A DNA stretch of 64,000 nucleotides from positions 248,001-312,000 of the forward strand of contig CAIVQH010000060.1 of assembly GCA_903907995.1 (NCBI GenBank), written 5' to 3'. This stretch comes from an uncultured Verrucomicrobiota bacterium (lineage in GTDB: Bacteria > Verrucomicrobiota > Verrucomicrobiia > Limisphaerales > UBA9464). The notes beneath the pieces are model-generated. The model saw only the letters and a list, made by a program, of their open reading frames with translations, was not told the origin of the DNA and ran no database searches. This document shows, piece after piece, positions 1 to 64,000 of this stretch (its first letter is position 1; each line of letters begins with the position of its first letter). A program made the translations under genes and the position numbers.

Positions 1-687
1 GCCGCCCCGGAAAACCCAATGCACATCGTAGCAAAAGCCGACGGTGGCCTCCGGACACAGCTTGAAGTTGGAATGGAACTCCTTCGCCCCGTTCCGCAGT
101 TCCGGTGTGTGGTGGTGGATGCCCAGCTTCACGCCGATGGCTTTCAGTTCGTCACCCAGTTCGTTCAAGGCATCCGCCTGAATGGCGAGTTCCTTGTCCG
201 TCTTGTCACGTCCGATGGGATCGGGATTGAAGTTGATGATGCCAAAGCCGGCCTTGGCCGCCTCCTTCGCGGCGACGGCGATGCGTTCGGCGGTTTCGCT
301 GGCCTTGCCCAGCACATGCAAGGCTCCGCCGGTGTAGAGGCTCACGGGTTTGAGCCCCTTCAGCTTCAGGCGTTCGGCCAGCTTGGCGTTGTTCTCGGGC
401 GTGCCGACATCCAAGTTGCCCTCCGCATAGTCGTAACCCGCATCGCGCAGGGCCGAAAACACCTCGTCCATATGGTCGCCGAGTTTCTTGCCGGCGCGCT
501 CGTAATACTGGCCCCAACCATAGAGCTGTGAGCCGACGAGCGGTGGAACCAGTTTGGGCGGCACATAGGGCTTCACCTTCGGGGCAGCCTTGGCTGTGGC
601 GGTGCCGATCGAATTGGTCGTGGTGGCTCCCAAGGCGGTGCCGGCGGCCAAGGCGGCGGAAGCAGCCAGAAAATCGCGGCGGTTCAT
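1..687 (-). CDS. Sugar phosphate isomerase/epimerase, Tat-exported (3' end outside window)
   Basis: The reading frame starts at the ATG ending at 687 and runs off the left edge, so only the first 229 residues are seen. The N-terminus MNRRDFLAASAALAAG is a typical twin-arginine signal (RRDFL followed by an Ala-rich hydrophobic stretch). The mature part has the look of a xylose-isomerase-like TIM barrel: VGSQLYGWGQYY, YDYAEGNLDVGTPENNAKLAERLK, and IGVKLGIHHHTPEL with the His-rich strand seen in secreted sugar isomerase/epimerases. Proteins of this family act on sugars or sugar phosphates in the periplasm of PVC bacteria; the substrate cannot be read from the sequence. The RluD-like gene ends just upstream on the same strand. 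Confidence 0.85.
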   Translation of the reverse strand, partial: MNRRDFLAASAALAAGTALGATTTNSIGTATAKAAPKVKPYVPPKLVPPLVGSQLYGWGQYYERAGKKLGDHMDEVFSALRDAGYDYAEGNLDVGTPENNAKLAERLKLKGLKPVSLYTGGALHVLGKASETAERIAVAAKEAAKAGFGIINFNPDPIGRDKTDKELAIQADALNELGDELKAIGVKLGIHHHTPELRNGAKEFHSNFKLCPEATVGFCYDVHWVFRGG

Positions 688-733
688 GCCTGAAGTTGTC
701 GGCGAACCATGGCACGAGGCAAGCCCGCGCGCG

Positions 734-1678
734 TCACTTCAGCGCGCGCAGCTTGGACAGGGTCCGGCGGAAATCCTCCGGCAGCGGGGCGTCGTAGTCG
801 CGCCAGATGCCGGTCTTGGGGTGCAGGAAGCCCAGACGGCGCGCGTGCAGCAGCTGGCGTGGCGGCACGACTCCCGATTCCTGGGCCAGACGGGCCGTCT
901 GCTTTGCGCCATAGGTTTCATCGCCAAAAAGCGGAAAGCCAAGATGCTGGAAGTGAACGCGAATCTGATGTGTGCGGCCGGTGTGGAGCATGGCCTCAAC
1001 AAATGTCGCCCCGATGAAGCGCTCGATCACGCGGAAGCTCGTCCAGGCCTCCCGCCCCTTCCCCGGCGTGGTCACCGCCATGCGCTTGCGATGCGAGGGA
1101 TGCCGGGCGATGGCCATCCGGATGTCGCCCTGCGACGGTTGCAAATCGCCGCAGACCACGCACTGGTAAGTCTTCTCGACCTTCCGGCTGGCAAACTGTT
1201 CCTGCAACGAGCGGTGCGCCTCGTCATGTTTGGCCACGACCAGGCAGCCACTGGTGCCCAAATCGAGCCGGTGCACGATTCCGGGTCGCTCCACGCCACC
1301 GATGCCACTCAGGCGTCCCCGGCAATGGTGCAGGAGGGCGTTCACCAGCGTGCCGTCTTCGTGCCCGTGGGCGGGATGCACGACCAGGTCCGCCGACTTG
1401 TTCAGTACGATCAGGTCATCGTCTTCAAAAATGATGTCCAGCGGTATGTCCTGCGCGACCACCTCGGAAGGCTTGGCCTGCGGCCAGGTCACCTCGATGA
1501 CATCGCCCAGTCGCGGCTGGGCGGAGGACTTGGGCGGGCGACCGTTGACCAGCACCAATCCCTCGGTCAGCAGCCGCTGGATTTCGCCGCGGGAAGTATC
1601 CGCATACCGCTCGTGCAGGAAGCGGTCCATGCGCTGGCCGGGGTGCGATTCGGCGACTGTGAACGAGTCCTTTTCCAT
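734..1678 (-). CDS. RluD/RluA family pseudouridine synthase
   Basis: A protein of 314 residues starting at MEKDSF (ATG ending at 1678). The open frame extends further upstream, but that part overlaps the preceding gene. Residues about 14-65 form an S4 RNA-binding domain (RMDRFLHERYAD, VLVNGRPPKSS). Residues 136-144 are HRLDLGTSG, the signature of the RluA family, with Asp139 as the catalytic aspartate. The family isomerises uridines in 23S rRNA; the S4 domain plus this length fits RluD-type enzymes (helix 69), but RluC cannot be excluded. It lies 10 bp after a small membrane protein gene and is probably cotranscribed with it. Confidence 0.9.
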   Translation of the reverse strand: MEKDSFTVAESHPGQRMDRFLHERYADTSRGEIQRLLTEGLVLVNGRPPKSSAQPRLGDVIEVTWPQAKPSEVVAQDIPLDIIFEDDDLIVLNKSADLVVHPAHGHEDGTLVNALLHHCRGRLSGIGGVERPGIVHRLDLGTSGCLVVAKHDEAHRSLQEQFASRKVEKTYQCVVCGDLQPSQGDIRMAIARHPSHRKRMAVTTPGKGREAWTSFRVIERFIGATFVEAMLHTGRTHQIRVHFQHLGFPLFGDETYGAKQTARLAQESGVVPPRQLLHARRLGFLHPKTGIWRDYDAPLPEDFRRTLSKLRALK

Positions 1679-1688
1679 GTTGATCACT

Positions 1689-2180
1689 TCAGGACTTCCG
1701 CTTGGGACGTTTTTCCGGCGTAAGCTTTCCGGTTGGGGGTACCACGATGTTCGTGCCCTCCACCCAGGGAATTTCACGGCCATCGATAAAAAGCGTACGG
1801 GGTACCGCCTCAATCAGGTGGCCGAAGACATCCACGGCGACGGTACCGGGGAGGAAGGTCACATCGAGAAACTCAATCGGCCCGTAGGGCAGGATGTTGG
1901 TGTTGGGGTTGTTGAACACCCGCATCAGCGGCGCGTTGGTGAAGCGGGACGGTGCCTGTTCCCCGGGAAATGTCAGCGTCACCCCGTGGGAAGGAAGCAG
2001 CTTGTGGTGCTCCAGTCGGACCACGGGGGTACCGTCCGGAAGCTTGTCCTGAAACATCACCCACGGCCCGCCGCGCTGGCGCACGGCCATGCAGCCGCCG
2101 TACAGCGTGATGTAAAGAAACAGCGTTACAAAAAAGAGCGCGGCGAACGCCTTGGCCGCTTTGATTCCGTCTTCGTTCAA
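1689..2180 (-). CDS. Hypothetical protein with one N-terminal membrane segment
   Basis: 163 residues. I do not recognise the family. Residues 10-30 (AFAALFFVTLFLYITLYGG) form a single hydrophobic segment, either an uncleaved anchor or a signal peptide. The rest is a soluble, proline-rich domain with LPDGTPVVRLEHHKLLPSHG and NNPNTNILPYGPIEFLDV and a basic tail ending KRPKRKS. The basic tail and N-terminal helix suggest an inner-membrane protein with its bulk outside and no enzymatic motif. Its stop lies 10 bp before the RluD-like start, so the two probably share a transcript. Confidence 0.7.
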   Translation of the reverse strand: MNEDGIKAAKAFAALFFVTLFLYITLYGGCMAVRQRGGPWVMFQDKLPDGTPVVRLEHHKLLPSHGVTLTFPGEQAPSRFTNAPLMRVFNNPNTNILPYGPIEFLDVTFLPGTVAVDVFGHLIEAVPRTLFIDGREIPWVEGTNIVVPPTGKLTPEKRPKRKS

Positions 2181-2255
2181 AGGCCGGAGACATTACCGAC
2201 GCGGCCACGGAGCGCAACGGCTGTTGCGCTCCGTGTTCCGGCGAGCCGGTGGTGA

Positions 2256-3587
2256 TCAGTTCCGCGGCAGTTCGCGGAGATAGACGTTTTTGAACCAGAG
2301 GTTGTTCCCGTGGTTCTGTAGCTCGATCTGGCCCGTGGGAAAGATCGGCTGGCTGTAATCCCAGTAGTTTTCCAGGGTGACGTTATGGGTCACGAGCTCA
2401 TCGTTGAGGAACACCGTGACCTTCTCACCCTGCATGATGACGTGGAAGTGGTTCCACTGACCGATGGGCTTGTCCGCGACCTTGGTGGGCTTCGAGGGGT
2501 TCTTCTTATTGTTGTAGAGCCCGCCGGAGCCTACCTCGCTGCCGAACTTCGTGGGCTGCGTGAACGGATCCCAGATCTGCACCTGCGGGCTGCCGCGCAG
2601 GTAGAGGCCGCTGTCGCCGTGCTCCTTGATCTTGAAATCCACGAACAGCTCGAAGTCGCCGTAGTCGTCCCGCAGCGTGGCGAGGCTGTCACCCTTGCCA
2701 TCGAAGGCCAGTTCGCCGTTCAGCGACTGCCAGCTGGAGCGCATCCGCGCGTCGGCCTTGGCCTGTTCCTCGGCGCGCTTTTCCGGCGACAGGGTGGCAC
2801 GCTTGGCGGGATTGTCGTTGGGCGAGGCGAGCAGGCCCTTCCAGCCGGTGAGATCCTTGCCGTTGTAAAGGGCGGTGAAGCCCGGATAGGGCGCGGTGTT
2901 ATCCTTCGCGAAATTGGAGGGCAGCGCCTTGGCTCGGATGTTGCGGAACTCGACGTGATCGCTGTGGCCAAGGAAACCGATATGACCGCGCTCACGAAGC
3001 AGGCCCGGATGCTTCGCCAGCTTGTGCGCGTCGGTCACGGTGTTGAGGTCCACGTCGGTGATGATCTGGCCGTTGAGCGTGACCTTGATGTGCCGGCCGT
3101 CGGCGACGATTTCCTCGGTGTTCCACTGGCCCACGGGCTTCATCGCGCCGTGCTTGGCGGCGAAGACGTCGTAAACCGAACCGTGGAACTGCTCCGGACG
3201 CAGCTTCCCGTACTTGGCCTCGGCCCCGGATTCCTCCAGCACCTGGATTTCCATGCCGACGTAGGCCGCATCGCCCTCGAACGGAGCGCGGATGCCCACG
3301 CCGTTGTTGGCGCCGGGGTCGGCACAGACGAAATCGAAGCGGAGCACGAAGTTCTCAAATTCGTTCTCCGTGAAGAGGTTTCCGCCTATGCCCTGCTCGC
3401 AGACGATCTTGCCGTCGCGAACCTTGTATTCCTCGCCGGGCTTGCCCATGAAGCGCCACCCCTTGAGCGAGGTGCCGTCAAAAAGACTGGTGAAGCCGGA
3501 TTCAGAGGAGGCGGAAGCGCCCTGATCATAGGCACAACTGACAAAAAGAGGAGCCGCCAGGAGGCAGGCGAAAATGGTTTTCTTCAT
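2256..3587 (-). CDS. Lipoprotein with two DUF1080 (3-keto-disaccharide hydrolase) domains
   Basis: 443 residues, start chosen at MKKTIFACLL because a lipoprotein signal follows, with lipobox LFVSC and Cys18. The upstream in-frame extension has no signal character. Two tandem DUF1080 jelly-roll domains follow: the first opens FTSLFDGTSLKGWRF and ends HVEFRNIRAK; the second opens FTALYNGKDLTGWKG and ends LWFKNVYLREL. DUF1080 proteins are abundant in Verrucomicrobiota and Planctomycetota and include hydrolases of 3-keto glycosides and sugar-binding lectin-like domains. A periplasmic or outer-membrane role in glycan breakdown is likely. It stands alone, with a non-coding stretch of about 550 bp upstream. 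Confidence 0.9.
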   Translation of the reverse strand: MKKTIFACLLAAPLFVSCAYDQGASASSESGFTSLFDGTSLKGWRFMGKPGEEYKVRDGKIVCEQGIGGNLFTENEFENFVLRFDFVCADPGANNGVGIRAPFEGDAAYVGMEIQVLEESGAEAKYGKLRPEQFHGSVYDVFAAKHGAMKPVGQWNTEEIVADGRHIKVTLNGQIITDVDLNTVTDAHKLAKHPGLLRERGHIGFLGHSDHVEFRNIRAKALPSNFAKDNTAPYPGFTALYNGKDLTGWKGLLASPNDNPAKRATLSPEKRAEEQAKADARMRSSWQSLNGELAFDGKGDSLATLRDDYGDFELFVDFKIKEHGDSGLYLRGSPQVQIWDPFTQPTKFGSEVGSGGLYNNKKNPSKPTKVADKPIGQWNHFHVIMQGEKVTVFLNDELVTHNVTLENYWDYSQPIFPTGQIELQNHGNNLWFKNVYLRELPRN

Positions 3588-4141
3588 AGGCAGATTGAAC
3601 GCGCGAAGGCTCCGCCGCGAAGCCGCTGCCGACAAGGAAAACCTCCGTGGACCGTCAAAATTCGGCATTTGCGTCACACCTGTGCAAAGTTTGAACGCGG
3701 AACGGCTTGCCGCCTCCAACGGCGGGTATGCGTTTTCCCTTTCGACAGCTGCGCCCGTCCGCCGAAGGCGCCGGTCATGCGCTTCTGGGTCTGGCAACCA
3801 CGGTGGCGGTCGTGATTTTTCTGACCTCCGTCTTTCGCACCCGGCAACAGGCGCCAGCGATAGCCAGCAGCATCAGCCGCCAGCCAGTCCGCGCCGCGGC
3901 GGTGCTGATTGGTCGCGGCATGCCGAACGCGTGGGTGGCCGGCGCACCCACGAATCCGCCGGCAGGAACCAATCAGCTCAACCATCGGACCTGAGCCGCA
4001 TGCGATTCGTGCAGGTCTGAAATTTTTTTGAACGGTTTTCTTCGGCCCCGGTCGGACTTCGCAGCAATCAATTTCCACCGCCAAGGAGACTGGTGGTATC
4101 AGCTTGGCCCGCGCCGTTCGGCAAGACCGGTCAGTACGCGA
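3588..4141. other. Gap with no convincing gene
   Basis: This 554-bp stretch separates the promoter side of the DUF1080 lipoprotein gene from the 3' end of the ketopantoate reductase gene. The only candidate is a short plus-strand frame, listed separately. No tRNA, repeat or clear terminator is visible to me. The part from about 3995 to 4140 appears to be empty. Confidence 0.5.
3728..3994 (+). CDS. Doubtful small membrane protein
   Basis: A possible 88-residue protein beginning MRFPFRQLRPSAEG. It has one hydrophobic segment (LLGLATTVAVVIFLTSVF, residues about 20-37) followed by a Ser/Ala/Pro-rich tail. A GGCGGG stretch lies a few bases before the ATG. I recognise no family and there is no operon partner, since the neighbours on both sides are on the other strand. 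The hydrophobic helix is the only argument in favour; it could equally be a chance frame in GC-rich DNA. Confidence 0.25.
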   Translation: MRFPFRQLRPSAEGAGHALLGLATTVAVVIFLTSVFRTRQQAPAIASSISRQPVRAAAVLIGRGMPNAWVAGAPTNPPAGTNQLNHRT

Positions 4142-5080
4142 CTAACAGCCTCCAGTCGCGGTGACCGGAACACCGGCGGCGCGGGCTTGGCGCAGCGGCT
4201 CCAGAAACAGGCTGTCCACCTCCAGCGCCGAGCCCCGTTCAAAATCAATCAGGGTCGAGGCCAGGTAGCGTCCCATGGAATGGGTCCGTTCAATTTCAGC
4301 CTCGGTGTAACCCGGCTCGATGTTGTGCCCCAAGGCGTTGGCGGTGGCGATCACCTCCTGCATCAGCTCCCGAACCAGCGCCGCCCAGCGTGTGTCGCTT
4401 AAAAGCATGTCCGTGGCCAGCACGTGGGCGGTGAAGTGCGAATCTCGAATTTCGAATTTCGAGTCGGTCAGGGCTTCGTAGCCGACCACTCCTGCCACCC
4501 CCAGACCGTTGAAGGGAATGTTCCAGACGAGCTTGAGCCAGTGGGCGCGGGCCAGATTGTCGGCCACCTGGCAGGGAATCCCCGCGTGCCGGAACAGCGT
4601 GGCCAGGTCATGCGTCCTGGGCTCAGGCCAGCGCTGGAACTCACCAAACAGGATGCGTCCGCCGTCGATATGGCGCACCACGCCGGGAGCAATCCGGTTG
4701 AGCGAGACGAAGCACAGCCCGCCCAGGATCTGTTCCACGGGGAACACTTTGGCCAGCGCCTCCTCGTTGCCGAGGCCATTCTGCAGCGTGAGCAGGGCCG
4801 TTCTCGGCCCGACGAGCGGGGGCAGCAATTTCGGAAATTCAGTATTCGCCGTCGTCTTCAGTCCAATCAGGACCAAGTCGCAAGGCCCGATCTCTTCAGC
4901 TGTGCGGGCGCAGCGGGGACGCACGCGAAGCGACTCCGTATCGCCGCAAACCTCAATCCCCTGCCGGCGTACCTGCTCGTAGTCCGAACGCAGTAGGAAA
5001 TGCGTCTCGTGCCCATCCCGGCAGAGCTTTGCCCCGTAGTAGCTGCCCAGCGCACCGGTGCCGACGATGGCGATTTTCAT
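4142..5080 (-). CDS. panE: 2-dehydropantoate 2-reductase (ketopantoate reductase family)
   Basis: 312 residues from MKIAIVGTGALGSYYG, the standard start of the family with the GxGxxG dinucleotide-binding loop at residues 7-12. Other family marks are LIGLKTTANTEFPKLLPP, LTLQNGLGNEE, and WLKLVWNIPFNGLGV, which holds the catalytic lysine and asparagine. The enzyme reduces ketopantoate to pantoate with NADPH in pantothenate/CoA synthesis. Many genomes hold several paralogues of uncertain substrate, so the symbol is provisional. A short AT-rich repeat at 4438-4466 encodes KFEIRDSHF inside the C-terminal domain and looks like an in-frame insertion. Confidence 0.85.
   Translation of the reverse strand: MKIAIVGTGALGSYYGAKLCRDGHETHFLLRSDYEQVRRQGIEVCGDTESLRVRPRCARTAEEIGPCDLVLIGLKTTANTEFPKLLPPLVGPRTALLTLQNGLGNEEALAKVFPVEQILGGLCFVSLNRIAPGVVRHIDGGRILFGEFQRWPEPRTHDLATLFRHAGIPCQVADNLARAHWLKLVWNIPFNGLGVAGVVGYEALTDSKFEIRDSHFTAHVLATDMLLSDTRWAALVRELMQEVIATANALGHNIEPGYTEAEIERTHSMGRYLASTLIDFERGSALEVDSLFLEPLRQARAAGVPVTATGGC
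4438..4466. repeat. AT-rich TTCGAA-type repeat inside panE
   Basis: The plus strand shows CGAATCTCGAATTTCGAA followed by TTTCGAGTCG: three overlapping copies of a TCGAATT-like unit with partial dyad symmetry, clearly more AT-rich than the flanking gene. It stays in frame with panE and encodes KFEIRDSHF. From memory, similar short TTCGAA repeats occur between genes in verrucomicrobial genomes; that cannot be checked here. Confidence 0.45.
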
Positions 5081-5111
5081 AATGAAAGGTTGGGCCGATG
5101 TCGCAAAAACA

Positions 5112-5142
5112 AAACGGCCTCCTGCAGGCAGGAGGCCGTTTT
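5112..5142 (-). terminator. Rho-independent terminator of the HU gene
   Basis: A perfect 14-bp inverted repeat (AAACGGCCTCCTGC and its complement, two bases between) lies 18 bp past the HU stop codon. Read on the minus strand the stem is followed by TTTTGTTTTTG, a good U-tract. It also separates HU from panE, so panE probably has its own promoter or depends on read-through. Confidence 0.85.
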
Positions 5143-5159
5143 GATGAACCTGGGCGGAA

Positions 5160-5447
5160 TTACTTCGCGCCGAGGATGGCATCCTTCGCGGCCTTGGCCA
5201 CGCGGAACTTCACGACCTTCTTGGCCGGGATCTTGATCTCAGCGCCGGTGGCCGGGTTGCGGCCGATACGGGCCTTGCGGTTCACGAGGACCAGCTTGCC
5301 GACGCCGGGGAACGTGAAGGTGTTCTTCGCATTCTTGTAGGCGAGCTCAGCGAGCGTCTCGAGAACGGCGACGGCCTGTTTCTTGGAGATTTCCGCCTTT
5401 TCGGCGAGGGACGTGGCGATTTGGGACTTAGTGAGGGCTTTTGCCAT
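5160..5447 (-). CDS. HU family DNA-binding protein
   Basis: 95 residues, the usual length for HU/IHF. The N-terminus MAKALTKSQIATSLAEKAEIS is the helical dimerisation part. The GVGKLVLVNRKARIGRNPATG stretch is the family signature, with the beta-arm Pro of GRNPATG that intercalates into DNA. The C-terminus (KVVKFRVAKAAKDAI) is conserved. HU is a histone-like nucleoid protein that bends DNA. It is monocistronic: it has its own terminator, and the kinase gene is divergent upstream. Confidence 0.95.
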   Translation of the reverse strand: MAKALTKSQIATSLAEKAEISKKQAVAVLETLAELAYKNAKNTFTFPGVGKLVLVNRKARIGRNPATGAEIKIPAKKVVKFRVAKAAKDAILGAK

Positions 5448-5631
5448 GGCTAGAGGTGTGTTTAATGTTGCTGTTGATCGGTCTTACGAGGGCCGAAATG
5501 CGGGCGCATTTAAGCAACCGACAAAATGACGGCAAGGGAAAACCCCAGCAAATATGCGACTTTGTCCCGGCGGGTTTCCGGCGTATGCCGCCCGGCTTGA
5601 CCCGACCGGCCATCGTTCGCACTCTGGGGAC

Positions 5632-6690
5632 GTGCCTGAATTGTCCACCATTCTGAGCGACCTCCGCTACGAGATCGTCCGTGAGATCTACGAGGGCGGC
5701 ATGGGTGTCGTTTACGAGGCTAAACAGCACGGAACCCGCGGTTTTGCGAAGCGGGTGGCGATCAAGGTCATTCGCGAGCGCTTCGCCAGCAACCCCGAGT
5801 TCATCGAGAATTTCGTCGGCGAGGCCAAGCTGGTGGCGGACCTCATCCACACCAACATCGTCCAAACCTACCACCTGGGTGAATCTCGCGGCGTCTGCTT
5901 CATCTGCATGGAGCTGATCCGCGGCGTTAACCTCGAACAGTTCCTGCAGCGCCTGACTCTGTGCGGTCGCAAGCTGCCGGTGGAACTCGCCGTCTTCATG
6001 GTCAGCCGCATCGCCCGCGGTCTGGCCTACGCGCATGCCAAGAACCATCCGGACGGCACCCCGCTGTTTCTCGTCCATCGCGACATCAGCCCGAAGAACA
6101 TCATGATCGCCTTCGAGGGTGACGTGAAGGTGACCGACTTCGGCATTGCGAAGGCCAAGGGGCTGCTCAAGGACAAGGAAGGCGAGGAAGTCGCGGGCAA
6201 ACCGGAATACATGAGTCCCGAGCAGGCCGACTTCATGATCACGGACAAGCGCTCGGACATTTTTTCCTCCGGCATCGTCCTTGCCCAGCTCCTCACCGGG
6301 CAGAACATCTTCAAGGGCGCCACAGCGGAAGACTCGCGCCAGCGCGTGATGCACACGCCGATTCCCGATTTCTCCAGGCTGAACCCCGAGATCGAGCCCA
6401 AGTTGAACCAGATTCTCCAGCGCTCGCTCAGCCGGGATCTGGCATTGCGCTACCAGACCGCCGACGAGTTCCTCTACGAGCTGGAATACTTCATCTACCA
6501 TCGCGGTTACGGCCCCACGAACGAAACGATGGGCAAGTTCATCCGTGACCTCTTCAAGGAGGAATCCACCCCGCCGGCTCCCCCGGCGGGCACCGCGACC
6601 GGCGGCACGATGCGGATGAGCGGCACCATCAAGGTGCCGAAACGCAAGAGCACCAGCCTGTTCGACCGCATCAAATCGAAGATCAAATGA
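5632..6690 (+). CDS. Cytoplasmic serine/threonine protein kinase
   Basis: About 352 residues from a GTG at 5632. An in-frame ATG at 5554 would add 26 residues of non-family sequence, and a TTG at 5641 is also possible. Kinase motifs in order are the Gly loop EGGMGVVYEAK (residues ~20-30), VAIKVI with the ATP-anchoring Lys (~45), HRDISPKN (~149), TDFGIAK (~168) and the activation-segment end GKPEYMSPEQ. This is a PknB-like Hanks kinase. There is no membrane segment and no sensor domain; the tail is Pro/Gly-rich and ends in basic residues (FDRIKSKIK). The stop overlaps the next gene's ATG (ATGA), implying translational coupling to the carbon-nitrogen hydrolase. Confidence 0.9.
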   Translation: MPELSTILSDLRYEIVREIYEGGMGVVYEAKQHGTRGFAKRVAIKVIRERFASNPEFIENFVGEAKLVADLIHTNIVQTYHLGESRGVCFICMELIRGVNLEQFLQRLTLCGRKLPVELAVFMVSRIARGLAYAHAKNHPDGTPLFLVHRDISPKNIMIAFEGDVKVTDFGIAKAKGLLKDKEGEEVAGKPEYMSPEQADFMITDKRSDIFSSGIVLAQLLTGQNIFKGATAEDSRQRVMHTPIPDFSRLNPEIEPKLNQILQRSLSRDLALRYQTADEFLYELEYFIYHRGYGPTNETMGKFIRDLFKEESTPPAPPAGTATGGTMRMSGTIKVPKRKSTSLFDRIKSKIK

Positions 6691-7595
6691 GCCGCCGTTC
6701 CGCGCCCAAGGGCCGCACCGTCACGCTGGGACTGCTCCAGCACGCGTGCTCGGCCGACCCCAAGGAGAACCTTGCCACCACCCTGGCCGCCGCCGCGCGC
6801 GCAGCCAAGGCCGGGGCGCAGATCATCTGCACCCAGGAGCTATTCCGCTCGCAGTACTTCTGCCAGTGCGAGGATCACAAATACTTCGCGCTCGCCGAGC
6901 CGATCCCCGGTCCGAGCACGAAAGCGTTTCAAACGCTGGCGAAGAAGCATGGCGTGGTCGTCATCGCCTCCCTCTTTGAGAAGCGCGCCGAGGGGCTCTA
7001 CCACAACACCGCCGTCATCATCGACGCCGACGGTTCGCTGTTGGGCATCTACCGGAAGATGCACATTCCCGATGACCCGCTCTTCTACGAGAAGTTCTAC
7101 TTCACGCCCGGCGATCTGGGCTTCCGCGCCTGGGACACCAAGTTCGGCCGCATCGGCGTGCTGATCTGCTGGGACCAGTGGTATCCCGAGGCCGCGCGCC
7201 TCACCGCGATGAACGGCGCGGAAATTCTCTTCTATCCCACGGCGATTGGCTGGCATCCCGGTGAAAAGCAGGAGTACGGCGTGAACCAACACATGGCCTG
7301 GGAAACCATCCAGCGCTCCCACGCGGTGGCCAACGGCTGTTACGTCGCCTCGGTGAACCGGATCGGCCTTGAACAGCCCATCGGCGGTGATGGCCTCGAG
7401 TTCTGGGGCCAGAGCTTTGTCGCCGGCACCTCCGGACAAATCCTGGCCAAGGCTTCCGAAGGCAAGGCGGAGAACCTCATCGTGCCCGTGGATCTCAGCA
7501 AAGTGGATGTCACGCGCACTCACTGGCCTTTCCTCCGCGACCGCCGTATCGACGCCTACGGCAACCTCACCAAGCGGTTTGTCGATCGCGATTAA
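6687..7595 (+). CDS. aguB: N-carbamoylputrescine amidase-like carbon-nitrogen hydrolase
   Basis: 302 residues. The nitrilase-superfamily triad is visible: Glu51 in CTQELF, Lys124 in YRKMHIPDD and Cys161 in LICWDQWYPE. The stretches KMHIPDDPLFYEKFYFTPGD and FYPTAIGWHPGEK are typical of N-carbamoylputrescine amidase, which makes putrescine from agmatine-derived N-carbamoylputrescine. An agmatine deiminase partner is not in this window. The gene overlaps the upstream kinase by 4 bp and converges with the aminotransferase gene, sharing 4 bp at the stops. Confidence 0.88.
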   Translation: MSRRSAPKGRTVTLGLLQHACSADPKENLATTLAAAARAAKAGAQIICTQELFRSQYFCQCEDHKYFALAEPIPGPSTKAFQTLAKKHGVVVIASLFEKRAEGLYHNTAVIIDADGSLLGIYRKMHIPDDPLFYEKFYFTPGDLGFRAWDTKFGRIGVLICWDQWYPEAARLTAMNGAEILFYPTAIGWHPGEKQEYGVNQHMAWETIQRSHAVANGCYVASVNRIGLEQPIGGDGLEFWGQSFVAGTSGQILAKASEGKAENLIVPVDLSKVDVTRTHWPFLRDRRIDAYGNLTKRFVDRD

Positions 7596-8818
7596 CTCGC
7601 TTCCGCCATCGCAACCGACAACCGGCGGACCCCTTCCCTGATCTGTTCGACCGGAATCCCGGTGAAGTTCAATCTCAAGGCATTTTGACCGCCGCCGGCG
7701 GCATGGAAATCCTCACCTGGCACGAAGGCCACCCCGTGCGCCAGGGCCCGGGACAACAGGGCTGTGGCGTTGACCTCCTCCAAGAGGCGGACGAACAGGA
7801 ACATTCCCCCGGCGGGCCGGCTCCAGCTGAGTCCCGCAGGCATGTAATGTTCCAAGGCCTCCAACATGGCGTCGCGCCGTTCGCCGCAAACTTGGCGAAG
7901 GCGGGGCAGATGGGTTTCGAGCACGCCGGAACGACCCAATTCCAGGGCGATGTGCTGGCAGAGCGTGCTAGTGTGCAGATCCATGCTCTGCTTCGCCAGC
8001 GTAAACTTGTCGATCACGGCCCGTGGCGCGATCACCCAGCCAAGGCGCAAGCCGGGTGCGAGCGTTTTGGAGAACGTGCCCAAATGGATCACCTGTGCGC
8101 GTGACTGGTCGCCGTCCAGATTCCCGCCGGCCAGATCTAGCAGGTGCGGCGAGGCCTCGCCTTCGTAACGCAACTCGCCATAGGGATTGTCTTCGATCAC
8201 TGGAACGCCCGTCCGGTCTGACCATGCGATCAGCTGCCGTCGTCGCGAAGCCTGAAGCGTGACGCCCGTGGGGTTTTGGAAATTGGGTATGCAATACAGC
8301 AGCTTTGCCGGTTCGTTTTCGCGGGCCTCCAATTCGGAAACACACAATCCATGCCGGTCCATCGCCACGGGAGAGAATACGGCCCCATACGGCCGCCATG
8401 CTGTCAGGGCCGCTAGATAGGTCGGATTTTCCACCAGCACCACGTCGCCCGGATCAAGAAACACCCGGCCGATCAGATCGAGCGCCTGCTGCGAACCGGT
8501 GGTGATCAGCACATTTTCGTGTCGCACCGGGCAGCCTGCCCGCGACGACCGTTCGGCGATCCAGTCGCGCAGCTCCGCTTCGCCGGCGGTCTCCCCATAT
8601 TGCAGGGCCCGTTCCGGGTGGCTGCGCAGCACGTCATCTGTTGCTGCGCGAAATTCCTGGGCGGGAAAAAACTCAGCCGGAGGCAGCCCGGCGGCAAACG
8701 AGATGATGCCCGGTTGGGCGGCGAGTTTCAGCAGCTCGCGCACGGTGGAGCGCTGCATCAGGGCGGTGCGCTGGGCGAATCGTGAGTTCCAATCCATGTC
8801 GCAGCTTCCCGGTTCCAT
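7592..8818 (-). CDS. PLP-dependent aminotransferase, class I/II (MocR/LysN-like)
   Basis: 408 residues from the ATG ending at 8818; an alternative start MDWNSRFAQRT lies 7 codons in. The fold-type I motifs are clear: ISFAAGLPPAEFFP at the N-terminus, LQYGETAGEAELRDW, ITTGSQQALDLIGRVFLDPGD, PNFQNPTG, and SKTLAPGLRLGW with the PLP lysine at residue 251. These are typical of 2-aminoadipate/aromatic aminotransferases of the LysN/ARO8 type that lack the GntR domain. The substrate cannot be fixed. It is divergent from a LysR regulator 59 bp away, which is therefore a likely controller. Confidence 0.88.
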   Translation of the reverse strand: MEPGSCDMDWNSRFAQRTALMQRSTVRELLKLAAQPGIISFAAGLPPAEFFPAQEFRAATDDVLRSHPERALQYGETAGEAELRDWIAERSSRAGCPVRHENVLITTGSQQALDLIGRVFLDPGDVVLVENPTYLAALTAWRPYGAVFSPVAMDRHGLCVSELEARENEPAKLLYCIPNFQNPTGVTLQASRRRQLIAWSDRTGVPVIEDNPYGELRYEGEASPHLLDLAGGNLDGDQSRAQVIHLGTFSKTLAPGLRLGWVIAPRAVIDKFTLAKQSMDLHTSTLCQHIALELGRSGVLETHLPRLRQVCGERRDAMLEALEHYMPAGLSWSRPAGGMFLFVRLLEEVNATALLSRALAHGVAFVPGEDFHAAGGGQNALRLNFTGIPVEQIREGVRRLSVAMAEAS

Positions 8819-8877
8819 GGGAATCCGGGTAAGACTTCTTTTGTCGCGCCGCCATGCGGTTTCGGTATGACTCGCGC

Positions 8878-9762
8878 ATGGAATTGCGCCAGTTGCGCTA
8901 CTTTGTCGGCGTCGCGCACGAGCGAAGTGTGACTCGCGCGGCCGTGACGCTCCGCGTCGCCCAGCCCGCCCTCAGCCGGCAGATCCGCCACCTCGAGGAC
9001 GAGGTCGGCGTCAAGCTGCTGGAGCGGAGTTCAAAAGGGGTGGAACTCACCCCGGCTGGCCAGGCGTTCCTCAGCGAGGCCGAAGCCATTCTACGCCAGA
9101 GCGAGCAGGCGGTCCGCTCCGCCCAGCGGCACGAGCTCGCCCAGCGCGGCCAGCTGAATGTCGGATATGTCTGGGGCCTCTTTCACACTTTGGTGCCGCA
9201 ATGGGTGGCCCTTTTCCGGCAACATCACCCCGAAGTGGCGGTCAACCTGTTCGATCTCACCGCGACCGGACTTGCCGAAGCGTTGCAGGCTGGGAAACTG
9301 GACCTGGGCTTCATCGGCTTTGCCTACGAGGCCGATTCCGTCGGGCTGGAAAAGCGCAAGGTGGCCGCCTGCGATTTCCTCGCCGCGTTGCCGGCCAGGC
9401 ATGGCGCCGCACGCCAGCGCCGGGTGAAACTGGCATCGCTGAAGGACGAATTCTTCATCGCGATCTCGGCGCTCACCTACCCCGGAGCTGCGCAGGTGTT
9501 GAACGATGCCTGCCACTCGGCCGGCTTCCGACCCAAAATTCTACAGACGGCCGAACGCGGCTTTACCTTGCTGGGACTGGTGGCGGCCGAATGTGGTGTG
9601 ACCTTGCTGCCCTCCTCCTTGCAGGCGCTCCCGCACTCCGGAGTCGTGTTTCGTCCGCTGTCGCCGGCACCCGTGGCCGACCTGTTTGTGGCGTGGAGCC
9701 GGCAGCCGCTTTCTCCGCTGGCACGGCAGTTCGTGGACGCCCTGCCCGTCCCCCGGAAATAG
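8878..9762 (+). CDS. LysR-family transcriptional regulator
   Basis: 294 residues. The start at 8878 gives MELRQLRYFVGVAHERSVTRAA, the normal LysR N-terminus; the open frame extends 8 codons further. The winged HTH covers residues 1-60 (TLRVAQPALSRQIRHLEDEVGVKLLERSSKGVELTPAG). The effector-binding domain begins near residue 88 (LNVGYVWGLFHTLVP). It is divergently arranged with the aminotransferase gene, the classic LysR arrangement, so it probably controls that gene and itself from the 59-bp spacer. The inducer is unknown. Confidence 0.92.
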   Translation: MELRQLRYFVGVAHERSVTRAAVTLRVAQPALSRQIRHLEDEVGVKLLERSSKGVELTPAGQAFLSEAEAILRQSEQAVRSAQRHELAQRGQLNVGYVWGLFHTLVPQWVALFRQHHPEVAVNLFDLTATGLAEALQAGKLDLGFIGFAYEADSVGLEKRKVAACDFLAALPARHGAARQRRVKLASLKDEFFIAISALTYPGAAQVLNDACHSAGFRPKILQTAERGFTLLGLVAAECGVTLLPSSLQALPHSGVVFRPLSPAPVADLFVAWSRQPLSPLARQFVDALPVPRK

Positions 9763-9819
9763 CGTCGCATTTTGTCTGTCGGATATCACCGGCGGCGGGT
9801 GTTACCTCATGAAGTTGCG

Positions 9820-11253
9820 ATGAAAAACACACCCGATCATGAGCTGCTGAGCCGCTATGCCGATCACGGCACCGAGGCGGCGTTCACCGAGCTGGTCGAG
9901 CGGCATTGCAACCTGGTCTGGGCCGCCGCCCGCCGTGTCAGCGGCAACGGGGAAACCGCCCGCGACGTCGCCCAGTCCGTCTTCACCGATCTGGCCCGCA
10001 AGGCCGGCAAGCTGCCGCCAGGAACGGTGCTCGCCGGCTGGCTTTACCGGGCGGCCTGTCACGCGGCGGCCAATCACATTCGCGGCGAAGCCCGCCGTTT
10101 CCAACGGGAGCAAGCGGCCATGCAGCAACACGAATTATCGCACGCCGACGCCTCCGAGAAACGCCTTGCGGAGGAGCTGCAACCGCTGTTGGACGCCGCC
10201 CTCAACGAGCTCAACGCGGCCGATCGTGACGCGGTCGTCTTGCGGTTCCTGGCCGGCCGCAGCCTGGCCGAGGTGGGTGCCACGCTTGGCCTCAGCGAGG
10301 ACACGGCCCAAAAGCGCGTCAGTCGCGCCCTGGAAAAACTGCGGGGGGCGCTCCGCCACCGCGGAGTGACCATCAGCGGCGGAGCGGCGGCGGCGGCTCT
10401 CAGCATGGCCGGCGCTCAGGCCGCACCCACGGGCCTGGCGGTCATCATCGCCAGCGGCGCGTTGGCCGGGGCCGGGGCCACGGCCGGCACATTCTCCCTA
10501 TTCGTACTTATGAAATCCAAACTCGTACTCGGTATCATTGGCGGGGCCACGGTTGCTTCCGTCCTCGTCTGGCAGCAGCGCTCCAACCAGCGGCTGGCCG
10601 AAGAAAACATGGCCCTGCGACAACAGGTGGCGGCGTTGACGACGGCGGCATCCCCGCCGGCGTCATCGACTGCAACGGACGGGCGTTCAGCCGGCACCGC
10701 AGCCGAAGAGCATGCCGAACTGCTCCGCTTGCGTGGCGAAGTCGCTCGCCTGCTGAAAAGACAGCAGCCATCCCCAGGCGGTGACGTGACCAGGCGCCTG
10801 CAAGCCGCCGAAACCCGCGCGGCACAGGCGGAAGCGGCGACCGCCCAAATCAAAGCCGAAGAGGACGCCAGGCAGCACTCCATCCGGATCATCAATGCCT
10901 TGAAGAACCTTGGTCTCGCTGCCCGCATCTTTTCCACCGACCATCAGGATCGCCTCCCCACAACCTTCGACGACATGCGCAATGAAATGGGACTTTCTGC
11001 CGAAGGAAACTTCCCGGGCGGCATTTCGCCCAATCTGTTTGAGTTCTTCCCCCACGAGCCGCCGATCAGCGAGGCGGAGCCGCAGATGATCATGTTCCGC
11101 GAAAAGGCGGCGCGCCAGCTGCCCAATGGTGATTGGGAACGAAGCTACGCCCTGATCGACGGCTCAGTCCAAACCCAGCACTCTCCCAACGGGGATTTCA
11201 GCCAGTTTGAGCGCGAAGGTACGGGCACGCTCGCCAATGCGCCCAAGAAATAG
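9820..11253 (+). CDS. ECF sigma factor fused to a membrane anchor, coiled coil and pseudopilin-like tail
   Basis: 477 residues, start MKNTPDHELLSRYADHG. Sigma region 2 spans about 10-80 (AAFTELVERHCNLVW, ARDVAQSVFTDLAR) and region 4 about 118-175 (DRDAVVLRFLAGRSLAEVGATLGLSEDTAQKRVSRALEKLR). An Ala/Gly-rich hydrophobic part follows, then a membrane helix near 232-250 (LVLGIIGGATVASVLVW), a long Glu/Ala/Arg coiled coil (~255-355) and a tail starting NALKNLGLAARIFSTDHQD that resembles the globular region of pseudopilins. In PVC bacteria this sigma-plus-membrane design is recurrent; the tail may sense the periplasm or take part in regulated release of the sigma part. A hairpin terminator follows the gene. 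Confidence 0.9.
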   Translation: MKNTPDHELLSRYADHGTEAAFTELVERHCNLVWAAARRVSGNGETARDVAQSVFTDLARKAGKLPPGTVLAGWLYRAACHAAANHIRGEARRFQREQAAMQQHELSHADASEKRLAEELQPLLDAALNELNAADRDAVVLRFLAGRSLAEVGATLGLSEDTAQKRVSRALEKLRGALRHRGVTISGGAAAAALSMAGAQAAPTGLAVIIASGALAGAGATAGTFSLFVLMKSKLVLGIIGGATVASVLVWQQRSNQRLAEENMALRQQVAALTTAASPPASSTATDGRSAGTAAEEHAELLRLRGEVARLLKRQQPSPGGDVTRRLQAAETRAAQAEAATAQIKAEEDARQHSIRIINALKNLGLAARIFSTDHQDRLPTTFDDMRNEMGLSAEGNFPGGISPNLFEFFPHEPPISEAEPQMIMFREKAARQLPNGDWERSYALIDGSVQTQHSPNGDFSQFEREGTGTLANAPKK

Positions 11254-11273
11254 TCCCAGCAAAATCAATCGGA

Positions 11274-11297
11274 CGGCCCCGAATGTTTTCGGGGCCG
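11274..11297 (+). terminator. Hairpin after the sigma-factor gene
   Basis: Stem CGGCCCCGAA / TTCGGGGCCG with a 4-base loop, 20 bp after the sigma-factor stop. The U-tract after it is weak (GTTCCGTTTCC), so the terminator call is probable rather than certain. Confidence 0.6.
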
Positions 11298-11353
11298 GTT
11301 CCGTTTCCTGAAGCTTGTCGCCCACCGGGCGAACATGCTTACGCTCGGGCAGG

Positions 11354-11620
11354 ATGACGCCCGATTATTGTCCGAGCTGCGGTTCAGCCGTACCTGAGAA
11401 CGCGCGATCATGCCCCGACTGCGGAGCTGATGAGACGACGGGCTGGTCCGACGAGGCGCACGCGGAACGGCTGGGCATCCCCTCGGAAGACTTTGACCAC
11501 GATGCCTTCGTCGAAGAGGAGTTCGGCGATCCGGCCCGCCGCAAACGCCCCCTGCATTGGCTCTGGTACGCCACGGCTGTCGGACTGCTCGGGGTGACTC
11601 TGTGGTGGTGGTTTCGGTAA
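11354..11620 (+). CDS. Zinc-ribbon protein with C-terminal membrane anchor
   Basis: 88 residues from MTPDYCPSCG; an AGG lies directly upstream and the longer frame adds only a non-family extension. Two CxxC pairs (CPSCG and CPDCG, residues ~6-9 and ~20-23) form a zinc ribbon. A short acidic stretch follows (SEDFDHDAFVEEEFG), then a C-terminal hydrophobic helix (LWYATAVGLLGVTLWWWF). This tail-anchored layout places the ribbon in the cytoplasm. No specific function is known; small proteins of this kind may bind partners at the membrane. Confidence 0.75.
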   Translation: MTPDYCPSCGSAVPENARSCPDCGADETTGWSDEAHAERLGIPSEDFDHDAFVEEEFGDPARRKRPLHWLWYATAVGLLGVTLWWWFR

Positions 11621-11681
11621 ATTCAGCCGGCATCCCATTGCGCTTCCGCTTGGCTTCGCCTAGATCACGCCGCGAATCGTC

Positions 11682-12233
11682 ATGCGCCCGCTGCCCCGTT
11701 CCTTTTACGACCGAGATACCGTCTTGGTTGCCCGGGAACTGCTGGGAAAGCACCTGGTCTTCGCGCCTGATGGAGTTCCGCGAATCGGCCGCATTGTGGA
11801 AACAGAGGCGTACCTTGGCCCCCACGACCTTGCGGCGCATTCCTCCAAAGGACTGACCGAACGGACGCGGGTCATGTTTGGGCCGCCCGGGCATGCCTAT
11901 GTCTATCTGATCTACGGCATGCACTACTGCCTCAATGTGGTGACGGAGCGCGAAGGTCACGCCTCCGCCGTGCTGCTGCGGGCGATCGAGCCGATCCAGA
12001 ATGTCAGTGGTCGCACCTGTGGCCCCGGACTGCTCTGCAAGGCGATGGGCATCGACAAACGACTCAACGGCCACGACCTGCTGAGTGACGACCTCTTCAT
12101 CACTGAAACGTCTTCGCCGGAATGCTTTCGCATCGTTGCGCGACCGCGCATCGGGGTGGATTACGCAGGCGCTTGGGCAAAGCGGAAACTGCGCTTCTAC
12201 ATCCGGGGCAATGCCTTCGTTTCCCGGCCCTGA
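11682..12233 (+). CDS. DNA-3-methyladenine glycosylase (AAG/MPG family)
   Basis: 183 residues. The family core IVETEAYLGPHDLAAH contains the catalytic glutamate of the EAY triplet (Glu42). It is followed by MFGPPGHAYVYLIYGMHYCLNVV and GPGLLCKAMGIDKRLNGHDL, both diagnostic for the MPG family. The enzyme removes alkylated purines such as 3-methyladenine and hypoxanthine to start base-excision repair. The length is usual for bacterial members. It appears to be a single gene, with a methyltransferase gene converging from the right. Confidence 0.95.
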   Translation: MRPLPRSFYDRDTVLVARELLGKHLVFAPDGVPRIGRIVETEAYLGPHDLAAHSSKGLTERTRVMFGPPGHAYVYLIYGMHYCLNVVTEREGHASAVLLRAIEPIQNVSGRTCGPGLLCKAMGIDKRLNGHDLLSDDLFITETSSPECFRIVARPRIGVDYAGAWAKRKLRFYIRGNAFVSRP

Positions 12234-12251
12234 GCGGCGCTTTCCGTGGGA

Positions 12252-13034
12252 TTAGCGCCGGGCGATCAGCGTCAGCATCGGCCACCACCAGACCGTTTTA
12301 CCCTCCTCCTCCCCCAGCGAGAGCAGACGGCGAATACTGGCGGGTGCGTGGGAAACCAGCTCACGTACCCGCAGCCGATTTTCTGCCGAAGTAGCGGCAG
12401 TCTCAAAATACCACTCCAAATCCGGCTGCTTCTTGAGGTGTATCCCCCGGCTCTGAATGTGGAGGCCGGCTGCCACACAAAGATCGCCCCAAGTGCGCGG
12501 CGAGAGCAGGCGGTGATGGCTTGGATCACGAAGCTTTTCCACCTCGTGCAGCCACGCCTCCGTTTCCGGTTCATCATCCTGGACGGTACCGTCGATCAGC
12601 AGAAAATATCCGCCGGGTACCAGCACACGGGCGACTTCAGACACGAACCGGTCGGGCGCGCTGAAGTGGTGCGGTGCCACCCGGCAGGTCACGAGGTCGA
12701 AGCTTGCATCCGCATACGGCATGGCCTCCGCGGGATGCTGACAAAACTGCACGGAGAGCTTCCGCTCGGTCGCCGCCTCGCGGGCACGTTGCAGCATCGG
12801 CTCGGTAAGATCGGAGAGTGTGACCTCGTGGCCGAGACTGGCCAGCAGCAGACCGGTGTGCCCTGCTCCCGTGGCGACATCCAGCACCCTGGCCTTCGTC
12901 GGCAGCGAGATGGTGCCGAGCGCGGCCCGCACGTCCGCGACATCTTCCAGAATGTGGCCCTTGCCGTAGCGATGGCTTTGCCGGCCAAACTGTTCGCTCG
13001 CCGCCGACTGGACTGAATCGAGATCGCCGTTCAT
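12252..13034 (-). CDS. Class I SAM-dependent methyltransferase
   Basis: 260 residues. Motif I is ARVLDVATGAGHTGLLLA (residues ~48-65). Later motifs are VTLSDLTEPMLQRAR, MPYADASFDLVTCRVAPHHF and VARVLVPGGYFLLIDG, as in the UbiE/COQ5-like Methyltransf_11 group. Beyond transfer of a methyl group from SAM to a small molecule, nothing can be said about the substrate. It lies 47 bp upstream of nothing related: the next gene on the same strand, to the right, is the PQQ-propeller protein, which precedes it in transcription order. Confidence 0.85.
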   Translation of the reverse strand: MNGDLDSVQSAASEQFGRQSHRYGKGHILEDVADVRAALGTISLPTKARVLDVATGAGHTGLLLASLGHEVTLSDLTEPMLQRAREAATERKLSVQFCQHPAEAMPYADASFDLVTCRVAPHHFSAPDRFVSEVARVLVPGGYFLLIDGTVQDDEPETEAWLHEVEKLRDPSHHRLLSPRTWGDLCVAAGLHIQSRGIHLKKQPDLEWYFETAATSAENRLRVRELVSHAPASIRRLLSLGEEEGKTVWWWPMLTLIARR

Positions 13035-13081
13035 TGCAGGCCTCCGGCCTCACCAGACATAGCTATGGGAGAACGCCTCGC

Positions 13082-14362
13082 TCAGCGCGCCGCCGACTTG
13101 CTGCTCACGTCGAGGCACACCGCTTCCTTGGTGCTCCGGGCGTAGATGCGGCCATTGCTCACAATCGGCGTGGTCCAGCACTTGCCATCCAGCACTTTGG
13201 CGCGGGCGATCTCCTGGTAGCTGTCCGCCGCCGCCTTCACGAGGATGAGTTCACCCGCATCACTCAGCACGAGCACGTTGTTGCCGACCAGAATGACCTG
13301 CCCGGGGCCGAAGCCCGCTTTTTCCCACTTCACCTCGCCCGTGGCCACATCCACACACTTCAGGGGGCCGCTGCCGTATTCCTTGAACTGGAAGAGGCCA
13401 TAGAGATTCCCGTCCTTCAGGACCGGCGTGCTCCAGTGGTTGGCCAGCGGCTTGTCGCCGGGTTTCCGATAAATCTCAGCGGCGCTGAATTTGTCGCCCT
13501 CCTTGGTGACTTTGCATGCGCCCGCCCCCACCCCGTAACCGGCGGAGCAATAGACGATATCACCGGCCACCACCGGCGAGGATGCGGTGGAAACACGGAA
13601 CGGAAAGGCATAGCGCCACAGCTCCTTGCCCGTCGTCGGCTCGACGGCGAGCAAACCGGACTTCAGGAAGAATATGATCTGCCGCTGGCCCAGAATCGTG
13701 GCCGGCGTCGGCGTTGACTGGGTCATGGTCTCATCAAACGCCTTCCACGCGACCTCGCCGGTTCCCTTGTCGAAGGCCAGCAATGACTGCCCTGCCCCGC
13801 CGCCGGCCACCAGGACCAGCTTGCCCTCCACCACAGGAGCGGCGGCGTTCTGCCACTGGATGTTGCGGCCGGCGAATTCCTTCAGGAGGTCATGCTGCCA
13901 GACGACCGCCCCGGTCTTGGCGTCGAACGCGGTCACGACCAGCTTGGCGGACGTGACGTACACCTCGCCCTGATCGTAGGTCGGCGTGGAGCGCGGGCCG
14001 TCGCCGCCCTTGTTGTCGGGGGTGCCGCTATCACCACCGCCGTCGTACTTCGCAATGCCAAGCGGTTTGGCCCAAAGCTCTTTCCCGGTGTCTGCATCGC
14101 GGGCCACGCAGACCTCCTGCTTGGCCCCGTCCGTATCGCGCAGTTCCAGGGTGAAAACCCCGTTGCCACCGGCGACAAAGGAGCTGAAGCCGCTGTCACT
14201 CGGCACTTTCCATAATTGCTTCGGCCCCGCCACCGGCCACTTCTGGGAAATCTTCTCGGTGGAAATCCGGTTCCCCTGGGGGCCACCGATGAAAGTCCAG
14301 TCGGCCGCGTGGGCGAAAGTGGCCGTGAGCAGGCTTAGCGTCAGCAACGGAAGGCGGTTCAT
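13082..14362 (-). CDS. Secreted PQQ-type beta-propeller protein
   Basis: 426 residues with a signal peptide MNRLPLLTLSLLTATFAHA. The mature part is a series of propeller blades with the WxxxxxxG-like repeat: DTGKELWAKPLG, KTGAVVWQHDL, GTGEVAWKAF, TTGKELWRYAF, ATGEVKWEKAG. Such proteins resemble BamB and quinoprotein dehydrogenases, but I see no PQQ-ligand set or heme motif, so a scaffold or lectin-like role is as likely as an enzyme. It lies 46 bp after parA on the same strand. A similar, shorter relative lies at 51701-52942. Confidence 0.85.
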   Translation of the reverse strand: MNRLPLLTLSLLTATFAHAADWTFIGGPQGNRISTEKISQKWPVAGPKQLWKVPSDSGFSSFVAGGNGVFTLELRDTDGAKQEVCVARDADTGKELWAKPLGIAKYDGGGDSGTPDNKGGDGPRSTPTYDQGEVYVTSAKLVVTAFDAKTGAVVWQHDLLKEFAGRNIQWQNAAAPVVEGKLVLVAGGGAGQSLLAFDKGTGEVAWKAFDETMTQSTPTPATILGQRQIIFFLKSGLLAVEPTTGKELWRYAFPFRVSTASSPVVAGDIVYCSAGYGVGAGACKVTKEGDKFSAAEIYRKPGDKPLANHWSTPVLKDGNLYGLFQFKEYGSGPLKCVDVATGEVKWEKAGFGPGQVILVGNNVLVLSDAGELILVKAAADSYQEIARAKVLDGKCWTTPIVSNGRIYARSTKEAVCLDVSSKSAAR

Positions 14363-14408
14363 ACGCACGCGTATTTGTCCGCATCCGCCCGGCAGGTCAA
14401 CGGATTTC

Positions 14409-15194
14409 TCAGCCGGGCGGAAAGCCCAGCCGCTGCGCCACCTCGCCGGCAAACACCTCGTAGGCAGCCGCGCCAGCGCTGTAGGGGTCGTACACGGTGA
14501 TGGGTTTGCCAAAACTGGGCGCCTCCGCCAGCCGCGTGGTACGGGGGATGACCGTGTCGAAGACCTTCGCGGCAAAATGCTGCCGTACTTCGGCGACAAC
14601 GTTTTGCGCCAGCTTCGTACGGCCGTCGTACATCGTCATCAGCACCCCGAGCAGGTCGAGACGCGGGTTGATGCCCGTCTCCCGGACCTGGTTGAGCACG
14701 CGGGAGATCATGGCGACGCCTTCCAGGGCGTAATACTCGCATTGCAGCGGCACGATCAGCCAGTCGGCGGCAGCAAACGCATTCAGCGTGAGAATGCCGA
14801 GTGCCGGCGCGCAGTCGAAAAGGATCAGGTCGAATTGCCCGGAATCACGCACCGGCTGCAGGGCCACCCGGAGGCGGTTCAGATAGTCGTCCGTGCGGGC
14901 CAGTTCCACCTCGATGCCACAAAGGTCGAATTCACTGGGAAGCACCGACAGGTTGGCAAAGGCCGTCGGCTTGATGCGTTCCTGCAAGCCGCCTTCGCCG
15001 AGGAGGGCCTGATAGACGCTGCCGCCCTCGGCCTTTTCCAGGCCGAGACCGCTGGTGGCGTTGCCCTGGGCATCCAGATCCACCAGCAGCACGCGCCGGC
15101 CCTGCACGGCAAGGCAGGCCGCCAGGCTGATGGCGGTGGTGGTTTTTCCGACACCACCCTTCTGGTTGGCAATCGCGAGGACTTGTGTAGGCAC
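14409..15194 (-). CDS. ParA-family ATPase
   Basis: 261 residues from a GTG ending at 15194, giving MPTQVLAIANQKGGVGKTTTAI. The upstream frame is non-family sequence. The deviant Walker A motif KGGVGKTT is at residues 12-19. LLVDLDAQGNATSGLG and ILFDCAPALGILTLNAFAAAD follow, as in Soj/ParA. It is a chromosome- or plasmid-partition type ATPase that cycles on DNA. No parB is found beside it; the downstream gene encodes a PQQ propeller. It may therefore be an orphan ParA (positioning or regulatory), or its partner may be elsewhere. It is divergent from the pyrophosphatase gene. Confidence 0.9.
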   Translation of the reverse strand: MPTQVLAIANQKGGVGKTTTAISLAACLAVQGRRVLLVDLDAQGNATSGLGLEKAEGGSVYQALLGEGGLQERIKPTAFANLSVLPSEFDLCGIEVELARTDDYLNRLRVALQPVRDSGQFDLILFDCAPALGILTLNAFAAADWLIVPLQCEYYALEGVAMISRVLNQVRETGINPRLDLLGVLMTMYDGRTKLAQNVVAEVRQHFAAKVFDTVIPRTTRLAEAPSFGKPITVYDPYSAGAAAYEVFAGEVAQRLGFPPG

Positions 15195-15202
15195 GCCTGG
15201 GA

Positions 15203-15229
15203 AACTTCGAACCCCGAAGTCCGAAGTCC
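15203..15229. repeat. Short CGAAGTC repeat in the parA/pyrophosphatase spacer
   Basis: Two direct CCGAAGT copies in tandem (15214-15227) are preceded by the inverted form ACTTCG at 15204-15209. They lie directly upstream of the parA start codon, inside the 126-bp divergent spacer. It may be an operator or a degenerate dispersed repeat. Confidence 0.35.
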
Positions 15230-15320
15230 AAGGGGAATTTTGCGGCCCGCAGTGAAAACGTGATTTTTTCCGCTCCGCGATTGAACCGCCGCACGCCATC
15301 CCCTATCCCAAGAAGGCTTC

Positions 15321-16991
15321 ATGAGCGAAATCATCGTCATTGGCCACCGCAACCCCGACACCGACGCCATCTGCTCCGCCATCGGCTATGCCGAGTTCAA
15401 GCGCCGCACCGGCGCCCGTGATGTCGTGGCGGCCCGCTGCGGCGACACGAACGAGCGCATCGATTTCGTCCTCCGCACTTTCGGGGTGCCGGCACCGAGG
15501 TTCATCGCCGATGTTTCCCCCAAGGTCAGCGACGTGATGCAGTCCAACGTCATTTCAGTGCCGCCCCGCATGAGCGTGGTCGAGGCGCTGGCGGTGATGG
15601 ACCAGAAGAACATCCGCGTGCTGCCAGTGCTCGACAGCGAGCGGCGCTGCCGCGGCCTGATGTCGGTCTTCAAGGCCAGCAAGTTCTTCTTCCCCTCCCC
15701 CAACCGCATTTACGATTCCCGGCGCATTCTGGCCTCCGTGCGCAGCCTCTCGCGGGTGCTGGGGGCCAAGATGATCTGCGCCTTCAACCCTGACCAGGAG
15801 GAGGATCTCACCCTCATGGTCGGTGCGATGAAGCCGGTCTCCTTTGCCGCCCGCCTCAACAATTACGCACCCGAAAAGCTCGTGGTCGTGGTCGGTGACC
15901 GTGAGGACATCCAGAAACTCGCCATCGAGGGGCGCGTCCGCACCGTCGTGGTCACCGGTGGGCTCGACATCTCGGAGGACATCCGGAATCTCGCGCGCCG
16001 CAACGAGGTCACCCTACTGCTCACCCCGCACGATTCGGCAACGACGGCGATGCTCTGCCGCTCCGCCATCGCCGTGGAGCACCTGCTGCGGGAGGACTTT
16101 CTCACCTTCGGCCCGGATGAATCCCTGGCGGGCATCTCCCGCGTCGCCGCCGAGTCCCAATTCCAGGCCTTCCCGGTGGTGGACGAGGACCAGCGCGTCG
16201 TCGGCATCCTTTCCAAATCCGACTTCCTCAAGAAGGTGGATCGCCAGCTGATCCTGGTGGACCACAACGAGCTGACCCAGGCGGTCCTGGGGGCGGATCA
16301 GGTCGAGATCATCGAGGTGATTGACCACCACCGCATTGGCGCCTTCAGCACCCCGCAGCCGATTCTTTTCCGCAACGAGCCCGTCGGCTCCACCAGCACG
16401 ATCGTGGCCGACTGCTTCTTCCGCTACGGGATCGAAATGCCTCCCAGCATCGCCGGCCTGCTGCTGGCCGGGCTGGTGAGCGACACCCTCAACCTCACCT
16501 CGCCCACCACCACCCAGCGGGATGTTGAAATCCTTACGGAACTGGAAAAGCGGGCCAAGGTCGATGCGGCCGAGTTCACCGAGAAGCTGTTCAGCTCCGG
16601 CTCGGTGCTCGTCACCAAGCCGGTCGATCAGGCCATAACCGCCGACTGCAAGGAATACATGGAAGGCGGCTATCGCTTCAGCGTGGCGCAGATCGAGGAG
16701 ATCGGGTTCGACAATTTCCACAAGCGCCAGGCTGAGATTCAGCGCTCGCTCGAAGCCTATCGCACCAACAACGGCTACCTCTTTTCCGCCCTGCTCGTCA
16801 CCGACGTGGTGCTGCAAACCTCGCTGCTGCTGGTCTCCGGACCGCGCAAATTTGTGGATAACATGCCCCACACGGAGGTTTCTCCCGGCATCTTTGAAAT
16901 GCCCGGCGGCGTGTCCCGGAAGAAGCAGCTGCTGCCGTTCCTCACCCACCATCTGGCGCGGGTGGCACCGATGCTGAACGGCGGGGATTAA
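15321..16991 (+). CDS. Manganese-dependent (family II) inorganic pyrophosphatase with CBS and DRTGG domains
   Basis: 556 residues, much longer than the catalytic core because of a regulatory insert. The N-terminal DHH part has GHRNPDTDAICSA with metal ligands His9, Asp13 and Asp15. CBS domains follow at about 69-127 (MQSNVISVPPRMSVVEALAVM) and 250-305 (LTFGPDESLAGISRVA), with a DRTGG-like domain between them (~140-240). The second DHH motif is EVIDHHRIGAF, and the DHHA2 domain is at the C-terminus. The enzyme hydrolyses PPi to phosphate; CBS-type members are controlled by adenine nucleotides. It converges with the nucleosidase gene, sharing 4 bp. Confidence 0.93.
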   Translation: MSEIIVIGHRNPDTDAICSAIGYAEFKRRTGARDVVAARCGDTNERIDFVLRTFGVPAPRFIADVSPKVSDVMQSNVISVPPRMSVVEALAVMDQKNIRVLPVLDSERRCRGLMSVFKASKFFFPSPNRIYDSRRILASVRSLSRVLGAKMICAFNPDQEEDLTLMVGAMKPVSFAARLNNYAPEKLVVVVGDREDIQKLAIEGRVRTVVVTGGLDISEDIRNLARRNEVTLLLTPHDSATTAMLCRSAIAVEHLLREDFLTFGPDESLAGISRVAAESQFQAFPVVDEDQRVVGILSKSDFLKKVDRQLILVDHNELTQAVLGADQVEIIEVIDHHRIGAFSTPQPILFRNEPVGSTSTIVADCFFRYGIEMPPSIAGLLLAGLVSDTLNLTSPTTTQRDVEILTELEKRAKVDAAEFTEKLFSSGSVLVTKPVDQAITADCKEYMEGGYRFSVAQIEEIGFDNFHKRQAEIQRSLEAYRTNNGYLFSALLVTDVVLQTSLLLVSGPRKFVDNMPHTEVSPGIFEMPGGVSRKKQLLPFLTHHLARVAPMLNGGD

Positions 16992-17728
16992 GACCCGACG
17001 TTCAGCGCCTTGACGAGCGTTTCGGCAAGCCTATCCGCCGCGAAGCTGACGCGCTTCTGAAAGCGCATGAGTTCCGGAATCTTGCCCGGTGAACGTACCA
17101 ATTGTCCGGCCAACTTGAGGAAGTCCATGCGGTAGTCCTCAGTCATCAGCTGGTTGAAATCGAGCGGCAGGTCTTCGCCCGCAGTATCCGAGATCACCCG
17201 CACCGTCGCGCTGGGAATGCCGCGCTCGCGGCAGGCAGATCGGATCACCGACGACTCCATCTCGACCGCGTCGGCACCGGTCGAACGCCGCAGAGCAGCC
17301 TTCTGGGCAGCGGTCACCGCCACATGGTCGGCACAGTGAAACGTCCCCGTCCGGGCACCGGCGGCCGTCAGTGTGGAAACAAGGGGGAAACCTTTGTCGG
17401 CATCCAGGATCAGAGCACCCAGTGGCAGAGCCGGATCAAGGCCGCCTGCAAAGCCGCACGTGAGCACCAGACTTGGCCGGGCGGCATGAAGGGCGTCGGC
17501 AATTGCCTGGCGCGCATTTTCCACTCCCATACCGGTGGTGAGAACTCGCAGCGTCGGCCAAAAGCGCTCTTCAGTGGTATGCCGTTCAATGATGCGAAAC
17601 TGAATCGTTTCCCGTTCGCCCACGGCCTTTAGGAGCGGACGGACTCGCTTCAAGAACGCCTTCGTCTCCTCCGGCACGGCGAAGACGATGAGCGGGACTT
17701 GGGCGGAAGTCGCATCTGCGGACGGCAT
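16988..17728 (-). CDS. Phosphorylase-superfamily nucleosidase (MTA/SAH nucleosidase-like)
   Basis: 246 residues. Family marks are VLTTGMGVENARQAI, VLTCGFAGGLDPALPLGALILD, ADAVEMESSVI (the glutamate that contacts the ribose) and VRVISDTAGEDLPLDFN. These are shared by 5'-methylthioadenosine/SAH nucleosidases and the futalosine and hopanoid-associated phosphorylases, so the exact substrate is open. It starts 3 bp after the AlgH-like gene ends and is surely in one transcript with it. Confidence 0.85.
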   Translation of the reverse strand: MPSADATSAQVPLIVFAVPEETKAFLKRVRPLLKAVGERETIQFRIIERHTTEERFWPTLRVLTTGMGVENARQAIADALHAARPSLVLTCGFAGGLDPALPLGALILDADKGFPLVSTLTAAGARTGTFHCADHVAVTAAQKAALRRSTGADAVEMESSVIRSACRERGIPSATVRVISDTAGEDLPLDFNQLMTEDYRMDFLKLAGQLVRSPGKIPELMRFQKRVSFAADRLAETLVKALNVGS

Positions 17729-17731
17729 GGC

Positions 17732-18295
17732 TCAGTTCGCCGACAGATCATCCGGCGCATCGGCCAGCAGACGCTCCTGCCAGTTTGGCCGCAGGCTCAG
17801 AATGTGCCGCCACAGCGTCTCGGGTGACTTTTGAAAGACCAGATCGAGCGTGGCCGGATGCGTGAGCCAGGACTCGCGACGCATCTCGTCATCCAACTGC
17901 CCGGGCGACCAGCCCGCGTAGCCGGCAAAAACACGCAACTGCTTGGTGGAAGACCACGACTGGCCCACGTCGATCAGTTCATCCAGATCGTGGCTCATTA
18001 TGAGGTTTTCGAGCACGTTGGCGGTGGGCAGGTATTCGTCACTGTGGAGAAAGGTCAGGGCCGAAGGCTGGACCGGACCCCCACCGAACAGGGTGCAGGC
18101 CTGAATCGAGGTGGGCAGCTTGCGATCCATGACCTCACCCAGCTTCGCTTCGCTGGGCCGGTTCAGCACCAGACCGAAAGCACCCTCGCTGTTGTGCTCG
18201 CAGATCAGCACGACCGTGCGGTTGAAATAGCTCCCCTTCAGCTTGCCGCCGTCGAGCAGAAGCTGGCCCTTGAGCGATGGATGACCCGGAGGCAT
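17732..18295 (-). CDS. YqgE/AlgH family protein
   Basis: 187 residues, the normal family size. It contains LKGQLLLDGGKLKGSYFNRTVVLICEHNSEGAFGLVLNRP, the diagnostic opening, then LFGGGPVQPSALTFLH and RVFAGYAGWSPGQLDDEMRRESW, the other two signature stretches. The biochemical role is not established; AlgH was first linked to alginate control in Pseudomonas. It forms a tight pair with the nucleosidase gene. Confidence 0.93.
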   Translation of the reverse strand: MPPGHPSLKGQLLLDGGKLKGSYFNRTVVLICEHNSEGAFGLVLNRPSEAKLGEVMDRKLPTSIQACTLFGGGPVQPSALTFLHSDEYLPTANVLENLIMSHDLDELIDVGQSWSSTKQLRVFAGYAGWSPGQLDDEMRRESWLTHPATLDLVFQKSPETLWRHILSLRPNWQERLLADAPDDLSAN

Positions 18296-18347
18296 CTGGC
18301 AGCGGCAAAATGCGCCAGCACATCATCCCCGGCAACTTTGTTTCGCA

Positions 18348-18392
18348 CCTTACGTAAGGCCGCGCCCGGTGGCCGGATCAGCCGCCGGGCGC
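18348..18392. terminator. Palindrome and GC hairpin between transketolase and AlgH genes
   Basis: A GC stem GCGCCCGG / CCGGGCGC (18362-18369 with 18385-18392) lies just past the transketolase stop, and a perfect 12-base palindrome CCTTACGTAAGG is at 18348-18359. No U-tract follows on the minus strand, so termination is not certain. The palindrome could instead be an operator upstream of the AlgH-nucleosidase pair. Confidence 0.4.
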
Positions 18393-18414
18393 CTGCAACC
18401 GCACATTTTTCGCC

Positions 18415-20487
18415 TCAGCCGATCAGTTCCAGCGCCGCTTCGGCCATCTTCGGACCGGTGAGGCCATACTTCACGTAGAGTTCCTCGGCGAGGTAGGCGC
18501 TCTGGCCAAATTCGCCCGGGATACCCAGCGACTTCATGTGATGCGCGATGCCCGCGCGGCTCAAGGCGTGCGACACCTGTGCGCCCATGCCACAGACGAG
18601 CTGGTGATCCTCGATCGTCACGATGCGTCCGTTGCACTTGGCAACCGCCTTGCCGATGGTGGCTACGTCCACGCGGTTGATGAAGGGGTTGTTGATGACC
18701 ACGGCCGACTTGCCTTTGCTCGCCAGGATCTTCGCCGCTTCGAGCGCCTTGTTGAAAAGCACGCCGGAGCCGACCAGCACGACGTCCGCGCCGTCCTGGA
18801 TGATCTGGGCTTTGCCCCAGGCATAGTTGGATCCTTCCACCCATTTCACCGGATACGTCTCACGACCCACGAAGAAAATCACCGATTCGCCGTGATGACC
18901 GGCGGTACGCTCGTCGCCAATGTGCTTGATCGCCTGGTACATGAACGCCTCCGCCTCCTCGGCGCAGCTCGGCGCGATGACAATCGTGTGGGGAATGGCG
19001 CTGACGGCCGCAAAGTAGGTAGTGGCCTCATGGCTGGCGCCGTCAGCCGCATCCTGGAAGCCAACGTGCGAGAACATCGCGATCACCGGGGCCTGGGATA
19101 GCGCCGCCATGGTGAGCGGCAGATTGCCCTTCGTCACACCGAACTGCCCAAAGGTGTCCACGATGGGAATGAAGCCCACCTTGGAAAGTCCGGCCGCCGT
19201 CGAAATCATGTTCGACTCCGCAATGCCCACCTCGATGAAGTTGCCGGTGGCTTTCTGGAAAGTGCTGATGCCGGTCGAGCCCTGCACGTCGCTCGAAACC
19301 GAATAGACCGGATAACCTTCCATCGCGGCCTTGATCGCGCCGGCGGCAAGACCAGCCTGCACCTTGTCCTTCTTCACCGCCGGTGCGGTGGGAGCGGGGT
19401 TCGCGGCAGCCGCTGCGGCCTTGGCTTTCTTGGCCTCCTCCTTCACTTCCCAGTCCTTGCGAAGGGCGAGCGCCCACTGCTTGAACTCGTCCTGTGGGTT
19501 GCCGAAGCAGATCTCATCGACGAACTCGACGATCTTTTCACCATTTGCGAGCGGGAAGCCGTGGCCACCGGCGGAGTTCTCCATCGTGCTCTTCACGCCA
19601 TAACCCTTGATCGTCTTGAGCCAGAGGCACACGGGCTTGGCCGGGTTAGCCTTCACATCGGTGACGGCCTTTTCCACCGCGAGGTAGACTTCCTGCAGAT
19701 CGTGACCGTTCGGGATGCGGCGGACATCCCAGCCGAGATCGTCCAGCGCCTCGAAAGACGGCACCATGGAAAAGGCGTCCTTGGTGATCCGGCCGGATAG
19801 CTTGGTGTCATTGTCGGAAATCACCATGACGAAAGGGTTTACCCGCCCCTTGCCCGCGAGTCCGGGAATCGCCGCGAACGCCTCCTTGGCCTCGCCTTCC
19901 ATCGAGGCGCCGTCGGAGACCGTGACGATGGTCACGCGGTCGTTGTGCGCCAGCCTGTCGCCGATCGCGAGACCCTGCGCCTGCGGCAGCGCGGAGCCGA
20001 GCGGCCCGTTCGAGAGCAGCACGCCCTCAGGATTCAGGTGCGATTCACCGTGGCCAGTGAGCTTGGATTTGATCGAGCGGAAGCCCTTCAGATCCTCGAA
20101 GGTCATCCCGTCGAAACCGTAATTTGCACGCAGCGCGTAGATGCCGTTTTCGGCATGGCCCGCGTCGTTCACAAAATTGAAGGCCTCATGCCAGGGGCGT
20201 CCCTGGGTGGCAAACATCACGCCGTGGATCGCCGCGTTGACCTCCGCAAAGGCCGCCGGGCCGCCCCAGTGGCAGGCCGCGCCGCCATTGACCGCATGGA
20301 CGTCCATCAGCGCGACGAGCGCGCGGGTGGCCACCGGGCTGCCGAGCGTGACGTCCGCGCCGGCCGCGTTCTTGACCGTCACCGCGTACTTAGGATTGCC
20401 CGGTGTGGGCGCAAGTTTCGACTTCAGCTTCTGCGGTGTGAGGGGCGGAAGTTCAACTTTGGCGACAACAGAATTATCAGCAGCCAT
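18415..20487 (-). CDS. tkt: Transketolase (divergent form)
   Basis: 690 residues, full transketolase length with all three domains. The TPP region reads TVSDGASMEGEAKEAF with ISDNDTKLSG downstream, corresponding to the GDG...N motif, but with Ser in place of the first Gly. NGPLGSALPQAQGLAIGDRL matches the loop GPLGQGxAxAxGxA. The pyrimidine domain has GIAESNMISTAAGLSKVGFIPIVDTFGQF, and the C-terminal domain ends ...EELYVKYGLTGPKMAEAAL. An Ala/Lys-rich linker of about 40 residues (KEEAKKAKAAAAAANPAPTA) joins the domains. It catalyses two-carbon transfers in the pentose phosphate pathway if active; a relative such as a phosphoketose- or sulfoquinovose-type enzyme is less likely. Confidence 0.88.
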   Translation of the reverse strand: MAADNSVVAKVELPPLTPQKLKSKLAPTPGNPKYAVTVKNAAGADVTLGSPVATRALVALMDVHAVNGGAACHWGGPAAFAEVNAAIHGVMFATQGRPWHEAFNFVNDAGHAENGIYALRANYGFDGMTFEDLKGFRSIKSKLTGHGESHLNPEGVLLSNGPLGSALPQAQGLAIGDRLAHNDRVTIVTVSDGASMEGEAKEAFAAIPGLAGKGRVNPFVMVISDNDTKLSGRITKDAFSMVPSFEALDDLGWDVRRIPNGHDLQEVYLAVEKAVTDVKANPAKPVCLWLKTIKGYGVKSTMENSAGGHGFPLANGEKIVEFVDEICFGNPQDEFKQWALALRKDWEVKEEAKKAKAAAAAANPAPTAPAVKKDKVQAGLAAGAIKAAMEGYPVYSVSSDVQGSTGISTFQKATGNFIEVGIAESNMISTAAGLSKVGFIPIVDTFGQFGVTKGNLPLTMAALSQAPVIAMFSHVGFQDAADGASHEATTYFAAVSAIPHTIVIAPSCAEEAEAFMYQAIKHIGDERTAGHHGESVIFFVGRETYPVKWVEGSNYAWGKAQIIQDGADVVLVGSGVLFNKALEAAKILASKGKSAVVINNPFINRVDVATIGKAVAKCNGRIVTIEDHQLVCGMGAQVSHALSRAGIAHHMKSLGIPGEFGQSAYLAEELYVKYGLTGPKMAEAALELIG

Positions 20488-20634
20488 GGCGTGAGATGAA
20501 TCTAGCGTGAAATTAAAACGAACGAACGGCTAGGCTACGGAGCAAGGCCGCAAAGGGAAGCCGGTTTTTGCTCCGAACGGGGCTGCCCCTGCCTTCAAGC
20601 TTGCGACCGGGCGCCATTGGGCCGAAATGGAGCC

Positions 20635-21612
20635 ATGTCCTGCTGGTTGCGCCGTCTCTTAATTTTCCTACTGCTGTTAACTTTGGCCAATGCCACAGAA
20701 CTTCGGGTTGGGATCATCGGCCTCGACACCTCGCACGCCACCGCGTTCACGGAGATTCTGAACAACCCCGAGGCCAAGGATCATGTTGCCGGGGCGCGGG
20801 TGGTCGCCGCGTTCAAGGGCGGCAGCCCCGACATCAAGGAAAGCTGGTCCCGCGTGGCGGAATACACGCAGACACTCACCAACAAATACGGCGTGAAGCT
20901 GTACGACACCATCGAGGCCATGTGCGCCGAGGTGGATGCGGTGATGCTCGAAAGCGTAGACGGGCGTCCGCATCTCGATCAGGCGAAAGCCGTGTTCGCC
21001 ACCCATAAGCCGCTCTATATCGATAAACCCGTCGCCGGGACGCTGCGGGACGCCATCGAGATTTTCCGGATCGCCGAGGCCGCACACGTCCCCGTCTTCA
21101 CCGCCTCATCCCTGCGCTACGGCCGGGCCACGCAGGCGGTGCGGATCGGCAGCATCGGAACCGTGACAAATGCGGTATGCTGGAGTCCGGCGCATCTGGA
21201 GCCGCATCACCCCGACCTCTTCTGGTACGGCGTTCACGGCTGCGAGTCACTTTTCACCGTCATGGGCACCGGCTGCGAATCCGTTCACCGCACCGTGACG
21301 GCGGACGGAAAGATTGAAGTCACCGGCACCTGGAACGGCGGCCGCACCGGTGTCTTTCGCGAGGACGACAAGGGCTACGGCGGCCACGCCCAAGGCGTGA
21401 AAGGTGAGGCGCCCATTGGCAATTTCGATGGTTACGCGCCGCTCGTGGTTGAGATCGTAAAATTCTTCCAGAGCCGGCAACCACCCGTATCCGCGGCGGA
21501 AACCCTGGAACTGTTCACGTTCATGGAAGCCGCCGACGAGAGCCACCGGCAGCATGGTGCGGAAATAAAGCTGAGTGCTGTGCGCGCCAAAACGGCCAAG
21601 GAAGTGCAGTGA
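20635..21612 (+). CDS. Secreted Gfo/Idh/MocA family oxidoreductase
   Basis: 325 residues from MSCWLRRLLIFLLLLTLANATELRVGIIGL, with GGAG upstream. The hydrophobic N-terminus is a signal peptide or anchor. GIIGLDTSHATAFTEIL is the Rossmann start; the usual GxGxxG is replaced by GLDTSH. VDAVMLESVDGRPHLDQAKAVFATHKPLYIDKPVAGTL holds the EKP-like motif, here DKP. GVHGCESLFTVMGTGC follows. Members of this subgroup in planctomycetes and verrucomicrobia are exported and act on sugars with bound NAD(P). The altered Rossmann loop makes cofactor binding uncertain. Confidence 0.8.
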   Translation: MSCWLRRLLIFLLLLTLANATELRVGIIGLDTSHATAFTEILNNPEAKDHVAGARVVAAFKGGSPDIKESWSRVAEYTQTLTNKYGVKLYDTIEAMCAEVDAVMLESVDGRPHLDQAKAVFATHKPLYIDKPVAGTLRDAIEIFRIAEAAHVPVFTASSLRYGRATQAVRIGSIGTVTNAVCWSPAHLEPHHPDLFWYGVHGCESLFTVMGTGCESVHRTVTADGKIEVTGTWNGGRTGVFREDDKGYGGHAQGVKGEAPIGNFDGYAPLVVEIVKFFQSRQPPVSAAETLELFTFMEAADESHRQHGAEIKLSAVRAKTAKEVQ

Positions 21613-22036
21613 CCGCGCAGGCTGGGAATGCACGCGCTCCCCTTTCGCGTTAACGATTCCAAGGTGAATTTTGCGGCAGCCGGCCATTGGTGCAAATCGC
21701 AACATTTCCCGTGAAAGCTGCCCTTACCACGACCAGCCCGCTTCAACCCGATCCTCTCTGAGTAGCCGGCAAACTGGGAATCCCCCTTCCTGCTGAAAGT
21801 TTCACGCTCGCGCTGCCGTGGTACGTGAACTGCTGAGTTTTCCCACTAGTTCCAAAATGGCAAGAATACGGCGCATAATGCATCGGCGCGACGTTTCAAA
21901 AAGTCGCACCGCCGGTGCGAGGATTTTTGAAACCTCGCTGCCGACGTTTACGTCTGTGCGTCTGATTCTGCGTGTCGCCAAACAGATTTTGGGACACTGA
22001 ATCCATTGATCACTGAGTAATCGTCCCCCAACGCAC
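21613..22036. other. Non-coding spacer before a large secreted protein gene
   Basis: 424 bp, more AT-rich than its neighbours and without a gene that I can support. It holds the long hairpin listed separately and, just before the next start, TTGATCACTGAGTAATC, which resembles the GTGATCAGT repeats seen after icd. The promoter of the 1113-residue protein should be in the last 100 bases. Confidence 0.6.
21893..21933. terminator. Long hairpin, possible bidirectional terminator
   Basis: The arms GTTTCAAAAA (21893-21902) and TTTTTGAAAC (21924-21933) enclose a GC stem TCGCACCG / CGGTGCGA. On each strand the GC stem is followed by a run of five T, so it could stop transcription in both directions. 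There is only a plus-strand gene on each side, which makes the symmetry notable. Confidence 0.5.
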
Positions 22037-25000
22037 ATGAAAATTCACTCGTTCAACCCATGGGCCAGTACCGTGGCGGCGCTTTGCGTCACCGGGCTGA
22101 CGGCCTACGCCGGTTCGGTGTCGTACAACTTCGACACGGATCCGACCGGAATCCTGCAGCTCTACGGCAATGCTACCTACAATGCCACCGGCGGGAACCC
22201 GGCCACCGGCGGCTATCTGTCGCTAACGGAAGCTGTCAACAGCCAGCGGAGCGCCATTGTCTTCGCCGACATCGATAACGGATCGGTCGTCAAGGCGTTC
22301 AGTTTTTCCATGGATGTTCGCATCGGTGGTGGCAGCACCACTCCGGCGGACGGTTTCAGCGTCAATTATGTTCGGGCCAGCGATCCGGTGATCACGACTG
22401 GCGACCCGCTCAACAATTGGGCCACCGGTCCGAACGGTGAGGCCAATCTGCCCGAGGAAGGCGCCACAACCGGTCTTGGCATCGGCTTCGACGCCTATAA
22501 CAGCGGTGGCGGGGACGTCATTGGCATCAGTGTCCGCGTGGATGGCACTTTGATCGCCCAATATCCCCTGCCCACGATCAACGGTGCAGCCAATGACCCC
22601 ACCTCGCTGCAGACCGGACCGCTCGACACGGCTAATCCGGGTTCGGCCGACCTGCTCTCCTGGGAGCCATTCAGCGTCAATCTGGCCGAGACCGGCGTAC
22701 TGGTGGTGAAGTACAAGGGCGTGGAAATCACTCCGGCCGGCGGCTTGCAGACCACCTTTGCCCCCAGTCCCGGGCAGCTGGTGCTCGTCGCCCGGACTGG
22801 CGGCCTCAACCAGAATCAGCACGTTGACAATATCTCGATCACGACGATCCCTGCAGCGCTCGCCCTCGTGGGCAATGCCACGGGCCTGCCCGATGGCTTC
22901 AGCGTCACTCTGAATGATTCCGGTGCGAGCGTCGTGGACACGACGCAGGTTACGGCCAAGCTGAATGGCAACCCGGTGACCGTTACCTCCGTCACCAAAA
23001 ACGGCGGAGCGACCACGGTGGCCTATCGTGGTTATTCTGCCCTGCTGACTCCGGGTTCCACCAACACCGTGGACCTCACGGCGAAGGACACCAACGGCAA
23101 CACCATCACCGGCTCCCGCACGTTTACCGCTCCCAGTTACGCCACGGTCCCCCCGAGCCAAGCCGTTCCGGCCGGATCGGTGGACACCGCCAAGGCCGGC
23201 TTCAGGCTGATGCCCTGGCAGTCCGGCACCCAGCCGAACGCCATTTACTATACTGAGGAACAGCTCGCCGGGCTCCACGGCCCGAACGTGGCCGACCTTA
23301 CAACGGCTACCGATGGCGGCTATGTCGACGTTACGGGTACGATCAACTTCAACGGTGACGGCTCGAATGCCGGCGACTTCACGGGCGACACGACGTTCCC
23401 CGGCATTCCTGGCCCCGATGGTCACACCGGCAACTCCAGCTTCGAGGCCCTTACCTATCTGAACTTCCCCACTGCGGGCGTGTACCAGATGGGAGTGAAC
23501 AGCGATGACGGCTTCAAAGTAACCTCCGGCCTGATCGCGCAGGACCGCTTCAGTCCGGCACTCGGCATCTACAACGGTGGCAAAGGCTCCTCCGACGTCC
23601 TGTTCTACATCGTTGTGCCGACGGCCGGTTACTATCCGTTCCGCCTGATCTGGGAAAACGGCAACGGTGATGCCGGCAACGGGCTCAACTGCGAGTGGTT
23701 CATTGTCAATGCCGATGGCACCAAGAGCCTCATCAATGACGCCTCCGACGCAAAGTCCATCAAGGCCTACTACTCGGGCCCGACCTTTGCTTCGCACGTT
23801 TCTCAAGTTGTGCCCTACCCCGGCCAGACCGGTGCCCGGCCTGACTTCGTGACCTTGCAGCTCACCGATGGCGCCAGTGCGGTCAATGCCGGTTCGATCC
23901 AGCTCAGCCTGAACGGGGCGGCCACCACGGTTGCGCCGACCAAGTCCGGTGCCGTCACCACGGTGCAGGCGAAACTGACGGGCGCGAACCTTCTGCCTCC
24001 CGGTTCCACCAATTCCGCGCTCCTCGTATGGGCTGACTCCGCCACTCCTGCGGTGGTCCATTCCAACGCCTGGACCTTCGTGACGATGAATTACGTCACC
24101 CTCAATGCCGGCCTCGCGAGCCCCGCCGGTTCCGGTGATCCTGCCCAGCGCGGCTTCTCCCTCAAGGTGAACCAGCTCGATCCCAGCACCGTTGGCGACA
24201 CCGGTGACGTGACCGGCAACAACATTGAGAGCGCCGAATCGCAGCTCGCGGGCCTGTACAGCCCCGCCTTCGGCGCCAACGTGGCTGACACCGCCACCGC
24301 GACCAGTGGCAACACCTGGAACCTCAATGATGCGATCGATTACCTGATGAGCGGCACCGCGCCGGCCGGCGACTTCGCTAACGATCTCCCCCTCCCCGGC
24401 ATCCCGGGCACCACGGGCATCACCGACATGATCGCCGCGGAGTTCAAGGGATACGCGGACCTCGCCCCCGGATTCTACGTCATGGGCGTCAACAGTGACG
24501 ACGGCTTCCGCGTGACTGAAGCGACCAGCGTCAGCCGCCAGGTGCTGCACATCGAAGGCGCTGGCATCAGCCAGGACCTCCACGTGGTCAACACCACGAC
24601 CAACAACTCCAGCTACGGCGGCAGCCTCCCCACCACACCGATCACGGCTCCCCTGGTCTATGTCGATACCAACAGCTGCCCCGCCGTGCCTGACCTCACC
24701 GGCAAGATTGCGGTGATCGATCTCCATCGTTGCAGCTCGAGCGACAGCGATGTCGTCCTCGCTGGCAAGATGCAGGATGCCGGCGCGCTCGCCGTGGTCA
24801 TCATCAACGTGCCGAGCTTCGGCCTGTCCTACATCGGCAGTGGCACCCCGACCAAGCCGATCACCATCCCGGTCGTCATGACCAGCGGCTTTGCCGGTGG
24901 CGCAGACGTCCTGAAGACGAATGCAAACCTCACGGCCAGCATCGGTGCCGACAGCAGCCTGAAGCTTGGTGAATTCAACGGCAACGGCCGTGGCACCGCC

Positions 25001-25378
25001 GACACGCTCTTCGGCTTCGTGGTTCCCAGCGCCGGTGTCTATCCCCTGCGCATGGTCTATCAGAACGGCAACGGCGGTGCGGCCGTCGAATGGTTCAGTG
25101 TCACCACGGATGACCTGACGGTGGACGGAGGCACCAAGATCCTCCTCAACGACAGCGCCACCCCGGGCTCGGTTCTCCTCTACCGGGGCACCACTGCGGT
25201 TTCCCTGCCGACGGTCAGCGTCACCAACGGTGGCACTGAGATCGTGCTCACCTATACGGGCACGCTGGAATCCAGCGACACGGTCAACGGCACCTACACC
25301 CCGGTCGCCGGTGCGACCTCCCCGCTGCACGTGCCGTTCAGCACGGGCGCGGCGAAGTTCTACCGCACGCGCAACTGA
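22037..25378 (+). CDS. Large secreted modular protein (lectin-like, PA14-like repeats, PA domain)
   Basis: 1113 residues with a signal peptide (MKIHSFNPWASTVAALCVTGLTAYA). Residues ~26-275 resemble a lectin-type sandwich (VSYNFDTDPTG, ADGFSVNYVRAS). Two Ig-like linkers (~278-385 and ~584-700) alternate with two PA14-like modules, each holding YxMGVNSDDGFxVT and YPxRxxxxNGNG. The second PA14-like module (~705-1051) carries an inserted protease-associated domain (~871-975: APLVYVDTNSCP, GKIAVIDLHRC, AGALAVVIINVP). The last 60 residues (LESSDTVNGTYTPVAG...KFYRTRN) form a module also seen in two other secreted proteins here. The likely role is surface binding of glycans or protein; I see no catalytic motif. 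Confidence 0.85.
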   Translation: MKIHSFNPWASTVAALCVTGLTAYAGSVSYNFDTDPTGILQLYGNATYNATGGNPATGGYLSLTEAVNSQRSAIVFADIDNGSVVKAFSFSMDVRIGGGSTTPADGFSVNYVRASDPVITTGDPLNNWATGPNGEANLPEEGATTGLGIGFDAYNSGGGDVIGISVRVDGTLIAQYPLPTINGAANDPTSLQTGPLDTANPGSADLLSWEPFSVNLAETGVLVVKYKGVEITPAGGLQTTFAPSPGQLVLVARTGGLNQNQHVDNISITTIPAALALVGNATGLPDGFSVTLNDSGASVVDTTQVTAKLNGNPVTVTSVTKNGGATTVAYRGYSALLTPGSTNTVDLTAKDTNGNTITGSRTFTAPSYATVPPSQAVPAGSVDTAKAGFRLMPWQSGTQPNAIYYTEEQLAGLHGPNVADLTTATDGGYVDVTGTINFNGDGSNAGDFTGDTTFPGIPGPDGHTGNSSFEALTYLNFPTAGVYQMGVNSDDGFKVTSGLIAQDRFSPALGIYNGGKGSSDVLFYIVVPTAGYYPFRLIWENGNGDAGNGLNCEWFIVNADGTKSLINDASDAKSIKAYYSGPTFASHVSQVVPYPGQTGARPDFVTLQLTDGASAVNAGSIQLSLNGAATTVAPTKSGAVTTVQAKLTGANLLPPGSTNSALLVWADSATPAVVHSNAWTFVTMNYVTLNAGLASPAGSGDPAQRGFSLKVNQLDPSTVGDTGDVTGNNIESAESQLAGLYSPAFGANVADTATATSGNTWNLNDAIDYLMSGTAPAGDFANDLPLPGIPGTTGITDMIAAEFKGYADLAPGFYVMGVNSDDGFRVTEATSVSRQVLHIEGAGISQDLHVVNTTTNNSSYGGSLPTTPITAPLVYVDTNSCPAVPDLTGKIAVIDLHRCSSSDSDVVLAGKMQDAGALAVVIINVPSFGLSYIGSGTPTKPITIPVVMTSGFAGGADVLKTNANLTASIGADSSLKLGEFNGNGRGTADTLFGFVVPSAGVYPLRMVYQNGNGGAAVEWFSVTTDDLTVDGGTKILLNDSATPGSVLLYRGTTAVSLPTVSVTNGGTEIVLTYTGTLESSDTVNGTYTPVAGATSPLHVPFSTGAAKFYRTRN

Positions 25379-25406
25379 GCGGTTCCGTTCCGCTGATTCG
25401 ATTCAC

Positions 25407-25436
25407 AAAGACCGGGCTTCGGCCCGGTCTTTTTTC
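25407..25436 (+). terminator. Strong rho-independent terminator
   Basis: The stem AAAGACCGGGC / GCCCGGTCTTT has a TTCG tetraloop and is followed by TTTTTT-CG-TTTTT. It lies about 30 bp after the stop of the large secreted protein gene. Confidence 0.92.
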
Positions 25437-25654
25437 GTTTTTACGATGCTTCTCTCTCAAGCGGTCCACCAAAGCATCGCCGTGGCCCGCCACATCCGGC
25501 GAGACAGCACGGTGGACAATCTGCCGAAATCAGGGCCGCTCACGCCTTCACTGTGCAGCCATTTGCACGAACCGCTTGCGGTGACGGGCTTGCGACGGCT
25601 TAAATCGGGCGGCAGTTCGGTCCCAACTCCGCAATCGCACATCGAATTTTTCAC

Positions 25655-26971
<1,317 letters not shown>

Positions 26972-26983
26972 GGGGCGGTGATG

Positions 26984-27008
26984 AGTGATCAGTAGGCAGT
27001 GATCAGTA
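26984..27008. repeat. Direct repeat AGTGATCAGTA x2
   Basis: Two identical 11-base copies (26984-26994 and 26998-27008) start 14 bp apart, each with a TGATCA palindrome. They lie between the icd stop and its terminator. A related TGATCACTGAGTAA string occurs at about 22006, before the large secreted protein gene. Confidence 0.6.
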
Positions 27009-27028
27009 AACAGATGTGCTGACAAAAC

Positions 27029-27062
27029 AGCCCGGCTTCCTTTTACACGAAGCCGGGCTTTT
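27029..27062. terminator. Bidirectional terminator between icd and the EPS locus
   Basis: The stem AGCCCGGCTTC / GAAGCCGGGCT has a 9-base loop. It is followed by TTTTG on the plus strand and, read in the other direction, by GTTTTGTC. It sits between two convergent genes and can serve both. Confidence 0.88.
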
Positions 27063-27104
27063 GCATTTTGCAGGAGGAATCGGAGACCGGTCTTGTGCAA
27101 AGCG

Positions 27105-28076
27105 TCAGACCTTCGTACGGAAGTAGGCGATGGTGCTCTTCAGGCCTTCGGCGAGGGGCACCTGCGGTTCCCACTTCAGCAGCTTCTTCGCCCGGGTGAT
27201 GTCCGGACGGCGCTGCTTGGGATCATCCTGCGGCAGCGGCTTATGGATCAGCTTCGACTTGGAGCCGGTGGCCTTGATGATCTCCTCCGCGAACTGGAGC
27301 ATCGTGAGCTCGTGCGGATTTCCAATGTTCACCGGGTCGCTCGTTTCGCTCATCATCAGGCGGTAGATGCCCTCGATGAGGTCGGAAAAGTAGCAGAAGC
27401 TGCGCGTCTGTTTGCCGTCGCCGAAGATCGTGATCGGCTTGTTGGCCAGCGCCTGGCTGATGAAAGCCGGGACGACGCGACCGTCATTGATGCGCATCCG
27501 CGGGCCGTAGGTGTTGAAGATCCGGACGATCCGGGTGGGGATGGCGTGCTGGCGGTGGTAGGCCATGACCAGCGCCTCGGCAAACCGCTTGGATTCGTCA
27601 TAGCAGCCGCGCGGGCCGATGGTGTTCACATTGCCCCAGTAGCTCTCCGGCTGCGGATGGATCAGCGGGTCACCGTAGATCTCGGAAGTCGAGGTGATGA
27701 GGAAGCGGGCCCCCTTGGCCTTGGCAAGGCCGAGCGCCTTGTGGGTTCCCAAGGAGCCAACCTTAAGCGTCTGGATGGGCAGTTCAAGATAGTCGATCGG
27801 ACTGGCCGGCGAGGCAAAGTGCCAGACGTAATCCACCGGACCGGCCAGGTAGAGAAACTCGGTGACATCCTGCCGGATGAACTGGAAATCCGGATTGCCG
27901 GCCAGATGGGCGATGTTGTCGGTCGAGCCGGTCACCAGATTGTCGATGGCGATCACCTTGTGGCCGCGACTGAGCAGCAGGTCGGTGAGGTGGGAGCCGA
28001 GAAACCCCGCCCCGCCCGTGACGACGGAGGTGGGCTTCAGGGCGGGCTTTTTGGTTTTCTTGGGAACGGCAGGCAT
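27105..28076 (-). CDS. UDP-glucuronate decarboxylase-like SDR epimerase
   Basis: 323 residues. The extended-SDR start is [23 protein letters not shown] (NAD loop GGxGFxG). Further marks are [23 protein letters not shown], and YDESKR with the Tyr-x3-Lys catalytic pair. [22 protein letters not shown] and [16 protein letters not shown] are typical of UXS, which makes UDP-xylose from UDP-glucuronate. dTDP-glucose dehydratase relatives are the main alternative. It ends the exosortase-EPS gene series on the minus strand, 92 bp after the sugar transferase gene. Confidence 0.88.
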
Positions 28077-28168
28077 AGGAGGAGACTACAGTTTCAAATC
28101 CAGAGGAACGGGACACAGGCCGCAGGCGCGGCGCCGGGAATCTGCGTGGCCGAGCCGTGGACGGCAAT

Positions 28169-29566
28169 TCACTTCGCACCGGACCCGGCCAGCACCGCCG
28201 GGATGGTGCGCACGAGAATCTTGAGATCGAGCCAGAGCGACCAGTTGTCGATGTATTCGAGGTCAAGCCGGACCCATTCCTTGAAGTCGGTGACATTGTT
28301 CCGGCCACTGACCTGCCAGAGGCAGGTAAGACCCGGTTTAACGCTCAGGCGGCGGCGATCGGCCGGATCGTCGAAGCGCTTGACCTCATGCACCGGCAGC
28401 GGCCGTGGCCCCACCAGGCTCATTTCTCCCCGGAGCACGTTGATGAGCTGCGGAAACTCATCGATGCTGTATTTCCGCAGGAAACGGCCCACCGGGGTGA
28501 TCCGCGGATCATTCGTGACCTTGAAGACCGGGCCGGACATCTCATTGAGCTGCGTCAGCTCCTGCTGAAGCTGTTCCGCATTGGTCACCATGGTGCGGAA
28601 CTTGAGCATGGTGAACGGCTGTCCGTTCAGGCCGGCGCGCTGTTGGCGGAACAGGATGGAGTCTTTGGAGGTCAGCTTGATCAGCAGGGCCGCCAGCGGC
28701 AGCACCGGAATCACAAAGGTAAACAGAAGCAGCAGCAAGAGCGCGCCGACGAAATCGATCACGTTCTTGGCCAACGCCTGCCAGGAGGCATCGGGGCCCG
28801 TGCGGAAGACGATCACCGGCTGGCCGTTCAGGTCGTCAGCCGAGGCCTGCGAAAGCCGGGTCTGGAAGAAATCGGCCAGCAGCCAGACTTCGACGCCTTC
28901 CAGCTCGCATACCTGGATGGCCTGCTCAATCTGGCCGAAAAGCGCGTGATGCGACGAGATGACCACGGCGTTGGCCGAGGTGTCATGGAGCAGTTCGGCC
29001 AGTTGGTTGGGGGAAGTGGTGTCGAGACTGATGCGGGACACGATTTCCATGCCGCTCTGGCCGCCCGATGACAGCGTCTTTTCAATCCGGGCCGTGTCCT
29101 CGCCGGAATTAGCCGAGGAGGCCAGGAGGATGATCCGCCGGCTGGCGGAGCTGCTGCCCCTGCGGGCGCGTGCCCAGTACCGGATCCCCTCCTCCTTGAG
29201 CACCATCAGAAAAATCGCCACCGGAATGAAGAGCACCAGGACGCCACGGGCTCCTTCCTCCTTGCGGAAGAAGAGCACCGTGATGACGGCCAGGGCGATC
29301 CACGAGGCTGCCTTGGCCAGTTGCCAGACCATCTGCTGGCGGGAGTGAAACAGCGCCCGCTGATAGAATCCCTGCAGCTCTAGCACGGGCGCGGCCAGCG
29401 GCAGGATGACCACAAGCAGCCACGCATAATCCGGGAAGTCACGGATCGTGTCCTTGTAAAGCGGCAGCGAGCGCAGCCAGTGCGCGAGCCAAAAGGCGGC
29501 TCCAAACACGGCTGCGTCGGCAAGCTTTTGCAGCTTCGTCTCTATCTGCCGTTGCCGGCGTAACAT
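28169..29566 (-). CDS. Exopolysaccharide polyprenyl-phosphate sugar-1-phosphate transferase
   Basis: 465 residues. The N-terminal half has four membrane helices (e.g. [31 protein letters not shown]) and a Rossmann-like CoA-binding-type domain ([28 protein letters not shown]). The C-terminal bacterial sugar transferase domain has the membrane helix [57 protein letters not shown] and [14 protein letters not shown]. This is the WcaJ/EpsL type that starts lipid-linked repeat-unit assembly. It stands between epsI and the decarboxylase gene, which fits an EPS locus. Confidence 0.92.
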
Positions 29567-29642
29567 TCGGGGTGTGGTGTGATTGCGGTTTCTGCCACCA
29601 TGCTGGGCGTTTGTTAAGCCTGAACTGAAAGGCGAAAATCTC

Positions 29643-30383
29643 TCATTCCGTCTGCCCGGCCTGCGTGACGATGTCGGGAACGCTGGCTGTGATCAATCGC
29701 GTCATCTTTTCAAAAGTCGCATCTTCCTCCCCCGGAGCACAATCGGCAAAATAGGAGACGTACGCCCAGCGTTGCAGCACATTGTGGAGCAACAGGTCGC
29801 GAATGAGCCACCAATTGCGGGTCCAATGGCTCGCCGTGCGTTGTCCGTCGGCCACAAACCAGAAAACATAGACCGCGCCACGGGAAAAGGGTTTGCCGTC
29901 GGGAGTGGTCAGGCTCAGTCGGGCATCGAAGCGACGCACCGCAAGATCGTAGTCCTGCGGTCGCGAAATGTGAATCTGCTCCACGCGCTTTCGCTGAATG
30001 ACCCAGCCCTGGCTGTTCAGGCAGAATTCGGGCTGATGGATGCTGGTTCGGTCAGTGCCCATGAGCACCACGCTGGTTTGGACCGTGAGCGCCCCATCCG
30101 GAGTGGCATAGCTGCGGCGGCCAAAACTGGTGTCCTGCGGCAACACTTCGAGTTCATGCTCCGTGATGCTGGCAAATTTGCTGGTATAGCCGGGAATTCT
30201 TTCAGGCATGTACACCGAGGTCGCTTTGGCCAGGCGGTTCGACTCGGTGATCAGGGGCACGCCGACCAGACGTACCGCTGGCTTCCCCAACCGCTGGTTG
30301 GTCCGCAGATATATCAGCGCCAGATGCCCGGCTGCCATGAGGGCAACCGCCGAAATGCACAGGACGAGCAGCCTGCGATTCAT
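29643..30383 (-). CDS. epsI: EpsI family protein (exosortase-associated)
   Basis: 246 residues from MNRRLLVLCISAVALMAAGHLALIYL, an N-terminal membrane helix. The ATG overlaps the exosortase stop by 4 bp. YMPERIPGYTSKF and IHQPEFCLNSQGWVIQRKR match the EpsI signature (HxPExCLxxxGW). RGAVYVFWFVADGQRTASHW and FEKMTRLITASVPDI complete it. EpsI is fused to, or next to, exosortases and is required for EPS export in Methylobacillus; its own biochemical role is unknown. The translational overlap implies a fixed ratio with the exosortase. Confidence 0.9.
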   Translation of the reverse strand: MNRRLLVLCISAVALMAAGHLALIYLRTNQRLGKPAVRLVGVPLITESNRLAKATSVYMPERIPGYTSKFASITEHELEVLPQDTSFGRRSYATPDGALTVQTSVVLMGTDRTSIHQPEFCLNSQGWVIQRKRVEQIHISRPQDYDLAVRRFDARLSLTTPDGKPFSRGAVYVFWFVADGQRTASHWTRNWWLIRDLLLHNVLQRWAYVSYFADCAPGEEDATFEKMTRLITASVPDIVTQAGQTE

Positions 30384-31342
30384 GATGCGACCGCCTCCGG
30401 ATCGGCTGTCGTGGAAGGCAGATTGGCTTCCGGCTTCCGGCCCCGGTCTTCCCGCAGCAGCCATCCCAAGCAATACACGCCCGCCAAAGCGCCGAGATAG
30501 GTGATGAAGCCGAACTTCGTCTCGATCATTTTGCCGGCGTCCTCGCCAAACGAATCACTCACGATGAAAACCACCACCAGCCGGATCACGTTTCCGAAAA
30601 CCGCCAGCGGCACCGCCATCAGCACAATCAGGACGCACCGCCAGAGTGTCCGGAAGTTGAGATAGGCATACACAAGAGTGATCAGCAGGACGACGGTGGC
30701 ACTGCGGATGCCGCTGCAGGCCGGGGCCACGTCAAACTGAAAGGTTCCCGCCGAAGAGGTGTGCATCACCATCGTGCCCAGGCGGATGAGCTTCATCTGC
30801 AGCAGGCCGTTGCAAAGGCCCACGGACAGCTGGGTGGAAAGAACCCGGAGGTAATAAGTCAGCGAGTCGGTGTAGACGCCGATGGGGATGCCGAAAAGCA
30901 GGAGAAACCAGGGAAAAAGGATGCTTTTGAGCCAGGCGGCACCCCAGAACATCCCCATCAGGCCAAATCCTCCCACCAAAAAGCCCACCGCTGAAAGCCG
31001 CACCTGTTGCACCAGATAGCCCAGGATATGGAGCAGAACACCGGCCGCAACCAGCGCCAGCGCCGGTCCCCATATCCCCTTGGACACCCGGGTCAGCTCC
31101 TCACGCTTCTGGTAAAGCATGATCAGCATGATGAACGGCACCAAGGGGCAGAGCTCGTCGCCAGATTCTCCGAAGGAGGAAAAGTGGTACCAGCCGTACA
31201 GCCAGCCGAACATGGAGGTGCTGCTGCCATCGCCGAGGCTGGAATTGCCGATGATGTGGAACAGGGCAGCCCACAAGGCAAACATGACGGCAAACGCACC
31301 CTTGTTGGGCAGGCTGTTCCAGAATTGTCGCAGATCGTTCAC
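30380..31342 (-). CDS. Exosortase/archaeosortase family transpeptidase
   Basis: 320 residues with about eight membrane helices. The active-site region is DVAPACSGIRSATVVLL (Cys209), and AVPLAVFGNVIRLVVVFIVSD carries Arg254, two of the three conserved residues. The third, a histidine expected in the following loop, is not seen: the loop reads FGEDAGKMIETKFGF. Exosortases cleave and probably transfer PEP-CTERM proteins to the cell surface, linked to EPS synthesis. It is the first gene of the series exosortase-epsI-sugar transferase-decarboxylase. No PEP-CTERM substrate was found in this window. Confidence 0.9.
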   Translation of the reverse strand: MNDLRQFWNSLPNKGAFAVMFALWAALFHIIGNSSLGDGSSTSMFGWLYGWYHFSSFGESGDELCPLVPFIMLIMLYQKREELTRVSKGIWGPALALVAAGVLLHILGYLVQQVRLSAVGFLVGGFGLMGMFWGAAWLKSILFPWFLLLFGIPIGVYTDSLTYYLRVLSTQLSVGLCNGLLQMKLIRLGTMVMHTSSAGTFQFDVAPACSGIRSATVVLLITLVYAYLNFRTLWRCVLIVLMAVPLAVFGNVIRLVVVFIVSDSFGEDAGKMIETKFGFITYLGALAGVYCLGWLLREDRGRKPEANLPSTTADPEAVAS

Positions 31343-31462
31343 GAGTTCAGACCACGAAAAGAGGCGAGAGCAAAGGCCGTGTGCCCCCGGTGGCGCAAGC
31401 CCAAGTTTGTGCCAAAAATGATTCCCGCCGGTGCGGGCCGGGGGCGCGAACGGTCACGGTGT

Positions 31463-32380
31463 TCAAATCTGGAAATCTACGACCGTGCTGCGGTCGGTTT
31501 TGCTCAAAACTTTCACCCCGACATCTTCCATCAGCACCAGGCTGTTGGGCGGCACGCTCTGCATGAGGAACACGTTGGCCCCCACCGTGCTGCCCGTGCC
31601 GATGACCGTGTCGCCGCCAACGATGGTGGCATTGGCGTAAATGGTGACACCATCCTGCAGCGTCGGATGGCGCTTTTGACCGCGCAACGCCTGCCCCGCC
31701 GCCAACGATCGGGCTACCAGACCGACTCCTTGGTAGAGTTTCACATGACTGCCCAGGATGGCCGTTTCGCCGATCACGGTGCCAGTGCAGTGATCGACGA
31801 AGAAATGGGTGCCGATCTGGGCACCCGGATGGATATCCATACCCGTGCGGCTGTGCGCCCATTCCGCCATGATGCGCGGCAGCAGGGGCACGCCCCGCAG
31901 ATGCAGTTCGTGCGCCAGCCGGTGCACCGCGATGGCCTCGATGAAAGGATAGGCCACGATCACCTCTTCACGGGAACGCGCCGCGGGATCACCCAGAAAC
32001 GCCGCCTCGACGTCGGTATGGAGCAGCTCCCGCACGGACGGCAACCGTTGCAGGAACTCGCCCGCGTGCGCATGGGCGGCCGGTCGCGGGTCGCGCTTGT
32101 CATCCTCAGAGCAGTCGGAGCAGCGCAGGCTCTTGTAGATTTCGTCCTCCAGGCGGCCCACCAAGGTGTCGAGCAGGAGCGCGGTTTCCGCCTGAAGTTC
32201 GGAGGAATGGACGATGTTATCGTCGAAAAATCCCGGGAAAATCAGCCGCAGCAGGTCCCGCGTGATCTCCACCACCGCGACCTTCGACGGCAGGTTGACC
32301 CCGTCGAGATGGTTGATCCCGCCGTAACGGCGATAGGACGCGAGCAGCGCCTGCGTCGTGTCGGTGACGGAAAAATTCAC
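31463..32380 (-). CDS. cysE: Serine O-acetyltransferase
   Basis: 305 residues. An N-terminal helical domain (to ~170, ending YPFIEAIAVHRLAHELHLRGV) is followed by the left-handed hexapeptide helix: HSRTGMDIHPGAQIGTHFFVDHCTGTVIGETAILGSHVKLYQGVGL and later GVTIYANATIVGGDTVIGTGSTVGANVFL. DHCTGTVIGETA holds the conserved active-site Asp-His. This is the EpsC/plant-like type of CysE, longer than the E. coli form. It acetylates serine for cysteine synthesis. It stands between the exosortase and TonB operons with about 120-136 bp on each side, so it is probably its own unit. Confidence 0.92.
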   Translation of the reverse strand: MNFSVTDTTQALLASYRRYGGINHLDGVNLPSKVAVVEITRDLLRLIFPGFFDDNIVHSSELQAETALLLDTLVGRLEDEIYKSLRCSDCSEDDKRDPRPAAHAHAGEFLQRLPSVRELLHTDVEAAFLGDPAARSREEVIVAYPFIEAIAVHRLAHELHLRGVPLLPRIMAEWAHSRTGMDIHPGAQIGTHFFVDHCTGTVIGETAILGSHVKLYQGVGLVARSLAAGQALRGQKRHPTLQDGVTIYANATIVGGDTVIGTGSTVGANVFLMQSVPPNSLVLMEDVGVKVLSKTDRSTVVDFQI

Positions 32381-32516
32381 GGGCTGACACTATCCGTTAC
32401 CGCTGACAGAAGTCCAATGCCGCGAATTTAGGGGAAAGCGGAGCTTGAATCGGGAAAGCCGGAAAACTGGAATGAATCTGTCTTTTCCCGTGTTCCAAAT
32501 TCCCAACTCTTTCCAC

Positions 32517-32942
32517 TTACTGCTGCCCCGGAGCCTTGGTGAAGGCCTTCATGTTTTTGATCGGTGCAAGTTTCGCGTACTCCATCACTTTCACCACCAG
32601 CCGCCATTCCGCCCCACCATCAGCGCGGATCACCAGATGGGTTTCCGGGTCGGCGGAGGCCGCCACCTTGAGTTCGGTCTGTAGCTTTTCCGCCGTCACC
32701 GGCCGGTTGCCGACATAGTAGTGCGGCTCGGTCTTCGCCACGGTCACCACCATGGGCGGCTTCTCGTTGGCGGCCCCGTTGCGGGGAGCCTCGCTGGTTT
32801 CCGGCAGCGTCAGCTTCACCGAGGGCTGGTTCTTGAAGGTCGTGGTGACGAGCAGGAACACCACCATCACGATCAGCACGTCGATCAGTGAGATGATGAT
32901 GATGGTGGGGGCGGTGCGCCGCCGTCGCGGGTAGAACTTCAT
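32517..32942 (-). CDS. ExbD/TolR family biopolymer transport protein
   Basis: 141 residues from MKFYPRRRRTAPTIIIISLIDVLIVMVVFLLV. The basic cytoplasmic start is followed by the single membrane helix with the conserved aspartate (LIDVLIVMVVF) that carries protons with ExbB. The periplasmic domain reads VKLTLPETSEAP and HLVIRADGGAEWRLVVKVMEYAK. The ATG overlaps the ExbB stop by 4 bp. It is the last gene of the tonB-exbB-exbD operon. Confidence 0.93.
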   Translation of the reverse strand: MKFYPRRRRTAPTIIIISLIDVLIVMVVFLLVTTTFKNQPSVKLTLPETSEAPRNGAANEKPPMVVTVAKTEPHYYVGNRPVTAEKLQTELKVAASADPETHLVIRADGGAEWRLVVKVMEYAKLAPIKNMKAFTKAPGQQ

Positions 32943-33574
32943 GGCCGGTGCTTGTTTCCGGAATCCGCGTCCCCGCCCCGCCCATCGCCGAGATAGCAGC
33001 GGCGGATCAGGCCATCGCAGAGCCCTTCCAGCTCCACCGCCAAGACCTCGACCTTCTTGTTGAAATAGCTCCACGCCACCAGTGAGGGGATGGCCACGAG
33101 CAGCCCCGCCAGCGTCTTGTTGAGGGCGGCGGCAATGCCCTTGGCCAGCAGGGTGTTGTCCCCGGAGACCGCTTTCCCGAAGTCGCCGAAGAGCGGAATG
33201 ATGCCCCAGATCGTTCCCACCAGCCCGAGCAGCGGGGCGATACCGACGATGATCTCGATCACCACGAGCCCGCGTTCCAGGACCGTCACCTCCCGTCGCG
33301 CCTTCACTTCCAGCGCGCCGCTGTTCTCCACCTTCGGCCAGCCCAGATTGTCGATGACCCCCAGGGTCAGCCGGGCGAGCGGTGACGGCGTGGCATGGCA
33401 GACCATCCGCAGCTCTTCGGGGCTGCGATTCTGCAGGGCGTCGGCCAGCACGGGTGGCACGACCCGGCTGCGTCGCAGGGCCCAGGCCCGTTCCAGAATG
33501 AATGTCAGCGAAACAACCGACAGCACGACCAGCAGCCACATGAACGGACCTGCGTCCCGGATGGATTCAAACAT
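32939..33574 (-). CDS. ExbB/TolQ family proton channel
   Basis: 211 residues with three membrane helices: FMWLLVVLSVVSLTFILERAW (~13-33), GLVVIEIIVGIAPLLGLVGTIWGIIPLF (~100-128) and IAAALNKTLAGLLVAIPSLVAWSYF (~146-170). PLLGLVGTIWGII and NKTLAGLLVAIPSL are the MotA/TolQ/ExbB signatures. It forms the proton channel that powers TonB. It is located 3 bp after the TonB-like gene and overlaps exbD. Confidence 0.94.
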   Translation of the reverse strand: MFESIRDAGPFMWLLVVLSVVSLTFILERAWALRRSRVVPPVLADALQNRSPEELRMVCHATPSPLARLTLGVIDNLGWPKVENSGALEVKARREVTVLERGLVVIEIIVGIAPLLGLVGTIWGIIPLFGDFGKAVSGDNTLLAKGIAAALNKTLAGLLVAIPSLVAWSYFNKKVEVLAVELEGLCDGLIRRCYLGDGRGGDADSGNKHRP

Positions 33575-33577
33575 GAT

Positions 33578-34612
33578 TTAGTTGTAGAAGTAGTTGAAAG
33601 TGAAGGTGACGGGAATCGGATCGCGGCCTATTTCCTGGATGAGCTCTCGCGGCCAGACGCCGTACGATTGAGGTTGCTCAATCGACAGCTCGCATAGGAG
33701 GGAATAGATGTCGCCCACGGTTGAAACGGTGGTCCTGATGTCACTGACGCTGCCATCCGGATGCAGCTTGAAGGTGACCACCACCTTGCCCGTGCGTTGG
33801 AGGGCATACTTCTGCTCGTCCAGCAGATGGTACCAGCGGCCCTGCACGGCTGCCGTCAGGCGGCTGCTGTAAGCGCCAAATTGCGTGGAACGCACGTTGA
33901 AGGTGGAATCGACGCTTACCCTGGGAACGCCCCCGTCCTGTTTCATCTGCTCGCCCACCAGCAGGCCGCGTTCGGCCCTGGCCTCGGCCACCGACTTGTG
34001 TTTTTTCGGGGCTGCTACCTGGGCTTTTTCCGCATCCCGCATCTCCTGCTCGCGATCCACCTTGGCGTCGGGCACCGGTCGGGCCAGCGCCAGTTCCCCG
34101 GGCTTCGGCCCGCCTTTTTCCTGCGGCTTGACCTCCGCTTTGGCCTGCTGCTCCTCCGTGTCCTGGGGGACTACGGGCTGGTTCTGCTTGCTCGGCCGTA
34201 CCGTATCGAAAGTCTTCAGCGTATCCTCACGCCGGCCGTCGATTCTGGGGACGGGCGTTTTCGCAGGACTGGGATTGCCTGCCAGGGTGTTGGCCGTCGA
34301 GGTGAACCGCGCATCTTTCGGCGCCTCCGCGACGGACTGGTTCGGATCGACCTCGATGAATTGCAGCGGGATTTCGATGTCCGCCGGCTCAACTCGCGCC
34401 TGGGCTTCCGGCTTTTTGGGGGTCGGTGATACGGCAGCCACCAGCGGCTTGGCCCAGGAAGGCAGCCATTTCCAGTTCGCCATCTGCGGCGCGAGCCACG
34501 CGAAGAAAAAGAGGAAGAGATGCAGGACCAGCGACAGCAGCAAGGCGATCACCAGGGGTGAACGCAGCCACTCTCGCCACTGAAACCTGAATCTGGGCCA
34601 AACCAACGTCAT
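33578..34612 (-). CDS. TonB-like periplasmic-spanning protein
   Basis: 344 residues from MTLVWPRFRFQWREWL. One membrane helix near 20-40 (LVIALLLSLVLHLFLFFFAWLA) with a His in it, as in TonB, is followed by a Pro/Lys/Glu-rich spanning region (~60-210). The C-terminal domain has VQGRWYHLLDEQKYALQRTGKVVVTFKLHPDGSVSDIRTTV, as in TonB/TolA-type C-termini. It lacks the standard YP-motif, so it is more distant from E. coli TonB. The order tonB-exbB-exbD with 3-bp and 4-bp junctions makes one operon that energises an outer-membrane receptor, unidentified here. Confidence 0.85.
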   Translation of the reverse strand: MTLVWPRFRFQWREWLRSPLVIALLLSLVLHLFLFFFAWLAPQMANWKWLPSWAKPLVAAVSPTPKKPEAQARVEPADIEIPLQFIEVDPNQSVAEAPKDARFTSTANTLAGNPSPAKTPVPRIDGRREDTLKTFDTVRPSKQNQPVVPQDTEEQQAKAEVKPQEKGGPKPGELALARPVPDAKVDREQEMRDAEKAQVAAPKKHKSVAEARAERGLLVGEQMKQDGGVPRVSVDSTFNVRSTQFGAYSSRLTAAVQGRWYHLLDEQKYALQRTGKVVVTFKLHPDGSVSDIRTTVSTVGDIYSLLCELSIEQPQSYGVWPRELIQEIGRDPIPVTFTFNYFYN

Positions 34613-34814
34613 TTCGTCCCCGGCAAGCTGCCGCACGACCACCCATCGGGCAAGGCCTGCTGGTGTGCAGACCGCCGGATTTGCCGGAAGTTACGCCGCA
34701 TCCAGACGTCTCTCGAAAGCCACCCGTTCAAACTTGTGGCCACTTTCTTGACGCTCCGCCCGGTAAACCTCAGCTTTGCCCCGGATTTTTAGACGATTCC
34801 GCGACGCAAACAAC

Positions 34815-37508
34815 ATGAGCACCCCGCACAATCTCTTCGGCACCCTGCAGACTTTTGACCTCGGCAATGGCAAAACCGGCCAGTTTTACAGCCTGCCTGC
34901 GCTGGAAAAGGCCGGTGTCGGCCCGATCTCCAAGCTACCCGTCTCCATCCGGATCGTCCTCGAATCCGTCCTGCGCAACTGCGACGGCCTGAAGGTCCAG
35001 GAGCAGAACGTCAAGGAACTCGCCAATTGGAAGGCCACCGAAGCCCGCACCGCCGAGATCCCGTTCGTCGTTGCGCGTATCGTGCTGCAGGATTTCACCG
35101 GGGTCCCCCTGCTCGTCGATCTCGCCGCCATGCGCTCCACTGTGGCCAAGCTGGGCAAAAATCCCAAGATCATCGAGCCGCTGGTGCCCGTGGACCTCGT
35201 GGTGGACCACTCAGTGCAGGTGGACTTCGCGGGATCGAGTGACTCGATGCAGAAGAATCTTGACCTCGAGTTCTCCCGTAACCGCGAGCGCTACCAGTTC
35301 CTGAAATGGGGCATGCAGGCCTTCGACACCTTCAAGGTGGTGCCACCCGGTATCGGTATCGTTCACCAGGTCAATCTCGAATACCTTGCCAAGGGCGTGC
35401 TCAGCGCCGGCAACGTCTACTATCCCGACACACTGGTAGGCACCGACTCGCACACGACCATGATCAACGGCCTCGGCATCGTCGGCTGGGGCGTTGGCGG
35501 CATCGAGGCGGAGGCGGGCATGCTCGGCCAGCCGGTTTACTTCCTCACCCCGGATGTCGTGGGCGTCCACATGACCGGATCCATCGGCGAGGGCGTCACC
35601 GCCACTGACGTCGCGCTGACCGTCACCCAGATGCTCCGCAAGGCGAAGGTCGTTGGTAAGTTTGTCGAATTCTTTGGGCCCGGCGCGGCCGCGTTGCCGC
35701 TCGTGGACCGCGCGACGATTGCGAACATGGCCCCCGAATACGGTGCGACCATGGGTTTCTTCCCCATCGACGCGGAGTGCTCCAACTACCTCCGCGCGAC
35801 CGGCCGCACCGACGAACAGGTGAAGCTGTACGAGAACTACTACAAGGCGCAGGGCCTCTGGGGCATTCCCAAGTCAGGCGAGATCGAATACTCGCAGGTC
35901 GTGGAGCTCGATCTCTCCATCGTCGTCCCGAGCGTCGCCGGCCCGAAGCGGCCACAGGACCGCATCGAGCTGCCCAAGCTCAAGGAAAGCTTCATCGGCA
36001 CCTTCAGCAAACCGGTCGCCGAGGCCGGGTTTGGCAAGAAGGCCGAGGACTTCGCCACGGTCACTGCCGAGGTGCATGGCACGAAGATTGGTCATGGCTC
36101 CGTGCTCATTGCCGCCATCACGAGCTGCACCAATACGTCGAACCCGAGCGTGATGCTCGCCGCTGGCCTGCTCGCCAAGAAGGCGGTGCAAAAGGGTCTG
36201 ACCGTCAATCCGGCCGTCAAATCCTCGCTCGCGCCTGGCAGCCGCGTGGTCACCGAGTACCTCGACAAGACCGGCCTGACGCCCTTTTTGGACAAGCTCG
36301 GTTTCCAGACGGTCGGCTACGGCTGCACCACCTGCATTGGCAACTCCGGCCCGCTGGATGCGAAGATCGAGGAAGCCGTCGTGAAGAACGACCTGGTCGC
36401 CGCCTCGGTGCTCTCGGGCAACCGCAATTTCGAGGCGCGTGTCCACCAGAACATCAAGGCCAACTTCCTGATGTCCCCTCCCCTCGTCGTCGCCTTCGCG
36501 CTCGCCGGCCGGGTGGACATCAACCTTGTCACCGAACCGCTTGGCAAGGACAAGGCCGGTGCCGATGTGTACTTGAAAGACCTCTGGCCGACTCTCAAGG
36601 AGGTTCGCGACGAGATGCAGGCGGCACTGAAGCCCGAGGTCTTCCGTCGACTCTACACCGACTTCGCGGCACAGAACCCGAAGTGGAACGAGATCCCCTC
36701 CAGCGTCGGCAATGTTTACGAGTGGCACCGCCAGTCCACCTACATCCAGGAGCCGCCGTTCTTCACGAAGTTCCAGATGACGCCCGGCGTCATCCAGCCG
36801 ATCACGGGCGCACGCGCGCTGGGCATCTTCGGCGACAGCGTGACCACCGACCACATCTCGCCCGCCGGCGCGATCAAGAAGTCCTCGCCTGCCGGCAAGT
36901 TCCTTTCGGATCACGGGGTAGAGTTCGCCGACTTCAACAGCTACGGCAGCCGCCGCGGCAACGACCGCATCATGACTCGAGGCACCTTCGCCAACGTCCG
37001 CATCAAGAACCTGATGCTCGGCGGCGAGGAAGGTGGCAACACCATCGGACCCGACGGCGCCAAGACCTCCATCTACGACGCTTCCATCGCCTACCAGGCG
37101 CAGGGTGTTCCTCTGATCGTGATTGCAGGCCAGGAATACGGCACCGGCTCCAGCCGTGACTGGGCCGCCAAGGGCACCAACCTGCTCGGGGTGAAGGTCG
37201 TTGTTGCCCAGAGCTTCGAGCGCATCCACCGCAGCAACCTCGTCGGCATGGGCGTGCTGCCGCTCCAGTTCAAGGAAGGCACCACCGCTCAGACCCTGAA
37301 GCTCGACGGTACCGAGACCTACGACGTCGTCGGCCTCGATCCCGGCGTGAAGCCCCAGCAGGAGCTGACCCTGAAAATCGTTCGCAAAGACGGCTCCGGC
37401 GAGTTCATCCCCGTGATCTGCCGCATCGATACGCCCATCGAGATCGAATACTACCAGCACGGCGGCATCTTGCCGTACGTGCTGCGTCAGCTCGTGGCGA
37501 AGGCTTGA
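34815..37508 (+). CDS. acnA: Aconitate hydratase A
   Basis: 897 residues, the size of AcnA/IRP-type aconitases. The three [4Fe-4S] cysteines are Cys438 ([13 protein letters not shown]), Cys504 and Cys507 ([15 protein letters not shown]). [37 protein letters not shown] and [23 protein letters not shown] are family signatures. Start [20 protein letters not shown] is chosen over an upstream in-frame ATG at 34776 because homologues begin there. It interconverts citrate and isocitrate in the TCA cycle. A hairpin follows the stop. Confidence 0.96.
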
Positions 37509-37547
37509 GCGGCAAGACCTCACCCCTGCTGTCTTTTCGCTGTCAAA

Positions 37548-37575
37548 AGAGCGCCAGCCTAACCGGCGGCGCTCT
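37548..37575 (+). terminator. Hairpin after acnA
   Basis: Stem AGAGCGCC / GGCGCTCT with a 12-base loop, 40 bp after the acnA stop. It has an A-run before it but only a weak T-run after it. Confidence 0.5.
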
Positions 37576-37601
37576 GTCTGGCTTTCAAGGGAAAGAACGG
37601 T

Positions 37602-39149
37602 ATGCTGCCGCCCATGCACCGCGCTTGCCAAACTGTGATCGTTGGCTGGCTGCTGCTGGTGAGCGTCGCTTACGCGGAGCGCATCAATCACGAGGGACGT
37701 ATCCTTGGCCCGTTGCCCACCGTCACGGGTCCCATCCTCTTCAACACGCCGGAAGCGGATGCGGTGGTCTCGGCAATGCAGATTTTCCCAGTCACCAGCC
37801 CGTGGAATGAGGACATCACGCATCGGCCGGTACTCGGGAATTCGGATGCGATGATCGCGCAGATCATGGCCGACCTGCGCTCCGACCGGCGCACTCTCAT
37901 CGCTTTTCAGGAGATGAACTACGTGCTCGTACCGGACAATCAGCCGCGCCAGGACATCGAGTTTTTCAACTACTCGGACCAGTCGGACCTGGACGGCGGG
38001 ACGGATCCGAAAGGCAAATACCCGATTCCTGCCAACATGCCGATCGAGACCTGGCCGTCGCAGACCGGTGCGCAGACGCTCACCCAATGGCAGATGAACG
38101 ACGACGGCAGCGACCGTCACGCGATCATGGTAGCCCCCGGCAGCGGCTTCATCTGGGAAACCTGGCTGACGCTCCTTTCCGGCACGGGCTGGCAGGCCTC
38201 GAACGGGGCGAAGTTTGACCTGAACTCGAATGCGCAACGCCCAGCCGGTTGGACCTCGGGCGACGCGGCAGGGTTGCCCATGTTTCCCGCCCTGCCCCGC
38301 TTCGACGAATGCGAGCGCGGCATGGTCGAGCACGCCTGCCGGATCGTGGTGAAGCGCTCTCGCTACCGGAACCAGATCTATCCCGCCACTCATTACGCCG
38401 CACCTTCGTCGAACACCGACACGAACCTGCCCGCAATGGGCCAGCGCGTGCGGCTGAAAGCGGGCTTCAGCATCCCGGCCAACTGGTCCAAGCAGGAGAA
38501 AGCCATCCTGCTGGGCCTGAAGAAATACGGCGCCATGGTCGCGGACAACGGGAATTTCTTCTCCATCTCGGTCACTCCCGACAACCGCTGGCCGGCGGGC
38601 TGTTTCAGCCATTTCACCAGCATCAGCATCACCAATTTCGAGGTCATCCAGACCACCGGTCCAACCGAAGGACCGCGCTCGCCCGGGGCGCCCAAAGCCA
38701 ATGCCGGTCCCGATCAAGCGGCCGCGCTGGGGCAACCAATACCCTTGGCTGGCTTTGTAAGCTTCACCGGCGCAACTCCGCAGTTTCACTGGAAGCAGTA
38801 CGCCGGCCCGGGCACCGCCACGTTTGGAGATGCTGCGAAGACCAACACCACCGTGACCTTCAGCCAGTCCGGCACTTACACGCTGATGCTCAGTGCGGAG
38901 GATGGTGTCCACGCGGTGGCATACGATGCCGTGGTGTTTACTGTTTCTCCTGCGAAAATTGACGTCACCGCCATCCGCGCCGGCCCGGATCTGAGCCTCA
39001 GTTGGACGGGCGGCTCGCCTCCCTACGCAGTCCAGCAAAGCAGCACCCTTCTGCCTGCTTCCTGGCAGGCGGTCACCACGACCAGCGCGTCCAATGTGAC
39101 CGTGCCTGCGACTGGACTGTCCGCTTACTTCCGAGTCACCGGCCAATAG
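37602..39149 (+). CDS. Secreted protein with PKD-like domain and shared C-terminal module
   Basis: 515 residues; the signal peptide is HRACQTVIVGWLLLVSVAYA. I do not recognise the family of the main part (residues ~25-360); it contains INHEGRILGPLPTVTGPILFNT, FPVTSPWNEDITHRPVL and a long aromatic-rich domain. A PKD-like Ig domain is at ~375-450 (KANAGPDQAAALGQPIPLAG, TYTLMLSAEDGVHAVAYD). The last 60 residues (LSLSWTGGSPPYAVQQSS...SAYFRVTGQ) resemble the C-termini of the proteins at 22037 and 46119. It is probably surface-exposed and recognises an extracellular ligand. An alternative ATG lies 4 codons in. Confidence 0.8.
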   Translation: MLPPMHRACQTVIVGWLLLVSVAYAERINHEGRILGPLPTVTGPILFNTPEADAVVSAMQIFPVTSPWNEDITHRPVLGNSDAMIAQIMADLRSDRRTLIAFQEMNYVLVPDNQPRQDIEFFNYSDQSDLDGGTDPKGKYPIPANMPIETWPSQTGAQTLTQWQMNDDGSDRHAIMVAPGSGFIWETWLTLLSGTGWQASNGAKFDLNSNAQRPAGWTSGDAAGLPMFPALPRFDECERGMVEHACRIVVKRSRYRNQIYPATHYAAPSSNTDTNLPAMGQRVRLKAGFSIPANWSKQEKAILLGLKKYGAMVADNGNFFSISVTPDNRWPAGCFSHFTSISITNFEVIQTTGPTEGPRSPGAPKANAGPDQAAALGQPIPLAGFVSFTGATPQFHWKQYAGPGTATFGDAAKTNTTVTFSQSGTYTLMLSAEDGVHAVAYDAVVFTVSPAKIDVTAIRAGPDLSLSWTGGSPPYAVQQSSTLLPASWQAVTTTSASNVTVPATGLSAYFRVTGQ

Positions 39150-39241
39150 GCCGCCACTACCCTACATGGGTCATCGTTTACGTCACCGACACGATTGCCG
39201 GCTTGCCACTCGCCACAACGCCGCTGTCTGCTTGCTGGCGC

Positions 39242-40621
39242 ATGGCCGACCAGCAAGCCCCATCCGGTGCATCCTCAGGGTTAACCCGCTGGCTGGAACG
39301 TGCCCCTGGACCGGTCTTCGTGTTCATCGCCATCGTGGCGTCGTTCTCCACCTACTTCGCAATGTATGCGTTTCGCAAGCCCTTCGCGGCGGCGAAATTC
39401 GAAGGGCAATTCTTCTTCGGCACCCACGTCGCGCTCAAGACCGCCATCGTCATCAGCCAGATCCTGGGTTACGCGCTCTCGAAATACATTGGCATCAAGG
39501 TCTGCTCCGAGGTCACGCCCGCGAAGCGTGCGAAGTTGCTGCTGCTGCTCATCGGCTGGGCCCAGGCGGCGCTCGTGCTGTACGGCCTGCTGCCGGACGA
39601 CTGGAAGTTCATCGCCATCTTCTTCAACGGCCTGCCGCTCGGCATGGTGTGGGGCCTCGTGGTCTGGTATCTCGAAGGCCGGCGCACCTCAGAGCTGCTG
39701 CTCGCCGGCCTCAGCCTCTCATTCATCATCGCGAGTGGCGTCGTGAAGGATTTCGGCCGCGCGCTCATGGAGGGCGGCGTCGCGCAGTGGTGGCACGCTG
39801 TGCCAGTGGTCGGTAGCGCCATCGGCGACGCCATCGGCAAGGTCGGCGAGGGCTGGATGCCCGCCATCGCCGGATTTCACTTCCTGCCGGTGTTCCTCGT
39901 GTCCGTCTGGCTGCTGAACCAGCTCCCGCGTCCCAGCACGGCCGACGTGGCCGAGCGCGTCGGACGCGAGCCCATGAAGGGTTCGGACCGTCTCGCCTTT
40001 GTCCGGCAATTCGCCTTTGGCCTCGGGTTGATGCTGGTCGCCTACTTCTTTCTCACGGCCTACCGCGATTTCCGCGATAACTACCAGGTCGAAATCTTCG
40101 ACGGGCTCGGCTACCCCTATAAGGCCAACAAGGCGATCATCTCGAAGGCGGAATCCATCGTGACCTTCGGGGTGATGGGGGTGCTCGCCCTGCTGAATCT
40201 TGTGAAGGACAACCGCCGCGGCCTGCTCTGCGCCTTCGGCGTGATGACCGGCGGGGTCGTGCTGCTCGGGGTCTCCACCGCCCTGATCCAGGCCAAGCTC
40301 ATCTCCGGCTTCTGGTGGATGACCCTCACCGGCCTTGGTTCGTATCTGGCTTACGTGCCCTACGGCTCAGTGCTGTTTGACCGGCTCATCGCCTCGACCC
40401 GGGTGGTGGGCACGGCGGTCTTCGCCATCTATCTTGCAGATGCCATCGGCTACACCGGCTCGGTGGGCGTGCAGCTCTACAAGGATCTCTGGGCCGGCTC
40501 GATGTCGCGCTTCGCCTTCTTCGCGGGCTTTACCTGGTTCATGTGCTTTCTCGGAACTGCCTGCCTGGTGGCCAGCGCGGTGTATTTCGCGCGGAAGACA
40601 CGGACGGCTCAGACCCCGTAG
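39242..40621 (+). CDS. DUF5690 family multi-pass membrane protein (MFS-like)
   Basis: 459 residues starting MADQQAPSGASSG; the longer frame upstream overlaps the preceding gene. About 12 membrane helices are visible, for example VFVFIAIVASFSTYFAMYAF, LLLLLIGWAQAALVLYGLLP, GFWWMTLTGLGSYLAYVPYG and FAFFAGFTWFMCFLGTACLVA. AMYAFRKPFAAAKFEG is typical of DUF5690, a distant branch of the major-facilitator superfamily. The substrate is unknown. Its stop overlaps the 3' end of the DAO flavoprotein gene on the other strand by 13 bp, which suggests but does not prove a shared locus. Confidence 0.82.
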   Translation: MADQQAPSGASSGLTRWLERAPGPVFVFIAIVASFSTYFAMYAFRKPFAAAKFEGQFFFGTHVALKTAIVISQILGYALSKYIGIKVCSEVTPAKRAKLLLLLIGWAQAALVLYGLLPDDWKFIAIFFNGLPLGMVWGLVVWYLEGRRTSELLLAGLSLSFIIASGVVKDFGRALMEGGVAQWWHAVPVVGSAIGDAIGKVGEGWMPAIAGFHFLPVFLVSVWLLNQLPRPSTADVAERVGREPMKGSDRLAFVRQFAFGLGLMLVAYFFLTAYRDFRDNYQVEIFDGLGYPYKANKAIISKAESIVTFGVMGVLALLNLVKDNRRGLLCAFGVMTGGVVLLGVSTALIQAKLISGFWWMTLTGLGSYLAYVPYGSVLFDRLIASTRVVGTAVFAIYLADAIGYTGSVGVQLYKDLWAGSMSRFAFFAGFTWFMCFLGTACLVASAVYFARKTRTAQTP

Positions 40622-41829
40622 TAAGTTTCGTAAACGTGCGCGGACTGGCGGCGGGCTTCGTCCCAGTTCCAGCTCGTTTCGGTGAAACGGTCGGGACTGA
40701 GGCCCTTCACATACTCGCCCGGCTTCGGGTCGAGCATCGACTCGACGAGCAGCTTGCCGATGCCGCCGGAGCCGGAGATTCCGTGGGCATTGCAGCCGCC
40801 GGCCATCACAAAGCCCGGCACGCGCGAGCTTTCGCCAATGAGGAACCGGCCATCGGGCGTGAAGGTGGGCCAACCCTTCCCGACCCAGCTCTTCTGCGCG
40901 GCGCGGGCGGTGGGAAAGAGCTTCGTGAAGCTGGCCTCGAAGGAGTCGAGCACCGGCCAGTCGGTTACGACGGGCGGCGGCTCATTGTCGGCCGTGTAGC
41001 CTCGCGGGTCGCCATTCAGTGACTTCGGCTCCCAACCACCGAGCAGAAGTCCGCCATCGCGAACCCGCCCATAGAGCGTCAGTTCCGGGACGCGGAAGCA
41101 AGGTGTCTCCGGCGTGAGGCCTTCCATCGGTACGGTGACGAAGTACTCGTGGCGCACGGGGAAGATGGGCAGCTCCAGCCCTGCGAGCTTGGCAACGTGA
41201 TAGGCGTTGGCCCCCGCCGCATTGATGACATAGCGGCACTCGATCGGCCCACGGTTCGTCGTCACGCCAGCGACGCGGCCGCTTTTCAGCGTGATGCCTT
41301 CCAGCGCGGTGGCGGTGGCAAACTTTACGCCGAGCTTGGCCGCATTATGCCGGTAGGAGGCGGCCACCGCCCGTGGCGTCATGTAGCCGTCACTGGGACA
41401 CCATAGCACCGATTTCACGCCGTCGAATTCCATCTGTGGAAACCGCCGCTTGGCCTCGGTGTGGTCGATCAGGTCGGCCTCCAGATTCGCGGCATCGGCG
41501 GCGGCCTTGAGCCGGCGGAATTCCTCGGCGCGCTGGTCGCTCAGGGCGATGCGGAGGGACCCAACCTCATGCCAGTCGGGCTTCACCTCGCTGGCCTGCA
41601 GTTCGCGGAACGTCTTCACGGAATGCATGGCCAGCTGGATGCGCTCAGCCGAATCGCGCACCTGTCCGCAAAGGCCCGCCCCCTGCGAGGTTGTGACTGC
41701 GCCGACATCGTCGGCACGATCGAGGACGAGCACGTCCGTCTTGCCGGCCTTGGCGAGGGCGTAGGCACAGCCGACGCCGACCGCACCGGCGCCGATGATG
41801 ATGATTTCCGCGTTGGGGAGCTGGTTCAT
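40609..41829 (-). CDS. FAD-dependent oxidoreductase, DAO family
   Basis: 406 residues. The FAD-binding loop is IIIIGAGAVGVGCAYALAKAG (residues ~9-29). The end of the DAO fold is VMAGGCNAHGISGSGGIGKLLVESML. WHEVGSLRIALSD, SVLWCPSDGYMTPRAVAASY and VGKGWPTFTPDGRFLIGES follow the dimethylglycine/sarcosine dehydrogenase N-terminal pattern, without the folate domain. It probably oxidises an N-methyl amine or amino acid. It lies 67 bp downstream of the Rieske oxygenase on the same strand, so the two are likely cotranscribed. Confidence 0.88.
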   Translation of the reverse strand: MNQLPNAEIIIIGAGAVGVGCAYALAKAGKTDVLVLDRADDVGAVTTSQGAGLCGQVRDSAERIQLAMHSVKTFRELQASEVKPDWHEVGSLRIALSDQRAEEFRRLKAAADAANLEADLIDHTEAKRRFPQMEFDGVKSVLWCPSDGYMTPRAVAASYRHNAAKLGVKFATATALEGITLKSGRVAGVTTNRGPIECRYVINAAGANAYHVAKLAGLELPIFPVRHEYFVTVPMEGLTPETPCFRVPELTLYGRVRDGGLLLGGWEPKSLNGDPRGYTADNEPPPVVTDWPVLDSFEASFTKLFPTARAAQKSWVGKGWPTFTPDGRFLIGESSRVPGFVMAGGCNAHGISGSGGIGKLLVESMLDPKPGEYVKGLSPDRFTETSWNWDEARRQSAHVYETYYGV

Positions 41830-41896
41830 GAAACGTTCCGAAAATTGAAAGGGAATCCCTTAGAGAATGGATAGGACCGGCGGCAATGGGCGACAC

Positions 41897-43204
41897 TCAC
41901 GCTCCGCGCTTCATCACGTCGAGATACCACCGTACGAAACCCTCGACGTTATATTCCTTGAAGGTCGAGTAAGGCCCCGGCACGTAGGCATTGGAGTTAA
42001 TGCCCTTTTGCTGGCGCTCGCAGATGACCCAGTCCTGCTCGCTGGTGAGCTGCCAGAAGGGCATGAGCTTTGCGAGGTCATAGTCGCGACCCTCCACGGC
42101 TTTCTCATCCACCAGCCACCATACCCGAATGGCCGTGAGCTGCGGACCGGCGGGCAGCAACCGTGTGCTGACCGCATGGTCGCAACTGGAGTGGTTCCAG
42201 AAATTCGGCAGCGTGCGCATCCGCAGGGTGCCCACGTCGGCATCCGCGTAATCGCCCATGAGCGGCGCTGACTGGCGGCCGTCCATCGTCTCGCTCACCC
42301 AGCCATCCACGAGGGGCGTGCGGTTCGCGCTGAACCAGATGCCGCGCTCGGCGTCAGGAAACTTCGTCATGCCCGTCTCGCGATGCGTCGGCGCGAGACC
42401 GTCCTCGGCCCATTTCGCCTCGCCACGGAGTATGGCGGCCTCCATCTGCGCGCGAATGAGCGGCGCGGTGTCATCGCTGTTGTAGTGGTCGAAGTTGGCC
42501 CTGATGTACTGCGGGTGGCAGACGTTGCAGTGATAGCACTCGCGATTGTTCTCCCACACGACCTTCCAGTTGGCCTTCACGAGGTAATCGACGGCCTTGA
42601 CGACCTTGGCCCGGCGCAGGCCCTGGGGTTTGAGCAACGGCGCGAGGCACTCCGCCGCCAAATCAAAGGGCATCGGCTCGGACGCGAGATTGATGAAAAT
42701 GAGGCCCTCGACTTCACGCACATGGACGTCTTGGAGCGGAAAATCGTCCTTCTTCAGTTCCGGCTGCATGCCGCGCCACGCGAGCAGACGTCCGTCGAGC
42801 CCGTAGGCCCACTGATGGTACGGGCAGACCAGCTTGGTGACGTGACCGCACGGCTCGTCGCAGATCTGCGAGCCACGGTGGCGGCAGAGATTGTGCAGCG
42901 CGTGAATGGCCCCGCTTTCACCGCGGATGACGATGATGGAGTCCACATCGACCTGGACGAGGAAGTAGTCGCCCGTGGTGGCAATCTCACAGGAATGCCC
43001 CGCAAAGAGCCAGCCCGTACGCCAGATCCGGTCGAGATCGGCGCGGTAGATGGCAGCGTCACTGAAGAACGGCTGCGGAAGCGTCCACCCTTCGCGGCGT
43101 TCTGAAATCAGTCCATCGAGCGTGGGCGCGGATGAAATCCTCTCTTCGTACGCAGGCTCGGAGAGGTTGCCATTTCTCTGGGCAGTAATTTCGGTCGGAA
43201 CCAC
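41897..43204 (-). CDS. Rieske-type aromatic-ring-hydroxylating/betaine demethylating oxygenase alpha subunit
   Basis: 435 residues. The Rieske cluster ligands are Cys107-x-His109 (NLCRHRGSQICDEP) and Cys127-xx-His130 (VCPYHQWAYGLDGR). The mononuclear iron site has His225-x4-His230 (WENNRECYHCNVCHPQYI). This context, with a flavoprotein of the DMGDH type next door, fits enzymes that demethylate glycine betaine or other quaternary ammonium compounds (GbcA-like) better than true ring dioxygenases. Carnitine monooxygenase is another option. The electron-donating reductase is not in this window. Confidence 0.85.
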   Translation of the reverse strand: MVPTEITAQRNGNLSEPAYEERISSAPTLDGLISERREGWTLPQPFFSDAAIYRADLDRIWRTGWLFAGHSCEIATTGDYFLVQVDVDSIIVIRGESGAIHALHNLCRHRGSQICDEPCGHVTKLVCPYHQWAYGLDGRLLAWRGMQPELKKDDFPLQDVHVREVEGLIFINLASEPMPFDLAAECLAPLLKPQGLRRAKVVKAVDYLVKANWKVVWENNRECYHCNVCHPQYIRANFDHYNSDDTAPLIRAQMEAAILRGEAKWAEDGLAPTHRETGMTKFPDAERGIWFSANRTPLVDGWVSETMDGRQSAPLMGDYADADVGTLRMRTLPNFWNHSSCDHAVSTRLLPAGPQLTAIRVWWLVDEKAVEGRDYDLAKLMPFWQLTSEQDWVICERQQKGINSNAYVPGPYSTFKEYNVEGFVRWYLDVMKRGA

Positions 43205-43273
43205 GCCGTGACGCTATCGTCGGGCGCTCGAAGCTCAATGGCCAGTTTCGGGGGAGCGGCGTGGTGAGGGTGA

Positions 43274-44500
43274 CTATCGTTGGAGATACTTCACTACCGC
43301 CTCCGTCCGCGAATGCACTCCGAGCTTCTCGTAAATGTTCTTCGCATGGCCGTGGACCGTCCAGGCACTGATGTGGAGCGCATGGGCGATCTCCTTGTCC
43401 AGGAAGCCCTTGCTGAGCAGGCCGAGAATCTCCAGTTCGCGCGGCGTCAGCCGGGCCATTTCCAAGCTGCCACCCGCCGGCACCCGTGAGCCGATCAGTT
43501 GTTGGAAATAGCCGAGCACGCGCTGCGCGATCTGGGCCGGCGTGGGCCAGCCTTCGCCGGCATTTCCCGCCAGCGGTTCAAAGATGCGGTCGGTCGGCGT
43601 ACGCCGAAGCAGATAGCCGATGGCGCCGCCGGGCGTGGACCGGAAGAGCTGGTCGCTGTCATCATACACGGAATAGACCAGCCCCGGAACATTGGGCGCG
43701 AGCCGGCGCAGCCGGTCGAGAAATCCGGAACCCGACACGTCGGCGAGCGTGTGGTTCACGAGCAGCAGGGCCACGGGGTTGCGGGCCAACCAGAGCAAGG
43801 CTTCGCTCGCCTCGGCGAAACCGGCCACGCAACGGAAACCTGCCTGTTCGTCCGCGCAAGCGGTCAGCGCCTGCCGTAGACCGAGGTCGGGTTCGACCAC
43901 CGCAACCGGCCAGACCCTGGCCTGACGTCGGCCGGCCTGGCCTTCCTTGCGCTCCGCCGGCGGGGTAACGCGCGTATGCAAGGTGAAGTAGGTCCAAGCC
44001 ATCGGATTGGCGGTCCAGCGGAACGCGAGGGTCAGCTCACGCGGAAAACGGGCGTGGGCTTCGGCGATTCCGTGCCGTTGAACCACCTGTCGGATACGAC
44101 GCGCGAGCCGGGTGGCCACCGCTGATTCGGCCGATCCGAGCGGAAAGTAATGATGCCGACCGGCGCATTCGAAGTGCGCGGAGAACTCCGGATTAGCCAG
44201 CTGCGTCAGGGCCGGTGGATGAGGTCGGACGAGGAGTCGTGGGCGGAAAATGGCAGCGGCACCGGTCCGGGGAGACCCTCCTTCAGCGGTTCCAACGGCA
44301 GTGATTCGCGCATAGAGGCGGAGAGCCTCCTGCGCTGCCGCCGGCCGGCTCCGTGCCCGCAGCGCGTAGGTCTGCCGCTGGCCAGCGTGCTGAATCTTCA
44401 CGCTCCAGCCCTGGACTCGCTGCGTGCGGCCGTTCCTGCTGTAAGAGTTTCGGTAAAGACGGCGGGTCCAGTAGGCGATCGAGTTTTTTACCCCGGACAA
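43274..44500 (-). CDS. LuxR-type regulator with two integrase-arm-like modules and a pseudo-receiver
   Basis: About 408 residues. No ATG is available; a TTG ending at 44500 or a GTG ending at 44533 could be the start, just before AYWTRRLYRNSYS. Module 1 (GWSVKIQHAGQRQTYAL...AAAQEALRLYARI) and module 2 (EFSAHFECAGRHHYFPLGS...) resemble the arm-type DNA-binding domain of tyrosine recombinases. A receiver-like domain follows (VAVVEPDLGLRQAL), but the phospho-acceptor position reads LLLVNHTLADVSG, so phosphorylation is unlikely. The C-terminus is a LuxR/NarL HTH (LTPRELEILGLLSKGFLDKEIAHALHISAWTVHGH). It is divergent from the pseudopilin operon. The DNA upstream of 44545 is open in this frame only by chance. 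Confidence 0.78.
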   Translation of the reverse strand: MSGVKNSIAYWTRRLYRNSYSRNGRTQRVQGWSVKIQHAGQRQTYALRARSRPAAAQEALRLYARITAVGTAEGGSPRTGAAAIFRPRLLVRPHPPALTQLANPEFSAHFECAGRHHYFPLGSAESAVATRLARRIRQVVQRHGIAEAHARFPRELTLAFRWTANPMAWTYFTLHTRVTPPAERKEGQAGRRQARVWPVAVVEPDLGLRQALTACADEQAGFRCVAGFAEASEALLWLARNPVALLLVNHTLADVSGSGFLDRLRRLAPNVPGLVYSVYDDSDQLFRSTPGGAIGYLLRRTPTDRIFEPLAGNAGEGWPTPAQIAQRVLGYFQQLIGSRVPAGGSLEMARLTPRELEILGLLSKGFLDKEIAHALHISAWTVHGHAKNIYEKLGVHSRTEAVVKYLQR

Positions 44501-44523
44501 CGCTTCCGCCTGAACTGGAATGT

Positions 44524-44545
44524 GCTTGGACACTGCTTGGACACT
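44524..44545. repeat. Tandem 11-bp repeat GCTTGGACACT x2
   Basis: Two perfect head-to-tail copies (44524-44534 and 44535-44545) lie at or just before the start of the LuxR-type regulator. The 11-bp period places both on one face of the DNA, as expected for a dimeric or tandem operator. It covers one candidate start codon (GTG). Confidence 0.6.
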
Positions 44546-44749
44546 AATGTGGCACGGCCACCGAGGTGACAATGATTTTCTGCCGGCCTTTCCCCCGTCG
44601 CACGGCCTGCGGCCAGCCATCCGGGCCACCGGCCGGCGGGAGGTCACACCGCCGTGACGCCGGGGTGACGGCCCGGCGGGCCACCGCCCCCCAAACGGGC
44701 AATGGCCATATCGGTAGCTCTCCTTAAATTGCCCAAAGCTAACCGGATT
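44546..44749. promoter_or_regulatory. Divergent control region with 11-bp-phased GTCAC/GTGAC sites
   Basis: This spacer separates the LuxR-type regulator (minus) from the pseudopilin operon (plus). GGTCAC at 44642, CGTGAC at 44653 and GGTGAC at 44664 start exactly 11 bp apart, and another GGTGAC is at 44565. The phasing suggests a set of protein-binding sites. The last 50 bp before the pilin ATG are AT-richer (CTCTCCTTAAATTGCCCAAAG) and may hold its promoter. Confidence 0.4.
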
Positions 44750-45577
44750 ATGCACTGTGATTTTCGCCAGGTCGGTGGTCCTGCTTCGGTTTCGCCAGGA
44801 CGTTCTCGAAACGCGTTCACCCTGATTGAGCTGCTGGTGGTCATCGCCATCATCGCCGTGCTGGCGTCGATGTTGCTGCCCGCCCTGAGCAAGGCCAAGG
44901 GGCAGGCCCAGGCGAGCTTCTGCCTGAACCACACCCGTCAGCTCGTCATCGCCACCCACCTGTACAGCGGCGACAGCGGCGACTGGTTCCCACCCATCCA
45001 GGCACAGATCACCGGTGGCGAATCCAGCTGGCGCGCCTATCTGTATCGCTACGTCGGCCAGAACGCACACGTATATGACTGCCCTAACGAGAAGGTTGAA
45101 GTCTATTCCAGTGCGCGCCGCGCCGGACAGAAGACCGGTGCGGGCAAGCCGGAACTGTTGGGCCAGTTCAAGGATGGTGAGATCGACATTCCGAGCGGCA
45201 TCGGAGCTGTGAACGTCCACTGGACGTCCAGCACTGCGACTCCGCCCTTTGGGCGGCCCAAGGGCTATGAGGACAACGTCTGCCGCTGGAGCAAGGTGGA
45301 ACGCGCCTCGCAGCTGATCCTCTTCGGCGACGGCAACAGTGACATCAATGGCGTCTGGCCCCGTGACCGCTGGTGGATCTGGAAGGAAGTTGGTGATCCC
45401 GCCACGGCAGGCTTCAACCGGCTGGCCCAGGGCGACAAGGGCTCGGTGCGGCACAACCACAAGGCGAATTACTCCTTCGCCGATGGCAGCGCGCAACTGC
45501 TGGATGGCGGGCGGATTCCCTGCAACACCACCGAGTGCTGGTGGTCGGCCAAGGCGGATACCCACAGACCCGGATGA
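44750..45577 (+). CDS. Type II secretion/type IV pilus-like pseudopilin, H-X9-DG type
   Basis: 275 residues from MHCDFRQVGG; an earlier in-frame ATG at 44702 would add 16 residues. The prepilin leader is cut before Phe23 in NAFTLIELLVVIAIIAVLASMLLPALSKAK, with the Glu at +5. The globular part reads SFCLNHTRQLVIATHLYSGDSGDWFPP, and the C-terminus has RHNHKANYSFADGSAQL, which matches the H-X9-DG motif of PVC pseudopilins. Such proteins are very numerous in PVC genomes, but no function has been firmly shown. It overlaps the next gene by 4 bp. Confidence 0.9.
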   Translation: MHCDFRQVGGPASVSPGRSRNAFTLIELLVVIAIIAVLASMLLPALSKAKGQAQASFCLNHTRQLVIATHLYSGDSGDWFPPIQAQITGGESSWRAYLYRYVGQNAHVYDCPNEKVEVYSSARRAGQKTGAGKPELLGQFKDGEIDIPSGIGAVNVHWTSSTATPPFGRPKGYEDNVCRWSKVERASQLILFGDGNSDINGVWPRDRWWIWKEVGDPATAGFNRLAQGDKGSVRHNHKANYSFADGSAQLLDGGRIPCNTTECWWSAKADTHRPG

Positions 45578-46074
45578 TGAACGCCAAGGCGTCCAATCTC
45601 ATCAAGGCCGCCGTGGCCGGCGGCCTGTTCGGTTTCGCCGCCCTGCAGGCATGGCGGTTTCTGCACCAGAGCAATGGCATCTCGGAAAATGCCTTCTACT
45701 ACGACCTGAGCGAGCAGAAACTCTTCGTGGCCGAACGTGGGCTGGTCCCGCCGATCCGGGGCATCAATGACGCCACGGAGGACGGCGTGCGGGCCGTGGT
45801 CATCTCGCGCAGCGGCAAGACTGAGGACCAGGCGGCCCGTGAGATCGCCTATCTGGAAATGTACTCGCCCGAACTGAAGCGGCAGATGCAGGAGGCCAAG
45901 GCCACCGGGTCTTCTCCGGCCATGGGACGGACGGCGGCCCAGGCGCATCGCCTCGTCAAGCGCGTCAAGGATGCCGAATGGGTGTCCCTGGCGACTCCGG
46001 AAGGCGAACGCATCGTCGCCGAATGGACCGCTCCAGCCCCCGACGGTGCCACTCCGGTGGTCTGTTCTCCCTGA
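45574..46074 (+). CDS. Small membrane-anchored partner of the pseudopilin (unknown function)
   Basis: 166 residues from MMNAKASNLIKAAVAGGLFGFAALQAWRF, a single N-terminal helix without a prepilin leader. The rest is a soluble, charged domain with FYYDLSEQKLFVAERGLVPPIRGINDATEDGVRAVVISRSG and CTERM-less end TPVVCSP. I do not recognise the family from a database, but similar short proteins with FFYDLSEKKLF next to H-X9-DG pseudopilins are expected in PVC bacteria. The 4-bp overlap with the pilin gene shows coupling, and a secreted-repeat gene starts 44 bp downstream. Confidence 0.8.
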   Translation: MMNAKASNLIKAAVAGGLFGFAALQAWRFLHQSNGISENAFYYDLSEQKLFVAERGLVPPIRGINDATEDGVRAVVISRSGKTEDQAAREIAYLEMYSPELKRQMQEAKATGSSPAMGRTAAQAHRLVKRVKDAEWVSLATPEGERIVAEWTAPAPDGATPVVCSP

Positions 46075-46118
46075 CCTCAATCTCCGACTCACTCCTCATT
46101 GCGAAGTAACTGACTCCC

Positions 46119-47942
46119 ATGAACACACGTCTGATACAGAAACTGGCCCGGTCGCTTGCGGTGCTGGTGGCGGGCTTCACGCTCTCCGCCAGCGCCGATC
46201 CGGCCGTGGTCACCGACCACAACGCCTATCATCCGTTCGAGCCGATCACGGTCTTCTTCTCCGGCGGTCCGGGCAACAAGCTGGATTGGCTGGGCACCTA
46301 CCCTGATGGCGTGACCCCCGGCTCCGTCGGATCGACGGTCTGGCGCTACGTGGACAACACACAAAACGGCGCGACTGCCTTTACCGACGGCAGCGTGGTT
46401 TATCCTGGCGGCCTGGACGTCGGGAACTGGACCACTTTCTTCCTCCTCAATGACGGTTACGACATTCTCGCCCAGACCAATTTTACCGTCGTCGATGCCA
46501 CGGCTCCCCTCGCCCGCAGCAACAAGCGCATCTATCTGCCCGGGGAAGCGATCACGATCACGTTTACCAACGGCCCCGGCAACAAGCTGGACTGGATCGG
46601 CCTCTACAAGGCTGGCGAGACGTCCGGCGGCCCTGCCTCCACGGACTACCTTTATGTGGATGGCACCAAGAGCGGCAGCACCGCATTGACGAATGGCAGC
46701 GTGACGTTCTCCAAGGGCCTGGCCGCCACGGGCGGATATGTGGCCTTCTTCCTGGAAAACGACGGCTACAACGTGCTCGCCAGTGAGGCGTTCACGATCA
46801 AGGCCGCCGACGGCACACCGCCAAAGGTCACCGCCGTGAAACCGGTCGATCTGGAAACCAACGCCCTGCCCGCCCAGGGGTATTCCGCCACCTTGCAGCA
46901 AGGCAGCGCACCCATTGCGCCCGAAAGCGTGGTGCTGAAGTTTGACGGTGCGGCGATCACTCCCCAGACCACGGTTCAGGGGGACAAGGTTCTGGTCAGC
47001 TATTCGACCGATACGGTCCTGCCGGTCGCCTCCAGTCACCACTATACGCTCACCTTTGCCGACACTTCCGGCATCAAGGTCACCAACGAGGTTCAGTTCA
47101 TAGTGGGGCCGTATCAGGACATCCGTCTGCCGGCACCGCTCTACTTCGAGAACTTTGACGGAGTGGCCGAAGGGCAGCTCCCCACCGGCTGGACTCAGAA
47201 GGGCTATTCCTCGCCCATCAATCCCGACGTGGACTTCACCGATCTGGGCTCCGCCGCATACCAGACCTGGACCGCGGTCAATGCGGACCGGTTTACCAAC
47301 GCCTTCACAACCTACGGCGACCCCACCAGCACCACCACCGACTATCAGGGCGTGCTCTCGGTGAACCCGCGCAATGTCGTGAATGGAAAGGTGTTCAACG
47401 AGCCGCTCGCGAAGGGCCGCTTCCTTTTTGGCAATTCCGGCTATCAGAACTCGGCCGCCTCGCAGGTGCTTTACATGTTTTCACCCGATTACGATCTCAC
47501 GGGCAAATCGAACGTGGTCGTCAGCTTCAAGAGCCTCTGGGAACAGAATCAGGACAGCATTGCCGCCCTCAAATACTCGGTGGATCAGGGAACCACCTGG
47601 CTGCCCGTGTTTTACCTGCTCGACGGGCCTGACATCGTCCGTGATGACGCCGGCAACGTGGACGCGGTCACGACCTTCACCAACGTGACCATCGGCGGAT
47701 TCCAGGGCATCGCGGTTTACACGGACGACAGCGGAAACGATGTCGGCGGCTATTACGGGGCCTTCATTGGTGCCGCCGTCACCGCCGATCTGGCCCCGTT
47801 CATCCAGGCCCGCATCGACGACGATCCGGTCGGCTCGAAGCGGATCGAGCTCTACCCCCTGCCCCAGGCGGCCAACCAGGGCAAAGTCAGCTTCCGCTTC
47901 GCGACCGCCGGTTCCGACAGCTGGTACTGGGGGGGTGGATGA
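46119..47942 (+). CDS. Secreted protein with two GNKLDW repeats, frameshifted near its C-terminus
   Basis: 607 residues as read; the signal peptide ends near ASA in LVAGFTLSASADP. Two tandem repeats of about 100 residues (~28-125 and ~130-233) share PGNKLDWxGxY, YVDxT, TxGSV and FFLxNDGYxxLA. An Ig-like domain (~235-330) and a jelly-roll domain with PLYFENFDGVAEGQLPTGW (~340-607) follow. The frame ends in SWYWGGG-stop at a run of seven G (47929-47935). With six G the frame goes on as YWGVDDFGVYSL to 48165, the normal end for this type of protein, so an indel is likely. It lies 44 bp after the pseudopilin partner gene. Confidence 0.8.
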   Translation: MNTRLIQKLARSLAVLVAGFTLSASADPAVVTDHNAYHPFEPITVFFSGGPGNKLDWLGTYPDGVTPGSVGSTVWRYVDNTQNGATAFTDGSVVYPGGLDVGNWTTFFLLNDGYDILAQTNFTVVDATAPLARSNKRIYLPGEAITITFTNGPGNKLDWIGLYKAGETSGGPASTDYLYVDGTKSGSTALTNGSVTFSKGLAATGGYVAFFLENDGYNVLASEAFTIKAADGTPPKVTAVKPVDLETNALPAQGYSATLQQGSAPIAPESVVLKFDGAAITPQTTVQGDKVLVSYSTDTVLPVASSHHYTLTFADTSGIKVTNEVQFIVGPYQDIRLPAPLYFENFDGVAEGQLPTGWTQKGYSSPINPDVDFTDLGSAAYQTWTAVNADRFTNAFTTYGDPTSTTTDYQGVLSVNPRNVVNGKVFNEPLAKGRFLFGNSGYQNSAASQVLYMFSPDYDLTGKSNVVVSFKSLWEQNQDSIAALKYSVDQGTTWLPVFYLLDGPDIVRDDAGNVDAVTTFTNVTIGGFQGIAVYTDDSGNDVGGYYGAFIGAAVTADLAPFIQARIDDDPVGSKRIELYPLPQAANQGKVSFRFATAGSDSWYWGGG

Positions 47943-48165
47943 TTTCGGCGTTTATTCCCTGTCCCCCGCCGAAGCGCCGACCGTTTCCCTCCGGCGTGTC
48001 GCGGACCAGATCACCGTCAGCTTCACCGGCGGTGCCACGGCGGTGCTTGAATTCACGGACTCGCTGAGCGCTCCGAACTGGCAGCCCGTCGCGGGCGTGG
48101 TGGCGAACAGCATCACGCTGACCGCTTCCAACGCCCAGCAGTACTTCCTCGTGGTGCAGCCCTAA
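47936..48165 (+). pseudogene. Detached C-terminal end of the preceding secreted protein
   Basis: In the next frame after the G-run, about 75 codons continue with VDDFGVYSLSPAEAPTVSLR and end in VLEFTDSLSAPNWQPVAG...QYFLVVQP. This matches the shared C-terminal module of the proteins at 22037 and 37602. There is no start of its own; it is most simply the true end of the gene at 46119 separated by one extra G. Confidence 0.75.
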
Positions 48166-48196
48166 TTGATGTTGACGGCCCAGCACTCTCAATCCG

Positions 48197-48228
48197 CCCC
48201 GGCCGGGAGCAATTCCGGCCGGGGTTTT
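48197..48228 (+). terminator. Rho-independent terminator
   Basis: The stem CCCCGGCCGG / CCGGCCGGGG with an 8-base loop is followed by TTTT. It lies 31 bp past the restored stop at 48165 but about 255 bp past the stop at 47942, which also supports the longer reading of the gene. Confidence 0.88.
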
Positions 48229-48302
48229 CATGATTTTGGTCCCGGGCTTCACTCGATTCGGGTCTGGCCAGTTCAAACTCGTTTCCGTCTCCTTTTCCCG
48301 CA

Positions 48303-50783
48303 GTGAACAACTCCCTACCAGCCTCCACCCGGGTCGTCATCATTGGCGGCGGCATCGTCGGTTGCAGCCTCGCGTATCACCTGACCAAGCTCGGCTGGCG
48401 GGATGTCGTCGTCCTGGAACAGAACCTCCTCGCCGGCGGCACCACTTGGCACGCCGCAGGTCTGGTTGGCCGCCTGCGTACCTCGACCAGCCTCACGGCA
48501 ATCAACAAATACAGCGTCGAGCTTTACCAGAACCTCGAGCGCGAAACCGGCCACAGCGTTGGTTGGAAGGAAGTCGGCAGCCTCATTCTCGGACGCTCTG
48601 AGGCACGCATGACCCAGCTCAAGCGCACGCTGGCGATGGCCGAGTGGTTCAATGTGGAATCTCGCCTCATCAGTCCCGACGAGGCCAAGGCAAAATGGCC
48701 GCCCTTGCGAGTGGACGACATCTTGGGAGCGGCCTGGCTGCCGCACGACGGCAAGGTCATCCCAAAGGAAACGGCCTACGCGCTCGCGAAGGGTGCCCAA
48801 AGTCGCGGCGCAACCTTCGTCGAAGGCGTGCGCGTGCTGGACATCGAACATCGCGACTGTCGTGCCACCGGAGTGAAGACCGATCAAGGCAGCATCACCG
48901 CCGAGCTGGTCGTGCTGACCGGCGGCATGTGGGCGCGCGAACTCGGCCTGCGCTGCGGCGTCAACCTGCCGCTCTATCCCGTTGAACATCACTATGTGGT
49001 GAGCAATCCCATTCCTGGCGCTTTCGACGAGCTGCCGGTGGGACGCGATCCCGACCTGTGCCTCTACTTCCGGGGTGAGGGCGACGCGGTGATGCTGGGT
49101 GCCTTCCAGGCCGAATCGAAGCCCTGGATGGTGGAGCATGTGCCGGACAAGTTCTCCTTCCAGCTGTTGGAGCCGGACTGGGAGAAGTTCGCCGAGCCGT
49201 TGCGCCACGGGAAGCACCGCATTCCCGCGTTGGAGACGAGCGGCTTCCAGAAGTTCGTAAACGGGCCGGAGAGTTTCACGCCGGACAACAACTTCCTGAT
49301 GGGCGAGACCCCGGAGCTGAAAGGGCTTTTTGTCTCGTGTGGTTTCAATTCCGTGGGCATCGCGAGCGCGGGCGGCGCTGGAAAGTATCTGGCGGAATGG
49401 ATCATCGATGGCCAGCCCAGTCTCGACCTGTGGAGCGTGGATGTCCGGCGCTTCGGCAAGTGGGCCAACGACGGTGAATTCCTCCGCAAGAGGGTGGTCG
49501 AGGTGCTTGGCCTGCATTACCAGATGGCGTGGCCCAACCGGGAGCCCGAGACGGGGCGCGACGTGCGTCTTTCGCCCCTGCACGCCCGGCTAGCGGCGGC
49601 CGGAGCCTGCTTTGGCCAAAAAGCGGGTTGGGAACGGCCGAACTGGTTCACCCGCCCTGAGGCCAGGTATGCCCACGAACCCAGGATGGATTACAGTTTT
49701 GGCCGACAGAACTGCTTCCCGAACCACGCCGCCGAACATCGTGCCGCCCGCGAAGCCGTGGCGCTGTTCGATCAGACCGCCTTCGCGAAGCTTCAGCTGA
49801 CCGGGCCCGGTGCGCTGCCGATGCTGCAGCGGCTTTGCGCGAACCAGATGGATGTGGTCCCAGGACGCGTGGTGTACTCCGCCATGCTGAATGAGCGCGG
49901 CACCTTCGAGAGTGACCTGACTGTCATCCGGCAGGCAGCGGATAGGTTTTTGCTAATCACCGGCAGCGCCCAGCAAGTGCGGGACAGCGATTGGCTGACC
50001 AGACACCGGTTCAAGACTGAGAACGCCAAACTCACCGCGATCACGGACCATTACGCGGTGATCGGGGTCATGGGACCGCGTTCCCGCGAGCTGCTGGCGC
50101 GCGTGACAACAGATCAGGCCAGCGGCCGATCGGCAGACTTCAGTAATGAAGCGTTTCCTTTCGCATCCTCACAATTTCTTCAGATCAGCGGCCACGACGT
50201 GCTGGCCGTACGCCTTACCTACGTCGGTGAACTGGGTTGGGAACTCTACATCACCAAGCCCGCTGCCTCCGCCGTCTATGATGAGCTGTGGCGGGCTGGA
50301 GCCGATCTGGGTGTCACCAACGCCGGGCACTACGCCATCAACTCCCTGCGCTTGGAGAAGGGCTACCGTGCCTTTGGCACGGAGCTGTCGCCAGATGAAT
50401 CGCCGATCGAGGCCGGGCTTGGCTTTGTGGTCGCGTGGGACAAACCCGGTGGCTTTATGGGGCGCGAGGCCCTGCTCCGCCAGCGGGCCGCTGGAGTGAA
50501 GAAGCGCCTTGGACTCTTCACCCTCGATAATCCCGAACCGGTGCTCTGGGGCAGCGAGCCGATCCTGCGTGACGGCGTGATGGTCGGTTACACCACCAGC
50601 GGCAGCTATGGCCACACGGTGAGCCGGGGCATCGGCATGGGCTACGTGCGCCACCGGGAGCCGATCACTAACGAGTTCCTCGTGGCCGGGCGCTACGAAA
50701 TTCTCGTCAACGGCGTCCGCGAACCGGCGACCCTCCATCTGAAGTGCCCGGTGGACCCGGAACGCCGCAAAGTGATGGCGTAA
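48303..50783 (+). CDS. Dimethylglycine/sarcosine dehydrogenase-like flavoprotein with folate-binding GcvT domain
   Basis: 826 residues from a GTG. DAO domain: VVIIGGGIVGCSLAYHLTKLG, then GGTTWHAAGLVG with His50, the position that binds FAD covalently in rat dimethylglycine dehydrogenase. FCG-type end VSCGFNSVGIASAGGAGKYLAEW closes the FAD domain. A central FAO_M linker (~370-425) and a GcvT/folate domain (~430-710: YSFGRQNCFPNHAAEHRAAREAVALFDQTAFAKLQLTGPGA) and GcvT C-terminal barrel follow. It oxidatively removes N-methyl groups and passes them to tetrahydrofolate. A link with the Rieske oxygenase at 41.9 kb is likely in function but not in transcription. Confidence 0.92.
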   Translation: MNNSLPASTRVVIIGGGIVGCSLAYHLTKLGWRDVVVLEQNLLAGGTTWHAAGLVGRLRTSTSLTAINKYSVELYQNLERETGHSVGWKEVGSLILGRSEARMTQLKRTLAMAEWFNVESRLISPDEAKAKWPPLRVDDILGAAWLPHDGKVIPKETAYALAKGAQSRGATFVEGVRVLDIEHRDCRATGVKTDQGSITAELVVLTGGMWARELGLRCGVNLPLYPVEHHYVVSNPIPGAFDELPVGRDPDLCLYFRGEGDAVMLGAFQAESKPWMVEHVPDKFSFQLLEPDWEKFAEPLRHGKHRIPALETSGFQKFVNGPESFTPDNNFLMGETPELKGLFVSCGFNSVGIASAGGAGKYLAEWIIDGQPSLDLWSVDVRRFGKWANDGEFLRKRVVEVLGLHYQMAWPNREPETGRDVRLSPLHARLAAAGACFGQKAGWERPNWFTRPEARYAHEPRMDYSFGRQNCFPNHAAEHRAAREAVALFDQTAFAKLQLTGPGALPMLQRLCANQMDVVPGRVVYSAMLNERGTFESDLTVIRQAADRFLLITGSAQQVRDSDWLTRHRFKTENAKLTAITDHYAVIGVMGPRSRELLARVTTDQASGRSADFSNEAFPFASSQFLQISGHDVLAVRLTYVGELGWELYITKPAASAVYDELWRAGADLGVTNAGHYAINSLRLEKGYRAFGTELSPDESPIEAGLGFVVAWDKPGGFMGREALLRQRAAGVKKRLGLFTLDNPEPVLWGSEPILRDGVMVGYTTSGSYGHTVSRGIGMGYVRHREPITNEFLVAGRYEILVNGVREPATLHLKCPVDPERRKVMA

Positions 50784-50867
50784 TCCCGACGTCAACACAA
50801 TGACCTTGGCCTGAGGGCCGGTATCACGCTTGCCTTGCCGTGCTCCCGCGACTACGACGGGTGGACC

Positions 50868-51623
50868 ATGTTTCCCCGGTTCCTCTTTCCACAAATCACA
50901 GGGCTGATTCCCGTGCTGGTTTCAGTGGCTTTGCCTGCCCTCGCCCAGTCCGTGAACCAGCCTCCCGGCGCGGCAATCCCCACCGGTTATCAGCTGGTTT
51001 ACGAACAGCATTTTGACTCCGCCGACGCCCTGAAGGGCTTCGCCATGACCGACCCGGCCGCCTGGAAATTTGCCACGGACGGCGGGACTTTTGCGCTCGA
51101 ACTGTTCGGGGAGAGCAAGTACGTGCCGGCGTTTCGCTCACCCTTCAACATCGCGCTCATTGCCGACCGTGTTTTCGGCGACTTCGTGCTGGAGGCGGAT
51201 CTGCTCCAAACTGGCAAGGAATACGGTCACCGCGACATGTGCCTGTTCTTCGGGGTGCAGGATCCTTCCCACTTCTACTACACCCACCTTGCCACCCAGG
51301 GTGACGACCACGCTCACAACGTATTCCTCGTGAATGGCGCACCGCGCGTGAAATTTGCGAAACAGACGACCTCCGGCGTGAACTGGGGCTCCGAGGCATG
51401 GCACCATATCCGCCTTGAACGGAAAGTGGGCGACGGTTCGGTCCGGGTGTTCTTCGACGACATGAAGACCCCCATCATGCTCGCGGAGGACAAGACATTC
51501 GGGGCCGGTTATGTCGGCTTCGGTTCGTTCGACGACACGGGCAAGGTGGACAACATCCGTATCTGGTCGCCGACGGCTCCCGAAACCAAGCCAACGACCT
51601 TTTACAAACGCCCCTCGCCGTAA
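50868..51623 (+). CDS. Secreted DUF1080-like jelly-roll protein
   Basis: 251 residues from MFPRFLFPQITGLIPVLVSVALPALAQS (signal peptide). YEQHFDSADALKGFAMTDPAAWKF, FGDFVLEADLLQTGKEYGHRDMCLFFGV and YVGFGSFDDTGKVDNIRIW give the concanavalin-type sandwich typical of DUF1080/LamG-like sugar-active domains. It may bind or hydrolyse glycans outside the cell. It stands 84 bp after the dehydrogenase gene and 77 bp before the PQQ protein gene. Confidence 0.82.
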   Translation: MFPRFLFPQITGLIPVLVSVALPALAQSVNQPPGAAIPTGYQLVYEQHFDSADALKGFAMTDPAAWKFATDGGTFALELFGESKYVPAFRSPFNIALIADRVFGDFVLEADLLQTGKEYGHRDMCLFFGVQDPSHFYYTHLATQGDDHAHNVFLVNGAPRVKFAKQTTSGVNWGSEAWHHIRLERKVGDGSVRVFFDDMKTPIMLAEDKTFGAGYVGFGSFDDTGKVDNIRIWSPTAPETKPTTFYKRPSP

Positions 51624-51700
51624 TTTTTTCGCTCAAAGATGAGCAATCAGGCCGTTGTTTGGTCACAGAACCGGCCGCCCATCACAACCGTTCCGCTCCG

Positions 51701-52942
51701 ATGAAATACCATCTCCCCCTCCTCGCCGTGCTGCTTGCCTTCGGTGTCACCGCTTCCGCTGCCGACTGGCCGCAGTGGCGCGGTCCCACCCGGGATGACC
51801 ATTCACCCGACACCGGACTGCTGAAGGAGTGGCCGGCGACCGGTCCGAAGCTGCTCTGGCTCAATAAAACCGCCGGGCTAGGTTACGCGGGCTATTCCAT
51901 TGTTGGAAACCAGCTCTTCACGATGGGCCTGCGCGATGAACAGGAACTCCTGATCGCACTGGATGCCACGACCGGCAAGGAGCTGTGGGCCACGCCCGTC
52001 GGGGCCAAATATCCCAACGGTTGGGGCGACGGCCCGCGCATGACCCCGACGGTAGATGGGAATAGGGTCTATGCCGTGGGCGGACAGGGCAACCTCATCT
52101 GTGCGCAGACGAGCGATGGCAAGATCCTCTGGCAAAAGTCCCAAACCACCGATCTTGGGGGCAAATTGCAGGGCTGGGGCTACACCGTTTCACCGCTGGT
52201 TGTGGGGGATAAGCTCATCTGCTCGCCCGGCGGTCCGCAGGGCACCATGGCCGCGCTGAACAAGCTCACTGGCAAGGTGGCCTGGCGCAGTGCCGAGTTG
52301 ACCGATGACACGCAGTATTCCTCCCCAATCCTAGTGGAGCACGCGGGCAAGAAGCAGGTCGTACAACTGGTCACGCAACGCGTGTTCGCCGTCGATCCGG
52401 ACACCGGCAAGGTGCTGTGGAAGTCGGACTTTCCGGGACGCACCGCCGTGATTCCCACTGCGATTTCCCAGGGAGACTACGTCTATGTGACCGCCGGCTA
52501 CGGTGCCGGGTGCAAGCTGGTCAAGATCGCGGCGGATGGAAACTCCGTGGAGACCGTGTACGAGAACAACAAGGTGATGAAGAACCATCATGGCGGCGTG
52601 GTGCTCGTAGACGGCAAGGTTTACGGCCATTCCGACGGCCCCGGTTGGGTCTGCCAAGATTTCCTGACCGGCACTGAAGTCTGGTCCAGCAAGGCCCTGG
52701 GCAAGGGCGCGGTCCACTACGCGGACGGCATGCTTTACTGCCTTGATGAACGCAGCGGCGAAGTCGCCCTCGTCGAAGCTTTGCCCAAGGGTTGGAGCGA
52801 AAAGGGCCGCTTCAAGCTTGACCCGCTCTCCACCCAGCGGAATCCCCAAGGTGGCATCTGGCCGCATCCGGTGGTGGTGAATGGCCGGCTCTACCTGCGC
52901 GACCAGGAACTGCTCTTCTGCTTCGACGTGAAGGGCAAGTGA
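51701..52942 (+). CDS. Secreted PQQ-type beta-propeller protein
   Basis: 413 residues; the signal peptide is MKYHLPLLAVLLAFGVTASAAD, followed by WPQWRGPTRDDHSPDTGLLKEWP, the opening that is common in planctomycete/verrucomicrobial PQQ propellers. Blades include TTGKELWATPVG, SDGKILWQKSQ, LTGKVAWRSAE, DTGKVLWKSDF and LTGTEVWSSKAL. No heme or PQQ-ligand motif is clear. It is a probable paralogue of the protein at 13082. The mature domain is periplasmic. Confidence 0.87.
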   Translation: MKYHLPLLAVLLAFGVTASAADWPQWRGPTRDDHSPDTGLLKEWPATGPKLLWLNKTAGLGYAGYSIVGNQLFTMGLRDEQELLIALDATTGKELWATPVGAKYPNGWGDGPRMTPTVDGNRVYAVGGQGNLICAQTSDGKILWQKSQTTDLGGKLQGWGYTVSPLVVGDKLICSPGGPQGTMAALNKLTGKVAWRSAELTDDTQYSSPILVEHAGKKQVVQLVTQRVFAVDPDTGKVLWKSDFPGRTAVIPTAISQGDYVYVTAGYGAGCKLVKIAADGNSVETVYENNKVMKNHHGGVVLVDGKVYGHSDGPGWVCQDFLTGTEVWSSKALGKGAVHYADGMLYCLDERSGEVALVEALPKGWSEKGRFKLDPLSTQRNPQGGIWPHPVVVNGRLYLRDQELLFCFDVKGK

Positions 52943-53029
52943 GGCAATGGTGCAAACTGCACGTAGGTGTTTCCGCAAAATTGGACTGCCAAGCTCACCA
53001 CAATTATCTGTGTGGAGGAAGCCTGACTT

Positions 53030-53296
53030 ATGCGCGACAAAATCAAAATGCGTGACGGTGACACCATGCTGATCATGGCCAAAGACGGTGCCATCATTCA
53101 CTTCACGCCGAACATGAGCTGGCCCCACGTCGAGTTTGTCCGACGCATGACCGGGGAGCTGCCGGATGGCGCGTGGGTTGGAACAGTATCGAAGTTCGAA
53201 GGCAAGGTTGCCGCCATCAGCAGCAAGTATTTCTTCGGCTATCAGCTTCCCGGGCCAGATTGGGTGCAGTGCGCCGTCAAGAATGCCTTCGAGTGA
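53030..53296 (+). CDS. Small hypothetical protein
   Basis: 88 residues beginning MRDKIKMRDGDTMLIMAKDG. GGAGG at 53014-53018 is 11 bp before the ATG, a good ribosome-binding site, and a Met at residue 7 is another option. It contains HFTPNMSWPHVEFVRRMTGELPDGAWVGTVSKFEGKVAAIS with no recognisable domain. It has no signal peptide or membrane segment. The strong ribosome site and codon pattern support a real gene, but no function can be assigned. Confidence 0.7.
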   Translation: MRDKIKMRDGDTMLIMAKDGAIIHFTPNMSWPHVEFVRRMTGELPDGAWVGTVSKFEGKVAAISSKYFFGYQLPGPDWVQCAVKNAFE

Positions 53297-53312
53297 GGCA
53301 CGCGAGTCGGGT

Positions 53313-54191
53313 TTAGTGCTCCATTTTGTGGTCCACGATCACATCAAGTTCGAGCTTCACCTTCTTCCCGAGCGTCCGCCGCAGGTCATCCTGCGCGGCC
53401 AGACGGATCTGTTTGATCTTCCGGGCACCGGCCCCGATGAGCATCCGCTGATAGCCGTCGGTCGGCGTGACCACGGAAGCGATCACATGGAGCACCGGTT
53501 TGCCGGTGATGCTCGGGCGCTCCTCCACCTTGTCCACCTCAACCTGCGTGCGGTACGGCACCTCTTCGCCGGTGAACAGATAGACCTTTTCGCGGATCAT
53601 CTCGGCGGCCTGAAATTCCAGCGTGGTATTCGTGATTTGGTCCGGCGGATAAAGCGGCAGTGACTCCGGCATCAGCGCCAGCAGCGCCGTCACCAGCGCA
53701 TCGCAGCCGTCGCCGGTGAAGCCCGAGGCTTCCACCACTGCTGAGTAACCGGCACCCAGCCGCAACCAGTTTTCCGCGAAGGGGCGCTTCGGAAGGTCCG
53801 ATTTGCTCAGGCAGAGAATCTTGGGCTGATCCACCCGCCCGAGCACGGCGGCCACCATGTCGCTCTCCTCGCCGACGTCGCGCGTGGGGTCCACAACGTG
53901 GACGACGGCATCAATGCCTTTCAGCGCCTCCGAGGCACGCTGGTGCAAGGTGTCCACCAGGGCGCTCTTGTGTGTCTTGAAGAAGCCGGGGGTATCCACG
54001 AACACCACCTGCCCCTCGGGCCGATGCACGATCCCGTGGACCGGATGCCGCGTCGTCTGCGGCCGGTGGGTAACGATGGATATCTTCTTTCCGACAAGCG
54101 CATTGAGCAGCGTGGACTTGCCGGCATTGGTCCGGCCCACGAGCACGGCTAGGCCGGCGCGAAAACCGGGTTTGACTGGTGTTTCAATCAC
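53313..54191 (-). CDS. era: GTPase Era
   Basis: 292 residues from a GTG ending at 54191 (MIETPVKPGFRAGLAVLVGRTNAGKST); the frame continues upstream without family sequence. G1 is GRTNAGKST (19-27), G2 RPQTTRHPVHGI, G3 VDTPGFFKTHKS. G4 reads SKSD (129-132) in place of NKxD. The KH domain at the C-terminus is recognisable (VLHVIASVVTPTDGYQRMLIGAGARKIKQI), with GAGA instead of the usual GxGG. Era is needed for 16S rRNA processing and 30S assembly. The loss of the Asn in G4 is unusual. Confidence 0.9.
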   Translation of the reverse strand: MIETPVKPGFRAGLAVLVGRTNAGKSTLLNALVGKKISIVTHRPQTTRHPVHGIVHRPEGQVVFVDTPGFFKTHKSALVDTLHQRASEALKGIDAVVHVVDPTRDVGEESDMVAAVLGRVDQPKILCLSKSDLPKRPFAENWLRLGAGYSAVVEASGFTGDGCDALVTALLALMPESLPLYPPDQITNTTLEFQAAEMIREKVYLFTGEEVPYRTQVEVDKVEERPSITGKPVLHVIASVVTPTDGYQRMLIGAGARKIKQIRLAAQDDLRRTLGKKVKLELDVIVDHKMEH

Positions 54192-54253
54192 TTCGCCAAG
54201 ACAATCACATCCGCGCCCGCACTGGCAGAGAAAAGGCACCACACGCGACCGAG

Positions 54254-54289
54254 AAAAAAGGCCCGGAGAGGCGGACCTCACCGGGCTTT
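54254..54289 (-). terminator. Terminator of the PVC dehydrogenase gene
   Basis: Read on the minus strand the arms AAAGCCCGG and CCGGGCCTTT pair with one bulge and are followed by TTTTTT. It starts 30 bp after the stop of the gene at 54319 and ends before the Era start. Confidence 0.8.
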
Positions 54290-54318
54290 CGGCAAATGCT
54301 GGCGCAGGGCTCAGCGGC

Positions 54319-57300
54319 TCACTTGAGGCTGTTGAGGTATTCGACGAGGTCGAGGAACTCCTGGGTGCTCATGCCGGCGGCCAGGCCCTCGGGCATATTG
54401 GACACCTTGAGGGTCTCGCGCTTGGTGATGTCACGCTTGGCGACGGTCTTTTTCAGTTCGCCACCGAGCTTCAGCGTGATACTGGTGTCGTCCTCAGCCC
54501 CCACCACGCCACTCAGCTCTTCGCCGTCCTTGGTAGTGAGGTTGGTCGTGAGCCACTGCGGCGCGACTTCGGCATTCGGGAAGAGGATGGACTCGATGAT
54601 TTTGTCGCGCTTCAGCCGGCCTGCGACCTGGGTCAGCTCGGGCCCGTAGCTGATGCCGAAGTTCTGCACCTTGTGGCAGCTCGTGCAGATGCGCTCAAAG
54701 ACGAAGCGCCCCTCACGTTGCCGGCCGCCCACCTTGGCGACCTGCCCGATGAGCTTCTGTTTATCGGCATCGCTGAGGCCATCGGCGGCGATTAGCTTGG
54801 CCAGCGTCTGCTTCACCAGGCCAAGGCTGGGATTGCCCTTCGCAAAGCTGTCGAGGTACTCGCGACAGGCGGGATTGTTCGTGGCCAGCTGGCCTTTCTC
54901 GAAAGCAGGCTTCCAGATCGGCTCCAGGGCCGTGACCGTGTGTTCCAGCGTATAGTTGAGCCAGTAGTCGAGCGGCTGCTTGGTGACCTCCAGCGCCAGC
55001 TCCACCGCCGCAGGTGTCTCGACAAAGCTGAGCGCCCGCACCGCCTCCAGACGAACCCGGGGATCGGGATCGCTCACGGCGGGACGTAGCAGGTCGAACG
55101 GCTGGCCCAGATAATCCCATTCATCCGCCAGTACGTGGATGGCCATGGCGCGGGCATCGCGGCTCGGCAGGGCAAAGACGCGCTTCCAGTGCTCCACGTC
55201 CACCGCATGGAAACCGGCCTGCACGTACAGCGCCTCCAACTCGTACAGGTCGTGCCACTTGTCCTTCGGATCGAGCTTCGCAACCCACGGCTTGATGGCG
55301 GCCAGCACGTCCGCCACCGGACGGTCGCGCAGTTCGCGGCGGACCCGGTAACGCGTGCGCGGTTCGTATTCCTTTAGCTGGTCGAGCAGCTCGGGAATGG
55401 ATTTCCCATATTGCGTAACCGGCTTGAGCAAAGGCCGGCCTTTGGCTGTGATCCGGTAGATGCGGCCGCGCGTCTTGTCGCGGTTCGGGTCACGCTGCGA
55501 ATACTGCATGTGACCAATCAGCGAGTTGTGCCAGTCGAGGAACCAGATCGCACCATCCGGACCGATCTGGGTGACACCGGGACGGAAATTCCGGTCGGCG
55601 CTGTCGAGCAGGTTGTCGGGCACCTGCCCCGGCTTGCCGTCCTTGTCCACGCCGGGCTTCTTGAGCCGCGCGCCGCTGTAGCCGGCCCCGTCATCGTGCA
55701 CATCGAAGCGCGGGATGCCGTTCATGTTGATGACACAGCCATAGACAAACTGGCCCTGGACCGAATCGGGCAGATGGCGGCTATACAGGAACTCGCTGCC
55801 CAGCGCGGGGCGCATGCCCTCGTTGTTGAAGACCACGTTCAAACCCTTGCGCTGCCCCTTCTGCGCACCGCTGAGGGGCGAATCCCAATGCTGCTGGGCG
55901 GTCGTGCCGTCCCCGACGATGCCCTGGCCCCAGAAATTGAAGACATAGCACCACGGGTTGCCGTAACCGGGCGTGACGAAATGGCGGACCTTGAGTGAAA
56001 GCGGGTCCACCACATAGCTGCCGGGTGAGTTCGCATTGCGGAACGGGCCCCACGGCGTCTCGACGGCGGTGGACATTGAAACGCCTTCCAGCGCGTGCAA
56101 ATGGCCGTCGGCGGACCACTGGAACTTGCCGAAGGAATGGTGGGTGTCGTCCGTCGCCCAGCCGTCGATCAGCGGCATGACGACATCCGCCTTGTCGTCG
56201 CCGTCGGTGTCCTTGAGGAAGGTAAAACGGGGCTGGTCATTTACCAGCACGCCGCCGTGCCAGAACTCAAAGCCGACCGGGCAGTGCAACCCGTCGTAGA
56301 AGACCTTGCACTTGTCGGCGTGCCCGTCCCCATCGGTGTCCTCGAAGATGAGCAGGCGGTCGCTCGGCTTCGGATCGCCGGGCTTCCATTGCGGATAGGT
56401 GGGCATGCACGCCACCCAGAGCCGGCCTTTGTTGTCGAAGCTGAGCTGCATCGGCTTCGCGAGTTCGGGGAACTGGTCTTCCGAGGCGAAGAGGGTCACC
56501 TCGTAGCCGTCCGCAACCTTCATTTCGCCGAGCGCCTCCTTGCCGGAGAGGTAGTGCAGATCCTTCGGCTCAGAATAGGCCTGCTGCGGCACGCCAAAGC
56601 GCGTCTTGGGTACAAAGAGCTCACCGGTATGGCTGTCGTCGGGCGTCGCCCGTTCGACCGTGCCATTGGCGATGCTCCATACAAACTGGTCACGCACGGC
56701 GACCATGTTGCGGATCTTCTTGTACTCGAGCGGAAAGGTCTCCGTGTCCCACGTGCGCCGGCCGCCGTAGACGTACCAGCCGTTGAGCATCCGGTAGTCC
56801 TGCTCATGCACCCAGTCCTTGTCCACCACGGCGAGGCGGAGCCGCTCCAGATCGGGAGCGCTCAGCTTGCTCGGGTTGGGCGAATCGAAAAGTGCGCGGT
56901 CGAGCAGCTCACCGACCAGCTTGTCGCCCCGCTGGTTCACTTGGAAACCGCCCACCGTGAACTGGGCGCCCGGCTCCTTGGCAAACTCCCGCTGCGTCGG
57001 TGTAAAGAGGTCCACGAAGGTCAGGCCGGCCTTCTCGGCAACCTCCCGGATGGCGGCGGTGTAGAGCTGGAGGTTGGCATTCTCCTTCGTACCATCCGGC
57101 AGGAAAGGGAAAACATCGCCGCCGTTCTCAAAGGCCATAGGCGACACCAGAACGAATCGTGGCTTGCCTTCCCGCGCGTACTTCTTGGCGAAATCCGTTA
57201 GATACTTCGCATAGTCGGCCTTGAATTTTTCGATGCCCGCCGGGCCAGCAAACGACTCGCTGTAGCCGAAGAACGCGATAAATGTCTCAGGACCGAACAC

Positions 57301-57582
57301 CGTCAACGGATCGTCCAGCTTGGTGTAATCGTTGGGCCGCTGCCGGAGTCCGACCTCATCCGCCGGCCGGCCAAAGTTGCGGATCAGCAGTTCCTTCTCG
57401 GGAAAGCGGGCCTGAAGCAGGGTCTCAAAATTCCCGTAGAGATCGAGGCGGGCGGCCAGCGTGCCACCCACGAAGGCGATGTGTTCGCCCTTGTGGAATT
57501 CCAGCGGCGTGGCGGCCTGACTCGCAGTGGACGAAAGCGTCAGCAGGGAGGCGGCCACCGCAATAAAACGAAGTACGTTCAT
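54319..57582 (-). CDS. PVC-type heme-binding dehydrogenase with SGNH-like N-terminus
   Basis: 1087 residues, signal peptide MNVLRFIAVAASLLTLSSTASQAA. The N-terminal ~250 residues have the SGNH layout (IAFVGGTLAARLDLYGNFETLLQARFP), but the catalytic Ser of GDS is replaced by Thr in GGT. A six-bladed PmbD-type propeller follows, with LSFDNKGRLWVACMPTYPQW and FEDTDGDGHADKCKVFYDGL. HEAT-like repeats lie near 770-900, and a cytochrome-c motif CTSCHK (heme ligands at 966-970) is near the end. Such proteins are widespread in PVC bacteria and are thought to oxidise sugars with electron transfer to the heme. It seems monocistronic. Confidence 0.9.
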   Translation of the reverse strand: MNVLRFIAVAASLLTLSSTASQAATPLEFHKGEHIAFVGGTLAARLDLYGNFETLLQARFPEKELLIRNFGRPADEVGLRQRPNDYTKLDDPLTVFGPETFIAFFGYSESFAGPAGIEKFKADYAKYLTDFAKKYAREGKPRFVLVSPMAFENGGDVFPFLPDGTKENANLQLYTAAIREVAEKAGLTFVDLFTPTQREFAKEPGAQFTVGGFQVNQRGDKLVGELLDRALFDSPNPSKLSAPDLERLRLAVVDKDWVHEQDYRMLNGWYVYGGRRTWDTETFPLEYKKIRNMVAVRDQFVWSIANGTVERATPDDSHTGELFVPKTRFGVPQQAYSEPKDLHYLSGKEALGEMKVADGYEVTLFASEDQFPELAKPMQLSFDNKGRLWVACMPTYPQWKPGDPKPSDRLLIFEDTDGDGHADKCKVFYDGLHCPVGFEFWHGGVLVNDQPRFTFLKDTDGDDKADVVMPLIDGWATDDTHHSFGKFQWSADGHLHALEGVSMSTAVETPWGPFRNANSPGSYVVDPLSLKVRHFVTPGYGNPWCYVFNFWGQGIVGDGTTAQQHWDSPLSGAQKGQRKGLNVVFNNEGMRPALGSEFLYSRHLPDSVQGQFVYGCVINMNGIPRFDVHDDGAGYSGARLKKPGVDKDGKPGQVPDNLLDSADRNFRPGVTQIGPDGAIWFLDWHNSLIGHMQYSQRDPNRDKTRGRIYRITAKGRPLLKPVTQYGKSIPELLDQLKEYEPRTRYRVRRELRDRPVADVLAAIKPWVAKLDPKDKWHDLYELEALYVQAGFHAVDVEHWKRVFALPSRDARAMAIHVLADEWDYLGQPFDLLRPAVSDPDPRVRLEAVRALSFVETPAAVELALEVTKQPLDYWLNYTLEHTVTALEPIWKPAFEKGQLATNNPACREYLDSFAKGNPSLGLVKQTLAKLIAADGLSDADKQKLIGQVAKVGGRQREGRFVFERICTSCHKVQNFGISYGPELTQVAGRLKRDKIIESILFPNAEVAPQWLTTNLTTKDGEELSGVVGAEDDTSITLKLGGELKKTVAKRDITKRETLKVSNMPEGLAAGMSTQEFLDLVEYLNSLK

Positions 57583-57768
57583 GCAGAACGTGTATTCACC
57601 ACGTCCGTGGCGGCAAAGTTCAAGCCGATTTCCACTTGGACATGCTCAGAAAACACTTCCGATCCGTTTTGCACTCCGCCAGACGAGAGCTCAAAAGCCA
57701 TTCCGCTACATGGTCTTTCGGCCGGCCATGGAGTAGCGTTCCTCCAGCAATCGAAACGTGTACCACTC

Positions 57769-58512
57769 ATGCCCGGTTCCTCCCCCGCCATTCCCACGGC
57801 CGCCGCCGTACCGGCACCGGCGATCGACATGGTCTGGCATGACCTGCTCTTCGCCCACTGGCCGGTGTCGGAGAGCGCCCTGCGCGCCCTGCTGCCCCGA
57901 ACCACGCCTGCCCTCGAACTCGACACCTTCCAGGGCCAGGCTTGGATCGGGGTGGTGCCATTTCGCATGAGCGGCATTCGCCACCGCGGATATCCGGCGA
58001 TCCCAGGCACCACGGCTTTTCCCGAGCTGAACGTGCGCACGTACGTAACGGTGAACGGACGTCCGGGTGTCTGGTTCTTCAGCCTCGACGCCGCCTCCCG
58101 GCTCGCGGTGCGGGCCGCCCGGCTCTGTTTCCACCTGCCCTATTTCGACGCTGTGATGGAATGCGAAAACGACGACGGCTGGATCCGCTATGCCAGCCGG
58201 CGCAAGAACGGCCACGAAGGCGTGGCCGAACTGGCCGCCCGGTATCGGCCCACGGGTCCGGTTTTCCACAGCGAGGAAGGCTCCCTCGAAGATTGGCTGA
58301 CGGCGCGCTACCGGCTCTTTGCCGGCGGGCGGCAGGGAAAACTCTGGCGCGGTGAAATCCAGCACCAACCCTGGCCGCTGCAACGCGCGGAAGCGAAGTT
58401 TGGCACCCTGAACATGACCCGCTGGCTGGGTCTGAACCTGCCGGATGCCTCACCTCACCTGCTCTTCTCGAATCATCTGGCGGTGCAGGCGTGGAGCCTT
58501 GTCCCCGCCTGA
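57769..58512 (+). CDS. DUF2071 (YqjF-like) protein
   Basis: 247 residues from MPGSSPAIPTAAAVPAPAIDM; the open frame extends far upstream, but that part overlaps the divergent gene's promoter. WHDLLFAHWPVSESALRALLPRTTPALELDTFQGQAWIGVVPFRMSGIRHRG and FPELNVRTYVTVNGRPGVWFFSLDAASRLAV are diagnostic for DUF2071. The function of the family is not established. It has no signal peptide and seems cytoplasmic. It converges with the ABC permease gene. Confidence 0.9.
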   Translation: MPGSSPAIPTAAAVPAPAIDMVWHDLLFAHWPVSESALRALLPRTTPALELDTFQGQAWIGVVPFRMSGIRHRGYPAIPGTTAFPELNVRTYVTVNGRPGVWFFSLDAASRLAVRAARLCFHLPYFDAVMECENDDGWIRYASRRKNGHEGVAELAARYRPTGPVFHSEEGSLEDWLTARYRLFAGGRQGKLWRGEIQHQPWPLQRAEAKFGTLNMTRWLGLNLPDASPHLLFSNHLAVQAWSLVPA

Positions 58513-58522
58513 GGCGGGCGGC

Positions 58523-60292
58523 TCAGCGTTCCTCCGACACATCGAACATCGCGAACGCCAGCCCCAGCGCCCAGACCGCGACAGCGCATTCCGCAGCCAG
58601 CACCAGTGCGGTCATCACCGCCGCGAGAGGAACCGCCCAGAGCGGACCCACGGCCATCTGGAAAAGCCACCAGGCCAGCCAGCCGATTCCGGCTCCGGGC
58701 AACAGCGCGAGCGCAAGCACGAGGACCTGTCCCAACACGAAGATCAGCCGCTGGCCCATGACCTCGACACCCCCGCCTTGCCCCACCGCGCCCTTGGACC
58801 AGGCCGGGAACAGCAGGATCGCCGCGTTCGGCATCGCCAAAAGCAGGAAGTTCAGGAAAGGCAGCACGATCACTGCCGCCGCCGCGCCCGGCCAGCGCCA
58901 TTGCACCAGGCTCAGCCCGATCTCGTCGCCCATGCCGCTGCTCAACCCCAGCACGAGAACCATCAGCAGCCATTGGAAGGCGACCAGGATGGAGACCGGC
59001 CCGAGCAACTGCCCCAGGGCGATCTGCCAGCCGGGCAGCGGCAGTGACTTCAGCAGGTCCATGTTCGGCAAGTCTGAGCGGAAATCGTTCCGCAGCAGTT
59101 GCGGCCCGAGGAAGGACGACATGGCCAGGATCGCGAGCACGAATACCGCGGCGACACCTTGGATCGGTCGCGCGCTGTCGTGTCCCCTGAAAATTCCCTG
59201 GGCGGCCATCATGATGCTGACGCTGGTGGTGAAGAGGATGAACCAGAGCCGCGCGGTAAACATCTGCCCCGCGCTCAGCAGGTTCTTCCACAGGAGTGCC
59301 AGCGGAGGAAAGCCGACCGGTGCCAGACGGAACGGTGCCCGCTTGGCCTTCCTCGGTTTGTGTACGTTCTGCCAGTTGCCACTGCGTGCCGCCGTCAGAC
59401 GCTCGGCCATCCGGCGGGAGGCTTCGATGGAAGCCTCCTCGAACGATACGTCCGAACGCATCACCCAAAAGTAATGGCCGATCAGCAGCAGCAGCGCCGG
59501 CCAGACGGCCTGCAGGAATTCGCCGGCGTTCTGGGCGAACCACGGGTGTACCATCCAGCGGAAGGGCGCAAGCAGCCACCGCGCGGGACCGGCGGAGAGC
59601 AGGCTGAGCGTGTATTCCATGGAGTCGTCCAAGCCGTGCAGCGGCCGCGCCGCCGGAGCGGCGTTGATCCACCACACCACGCAGCCCACCAGGGCCGCCA
59701 ACACCACGAGCACCAGCAAACGCCGCCGCCAGCCCGCCAGCCCGCGCTCGGTCAGGTGCTGGACCGCAAACGAGGCGCCGATGCCATGCAGGTTGAGCGT
59801 GGCCAGGATCAGCCACCAGGACGCGATGTGAATGAACCAGTGGCCATCCCGCATGGACCGGCCGGTGATGACGCTGAAGAAAACGGCGGAGAACAGGATG
59901 CCCAGCTGCGCACGCAACAAACGGAAGTGGATCAATGATCGGCGGCTCAGCGGGGCCGGCAGGAGGAACGCAATCTCGGCCTCGGAAAAGCGCAGGCTGG
60001 CGCGGTCGCCGGTGAACACCCAGCTCATCACGACGAAGAGGACCAGCAACATGGCTGCGGAGGCCTCCAGCAGCACCATCACATCATGCGGCATGGACCA
60101 GTTCCCGCCGGCTCCCGCCCGGCCCGGGGTGAACAGGTGACGGAAAGCGACCATCCAGAAATAGCCCGCGCCGACGACCGCGCCGATCAGGTACTTCGGA
60201 TGCTTGAGCCGTTGCACCCGCATCTTCAGCGAGTTGTACACGCTGCGGGACTGCAGAAACCACAGGGTGGCGATGAGCTGGCCCAGGTTCAT
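58523..60292 (-). CDS. ABC-type exporter permease (multi-pass)
   Basis: 589 residues from MNLGQLIATLWFLQSRSVYNSL. About 12 membrane helices, for example MLLVLFVVMSWVFTG, WWLILATLNLHGIGASF, LLVLVVLAALVGCVVWW, ILVAFQWLLMVLVLGLSSGM and LIFVLGQVLVLALALLPG. RASLRFSEAEIAFLLPAPLSRRSLIHFRLL is typical of putative ABC exporter permeases of this class. The start lies 4 bp after the ATPase gene stop, so the two make one operon. The substrate is not known. Confidence 0.85.
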   Translation of the reverse strand: MNLGQLIATLWFLQSRSVYNSLKMRVQRLKHPKYLIGAVVGAGYFWMVAFRHLFTPGRAGAGGNWSMPHDVMVLLEASAAMLLVLFVVMSWVFTGDRASLRFSEAEIAFLLPAPLSRRSLIHFRLLRAQLGILFSAVFFSVITGRSMRDGHWFIHIASWWLILATLNLHGIGASFAVQHLTERGLAGWRRRLLVLVVLAALVGCVVWWINAAPAARPLHGLDDSMEYTLSLLSAGPARWLLAPFRWMVHPWFAQNAGEFLQAVWPALLLLIGHYFWVMRSDVSFEEASIEASRRMAERLTAARSGNWQNVHKPRKAKRAPFRLAPVGFPPLALLWKNLLSAGQMFTARLWFILFTTSVSIMMAAQGIFRGHDSARPIQGVAAVFVLAILAMSSFLGPQLLRNDFRSDLPNMDLLKSLPLPGWQIALGQLLGPVSILVAFQWLLMVLVLGLSSGMGDEIGLSLVQWRWPGAAAAVIVLPFLNFLLLAMPNAAILLFPAWSKGAVGQGGGVEVMGQRLIFVLGQVLVLALALLPGAGIGWLAWWLFQMAVGPLWAVPLAAVMTALVLAAECAVAVWALGLAFAMFDVSEER

Positions 60293-60296
60293 GCTC

Positions 60297-61091
60297 TCAG
60301 CCTTGGTTGGATCCGAAAGGCGGCGGCGGTGGAGGCGGACGGGGCGGCGCGGGCAGTGGCGGTGCCGTCTCTTGCATGGCGATGCGGATGAACACTTCCT
60401 CCAAGTCGGCGTTGGCGTCATCCGAGGCGAATTGCTGTCGGATTTCGTCCACGGTTCCGTGCACCACCTTCACCCCGCGCTTGAGCACCAGGATGCGGGT
60501 GCACAGCTCCTCCAGCAGGTGTAGCAGATGTGAGCTGATCACCAGCGCCGAGCCTTCGGCCGCGAGGCGGCGGATGGTGTCCTTCATCCGGCGGATCGCG
60601 AGGGGGTCGAGCCCGGTGAGCGGTTCGTCGAAGAAAATAACCTTCGGCGAATGCAGCAGGCCGCACGCGATGGCCACCTTCTGCTTCATCCCACGCGACA
60701 ATTCGGCCGGCAGCGAGTCGGCCTTATCTTTCAGTTCCAGCTCCGCCAGCAGCGAGTCGTAGCGCTGTGGCGCGTCGGCCACCTGATAGAGGCGGGCGGT
60801 AAATTCGAGATGCTGACGGACGGTGAGGTAGTCGAAGAGCCGGGGCTCATCCGAAAAGAACGCCAGGTCGCGCTTGGCGGCGATCGGATCGGTGGTGAGA
60901 TCATGGCCGTTGATGCGGACAGTGCCACGCGTGGCCGGAATGATGCCGGCGAGACAGCGCAGCGAAGTCGTCTTGCCAGCACCGTTGGGGCCGACGAGGC
61001 CGAGCAGTTCGCCGGGTTGGACGACGAAGGACAGGTCCGTGACCGCCGCAAAGTCACCGTAAAGCTTGGTCAGCCCTCCAACCTCAATCAT
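60297..61091 (-). CDS. ABC transporter ATP-binding protein
   Basis: 264 residues from MIEVGGLTKLYGDFAAVTDLSF; an earlier Met (61151) would add 20 residues. Walker A GPNGAGKTT is at 34-42, signature LSRGMKQKVAIACGL, Walker B KVIFFDEPLTGLDP, and the switch His in SSHLLHLLEE. It ends with a proline-rich tail of about 20 residues (APPLPAPPRPPPPPPPFGSN), unusual for an ABC ATPase. It drives the permease encoded just downstream. Confidence 0.92.
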   Translation of the reverse strand: MIEVGGLTKLYGDFAAVTDLSFVVQPGELLGLVGPNGAGKTTSLRCLAGIIPATRGTVRINGHDLTTDPIAAKRDLAFFSDEPRLFDYLTVRQHLEFTARLYQVADAPQRYDSLLAELELKDKADSLPAELSRGMKQKVAIACGLLHSPKVIFFDEPLTGLDPLAIRRMKDTIRRLAAEGSALVISSHLLHLLEELCTRILVLKRGVKVVHGTVDEIRQQFASDDANADLEEVFIRIAMQETAPPLPAPPRPPPPPPPFGSNQG

Positions 61092-61147
61092 GCGCGCGTA
61101 GAAATGCCGGAAGCCGCTGGCGGAACCAAGCCCCAAGTCAGTGACGA

Positions 61148-61771
61148 TCACACCCGCTTCGGCGGCGTCAGCGAGTGCCGCCCCGTCTCCTGGGCAAAGG
61201 CCAGGGCCAGCGCGAGGGCATCGGCGGCGTCGGGTGCGGGCGCTTCGGCCAGGCCGAGCATCCGCTGCACCATCTTGGCGACCGCGAGCTTCTGCGCGCC
61301 GCCATGGCCCACGATGGCCTGTTTCACCTTGCGCGGGGCGATTTCGTAGATTGGCACCATCGCCTCGGCGATCACCGCGAGGCCGGCGCCGCGGGCCTCC
61401 CCCATGATGAGCGCGGTCTGCAGGTTCTGGGCGAAGAAGAGCCCTTCGACCGCGCAGACCTCGGGACGGTGCAGCTTCACCAGTTCACGCAGGGAACCCG
61501 CGATGTGCGCCAGGCAGTGGGAGCGTTCCCAGCCGGCCGGGCAATGCAAGGTGCCACAGGCGAGCAGCACCGGTCGGGGCTTCGCCACGCGGATAAGCCC
61601 GTAACCGGTCCCGCGCAGGGAAGGATCAAGCCCAAGGATGATCTCCGCCGAAATCGTCGCCCCAACCGGCACGTCCTTGCCCGCCTTGGAGGACTTGGCC
61701 TTGGACGCGTCCGCCTTGCCACCCGCTAGGCGGCGCTGCAGTTCGGCATATTGCTGGGCGGAAATGGCCAC
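61148..61771 (-). CDS. ruvC: Holliday junction resolvase RuvC
   Basis: 207 residues. The catalytic acids are Asp49 (LGLDPSLRGTGYG), Glu109 (VCAVEGLFFAQN), and Asp181/Asp184 (APDAADALALALAF). GHGGAQKLAVAKMVQRMLGL matches the family. The first ~42 residues (MAISAQQYAELQRRLAGGKADASKAK...) are an extra N-terminal region not found in the E. coli enzyme, Lys/Ala-rich. An internal start is not obvious. RuvC cuts Holliday junctions with RuvAB, which are not in this window. The ABC ATPase gene follows 56 bp downstream. Confidence 0.92.
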   Translation of the reverse strand: MAISAQQYAELQRRLAGGKADASKAKSSKAGKDVPVGATISAEIILGLDPSLRGTGYGLIRVAKPRPVLLACGTLHCPAGWERSHCLAHIAGSLRELVKLHRPEVCAVEGLFFAQNLQTALIMGEARGAGLAVIAEAMVPIYEIAPRKVKQAIVGHGGAQKLAVAKMVQRMLGLAEAPAPDAADALALALAFAQETGRHSLTPPKRV

Positions 61772-61932
61772 AGGCGAAGGCTACGCCGGCAGACAGAAGG
61801 AGCGAAACTCAAACCCGCGTCTGGCTGTGCGACGATTTCGGGCGCAGGCACACATGCGGCGGCCATGATCAAATCCGCGCTCAGCCCAGCGCTCGCCCCT
61901 GGAGCCTTGGCTGGGCCTGAGTTCGCCTGCGC

Positions 61933-63783
61933 TCAGGGCTCGCGAATCTCTGTCAACGCATCAAGCTTGGGATTGGCGATCTTCTGCGTGTGCCCGCCCG
62001 GCCAGACGATGGTGATGTCGTCCACGCGGGTGGCATCACCGAGGCCAAAAGTGAGCGGCAGCTCGCTCTGGGAAAGGTAGCTCCGCGTCGGCATGACCTG
62101 CCGGGCCAGCGTCTGACCGTTCAGCCGCACCGTGATCCAGGCACCAATGGCGTCGCGGTTTGCCTTGGTGCCCACGAGTTTGAACCGCAGCCAGTGGTGG
62201 CCAAGGTGCTGGTCGTTGCGGAGGAGGACGGGCGGCCCGTTGATCTGGGTGATCACCACATCAAGATCCCCGTCGCCGTCAAAATCGGCATACGCGCTGC
62301 CGCGACCGACCAGGGGACGGAATAGATCGGGGCCGGCATTGGTTGCATCGGCCGGAACAAAGGTGGGGCCCTCCGCACCGCCGGCATTCCAGAAGAGCTG
62401 GGCGGGCTGGCGATAGCGGACGCCCTGCTGGACCTTTTCAATCTCCGCTTCCAGATGGCCGTTGGCCGTCAGCACATCGAGGCGCCCGTCGAGATCGTAG
62501 TCGAAGAAGAACAGGCCGAACTTGAGCAGCTGCCGGCTGGCCGGGCCAAGCCCTTCCGTGATTGCCTCGTCGGTGAACAGGAGCTGCTCCTGCGACGCGG
62601 GCCGCGAGACATAGAGGGCGTTCATCTCGTTGGCAAAGTTGCCGATGGCAATGCCCAGCGCCTCATCGTTGCGGAAGCGGGCCGCATCGATGCCCATCGC
62701 CCCACGCGCCTGTCCGTACGGATCAAAGGCCAGCCCAGTGGCGGCCCCGACCTCGGCAAACGTGCCGTCGTGACGGTTGGTGAACACGAAGTTCTGCACC
62801 GTGTCGTTGGCCACCACGAGATCGATGAAACCGTCGTTATTCAAATCGATGGGCGCCACGGCTAGCGTCTTCGCCATAGGCATGCCGGTGGCGGGATTCT
62901 TCACCTGCAATCCGCTGGTCGCCGAGATGTCCGTGAAATGCCCCTGGCCGTCATTGCGGAACAGCTGCGGCACCGTGCCGGGGAAATTCCAGGGGCGACC
63001 GTAGGCGCGGCCGAGACCGACCAAGGTGTTATTGACCTCCAGATCCAGCTCCGGCGACCAGCGCACATAGTGCGCCACAAAAAGGTCGAGATCGCCGTCG
63101 TTGTCGATGTCGATCCACGCGGCGGCTGTGCTCCACTGGTCGGAACCGCCACCCACTCCTGCACTGGCGGTCACATCGGCAAACTTGCCACCTCCAAGGT
63201 TGTGGAAAAGATGATTGCCACCGACCGCCGTGATGAAGACGTCCACGCGCCCGTCATTGTCAAAATCGCCACAGGCGACGCCCATGCCATACAGGCTGAC
63301 ATCGAGCCCGGAACCGGCGGTCACGTCGGTAAACTTGGGTTGGCCTCCGGGCTGCGTGTCATTGCGATAAAGCGCCAGGGTCGGAGGCAGGTTTGTGGCG
63401 CGACGCGCGTCCCCCGGCCACCAGGTGGAGTTCACAAACAGCAGGTCTGGATCTCCATCCCCGTCGAAATCGAACCAGGCAACACCGCCCCCCATAGTCT
63501 CGGGCAGCAGTTTTTGGCCGGCCGCCCCGTTCTCATGGCGAAAATGGATTCCGGCCGCCGCCGTGACATCGGTAAAGCGCACCAGCGGCAGTTTCACATT
63601 CGTCGGCGAAACCTGCGGCGCCCGCAATGTCGTCAGTTTTTGCGGTCCAACCGCCGGTCGGCGGGTAAGCGAGAAGACGAGTCCACCAGCAGCCGCCGCC
63701 AACGCCACGAGCACCCACAGCGACCGGCGCAGGGCGCGCGCGATGACGGCGTCATCGGCGGATGGTTCCGGCGGCAAGGACAT
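61933..63783 (-). CDS. CRTAC1/ASPIC-UnbV family FG-GAP repeat protein
   Basis: 616 residues from MSLPPEPSADDAVIARALRRS; an N-terminal anchor helix follows (LWVLVALAAAAGGLVFSLT, ~21-40). VCBS/FG-GAP repeats of the form DFDNDGRVDVFITAVGGNHLFHNLGGGKF and DIDNDGDLDLFVAHYVRW repeat about six times with Ca-binding DxDxDGxxD loops. The C-terminal ASPIC/UnbV domain ends VDDITIVWPGGHTQKIANPKLD. The domain is found in secreted and surface proteins of PVC bacteria; function unknown. It is divergent from the GYF gene at 63943. Confidence 0.9.
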   Translation of the reverse strand: MSLPPEPSADDAVIARALRRSLWVLVALAAAAGGLVFSLTRRPAVGPQKLTTLRAPQVSPTNVKLPLVRFTDVTAAAGIHFRHENGAAGQKLLPETMGGGVAWFDFDGDGDPDLLFVNSTWWPGDARRATNLPPTLALYRNDTQPGGQPKFTDVTAGSGLDVSLYGMGVACGDFDNDGRVDVFITAVGGNHLFHNLGGGKFADVTASAGVGGGSDQWSTAAAWIDIDNDGDLDLFVAHYVRWSPELDLEVNNTLVGLGRAYGRPWNFPGTVPQLFRNDGQGHFTDISATSGLQVKNPATGMPMAKTLAVAPIDLNNDGFIDLVVANDTVQNFVFTNRHDGTFAEVGAATGLAFDPYGQARGAMGIDAARFRNDEALGIAIGNFANEMNALYVSRPASQEQLLFTDEAITEGLGPASRQLLKFGLFFFDYDLDGRLDVLTANGHLEAEIEKVQQGVRYRQPAQLFWNAGGAEGPTFVPADATNAGPDLFRPLVGRGSAYADFDGDGDLDVVITQINGPPVLLRNDQHLGHHWLRFKLVGTKANRDAIGAWITVRLNGQTLARQVMPTRSYLSQSELPLTFGLGDATRVDDITIVWPGGHTQKIANPKLDALTEIREP

Positions 63784-63942
63784 TGGTGGCAACGGTGCGT
63801 CACCATTCCCCGCGAGGCAAGCGGAGGCGGAATCGTTGACCGGCAACGATCGCGTGATGCGGCCGATTCCAGTGCAGTTCTTCCTTTCCCTGTCTATCCG
63901 CCATGTCCAGCCTAGCCGCACCAAGACATTCCCGACCCTTAT

Positions 63943-64000
63943 ATGAACTGGTTCTACGTCGAAGGCGGACAGCAGCGCGGTCCCATCACCCAGGAGGAAT
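63943..64000 (+). CDS. GYF-domain (GYF_2) protein, 5' end only
   Basis: The window ends after 19 residues, MNWFYVEGGQQRGPITQEE. WFYxxxGQQxGPIT is the start of the GYF_2/DUF4339 domain, which in verrucomicrobia is commonly found at the N-terminus of membrane proteins such as RDD-domain proteins. The rest lies outside the window. Confidence 0.8.
   Translation, partial: MNWFYVEGGQQRGPITQEE

Follow-up and report, generated by a model that had tools for sequence, protein, structure and literature searches.

A clade of Verrucomicrobiota exosortases with glutamate in the third conserved position, a probable active variant

An exosortase gene lies within the window, by which we mean the whole 64,000-nucleotide stretch of DNA analysed here, from an uncultured member of the Verrucomicrobiota order Limisphaerales, and its product has a glutamate, Glu274, where exosortases usually have the third of their conserved residues, a histidine. 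Exosortases are membrane enzymes presumed to cleave surface proteins and attach them to the cell. On balance we favour, by a little, the reading that this is a functional enzyme from a clade in which Glu occupies the third position of the exosortase active site. The Glu-type is a real, clade-wide and probably active variant of exosortase. The features on which this rests are collected in Table 1.

Table 1. Features of the exosortase locus, in window coordinates.
Feature	Position	Strand	Remarks
Probable UDP-glucuronate decarboxylase / NAD-dependent epimerase	27105..28076	-	by eye from the open reading frame
Exopolysaccharide polyprenyl glycosylphosphotransferase	28169..29566	-	TIGR03025 388 bits, over cut-off
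EpsI partner (DUF3485)	29643..30383	-	PF11984 52.4 bits; TIGR02914 24.7 bits, under cut-off
Exosortase (EpsH family), Glu-type, 320 aa	30380..31342	-	profile matches; GTG start
E-x-x-x-G, Glu274-Gly278 (ETKFG)	30509..30523	-	in register with H-x-x-x-G; Glu274 codon GAG, 30521-30523
Arg254, motif N-x-x-R (NVIR)	30581..30583	-	codon CGG
Cys209, motif C-x-G (ACSG), presumed nucleophile	30716..30718	-	codon TGC
His105	31028..31030	-	only other His conserved throughout the order's group, in both types
Probable serine acetyltransferase, upstream neighbour	31463..32380	-	by eye from the open reading frame

By profile, the product is a member of the exosortase/archaeosortase superfamily, matching PF09721 at 114.2 bits (cut-off 25.7) and TIGR04178 at 62 bits (cut-off 23). 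Its TIGR02602 score of 95 bits is under the cut-off of 105.55. The initial annotation had proposed an alignment with the families from XrtA to XrtX; the scores against XrtA, XrtB, XrtC, XrtD, XrtV and XrtW all fell under the cut-off of the type (the best were XrtA, 93.6 versus 208 needed, and XrtD, 91.5 versus 400 needed). Haft 2006 (PMC1569441) describes three EpsH-family motifs as having perfectly conserved residues, C-x-G, N-x-x-R and H-x-x-x-G, and the Cys-Arg-His triad of exosortases is a proposal based on that invariance. Cys209 and Arg254 are present, as had been claimed, and the loop FGEDAGKMIETKFGF (residues 265-279) indeed contains no His. Judged by its motifs, the window exosortase lacks the H-x-x-x-G of the original EpsH definition, and it reaches none of the Xrt cut-offs named above. 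A phmmer search with the single sequence found no related PDB chain at E<=1, and an AlphaFold2 model built from the window protein and L041, which is 93% identical, had a pLDDT of 43.9 and a pTM of 0.28, values too low for its geometry to be read.

Homologues were drawn from 58 genomes of relatives (53 matched), 145 of the order (130 matched) and 288 of the phylum (127 matched, a figure that includes the window's own genome). In the resulting 206-row alignment, which consists of 205 rows from loci plus the window and so holds the window twice (also as L001), Glu274 falls exactly on the His column, and the Gly four positions later is retained. The third residue is Glu in 77 rows (76 without the duplicate), His in 126 and unreadable in three, with no other residue seen, while Cys and Arg are retained in every row readable at both. 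When counted per genome, the order has Glu in 72 and His in 83 of the 155 genomes in which an orthologue was read; none of the 155 has both types together and none has a third kind of residue. The 155 comprise 152 genomes with group rows scoring >250 (82 His, 70 Glu), together with G026 (Glu), G001 (Glu) and G166 (His). Glu was found in all 31 genomes read from the window's own family, for which 35 were searched and four (G011, G012, G023 and G029) yielded no orthologue. It is therefore neither a chance event nor a sequencing error, since the same Glu is also present at L041, a 93%-identical locus from another assembly. Relatives thus keep the substitution, and the suggestion of the initial annotation that this could be a specialised member is borne out in that Glu is a clade-wide state in the order; a subfamily with Glu at this position, which had been named as something that would undo the anomaly, exists as a sequence fact. 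Our search for a literature report of Glu at the third exosortase position, which covered the titles and abstract openings of open-licence papers, found none.

TIGR04178 detects four exosortases in the window genome, and at this site the three besides the one described here read VHD, WHD and WHD. Since all three have His, Glu characterises the orthologous group, not the organism as a whole. Nostoc punctiforme, by contrast, is described as having one putative exosortase, CrtB (PMC12188702). Within the order, the 57 Glu-type representatives show no variation at Cys209, Gly211, Asn251 or Arg254; Cys209 and Arg254 are each likewise present in 75/75 His-type representatives, and Asn251 is retained in both types. 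We also observed tandem exosortase pairs, both members Glu-type and 0.8 to 1.4 kb apart, at L043, L044, L046 and L052 (in G004, G002, G005 and G007, respectively). These four genomes share one genus; G003 and the window genome have a single copy. A scan of contigs with the sequence of the exosortase alone returned a single match, L041, and when viral contigs were scanned with a profile of 37 rows, no relative was confirmed. Distant matches were seen in eight plasmid records, to XrtD-, XrtV- or unnamed exosortases from Proteobacteria and Desulfovibrio-like hosts.

Outside the order but within the phylum, the third residue is His in 69 of the 70 sequences read, which are 69 matches from the phylum set plus G462; that set held 134 non-order matches, of which the remaining 65 were weaker or redundant. 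A first outside set gave His in 28/29 (including L161, later dropped as short) and a second in 40/40. The sole outside Glu is L159, from G233, which reads VYEQFSGY where G462, of the same family, has His and reads LYHDYSGY. By sequence, G233 represents a separate change from His-Asp to Glu-Gln in another branch, seen in one genome.

The residue following the third position differs sharply between the types. Among 152 representatives (132 from the order and 20 from outside, a set distinct from the 152 genomes counted above), an acidic residue comes next in 84/94 His-type and 0/58 Glu-type sequences; for the order alone the counts are 67/75 (Glu 36, Asp 31) and 0/57. After Glu, the order's Glu-type sequences have Gln (25), Thr (24), Asn (7) or Ser (1), and the second residue after Glu is Lys or Arg in 50/57. 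Positions 275, 276, 278, 281, 284, 258 and 261 also vary with type. Both codons are used for either residue in the 152 representatives (GAG 34 and GAA 24 for Glu; CAT 51 and CAC 43 for His). A swap from His to Glu needs at least two base changes, the shortest route passing through Gln or Asp, and no Gln or Asp intermediate was seen at the third position in the 199 readable rows, where His and Glu are the sole states. This pattern is what one would expect of a constrained alternative state and not of decay. In an independent-pairs sign test, the joint change of the third and next residues was not significant, as the events are few.

The history of the swap was followed on trees built with the motif columns removed. 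Before any tree was built, L001 (the window again) and four short sequences (L248, L161, L072 and L076) were dropped. L022 and L221, in which the residue is unreadable, were excluded from the quick and careful trees; for the quick tree, 14 distant exosortases were removed first, followed by rows >80% identical to a kept row, and for the careful tree the limit was >55%. State switches numbered seven on the FastTree tree (201 rows, 199 with a state), five on the quick tree (152 rows) and four on the careful tree (58 rows). A single Glu clade within the order was not rejected (AU p=0.176). Therefore, few events underlie the coupled change at the next residue, and we would count no more than two origins of Glu from His, the second in G233 alone. 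His is likely the older state, because nearly all outgroup rows carry it. Two His-type sequences, L048 (family f5) and L126 (f32), sit beside the Glu-type L032 with moderate support (94/80 and 90/56) and again have an acidic residue after His; they are possible reversals to His.

Four families are mixed for His and Glu (f8, f38, f45 and f46). In the careful tree, with its thinned set of rows, Glu-type sequences from f8, f38 and f45 cluster together (100/99), a grouping suggestive of gene transfer from one family to another. Taken with the mixed families, the lack of any genome with both types suggests that one type replaced the other in the same slot. The surroundings of that slot are alike for both types. 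In the window, EpsI lies directly downstream, its start overlapping the exosortase stop by ATGA, and it is intact, as had been claimed, with the conserved His and Cys of IHQPEFC. Across the order, EpsI is found <=600 nt downstream or fused at 55/56 Glu-type and 73/75 His-type loci; the two His-type exceptions are loci that end too early, and L115 is the Glu-type exception. The His and Cys of IHQPEFC are invariant beside both types (56 Glu-type and 73 His-type rows).

Whether the Glu-type is active was approached through the co-occurrence of exosortases (TIGR04178, E<=0.001) and PEP-CTERM proteins (TIGR02595, E<=0.01) in the order's 145 genomes. A sole exosortase was defined by TIGR04178, in assemblies 85-96% complete, and PEP-CTERM counts were taken from at most 54 candidates per genome, so that large counts are lower bounds. 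G166 (His-type, at least 21 matches) was counted in, and G129, whose one exosortase is of a different type and which has 12 matches, was left out. PEP-CTERM matches occur in 10 of 13 genomes with only a Glu-type (counts 0, 0, 0, 1, 1, 1, 2, 2, 2, 2, 3, 3 and 12), in 21 of 24 with only a His-type, and in two of 12 without an exosortase. The difference between Glu-only and exosortase-free genomes has a Fisher exact p of 0.0048, with genomes that are not independent: family f26 supplies six of the 13 Glu-only genomes, and all ten exosortase-free genomes without matches come from f7 and f24. At the level of families the contrast was not significant (Glu-only 5/6 versus exosortase-free 2/4, p=0.5), and the case for activity therefore rests on single genomes, G105 and G093. 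Between Glu-only and His-only genomes there is no significant difference in the presence of matches (Fisher exact p=0.64) or in their number (medians of 2 and 2.5, respectively; p=0.19 by Mann-Whitney test).

G105, which is Glu-only, has 12 PEP-CTERM matches at E<=0.01 and 13 at E<=0.05; eight of the 13 tails were read, and every one has PEP, a hydrophobic stretch and a basic end. G093 is a single contig with one detected exosortase, a Glu-type, and two PEP-CTERM tails. The Glu-only genomes without a match at E<=0.01 are G036, G059 and G163, of which G036 has two at E<=0.05. Two genomes that are exosortase-free by TIGR04178 nevertheless have PEP-CTERM proteins, G072 (10 matches) and G164 (at least 24); an exosortase was possibly missed in both, since they are drafts 90 and 89% complete. 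PEP-CTERM proteins, whose presence in the window genome the initial annotation had marked for checking, are indeed found there, with eight matches at E<=0.001, all of whose tails have PEP, a hydrophobic stretch and a basic end, and 19 at E<=0.01. As that genome has three more exosortases, all with His, these proteins need not depend on the Glu-type. Within the window, an exported-looking protein of 1113 residues (22037-25378) has a PA domain over cut-off and matches GLEYA and PA14 below threshold, and its C-terminus (FYRTRN) is unlike a PEP-CTERM tail. L266 in G093 and L265 in G079, both Glu-only genomes, each involve a large PEP-CTERM protein, and the sequences before the tail are similar by eye (AVVLET...). 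The protein common to G093 and G079 could be a dedicated substrate.

These data bear on several ways in which the missing His might be explained away. The initial annotation had raised the prospect of an inactive member, which is unlikely given the invariant Cys, Arg, Asn and Gly, the retention of Glu through synonymous change, and the PEP-CTERM proteins of several Glu-only genomes. A pseudo-enzyme retained for binding or regulation would fit the broken published triad and the three His-type exosortases also present in the window genome, but we regard it as very unlikely: Gly211 and Asn251 are kept along with Cys209 and Arg254, PEP-CTERM proteins persist in G105 and G093 where the Glu-type is the only detected exosortase, and the Glu-type occupies the same slot beside EpsI, one type per genome. 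That the Glu-type acts on a different, dedicated C-terminal signal, poorly detected by the PEP-CTERM model, would account for the few matches in the f26 Glu-only genomes (0, 0, 1, 1, 1 and 2), and yet appears improbable when G105 has so many and when Glu-only genomes do not differ significantly from His-only ones in their counts. It had also been proposed that the His is supplied from elsewhere. For both the exosortase and EpsI, candidates were sought by column counts and by mutual information with the type (Glu or His). His105 is present in 57/57 Glu-type sequences, as is the EpsI His in 56/56, but both are as conserved beside the His-type (74/75 and 73/73), so neither is a compensating change; some distant homologues have Tyr, Phe or another residue in place of His105. 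The window protein also has His194, but this residue is found in 9/57 Glu-type and 0/75 His-type sequences and is thus missing from 48 of the 57, and His at columns 164 and 229 is found in five of 57 Glu-type rows each and in no His-type row. No EpsI residue tracks the type, the best mutual information being 0.28 bit versus 0.99 bit for residue 274. Takeover of the role by His105, His194 or the EpsI His is accordingly quite improbable. His105, with Gln112 and Gln113, belongs to a second near-invariant patch, HxxGYxxQQ (window 31004-31030).

The main rival to reading Glu274 as a base is that the third residue, be it His, Glu or the Arg of archaeosortase A, never acts as one, Cys and Arg doing the chemistry. 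The third residue would then serve to orient the substrate, the Arg or the ends of the helices, and the swap would alter specificity or stability and not mechanism. We consider this possible, if doubtful. Haloferax volcanii ArtA belongs to the same superfamily (TIGR04178 also matches in H. volcanii), and is reported to need Cys173, Arg214 and Arg253 (PMC9263693), no His being mentioned. It is thus like what is proposed for the window protein in needing Cys and Arg and in having a third needed residue other than His, and differs in that this residue is Arg253 and not Glu; if Arg253 holds the corresponding place, the third position would accept charged residues of more than one kind. The surroundings of the motif vary by type, as would be expected if local packing had been rebuilt. 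On the other hand, a column restricted to His and Glu throughout the readable rows is tighter than structural roles usually are. We infer instead that Glu274 is the catalytic base, replacing the proton-transfer function of His.

If Glu274 is indeed the base, the PEP-CTERM tail would reach the enzyme on the outer side of the inner membrane, where Cys209 would attack the peptide bond near PEP, with Arg254 steadying the thiolate or oxyanion. Glu274 would carry out the proton transfer that is the job of the His-Asp/Glu pair in ordinary exosortases, and the acyl-enzyme would be handed to an acceptor, probably linked to an envelope polysaccharide made by the neighbouring genes. The nitrilase superfamily uses a Cys-Glu-Lys triad in which Glu serves as base for the Cys nucleophile. 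That chemistry is like the one proposed here, but the nitrilase fold is unrelated and soluble, and the likeness is one of analogy only.

With the known EpsH/exosortase family (PF09721, TIGR02602, TIGR04178), the window protein shares the profile, C-x-G, N-x-x-R, the EpsI neighbour, the adjoining polysaccharide gene and a genome that encodes PEP-CTERM proteins. It differs in having E-x-x-x-G, a non-acidic residue after Glu, and a sub-cut-off TIGR02602 score. The His-type orthologues of the order, such as L048, L051 and L053, which are 41, 40 and 38% identical to the window protein over most of their length, occupy the same slot with the same EpsI partner and differ in keeping His, mostly followed by Asp or Glu. 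We tentatively suggest that exosortases exist in two interchangeable catalytic versions, Cys-Arg-His(Asp/Glu) and Cys-Arg-Glu(Gln/Thr/Asn), which replace each other at one locus, and that the Glu version, having arisen at least twice, with the second origin known so far from one genome, is active as a transpeptidase whose Cys chemistry is assisted by a carboxylate. If this is true, exosortases can carry out catalysis without His. A large Glu clade removes the argument from invariance for one of the three triad residues, and the accepted picture of the exosortase mechanism may be incomplete. Annotation rules that require the His would wrongly label Glu-type proteins as inactive.

Follow-up and report, generated by a model that had tools for sequence, protein, structure and literature searches.

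A putative integrase-derived regulator with a pseudo-receiver and a conserved tandem DNA site at its own start in a Limisphaerales bacterium

RESULTS

Layout of the regulator locus

Here, we present an analysis of a regulator gene and its surroundings in a 64,000-nucleotide stretch of DNA (the window) from an uncultured Verrucomicrobiota bacterium of the order Limisphaerales. An ORF check confirmed the regulator ORF on the minus strand at 43274-44545, as delimited in an earlier sequence-only reading. The likely start codon is the GTG at 44533-44531, four codons inside that interval, since this position is occupied by ATG or GTG in relatives. The locus contains the following features:

43274-44533, minus strand: regulator coding sequence, GTG start at 44533-44531, stop at 43274, 419 amino acids, AlphaFold mean pLDDT 82.1
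44524-44545, minus strand: tandem site AGTGTCCAAGC-AGTGTCCAAGC with an 11-bp period, overlapping the GTG start; candidate operator for module 1 (no binding data)
44285-44476, minus strand: module 1 (residues 20-83), integrase-type arm-binding (putatively AP2-like) domain, based on hhalign, a tree, and predicted strands followed by a long helix
44051-44257, minus strand: module 2 (residues 93-161), diverged copy of the module 1 type, based on hhalign and VIA-align
43970-44050, minus strand: conserved linker (residues 162-188) of the RELTLAFRWTANPMAWTYFTLHT type, predicted beta-hairpin (AlphaFold strands 166-175 and 178-186)
43580-43906, minus strand: pseudo-receiver (residues 210-318), Pfam Response_reg, 34.5 bits
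43292-43453, minus strand: LuxR/GerE helix-turn-helix (HTH; residues 361-414), Pfam GerE, 64.2 bits
44654-44669, no strand assigned: intergenic GTGACGCCGGGGTGAC element, conserved as GTSACCCCGGCGTSAC in an alignment with three relatives
44702-45577, plus strand: divergent prepilin-like gene, probable regulated neighbor, Pfam N_methyl, 31.7 bits (N_methyl at 44801-44878)

The Response_reg and GerE matches are both above the Pfam cut-offs, and the LuxR-type HTH claimed previously is borne out by the GerE score. The protein has the NarL/FixJ layout of a receiver followed by a GerE HTH (Pfam, Foldseek), and the best Foldseek matches for the GerE HTH part are full-length NarL-type regulators, e.g., VraR and LiaR. 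The N-terminal half has no match above the cut-off in Pfam or NCBIfam, and the catalytic domain (RKHRH-Y) of tyrosine recombinases is absent, Response_reg and GerE being the only Pfam matches above the cut-off. In an alignment of two-module regulators, E166, W173, and P177 of the linker are invariant. The family is a new architecture made from known parts; we found no description of such an architecture in the open-access papers searched, and a description elsewhere is not excluded.

The N-terminal modules match those of tyrosine recombinases

The two modules of ~65 residues each are genuine repeats of one another (hhalign, 99.4%). Using residues 1-208 of the protein as the query in genomes of the same order, we identified two kinds of proteins, i.e., similar regulators and longer ORFs that match module 1 only. 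The longer ORFs are tyrosine recombinases: the catalytic residues are in place, all seven ORFs tested have a Phage_integrase match (one below the curated cut-off), and an integrase PHROG match was obtained in 23/23. Modules of this type stand at the N terminus of tyrosine recombinases from the same class of bacteria. Outside the order, a phylum-wide search returned one-module matches in long ORFs, of which those tested further were integrases. We note that the integrases in our sample were found by their similarity to module 1 and that related genomes are not independent samples. Module 1 aligned with the N-terminal module of the recombinases over its whole length (hhalign, 99.9%), and module 2 matched the integrase module at 99.7%; the previous proposal of recombinase arm-type modules thereby gains a sequence match to real tyrosine recombinases. 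In a tree of 164 modules, a single branch (100/98) contains all integrase modules and all copies of module 1, with every module 2 outside it; many forks of this tree are unsure because the modules are short.

AlphaFold predicts strands and one long helix in each module. Among the best VIA-align rows for module 2 were the AP2 domain of SIP2 (Z 5.0) and the arm-binding domain of the P4/HPI integrase (Z 4.0/3.9). In the structural comparison with integrase arm domains, which had been suggested as a check, the resemblance to AP2/arm-binding domains thus rests on modest Z scores. Plain Foldseek of the N-terminal model ranked dsRBD folds above AP2, and Pfam AP2 matched one family member with E = 0.0013. 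Module 2 of the window protein lacks the YW motif. Separately, a profile search of solved structures returned only oligopeptidase matches, which look like chance. Based on these alignments and predictions, it is supported that Verrucomicrobiota regulators captured the arm-binding module of a virus-type integrase, which was fused to a receiver and a LuxR HTH.

The receiver lacks the phospho-acceptor Asp

The phospho-acceptor column is occupied by Asn260 (codon 43756-43754). The sequence-only reading had placed Asn/His here; the residues are N-H, of which Asn is the aligned one, and no intact acceptor Asp, which would have spoken against that reading, emerged after alignment. Asn is present in 39/39 sequences of the two-module alignment and, in a larger set, in 53/55 two-module and 26/36 one-module homologs; three one-module relatives have Asp. 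Among the rows of ordinary NarL-type regulators from these genomes, on which this comparison rests (a NarL row served as a label only), seven have a residue at this column; six of these have Asp, and the seventh is a family member whose sequence is split over two frames. The second acidic position is Pro in most two-module homologs, including the window protein, which also has Arg in place of the receiver Lys. The protein thus meets the criterion for pseudo-receivers, i.e., the absence of the residues for phosphotransfer. Pseudo-receivers are known and often act via dimerization, while their control is largely unexplained (PMC12632262). Judged from these residues, phosphorylation is most likely not the switch of this regulator.

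A tandem site at the regulator start accompanies module 1

Repeated DNA sites had been predicted for this protein, and we found a direct repeat of GTCCAAGC, with units 10-11 bp apart, at the 5' ends of the regulators, over or beside the start codon, including the start of the window's regulator itself; binding to it is inferred. The copy at 44524-44545 is the sole exact doublet in the 5.1-Mb genome, and four genomes with differing flanks share all 22 bp of it. Allowing up to one mismatch per unit, the doublet is present in 49/55 two-module and 0/36 one-module regulators (in-gene control, 2/55; mononucleotide shuffles, 0.03%); with two mismatches per unit, 53/55 two-module regulators have it. 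The doublet accompanies module 1 and is absent where module 2 stands alone; for module 2, no site was identified. Across the order, exact matches with a 10- to 11-bp period lie mostly at regulator starts.

The doublet is encoded by the peptide MSKxRPS, with its two units in different frames. Arg is CGT in 29/29 cases compared with a background of 12% in the same genes, and Pro is CCA in 29/29 compared with 11.5%; the invariance of these codons against a background of ~12% shows that the doublet is kept as DNA. Because the sequences are related, p-values for this codon bias are not independent. Relative to the start codon, the units are at −11/0 in some regulators and at 0/+11 in others.

Of the exact doublets found elsewhere than at regulators, those that were read appear mostly to be due to chance or to belong to truncated genes. 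One GTCCAAGC doublet (L207, ~2156) is flanked by a prepilin gene and a sulfatase-like gene, and the 4.5 kb read there contain no regulator; this doublet may be a target site or the remnant of a regulator.

Integrase genes with the module have tandem repeats of their own

Among integrases with the module, 49/57 have a tandem repeat within 250 nt 5' of the module, mostly with an 11-bp period (in-gene control, 1/57; shuffles, 1.7%). In several (L064, L070, L086, and L188), 190-250 nt separate the upstream repeat from the module, which probably places the repeat beyond the coding region. The repeats differ in sequence between integrases (e.g., L187, L069, L076, L084, L107, and L123, among others); for instance, the start repeats are GTGTCCAAG in L185, AAGTGGCCAAGA in L187, AAGTGGAACAGA in L080, and AAACCGGACAGA in L079. 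The integrase with the module nearest to module 1 of the regulators has GTGTCCAAG repeats, and over the integrases, similarity of the module to the regulators tracks similarity of the site (rho 0.46). A Mantel test of module against repeat gave 9/500, with only a weak effect (partial correlation, 0.17). In other systems, arm-binding domains recognize accessory arm sites (PMC8138268), and the IntS integrase of KplE1 represses its own gene via sites overlapping its promoter (PMC2951348).

An integrase of the window's own genome that does not have the module (L224, C55) carries TGCGCAACAGT twice at its start, as an 11-bp tandem repeat of different sequence.

One-module relatives and distribution

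One-module regulators lack both module 1 and the doublet. Well-supported branches of the tree require a minimum of five transitions between the one- and two-module forms, so the association of module 1 with the doublet does not reflect a single event. On this tree, module 1 appears to have been gained or lost several times, with the ancestral state unresolved. One gene counted as one-module (L139) has a module 1 upstream in another frame, together with a doublet, and is probably a frameshifted two-module gene. One-module regulators of the window's family share ATCCCCCAnnnGGG near the start (L016, L019, L025, L028, L034, and others), where it is kept as DNA though the reading frame differs.

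Roughly a third to two-fifths of the genomes of the order have family matches, a count that includes integrase matches. The earlier suggestion of an expanded family in Limisphaerales holds only weakly, with usually one or two copies per genome. A related-locus search with the single protein returned one relative, in a Verrucomicrobia MAG, with 90% identity. Viral contigs contained no relatives of the regulator and, among the matches listed, phage records matched only the receiver-HTH half; thus, there is no sign of a phage-borne regulator.

Divergent neighbors

Of the two-module regulators, 14/55 have a divergent prepilin gene within 900 bp, as do at least 16/36 one-module regulators, compared with an expected adjacency of about 0.6% (from 68 prepilins in 5.1 Mb; not corrected for relatedness). 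Because only a minority of two-module regulators adjoin a prepilin gene, control of prepilins is not general. The other divergent neighbors are often exported or surface-linked (PEP-CTERM/LamG, Reelin-like, PQQ propeller, GH9, and solute-binding protein) and also include a TPR-sulfotransferase and an MFS transporter. The TPR-sulfotransferase gene is divergent to the regulator in L163, L165, and L151, i.e., in three genomes of three families. Of the 68 N_methyl prepilin-like genes in the window's 5.1-Mb genome, two adjoin this regulator family. The intergenic GTGACGCCGGGGTGAC element is a weak candidate for the site of the LuxR HTH, and no sigma-70-like promoter was found, although promoters of this phylum need not fit this pattern.

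DISCUSSION

Our computations establish the domains and their relation to integrases, the Asn at the acceptor position, and a conserved doublet that occurs together with module 1. We consider it likely that the protein is a local regulator that derives from an integrase, is not phosphorylated, and regulates itself; in the absence of binding or expression data, both its binding to DNA and this autoregulation are inferences. According to this model, the 5' segment of an integrase gene, encoding the arm-binding module, would have been fused to a gene for a receiver-HTH protein to give an atypical NarL-type response regulator, and the tandem repeat of the integrase gene start probably came along with the module, a joint capture that we infer. 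Module 1 would bind both GTCCAAGC units, which are spaced by one helical turn and lie over the start codon of the regulator's own gene, and the bound protein would control, and probably repress, its own expression, with the sign of this effect likewise inferred. The GerE HTH may contact the intergenic region and control the divergent gene, here the prepilin gene, although these targets are inferred as well. Because the receiver cannot take a phosphate, activity would be set by dimerization, protein level, or an unknown ligand.

Several other explanations have to be considered. The doublet could be an attachment or recombination site, with an integrase targeting, or having targeted, the regulator start and the regulator being there by chance. 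The similar repeats at integrase gene starts and an inverted, core-site-like GTGTCCAAGC pair in L093 would fit this explanation; however, no regulator locus that we read contains an integrase ORF, the doublet goes with module 1 and is missing where there is only module 2, and the site persists in the window's own genome, which has no integrase matching the integrase or module-1 profiles. We regard an attachment site as unlikely. It is also conceivable that the modules are dimerization or architectural domains that no longer touch DNA and that the site is merely left over from the integrase ancestor, as might be suggested by the divergence of module 2, with its missing YW motif in the window, and by dimerization being a common mode of pseudo-receivers (PMC12632262). 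That rare codons are fully conserved among diverged relatives would be unexpected for a relic, and the site is missing from all regulators without module 1, making this explanation quite improbable.

That the repeat overlaps the start codon in most regulators raises the possibility that its conservation reflects a role in translation or as an RNA element, such as a structure or leader in the start region, rather than as a DNA operator. We judge such a role to be very improbable: relatives differ by one unit in the register of the repeat to the start codon, and in several integrases, the repeat, at 190-250 nt upstream of the module, is probably not part of the coding region. Lastly, an ordinary phosphorylated response regulator with decorations is hardly credible given Asn in 53/55 two-module homologs and Pro at the second acidic position in most of them, even though the receiver scores above the Pfam cut-off and three one-module relatives have Asp.

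Returning to the integrase-derived, autoregulating regulator, a broader form of the model is that a DNA-binding domain and its cognate site were captured together from the integrase of a mobile element, giving a self-targeting regulator in which module 1 and the site are kept or lost together, and that the class-wide 11-bp start repeats may report the specificity of arm domains and, thus, represent a readable protein-DNA code. We are evenly divided about this broader proposal. If true, it would be a clear case of the recruitment of an integrase DNA-binding domain and its operator into a bacterial transcription regulator, in parallel to the eukaryotic AP2 factors. Moreover, the gene-start repeats would be predicted binding sites for dozens of arm domains at once, and with a predicted site at each gene start, the rules of recognition become directly testable. 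It would also provide a first handle on the control of the prepilin genes, which are numerous (68) in the window's genome.

The modules of the regulator are homologous to the N-terminal module of recombinases of the same class and resemble the arm-binding domain of tyrosine recombinases (P4-like/HPI integrase, 3jtz and 3rmp; Tn916/lambda type), with beta-strands and a long helix also predicted for the modules; in addition, direct-repeat DNA sites are found at the integrase gene start as at the regulator start. Unlike the recombinases, the regulator has no core-binding or catalytic domain but two tandem modules attached to a receiver and an HTH. NarL/FixJ regulators with pseudo-receivers share the receiver and GerE layout and likewise lack the phospho-acceptor Asp; here, however, two integrase-type modules precede the receiver. 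The AP2 transcription factors of plants and Apicomplexa (TEM1 and SIP2) have a fold to which the one predicted for the modules appears related, and SIP2 also has a tandem pair; a separate origin is likely, and the modules described here are bacterial and joined to a NarL-type regulator. Finally, in autoregulated integrase genes (KplE1 intS and P4 int), the sites of the integrase overlap its own promoter or start region (PMC2951348); in contrast, no recombination is possible for the protein described here, and the loop would be purely regulatory.
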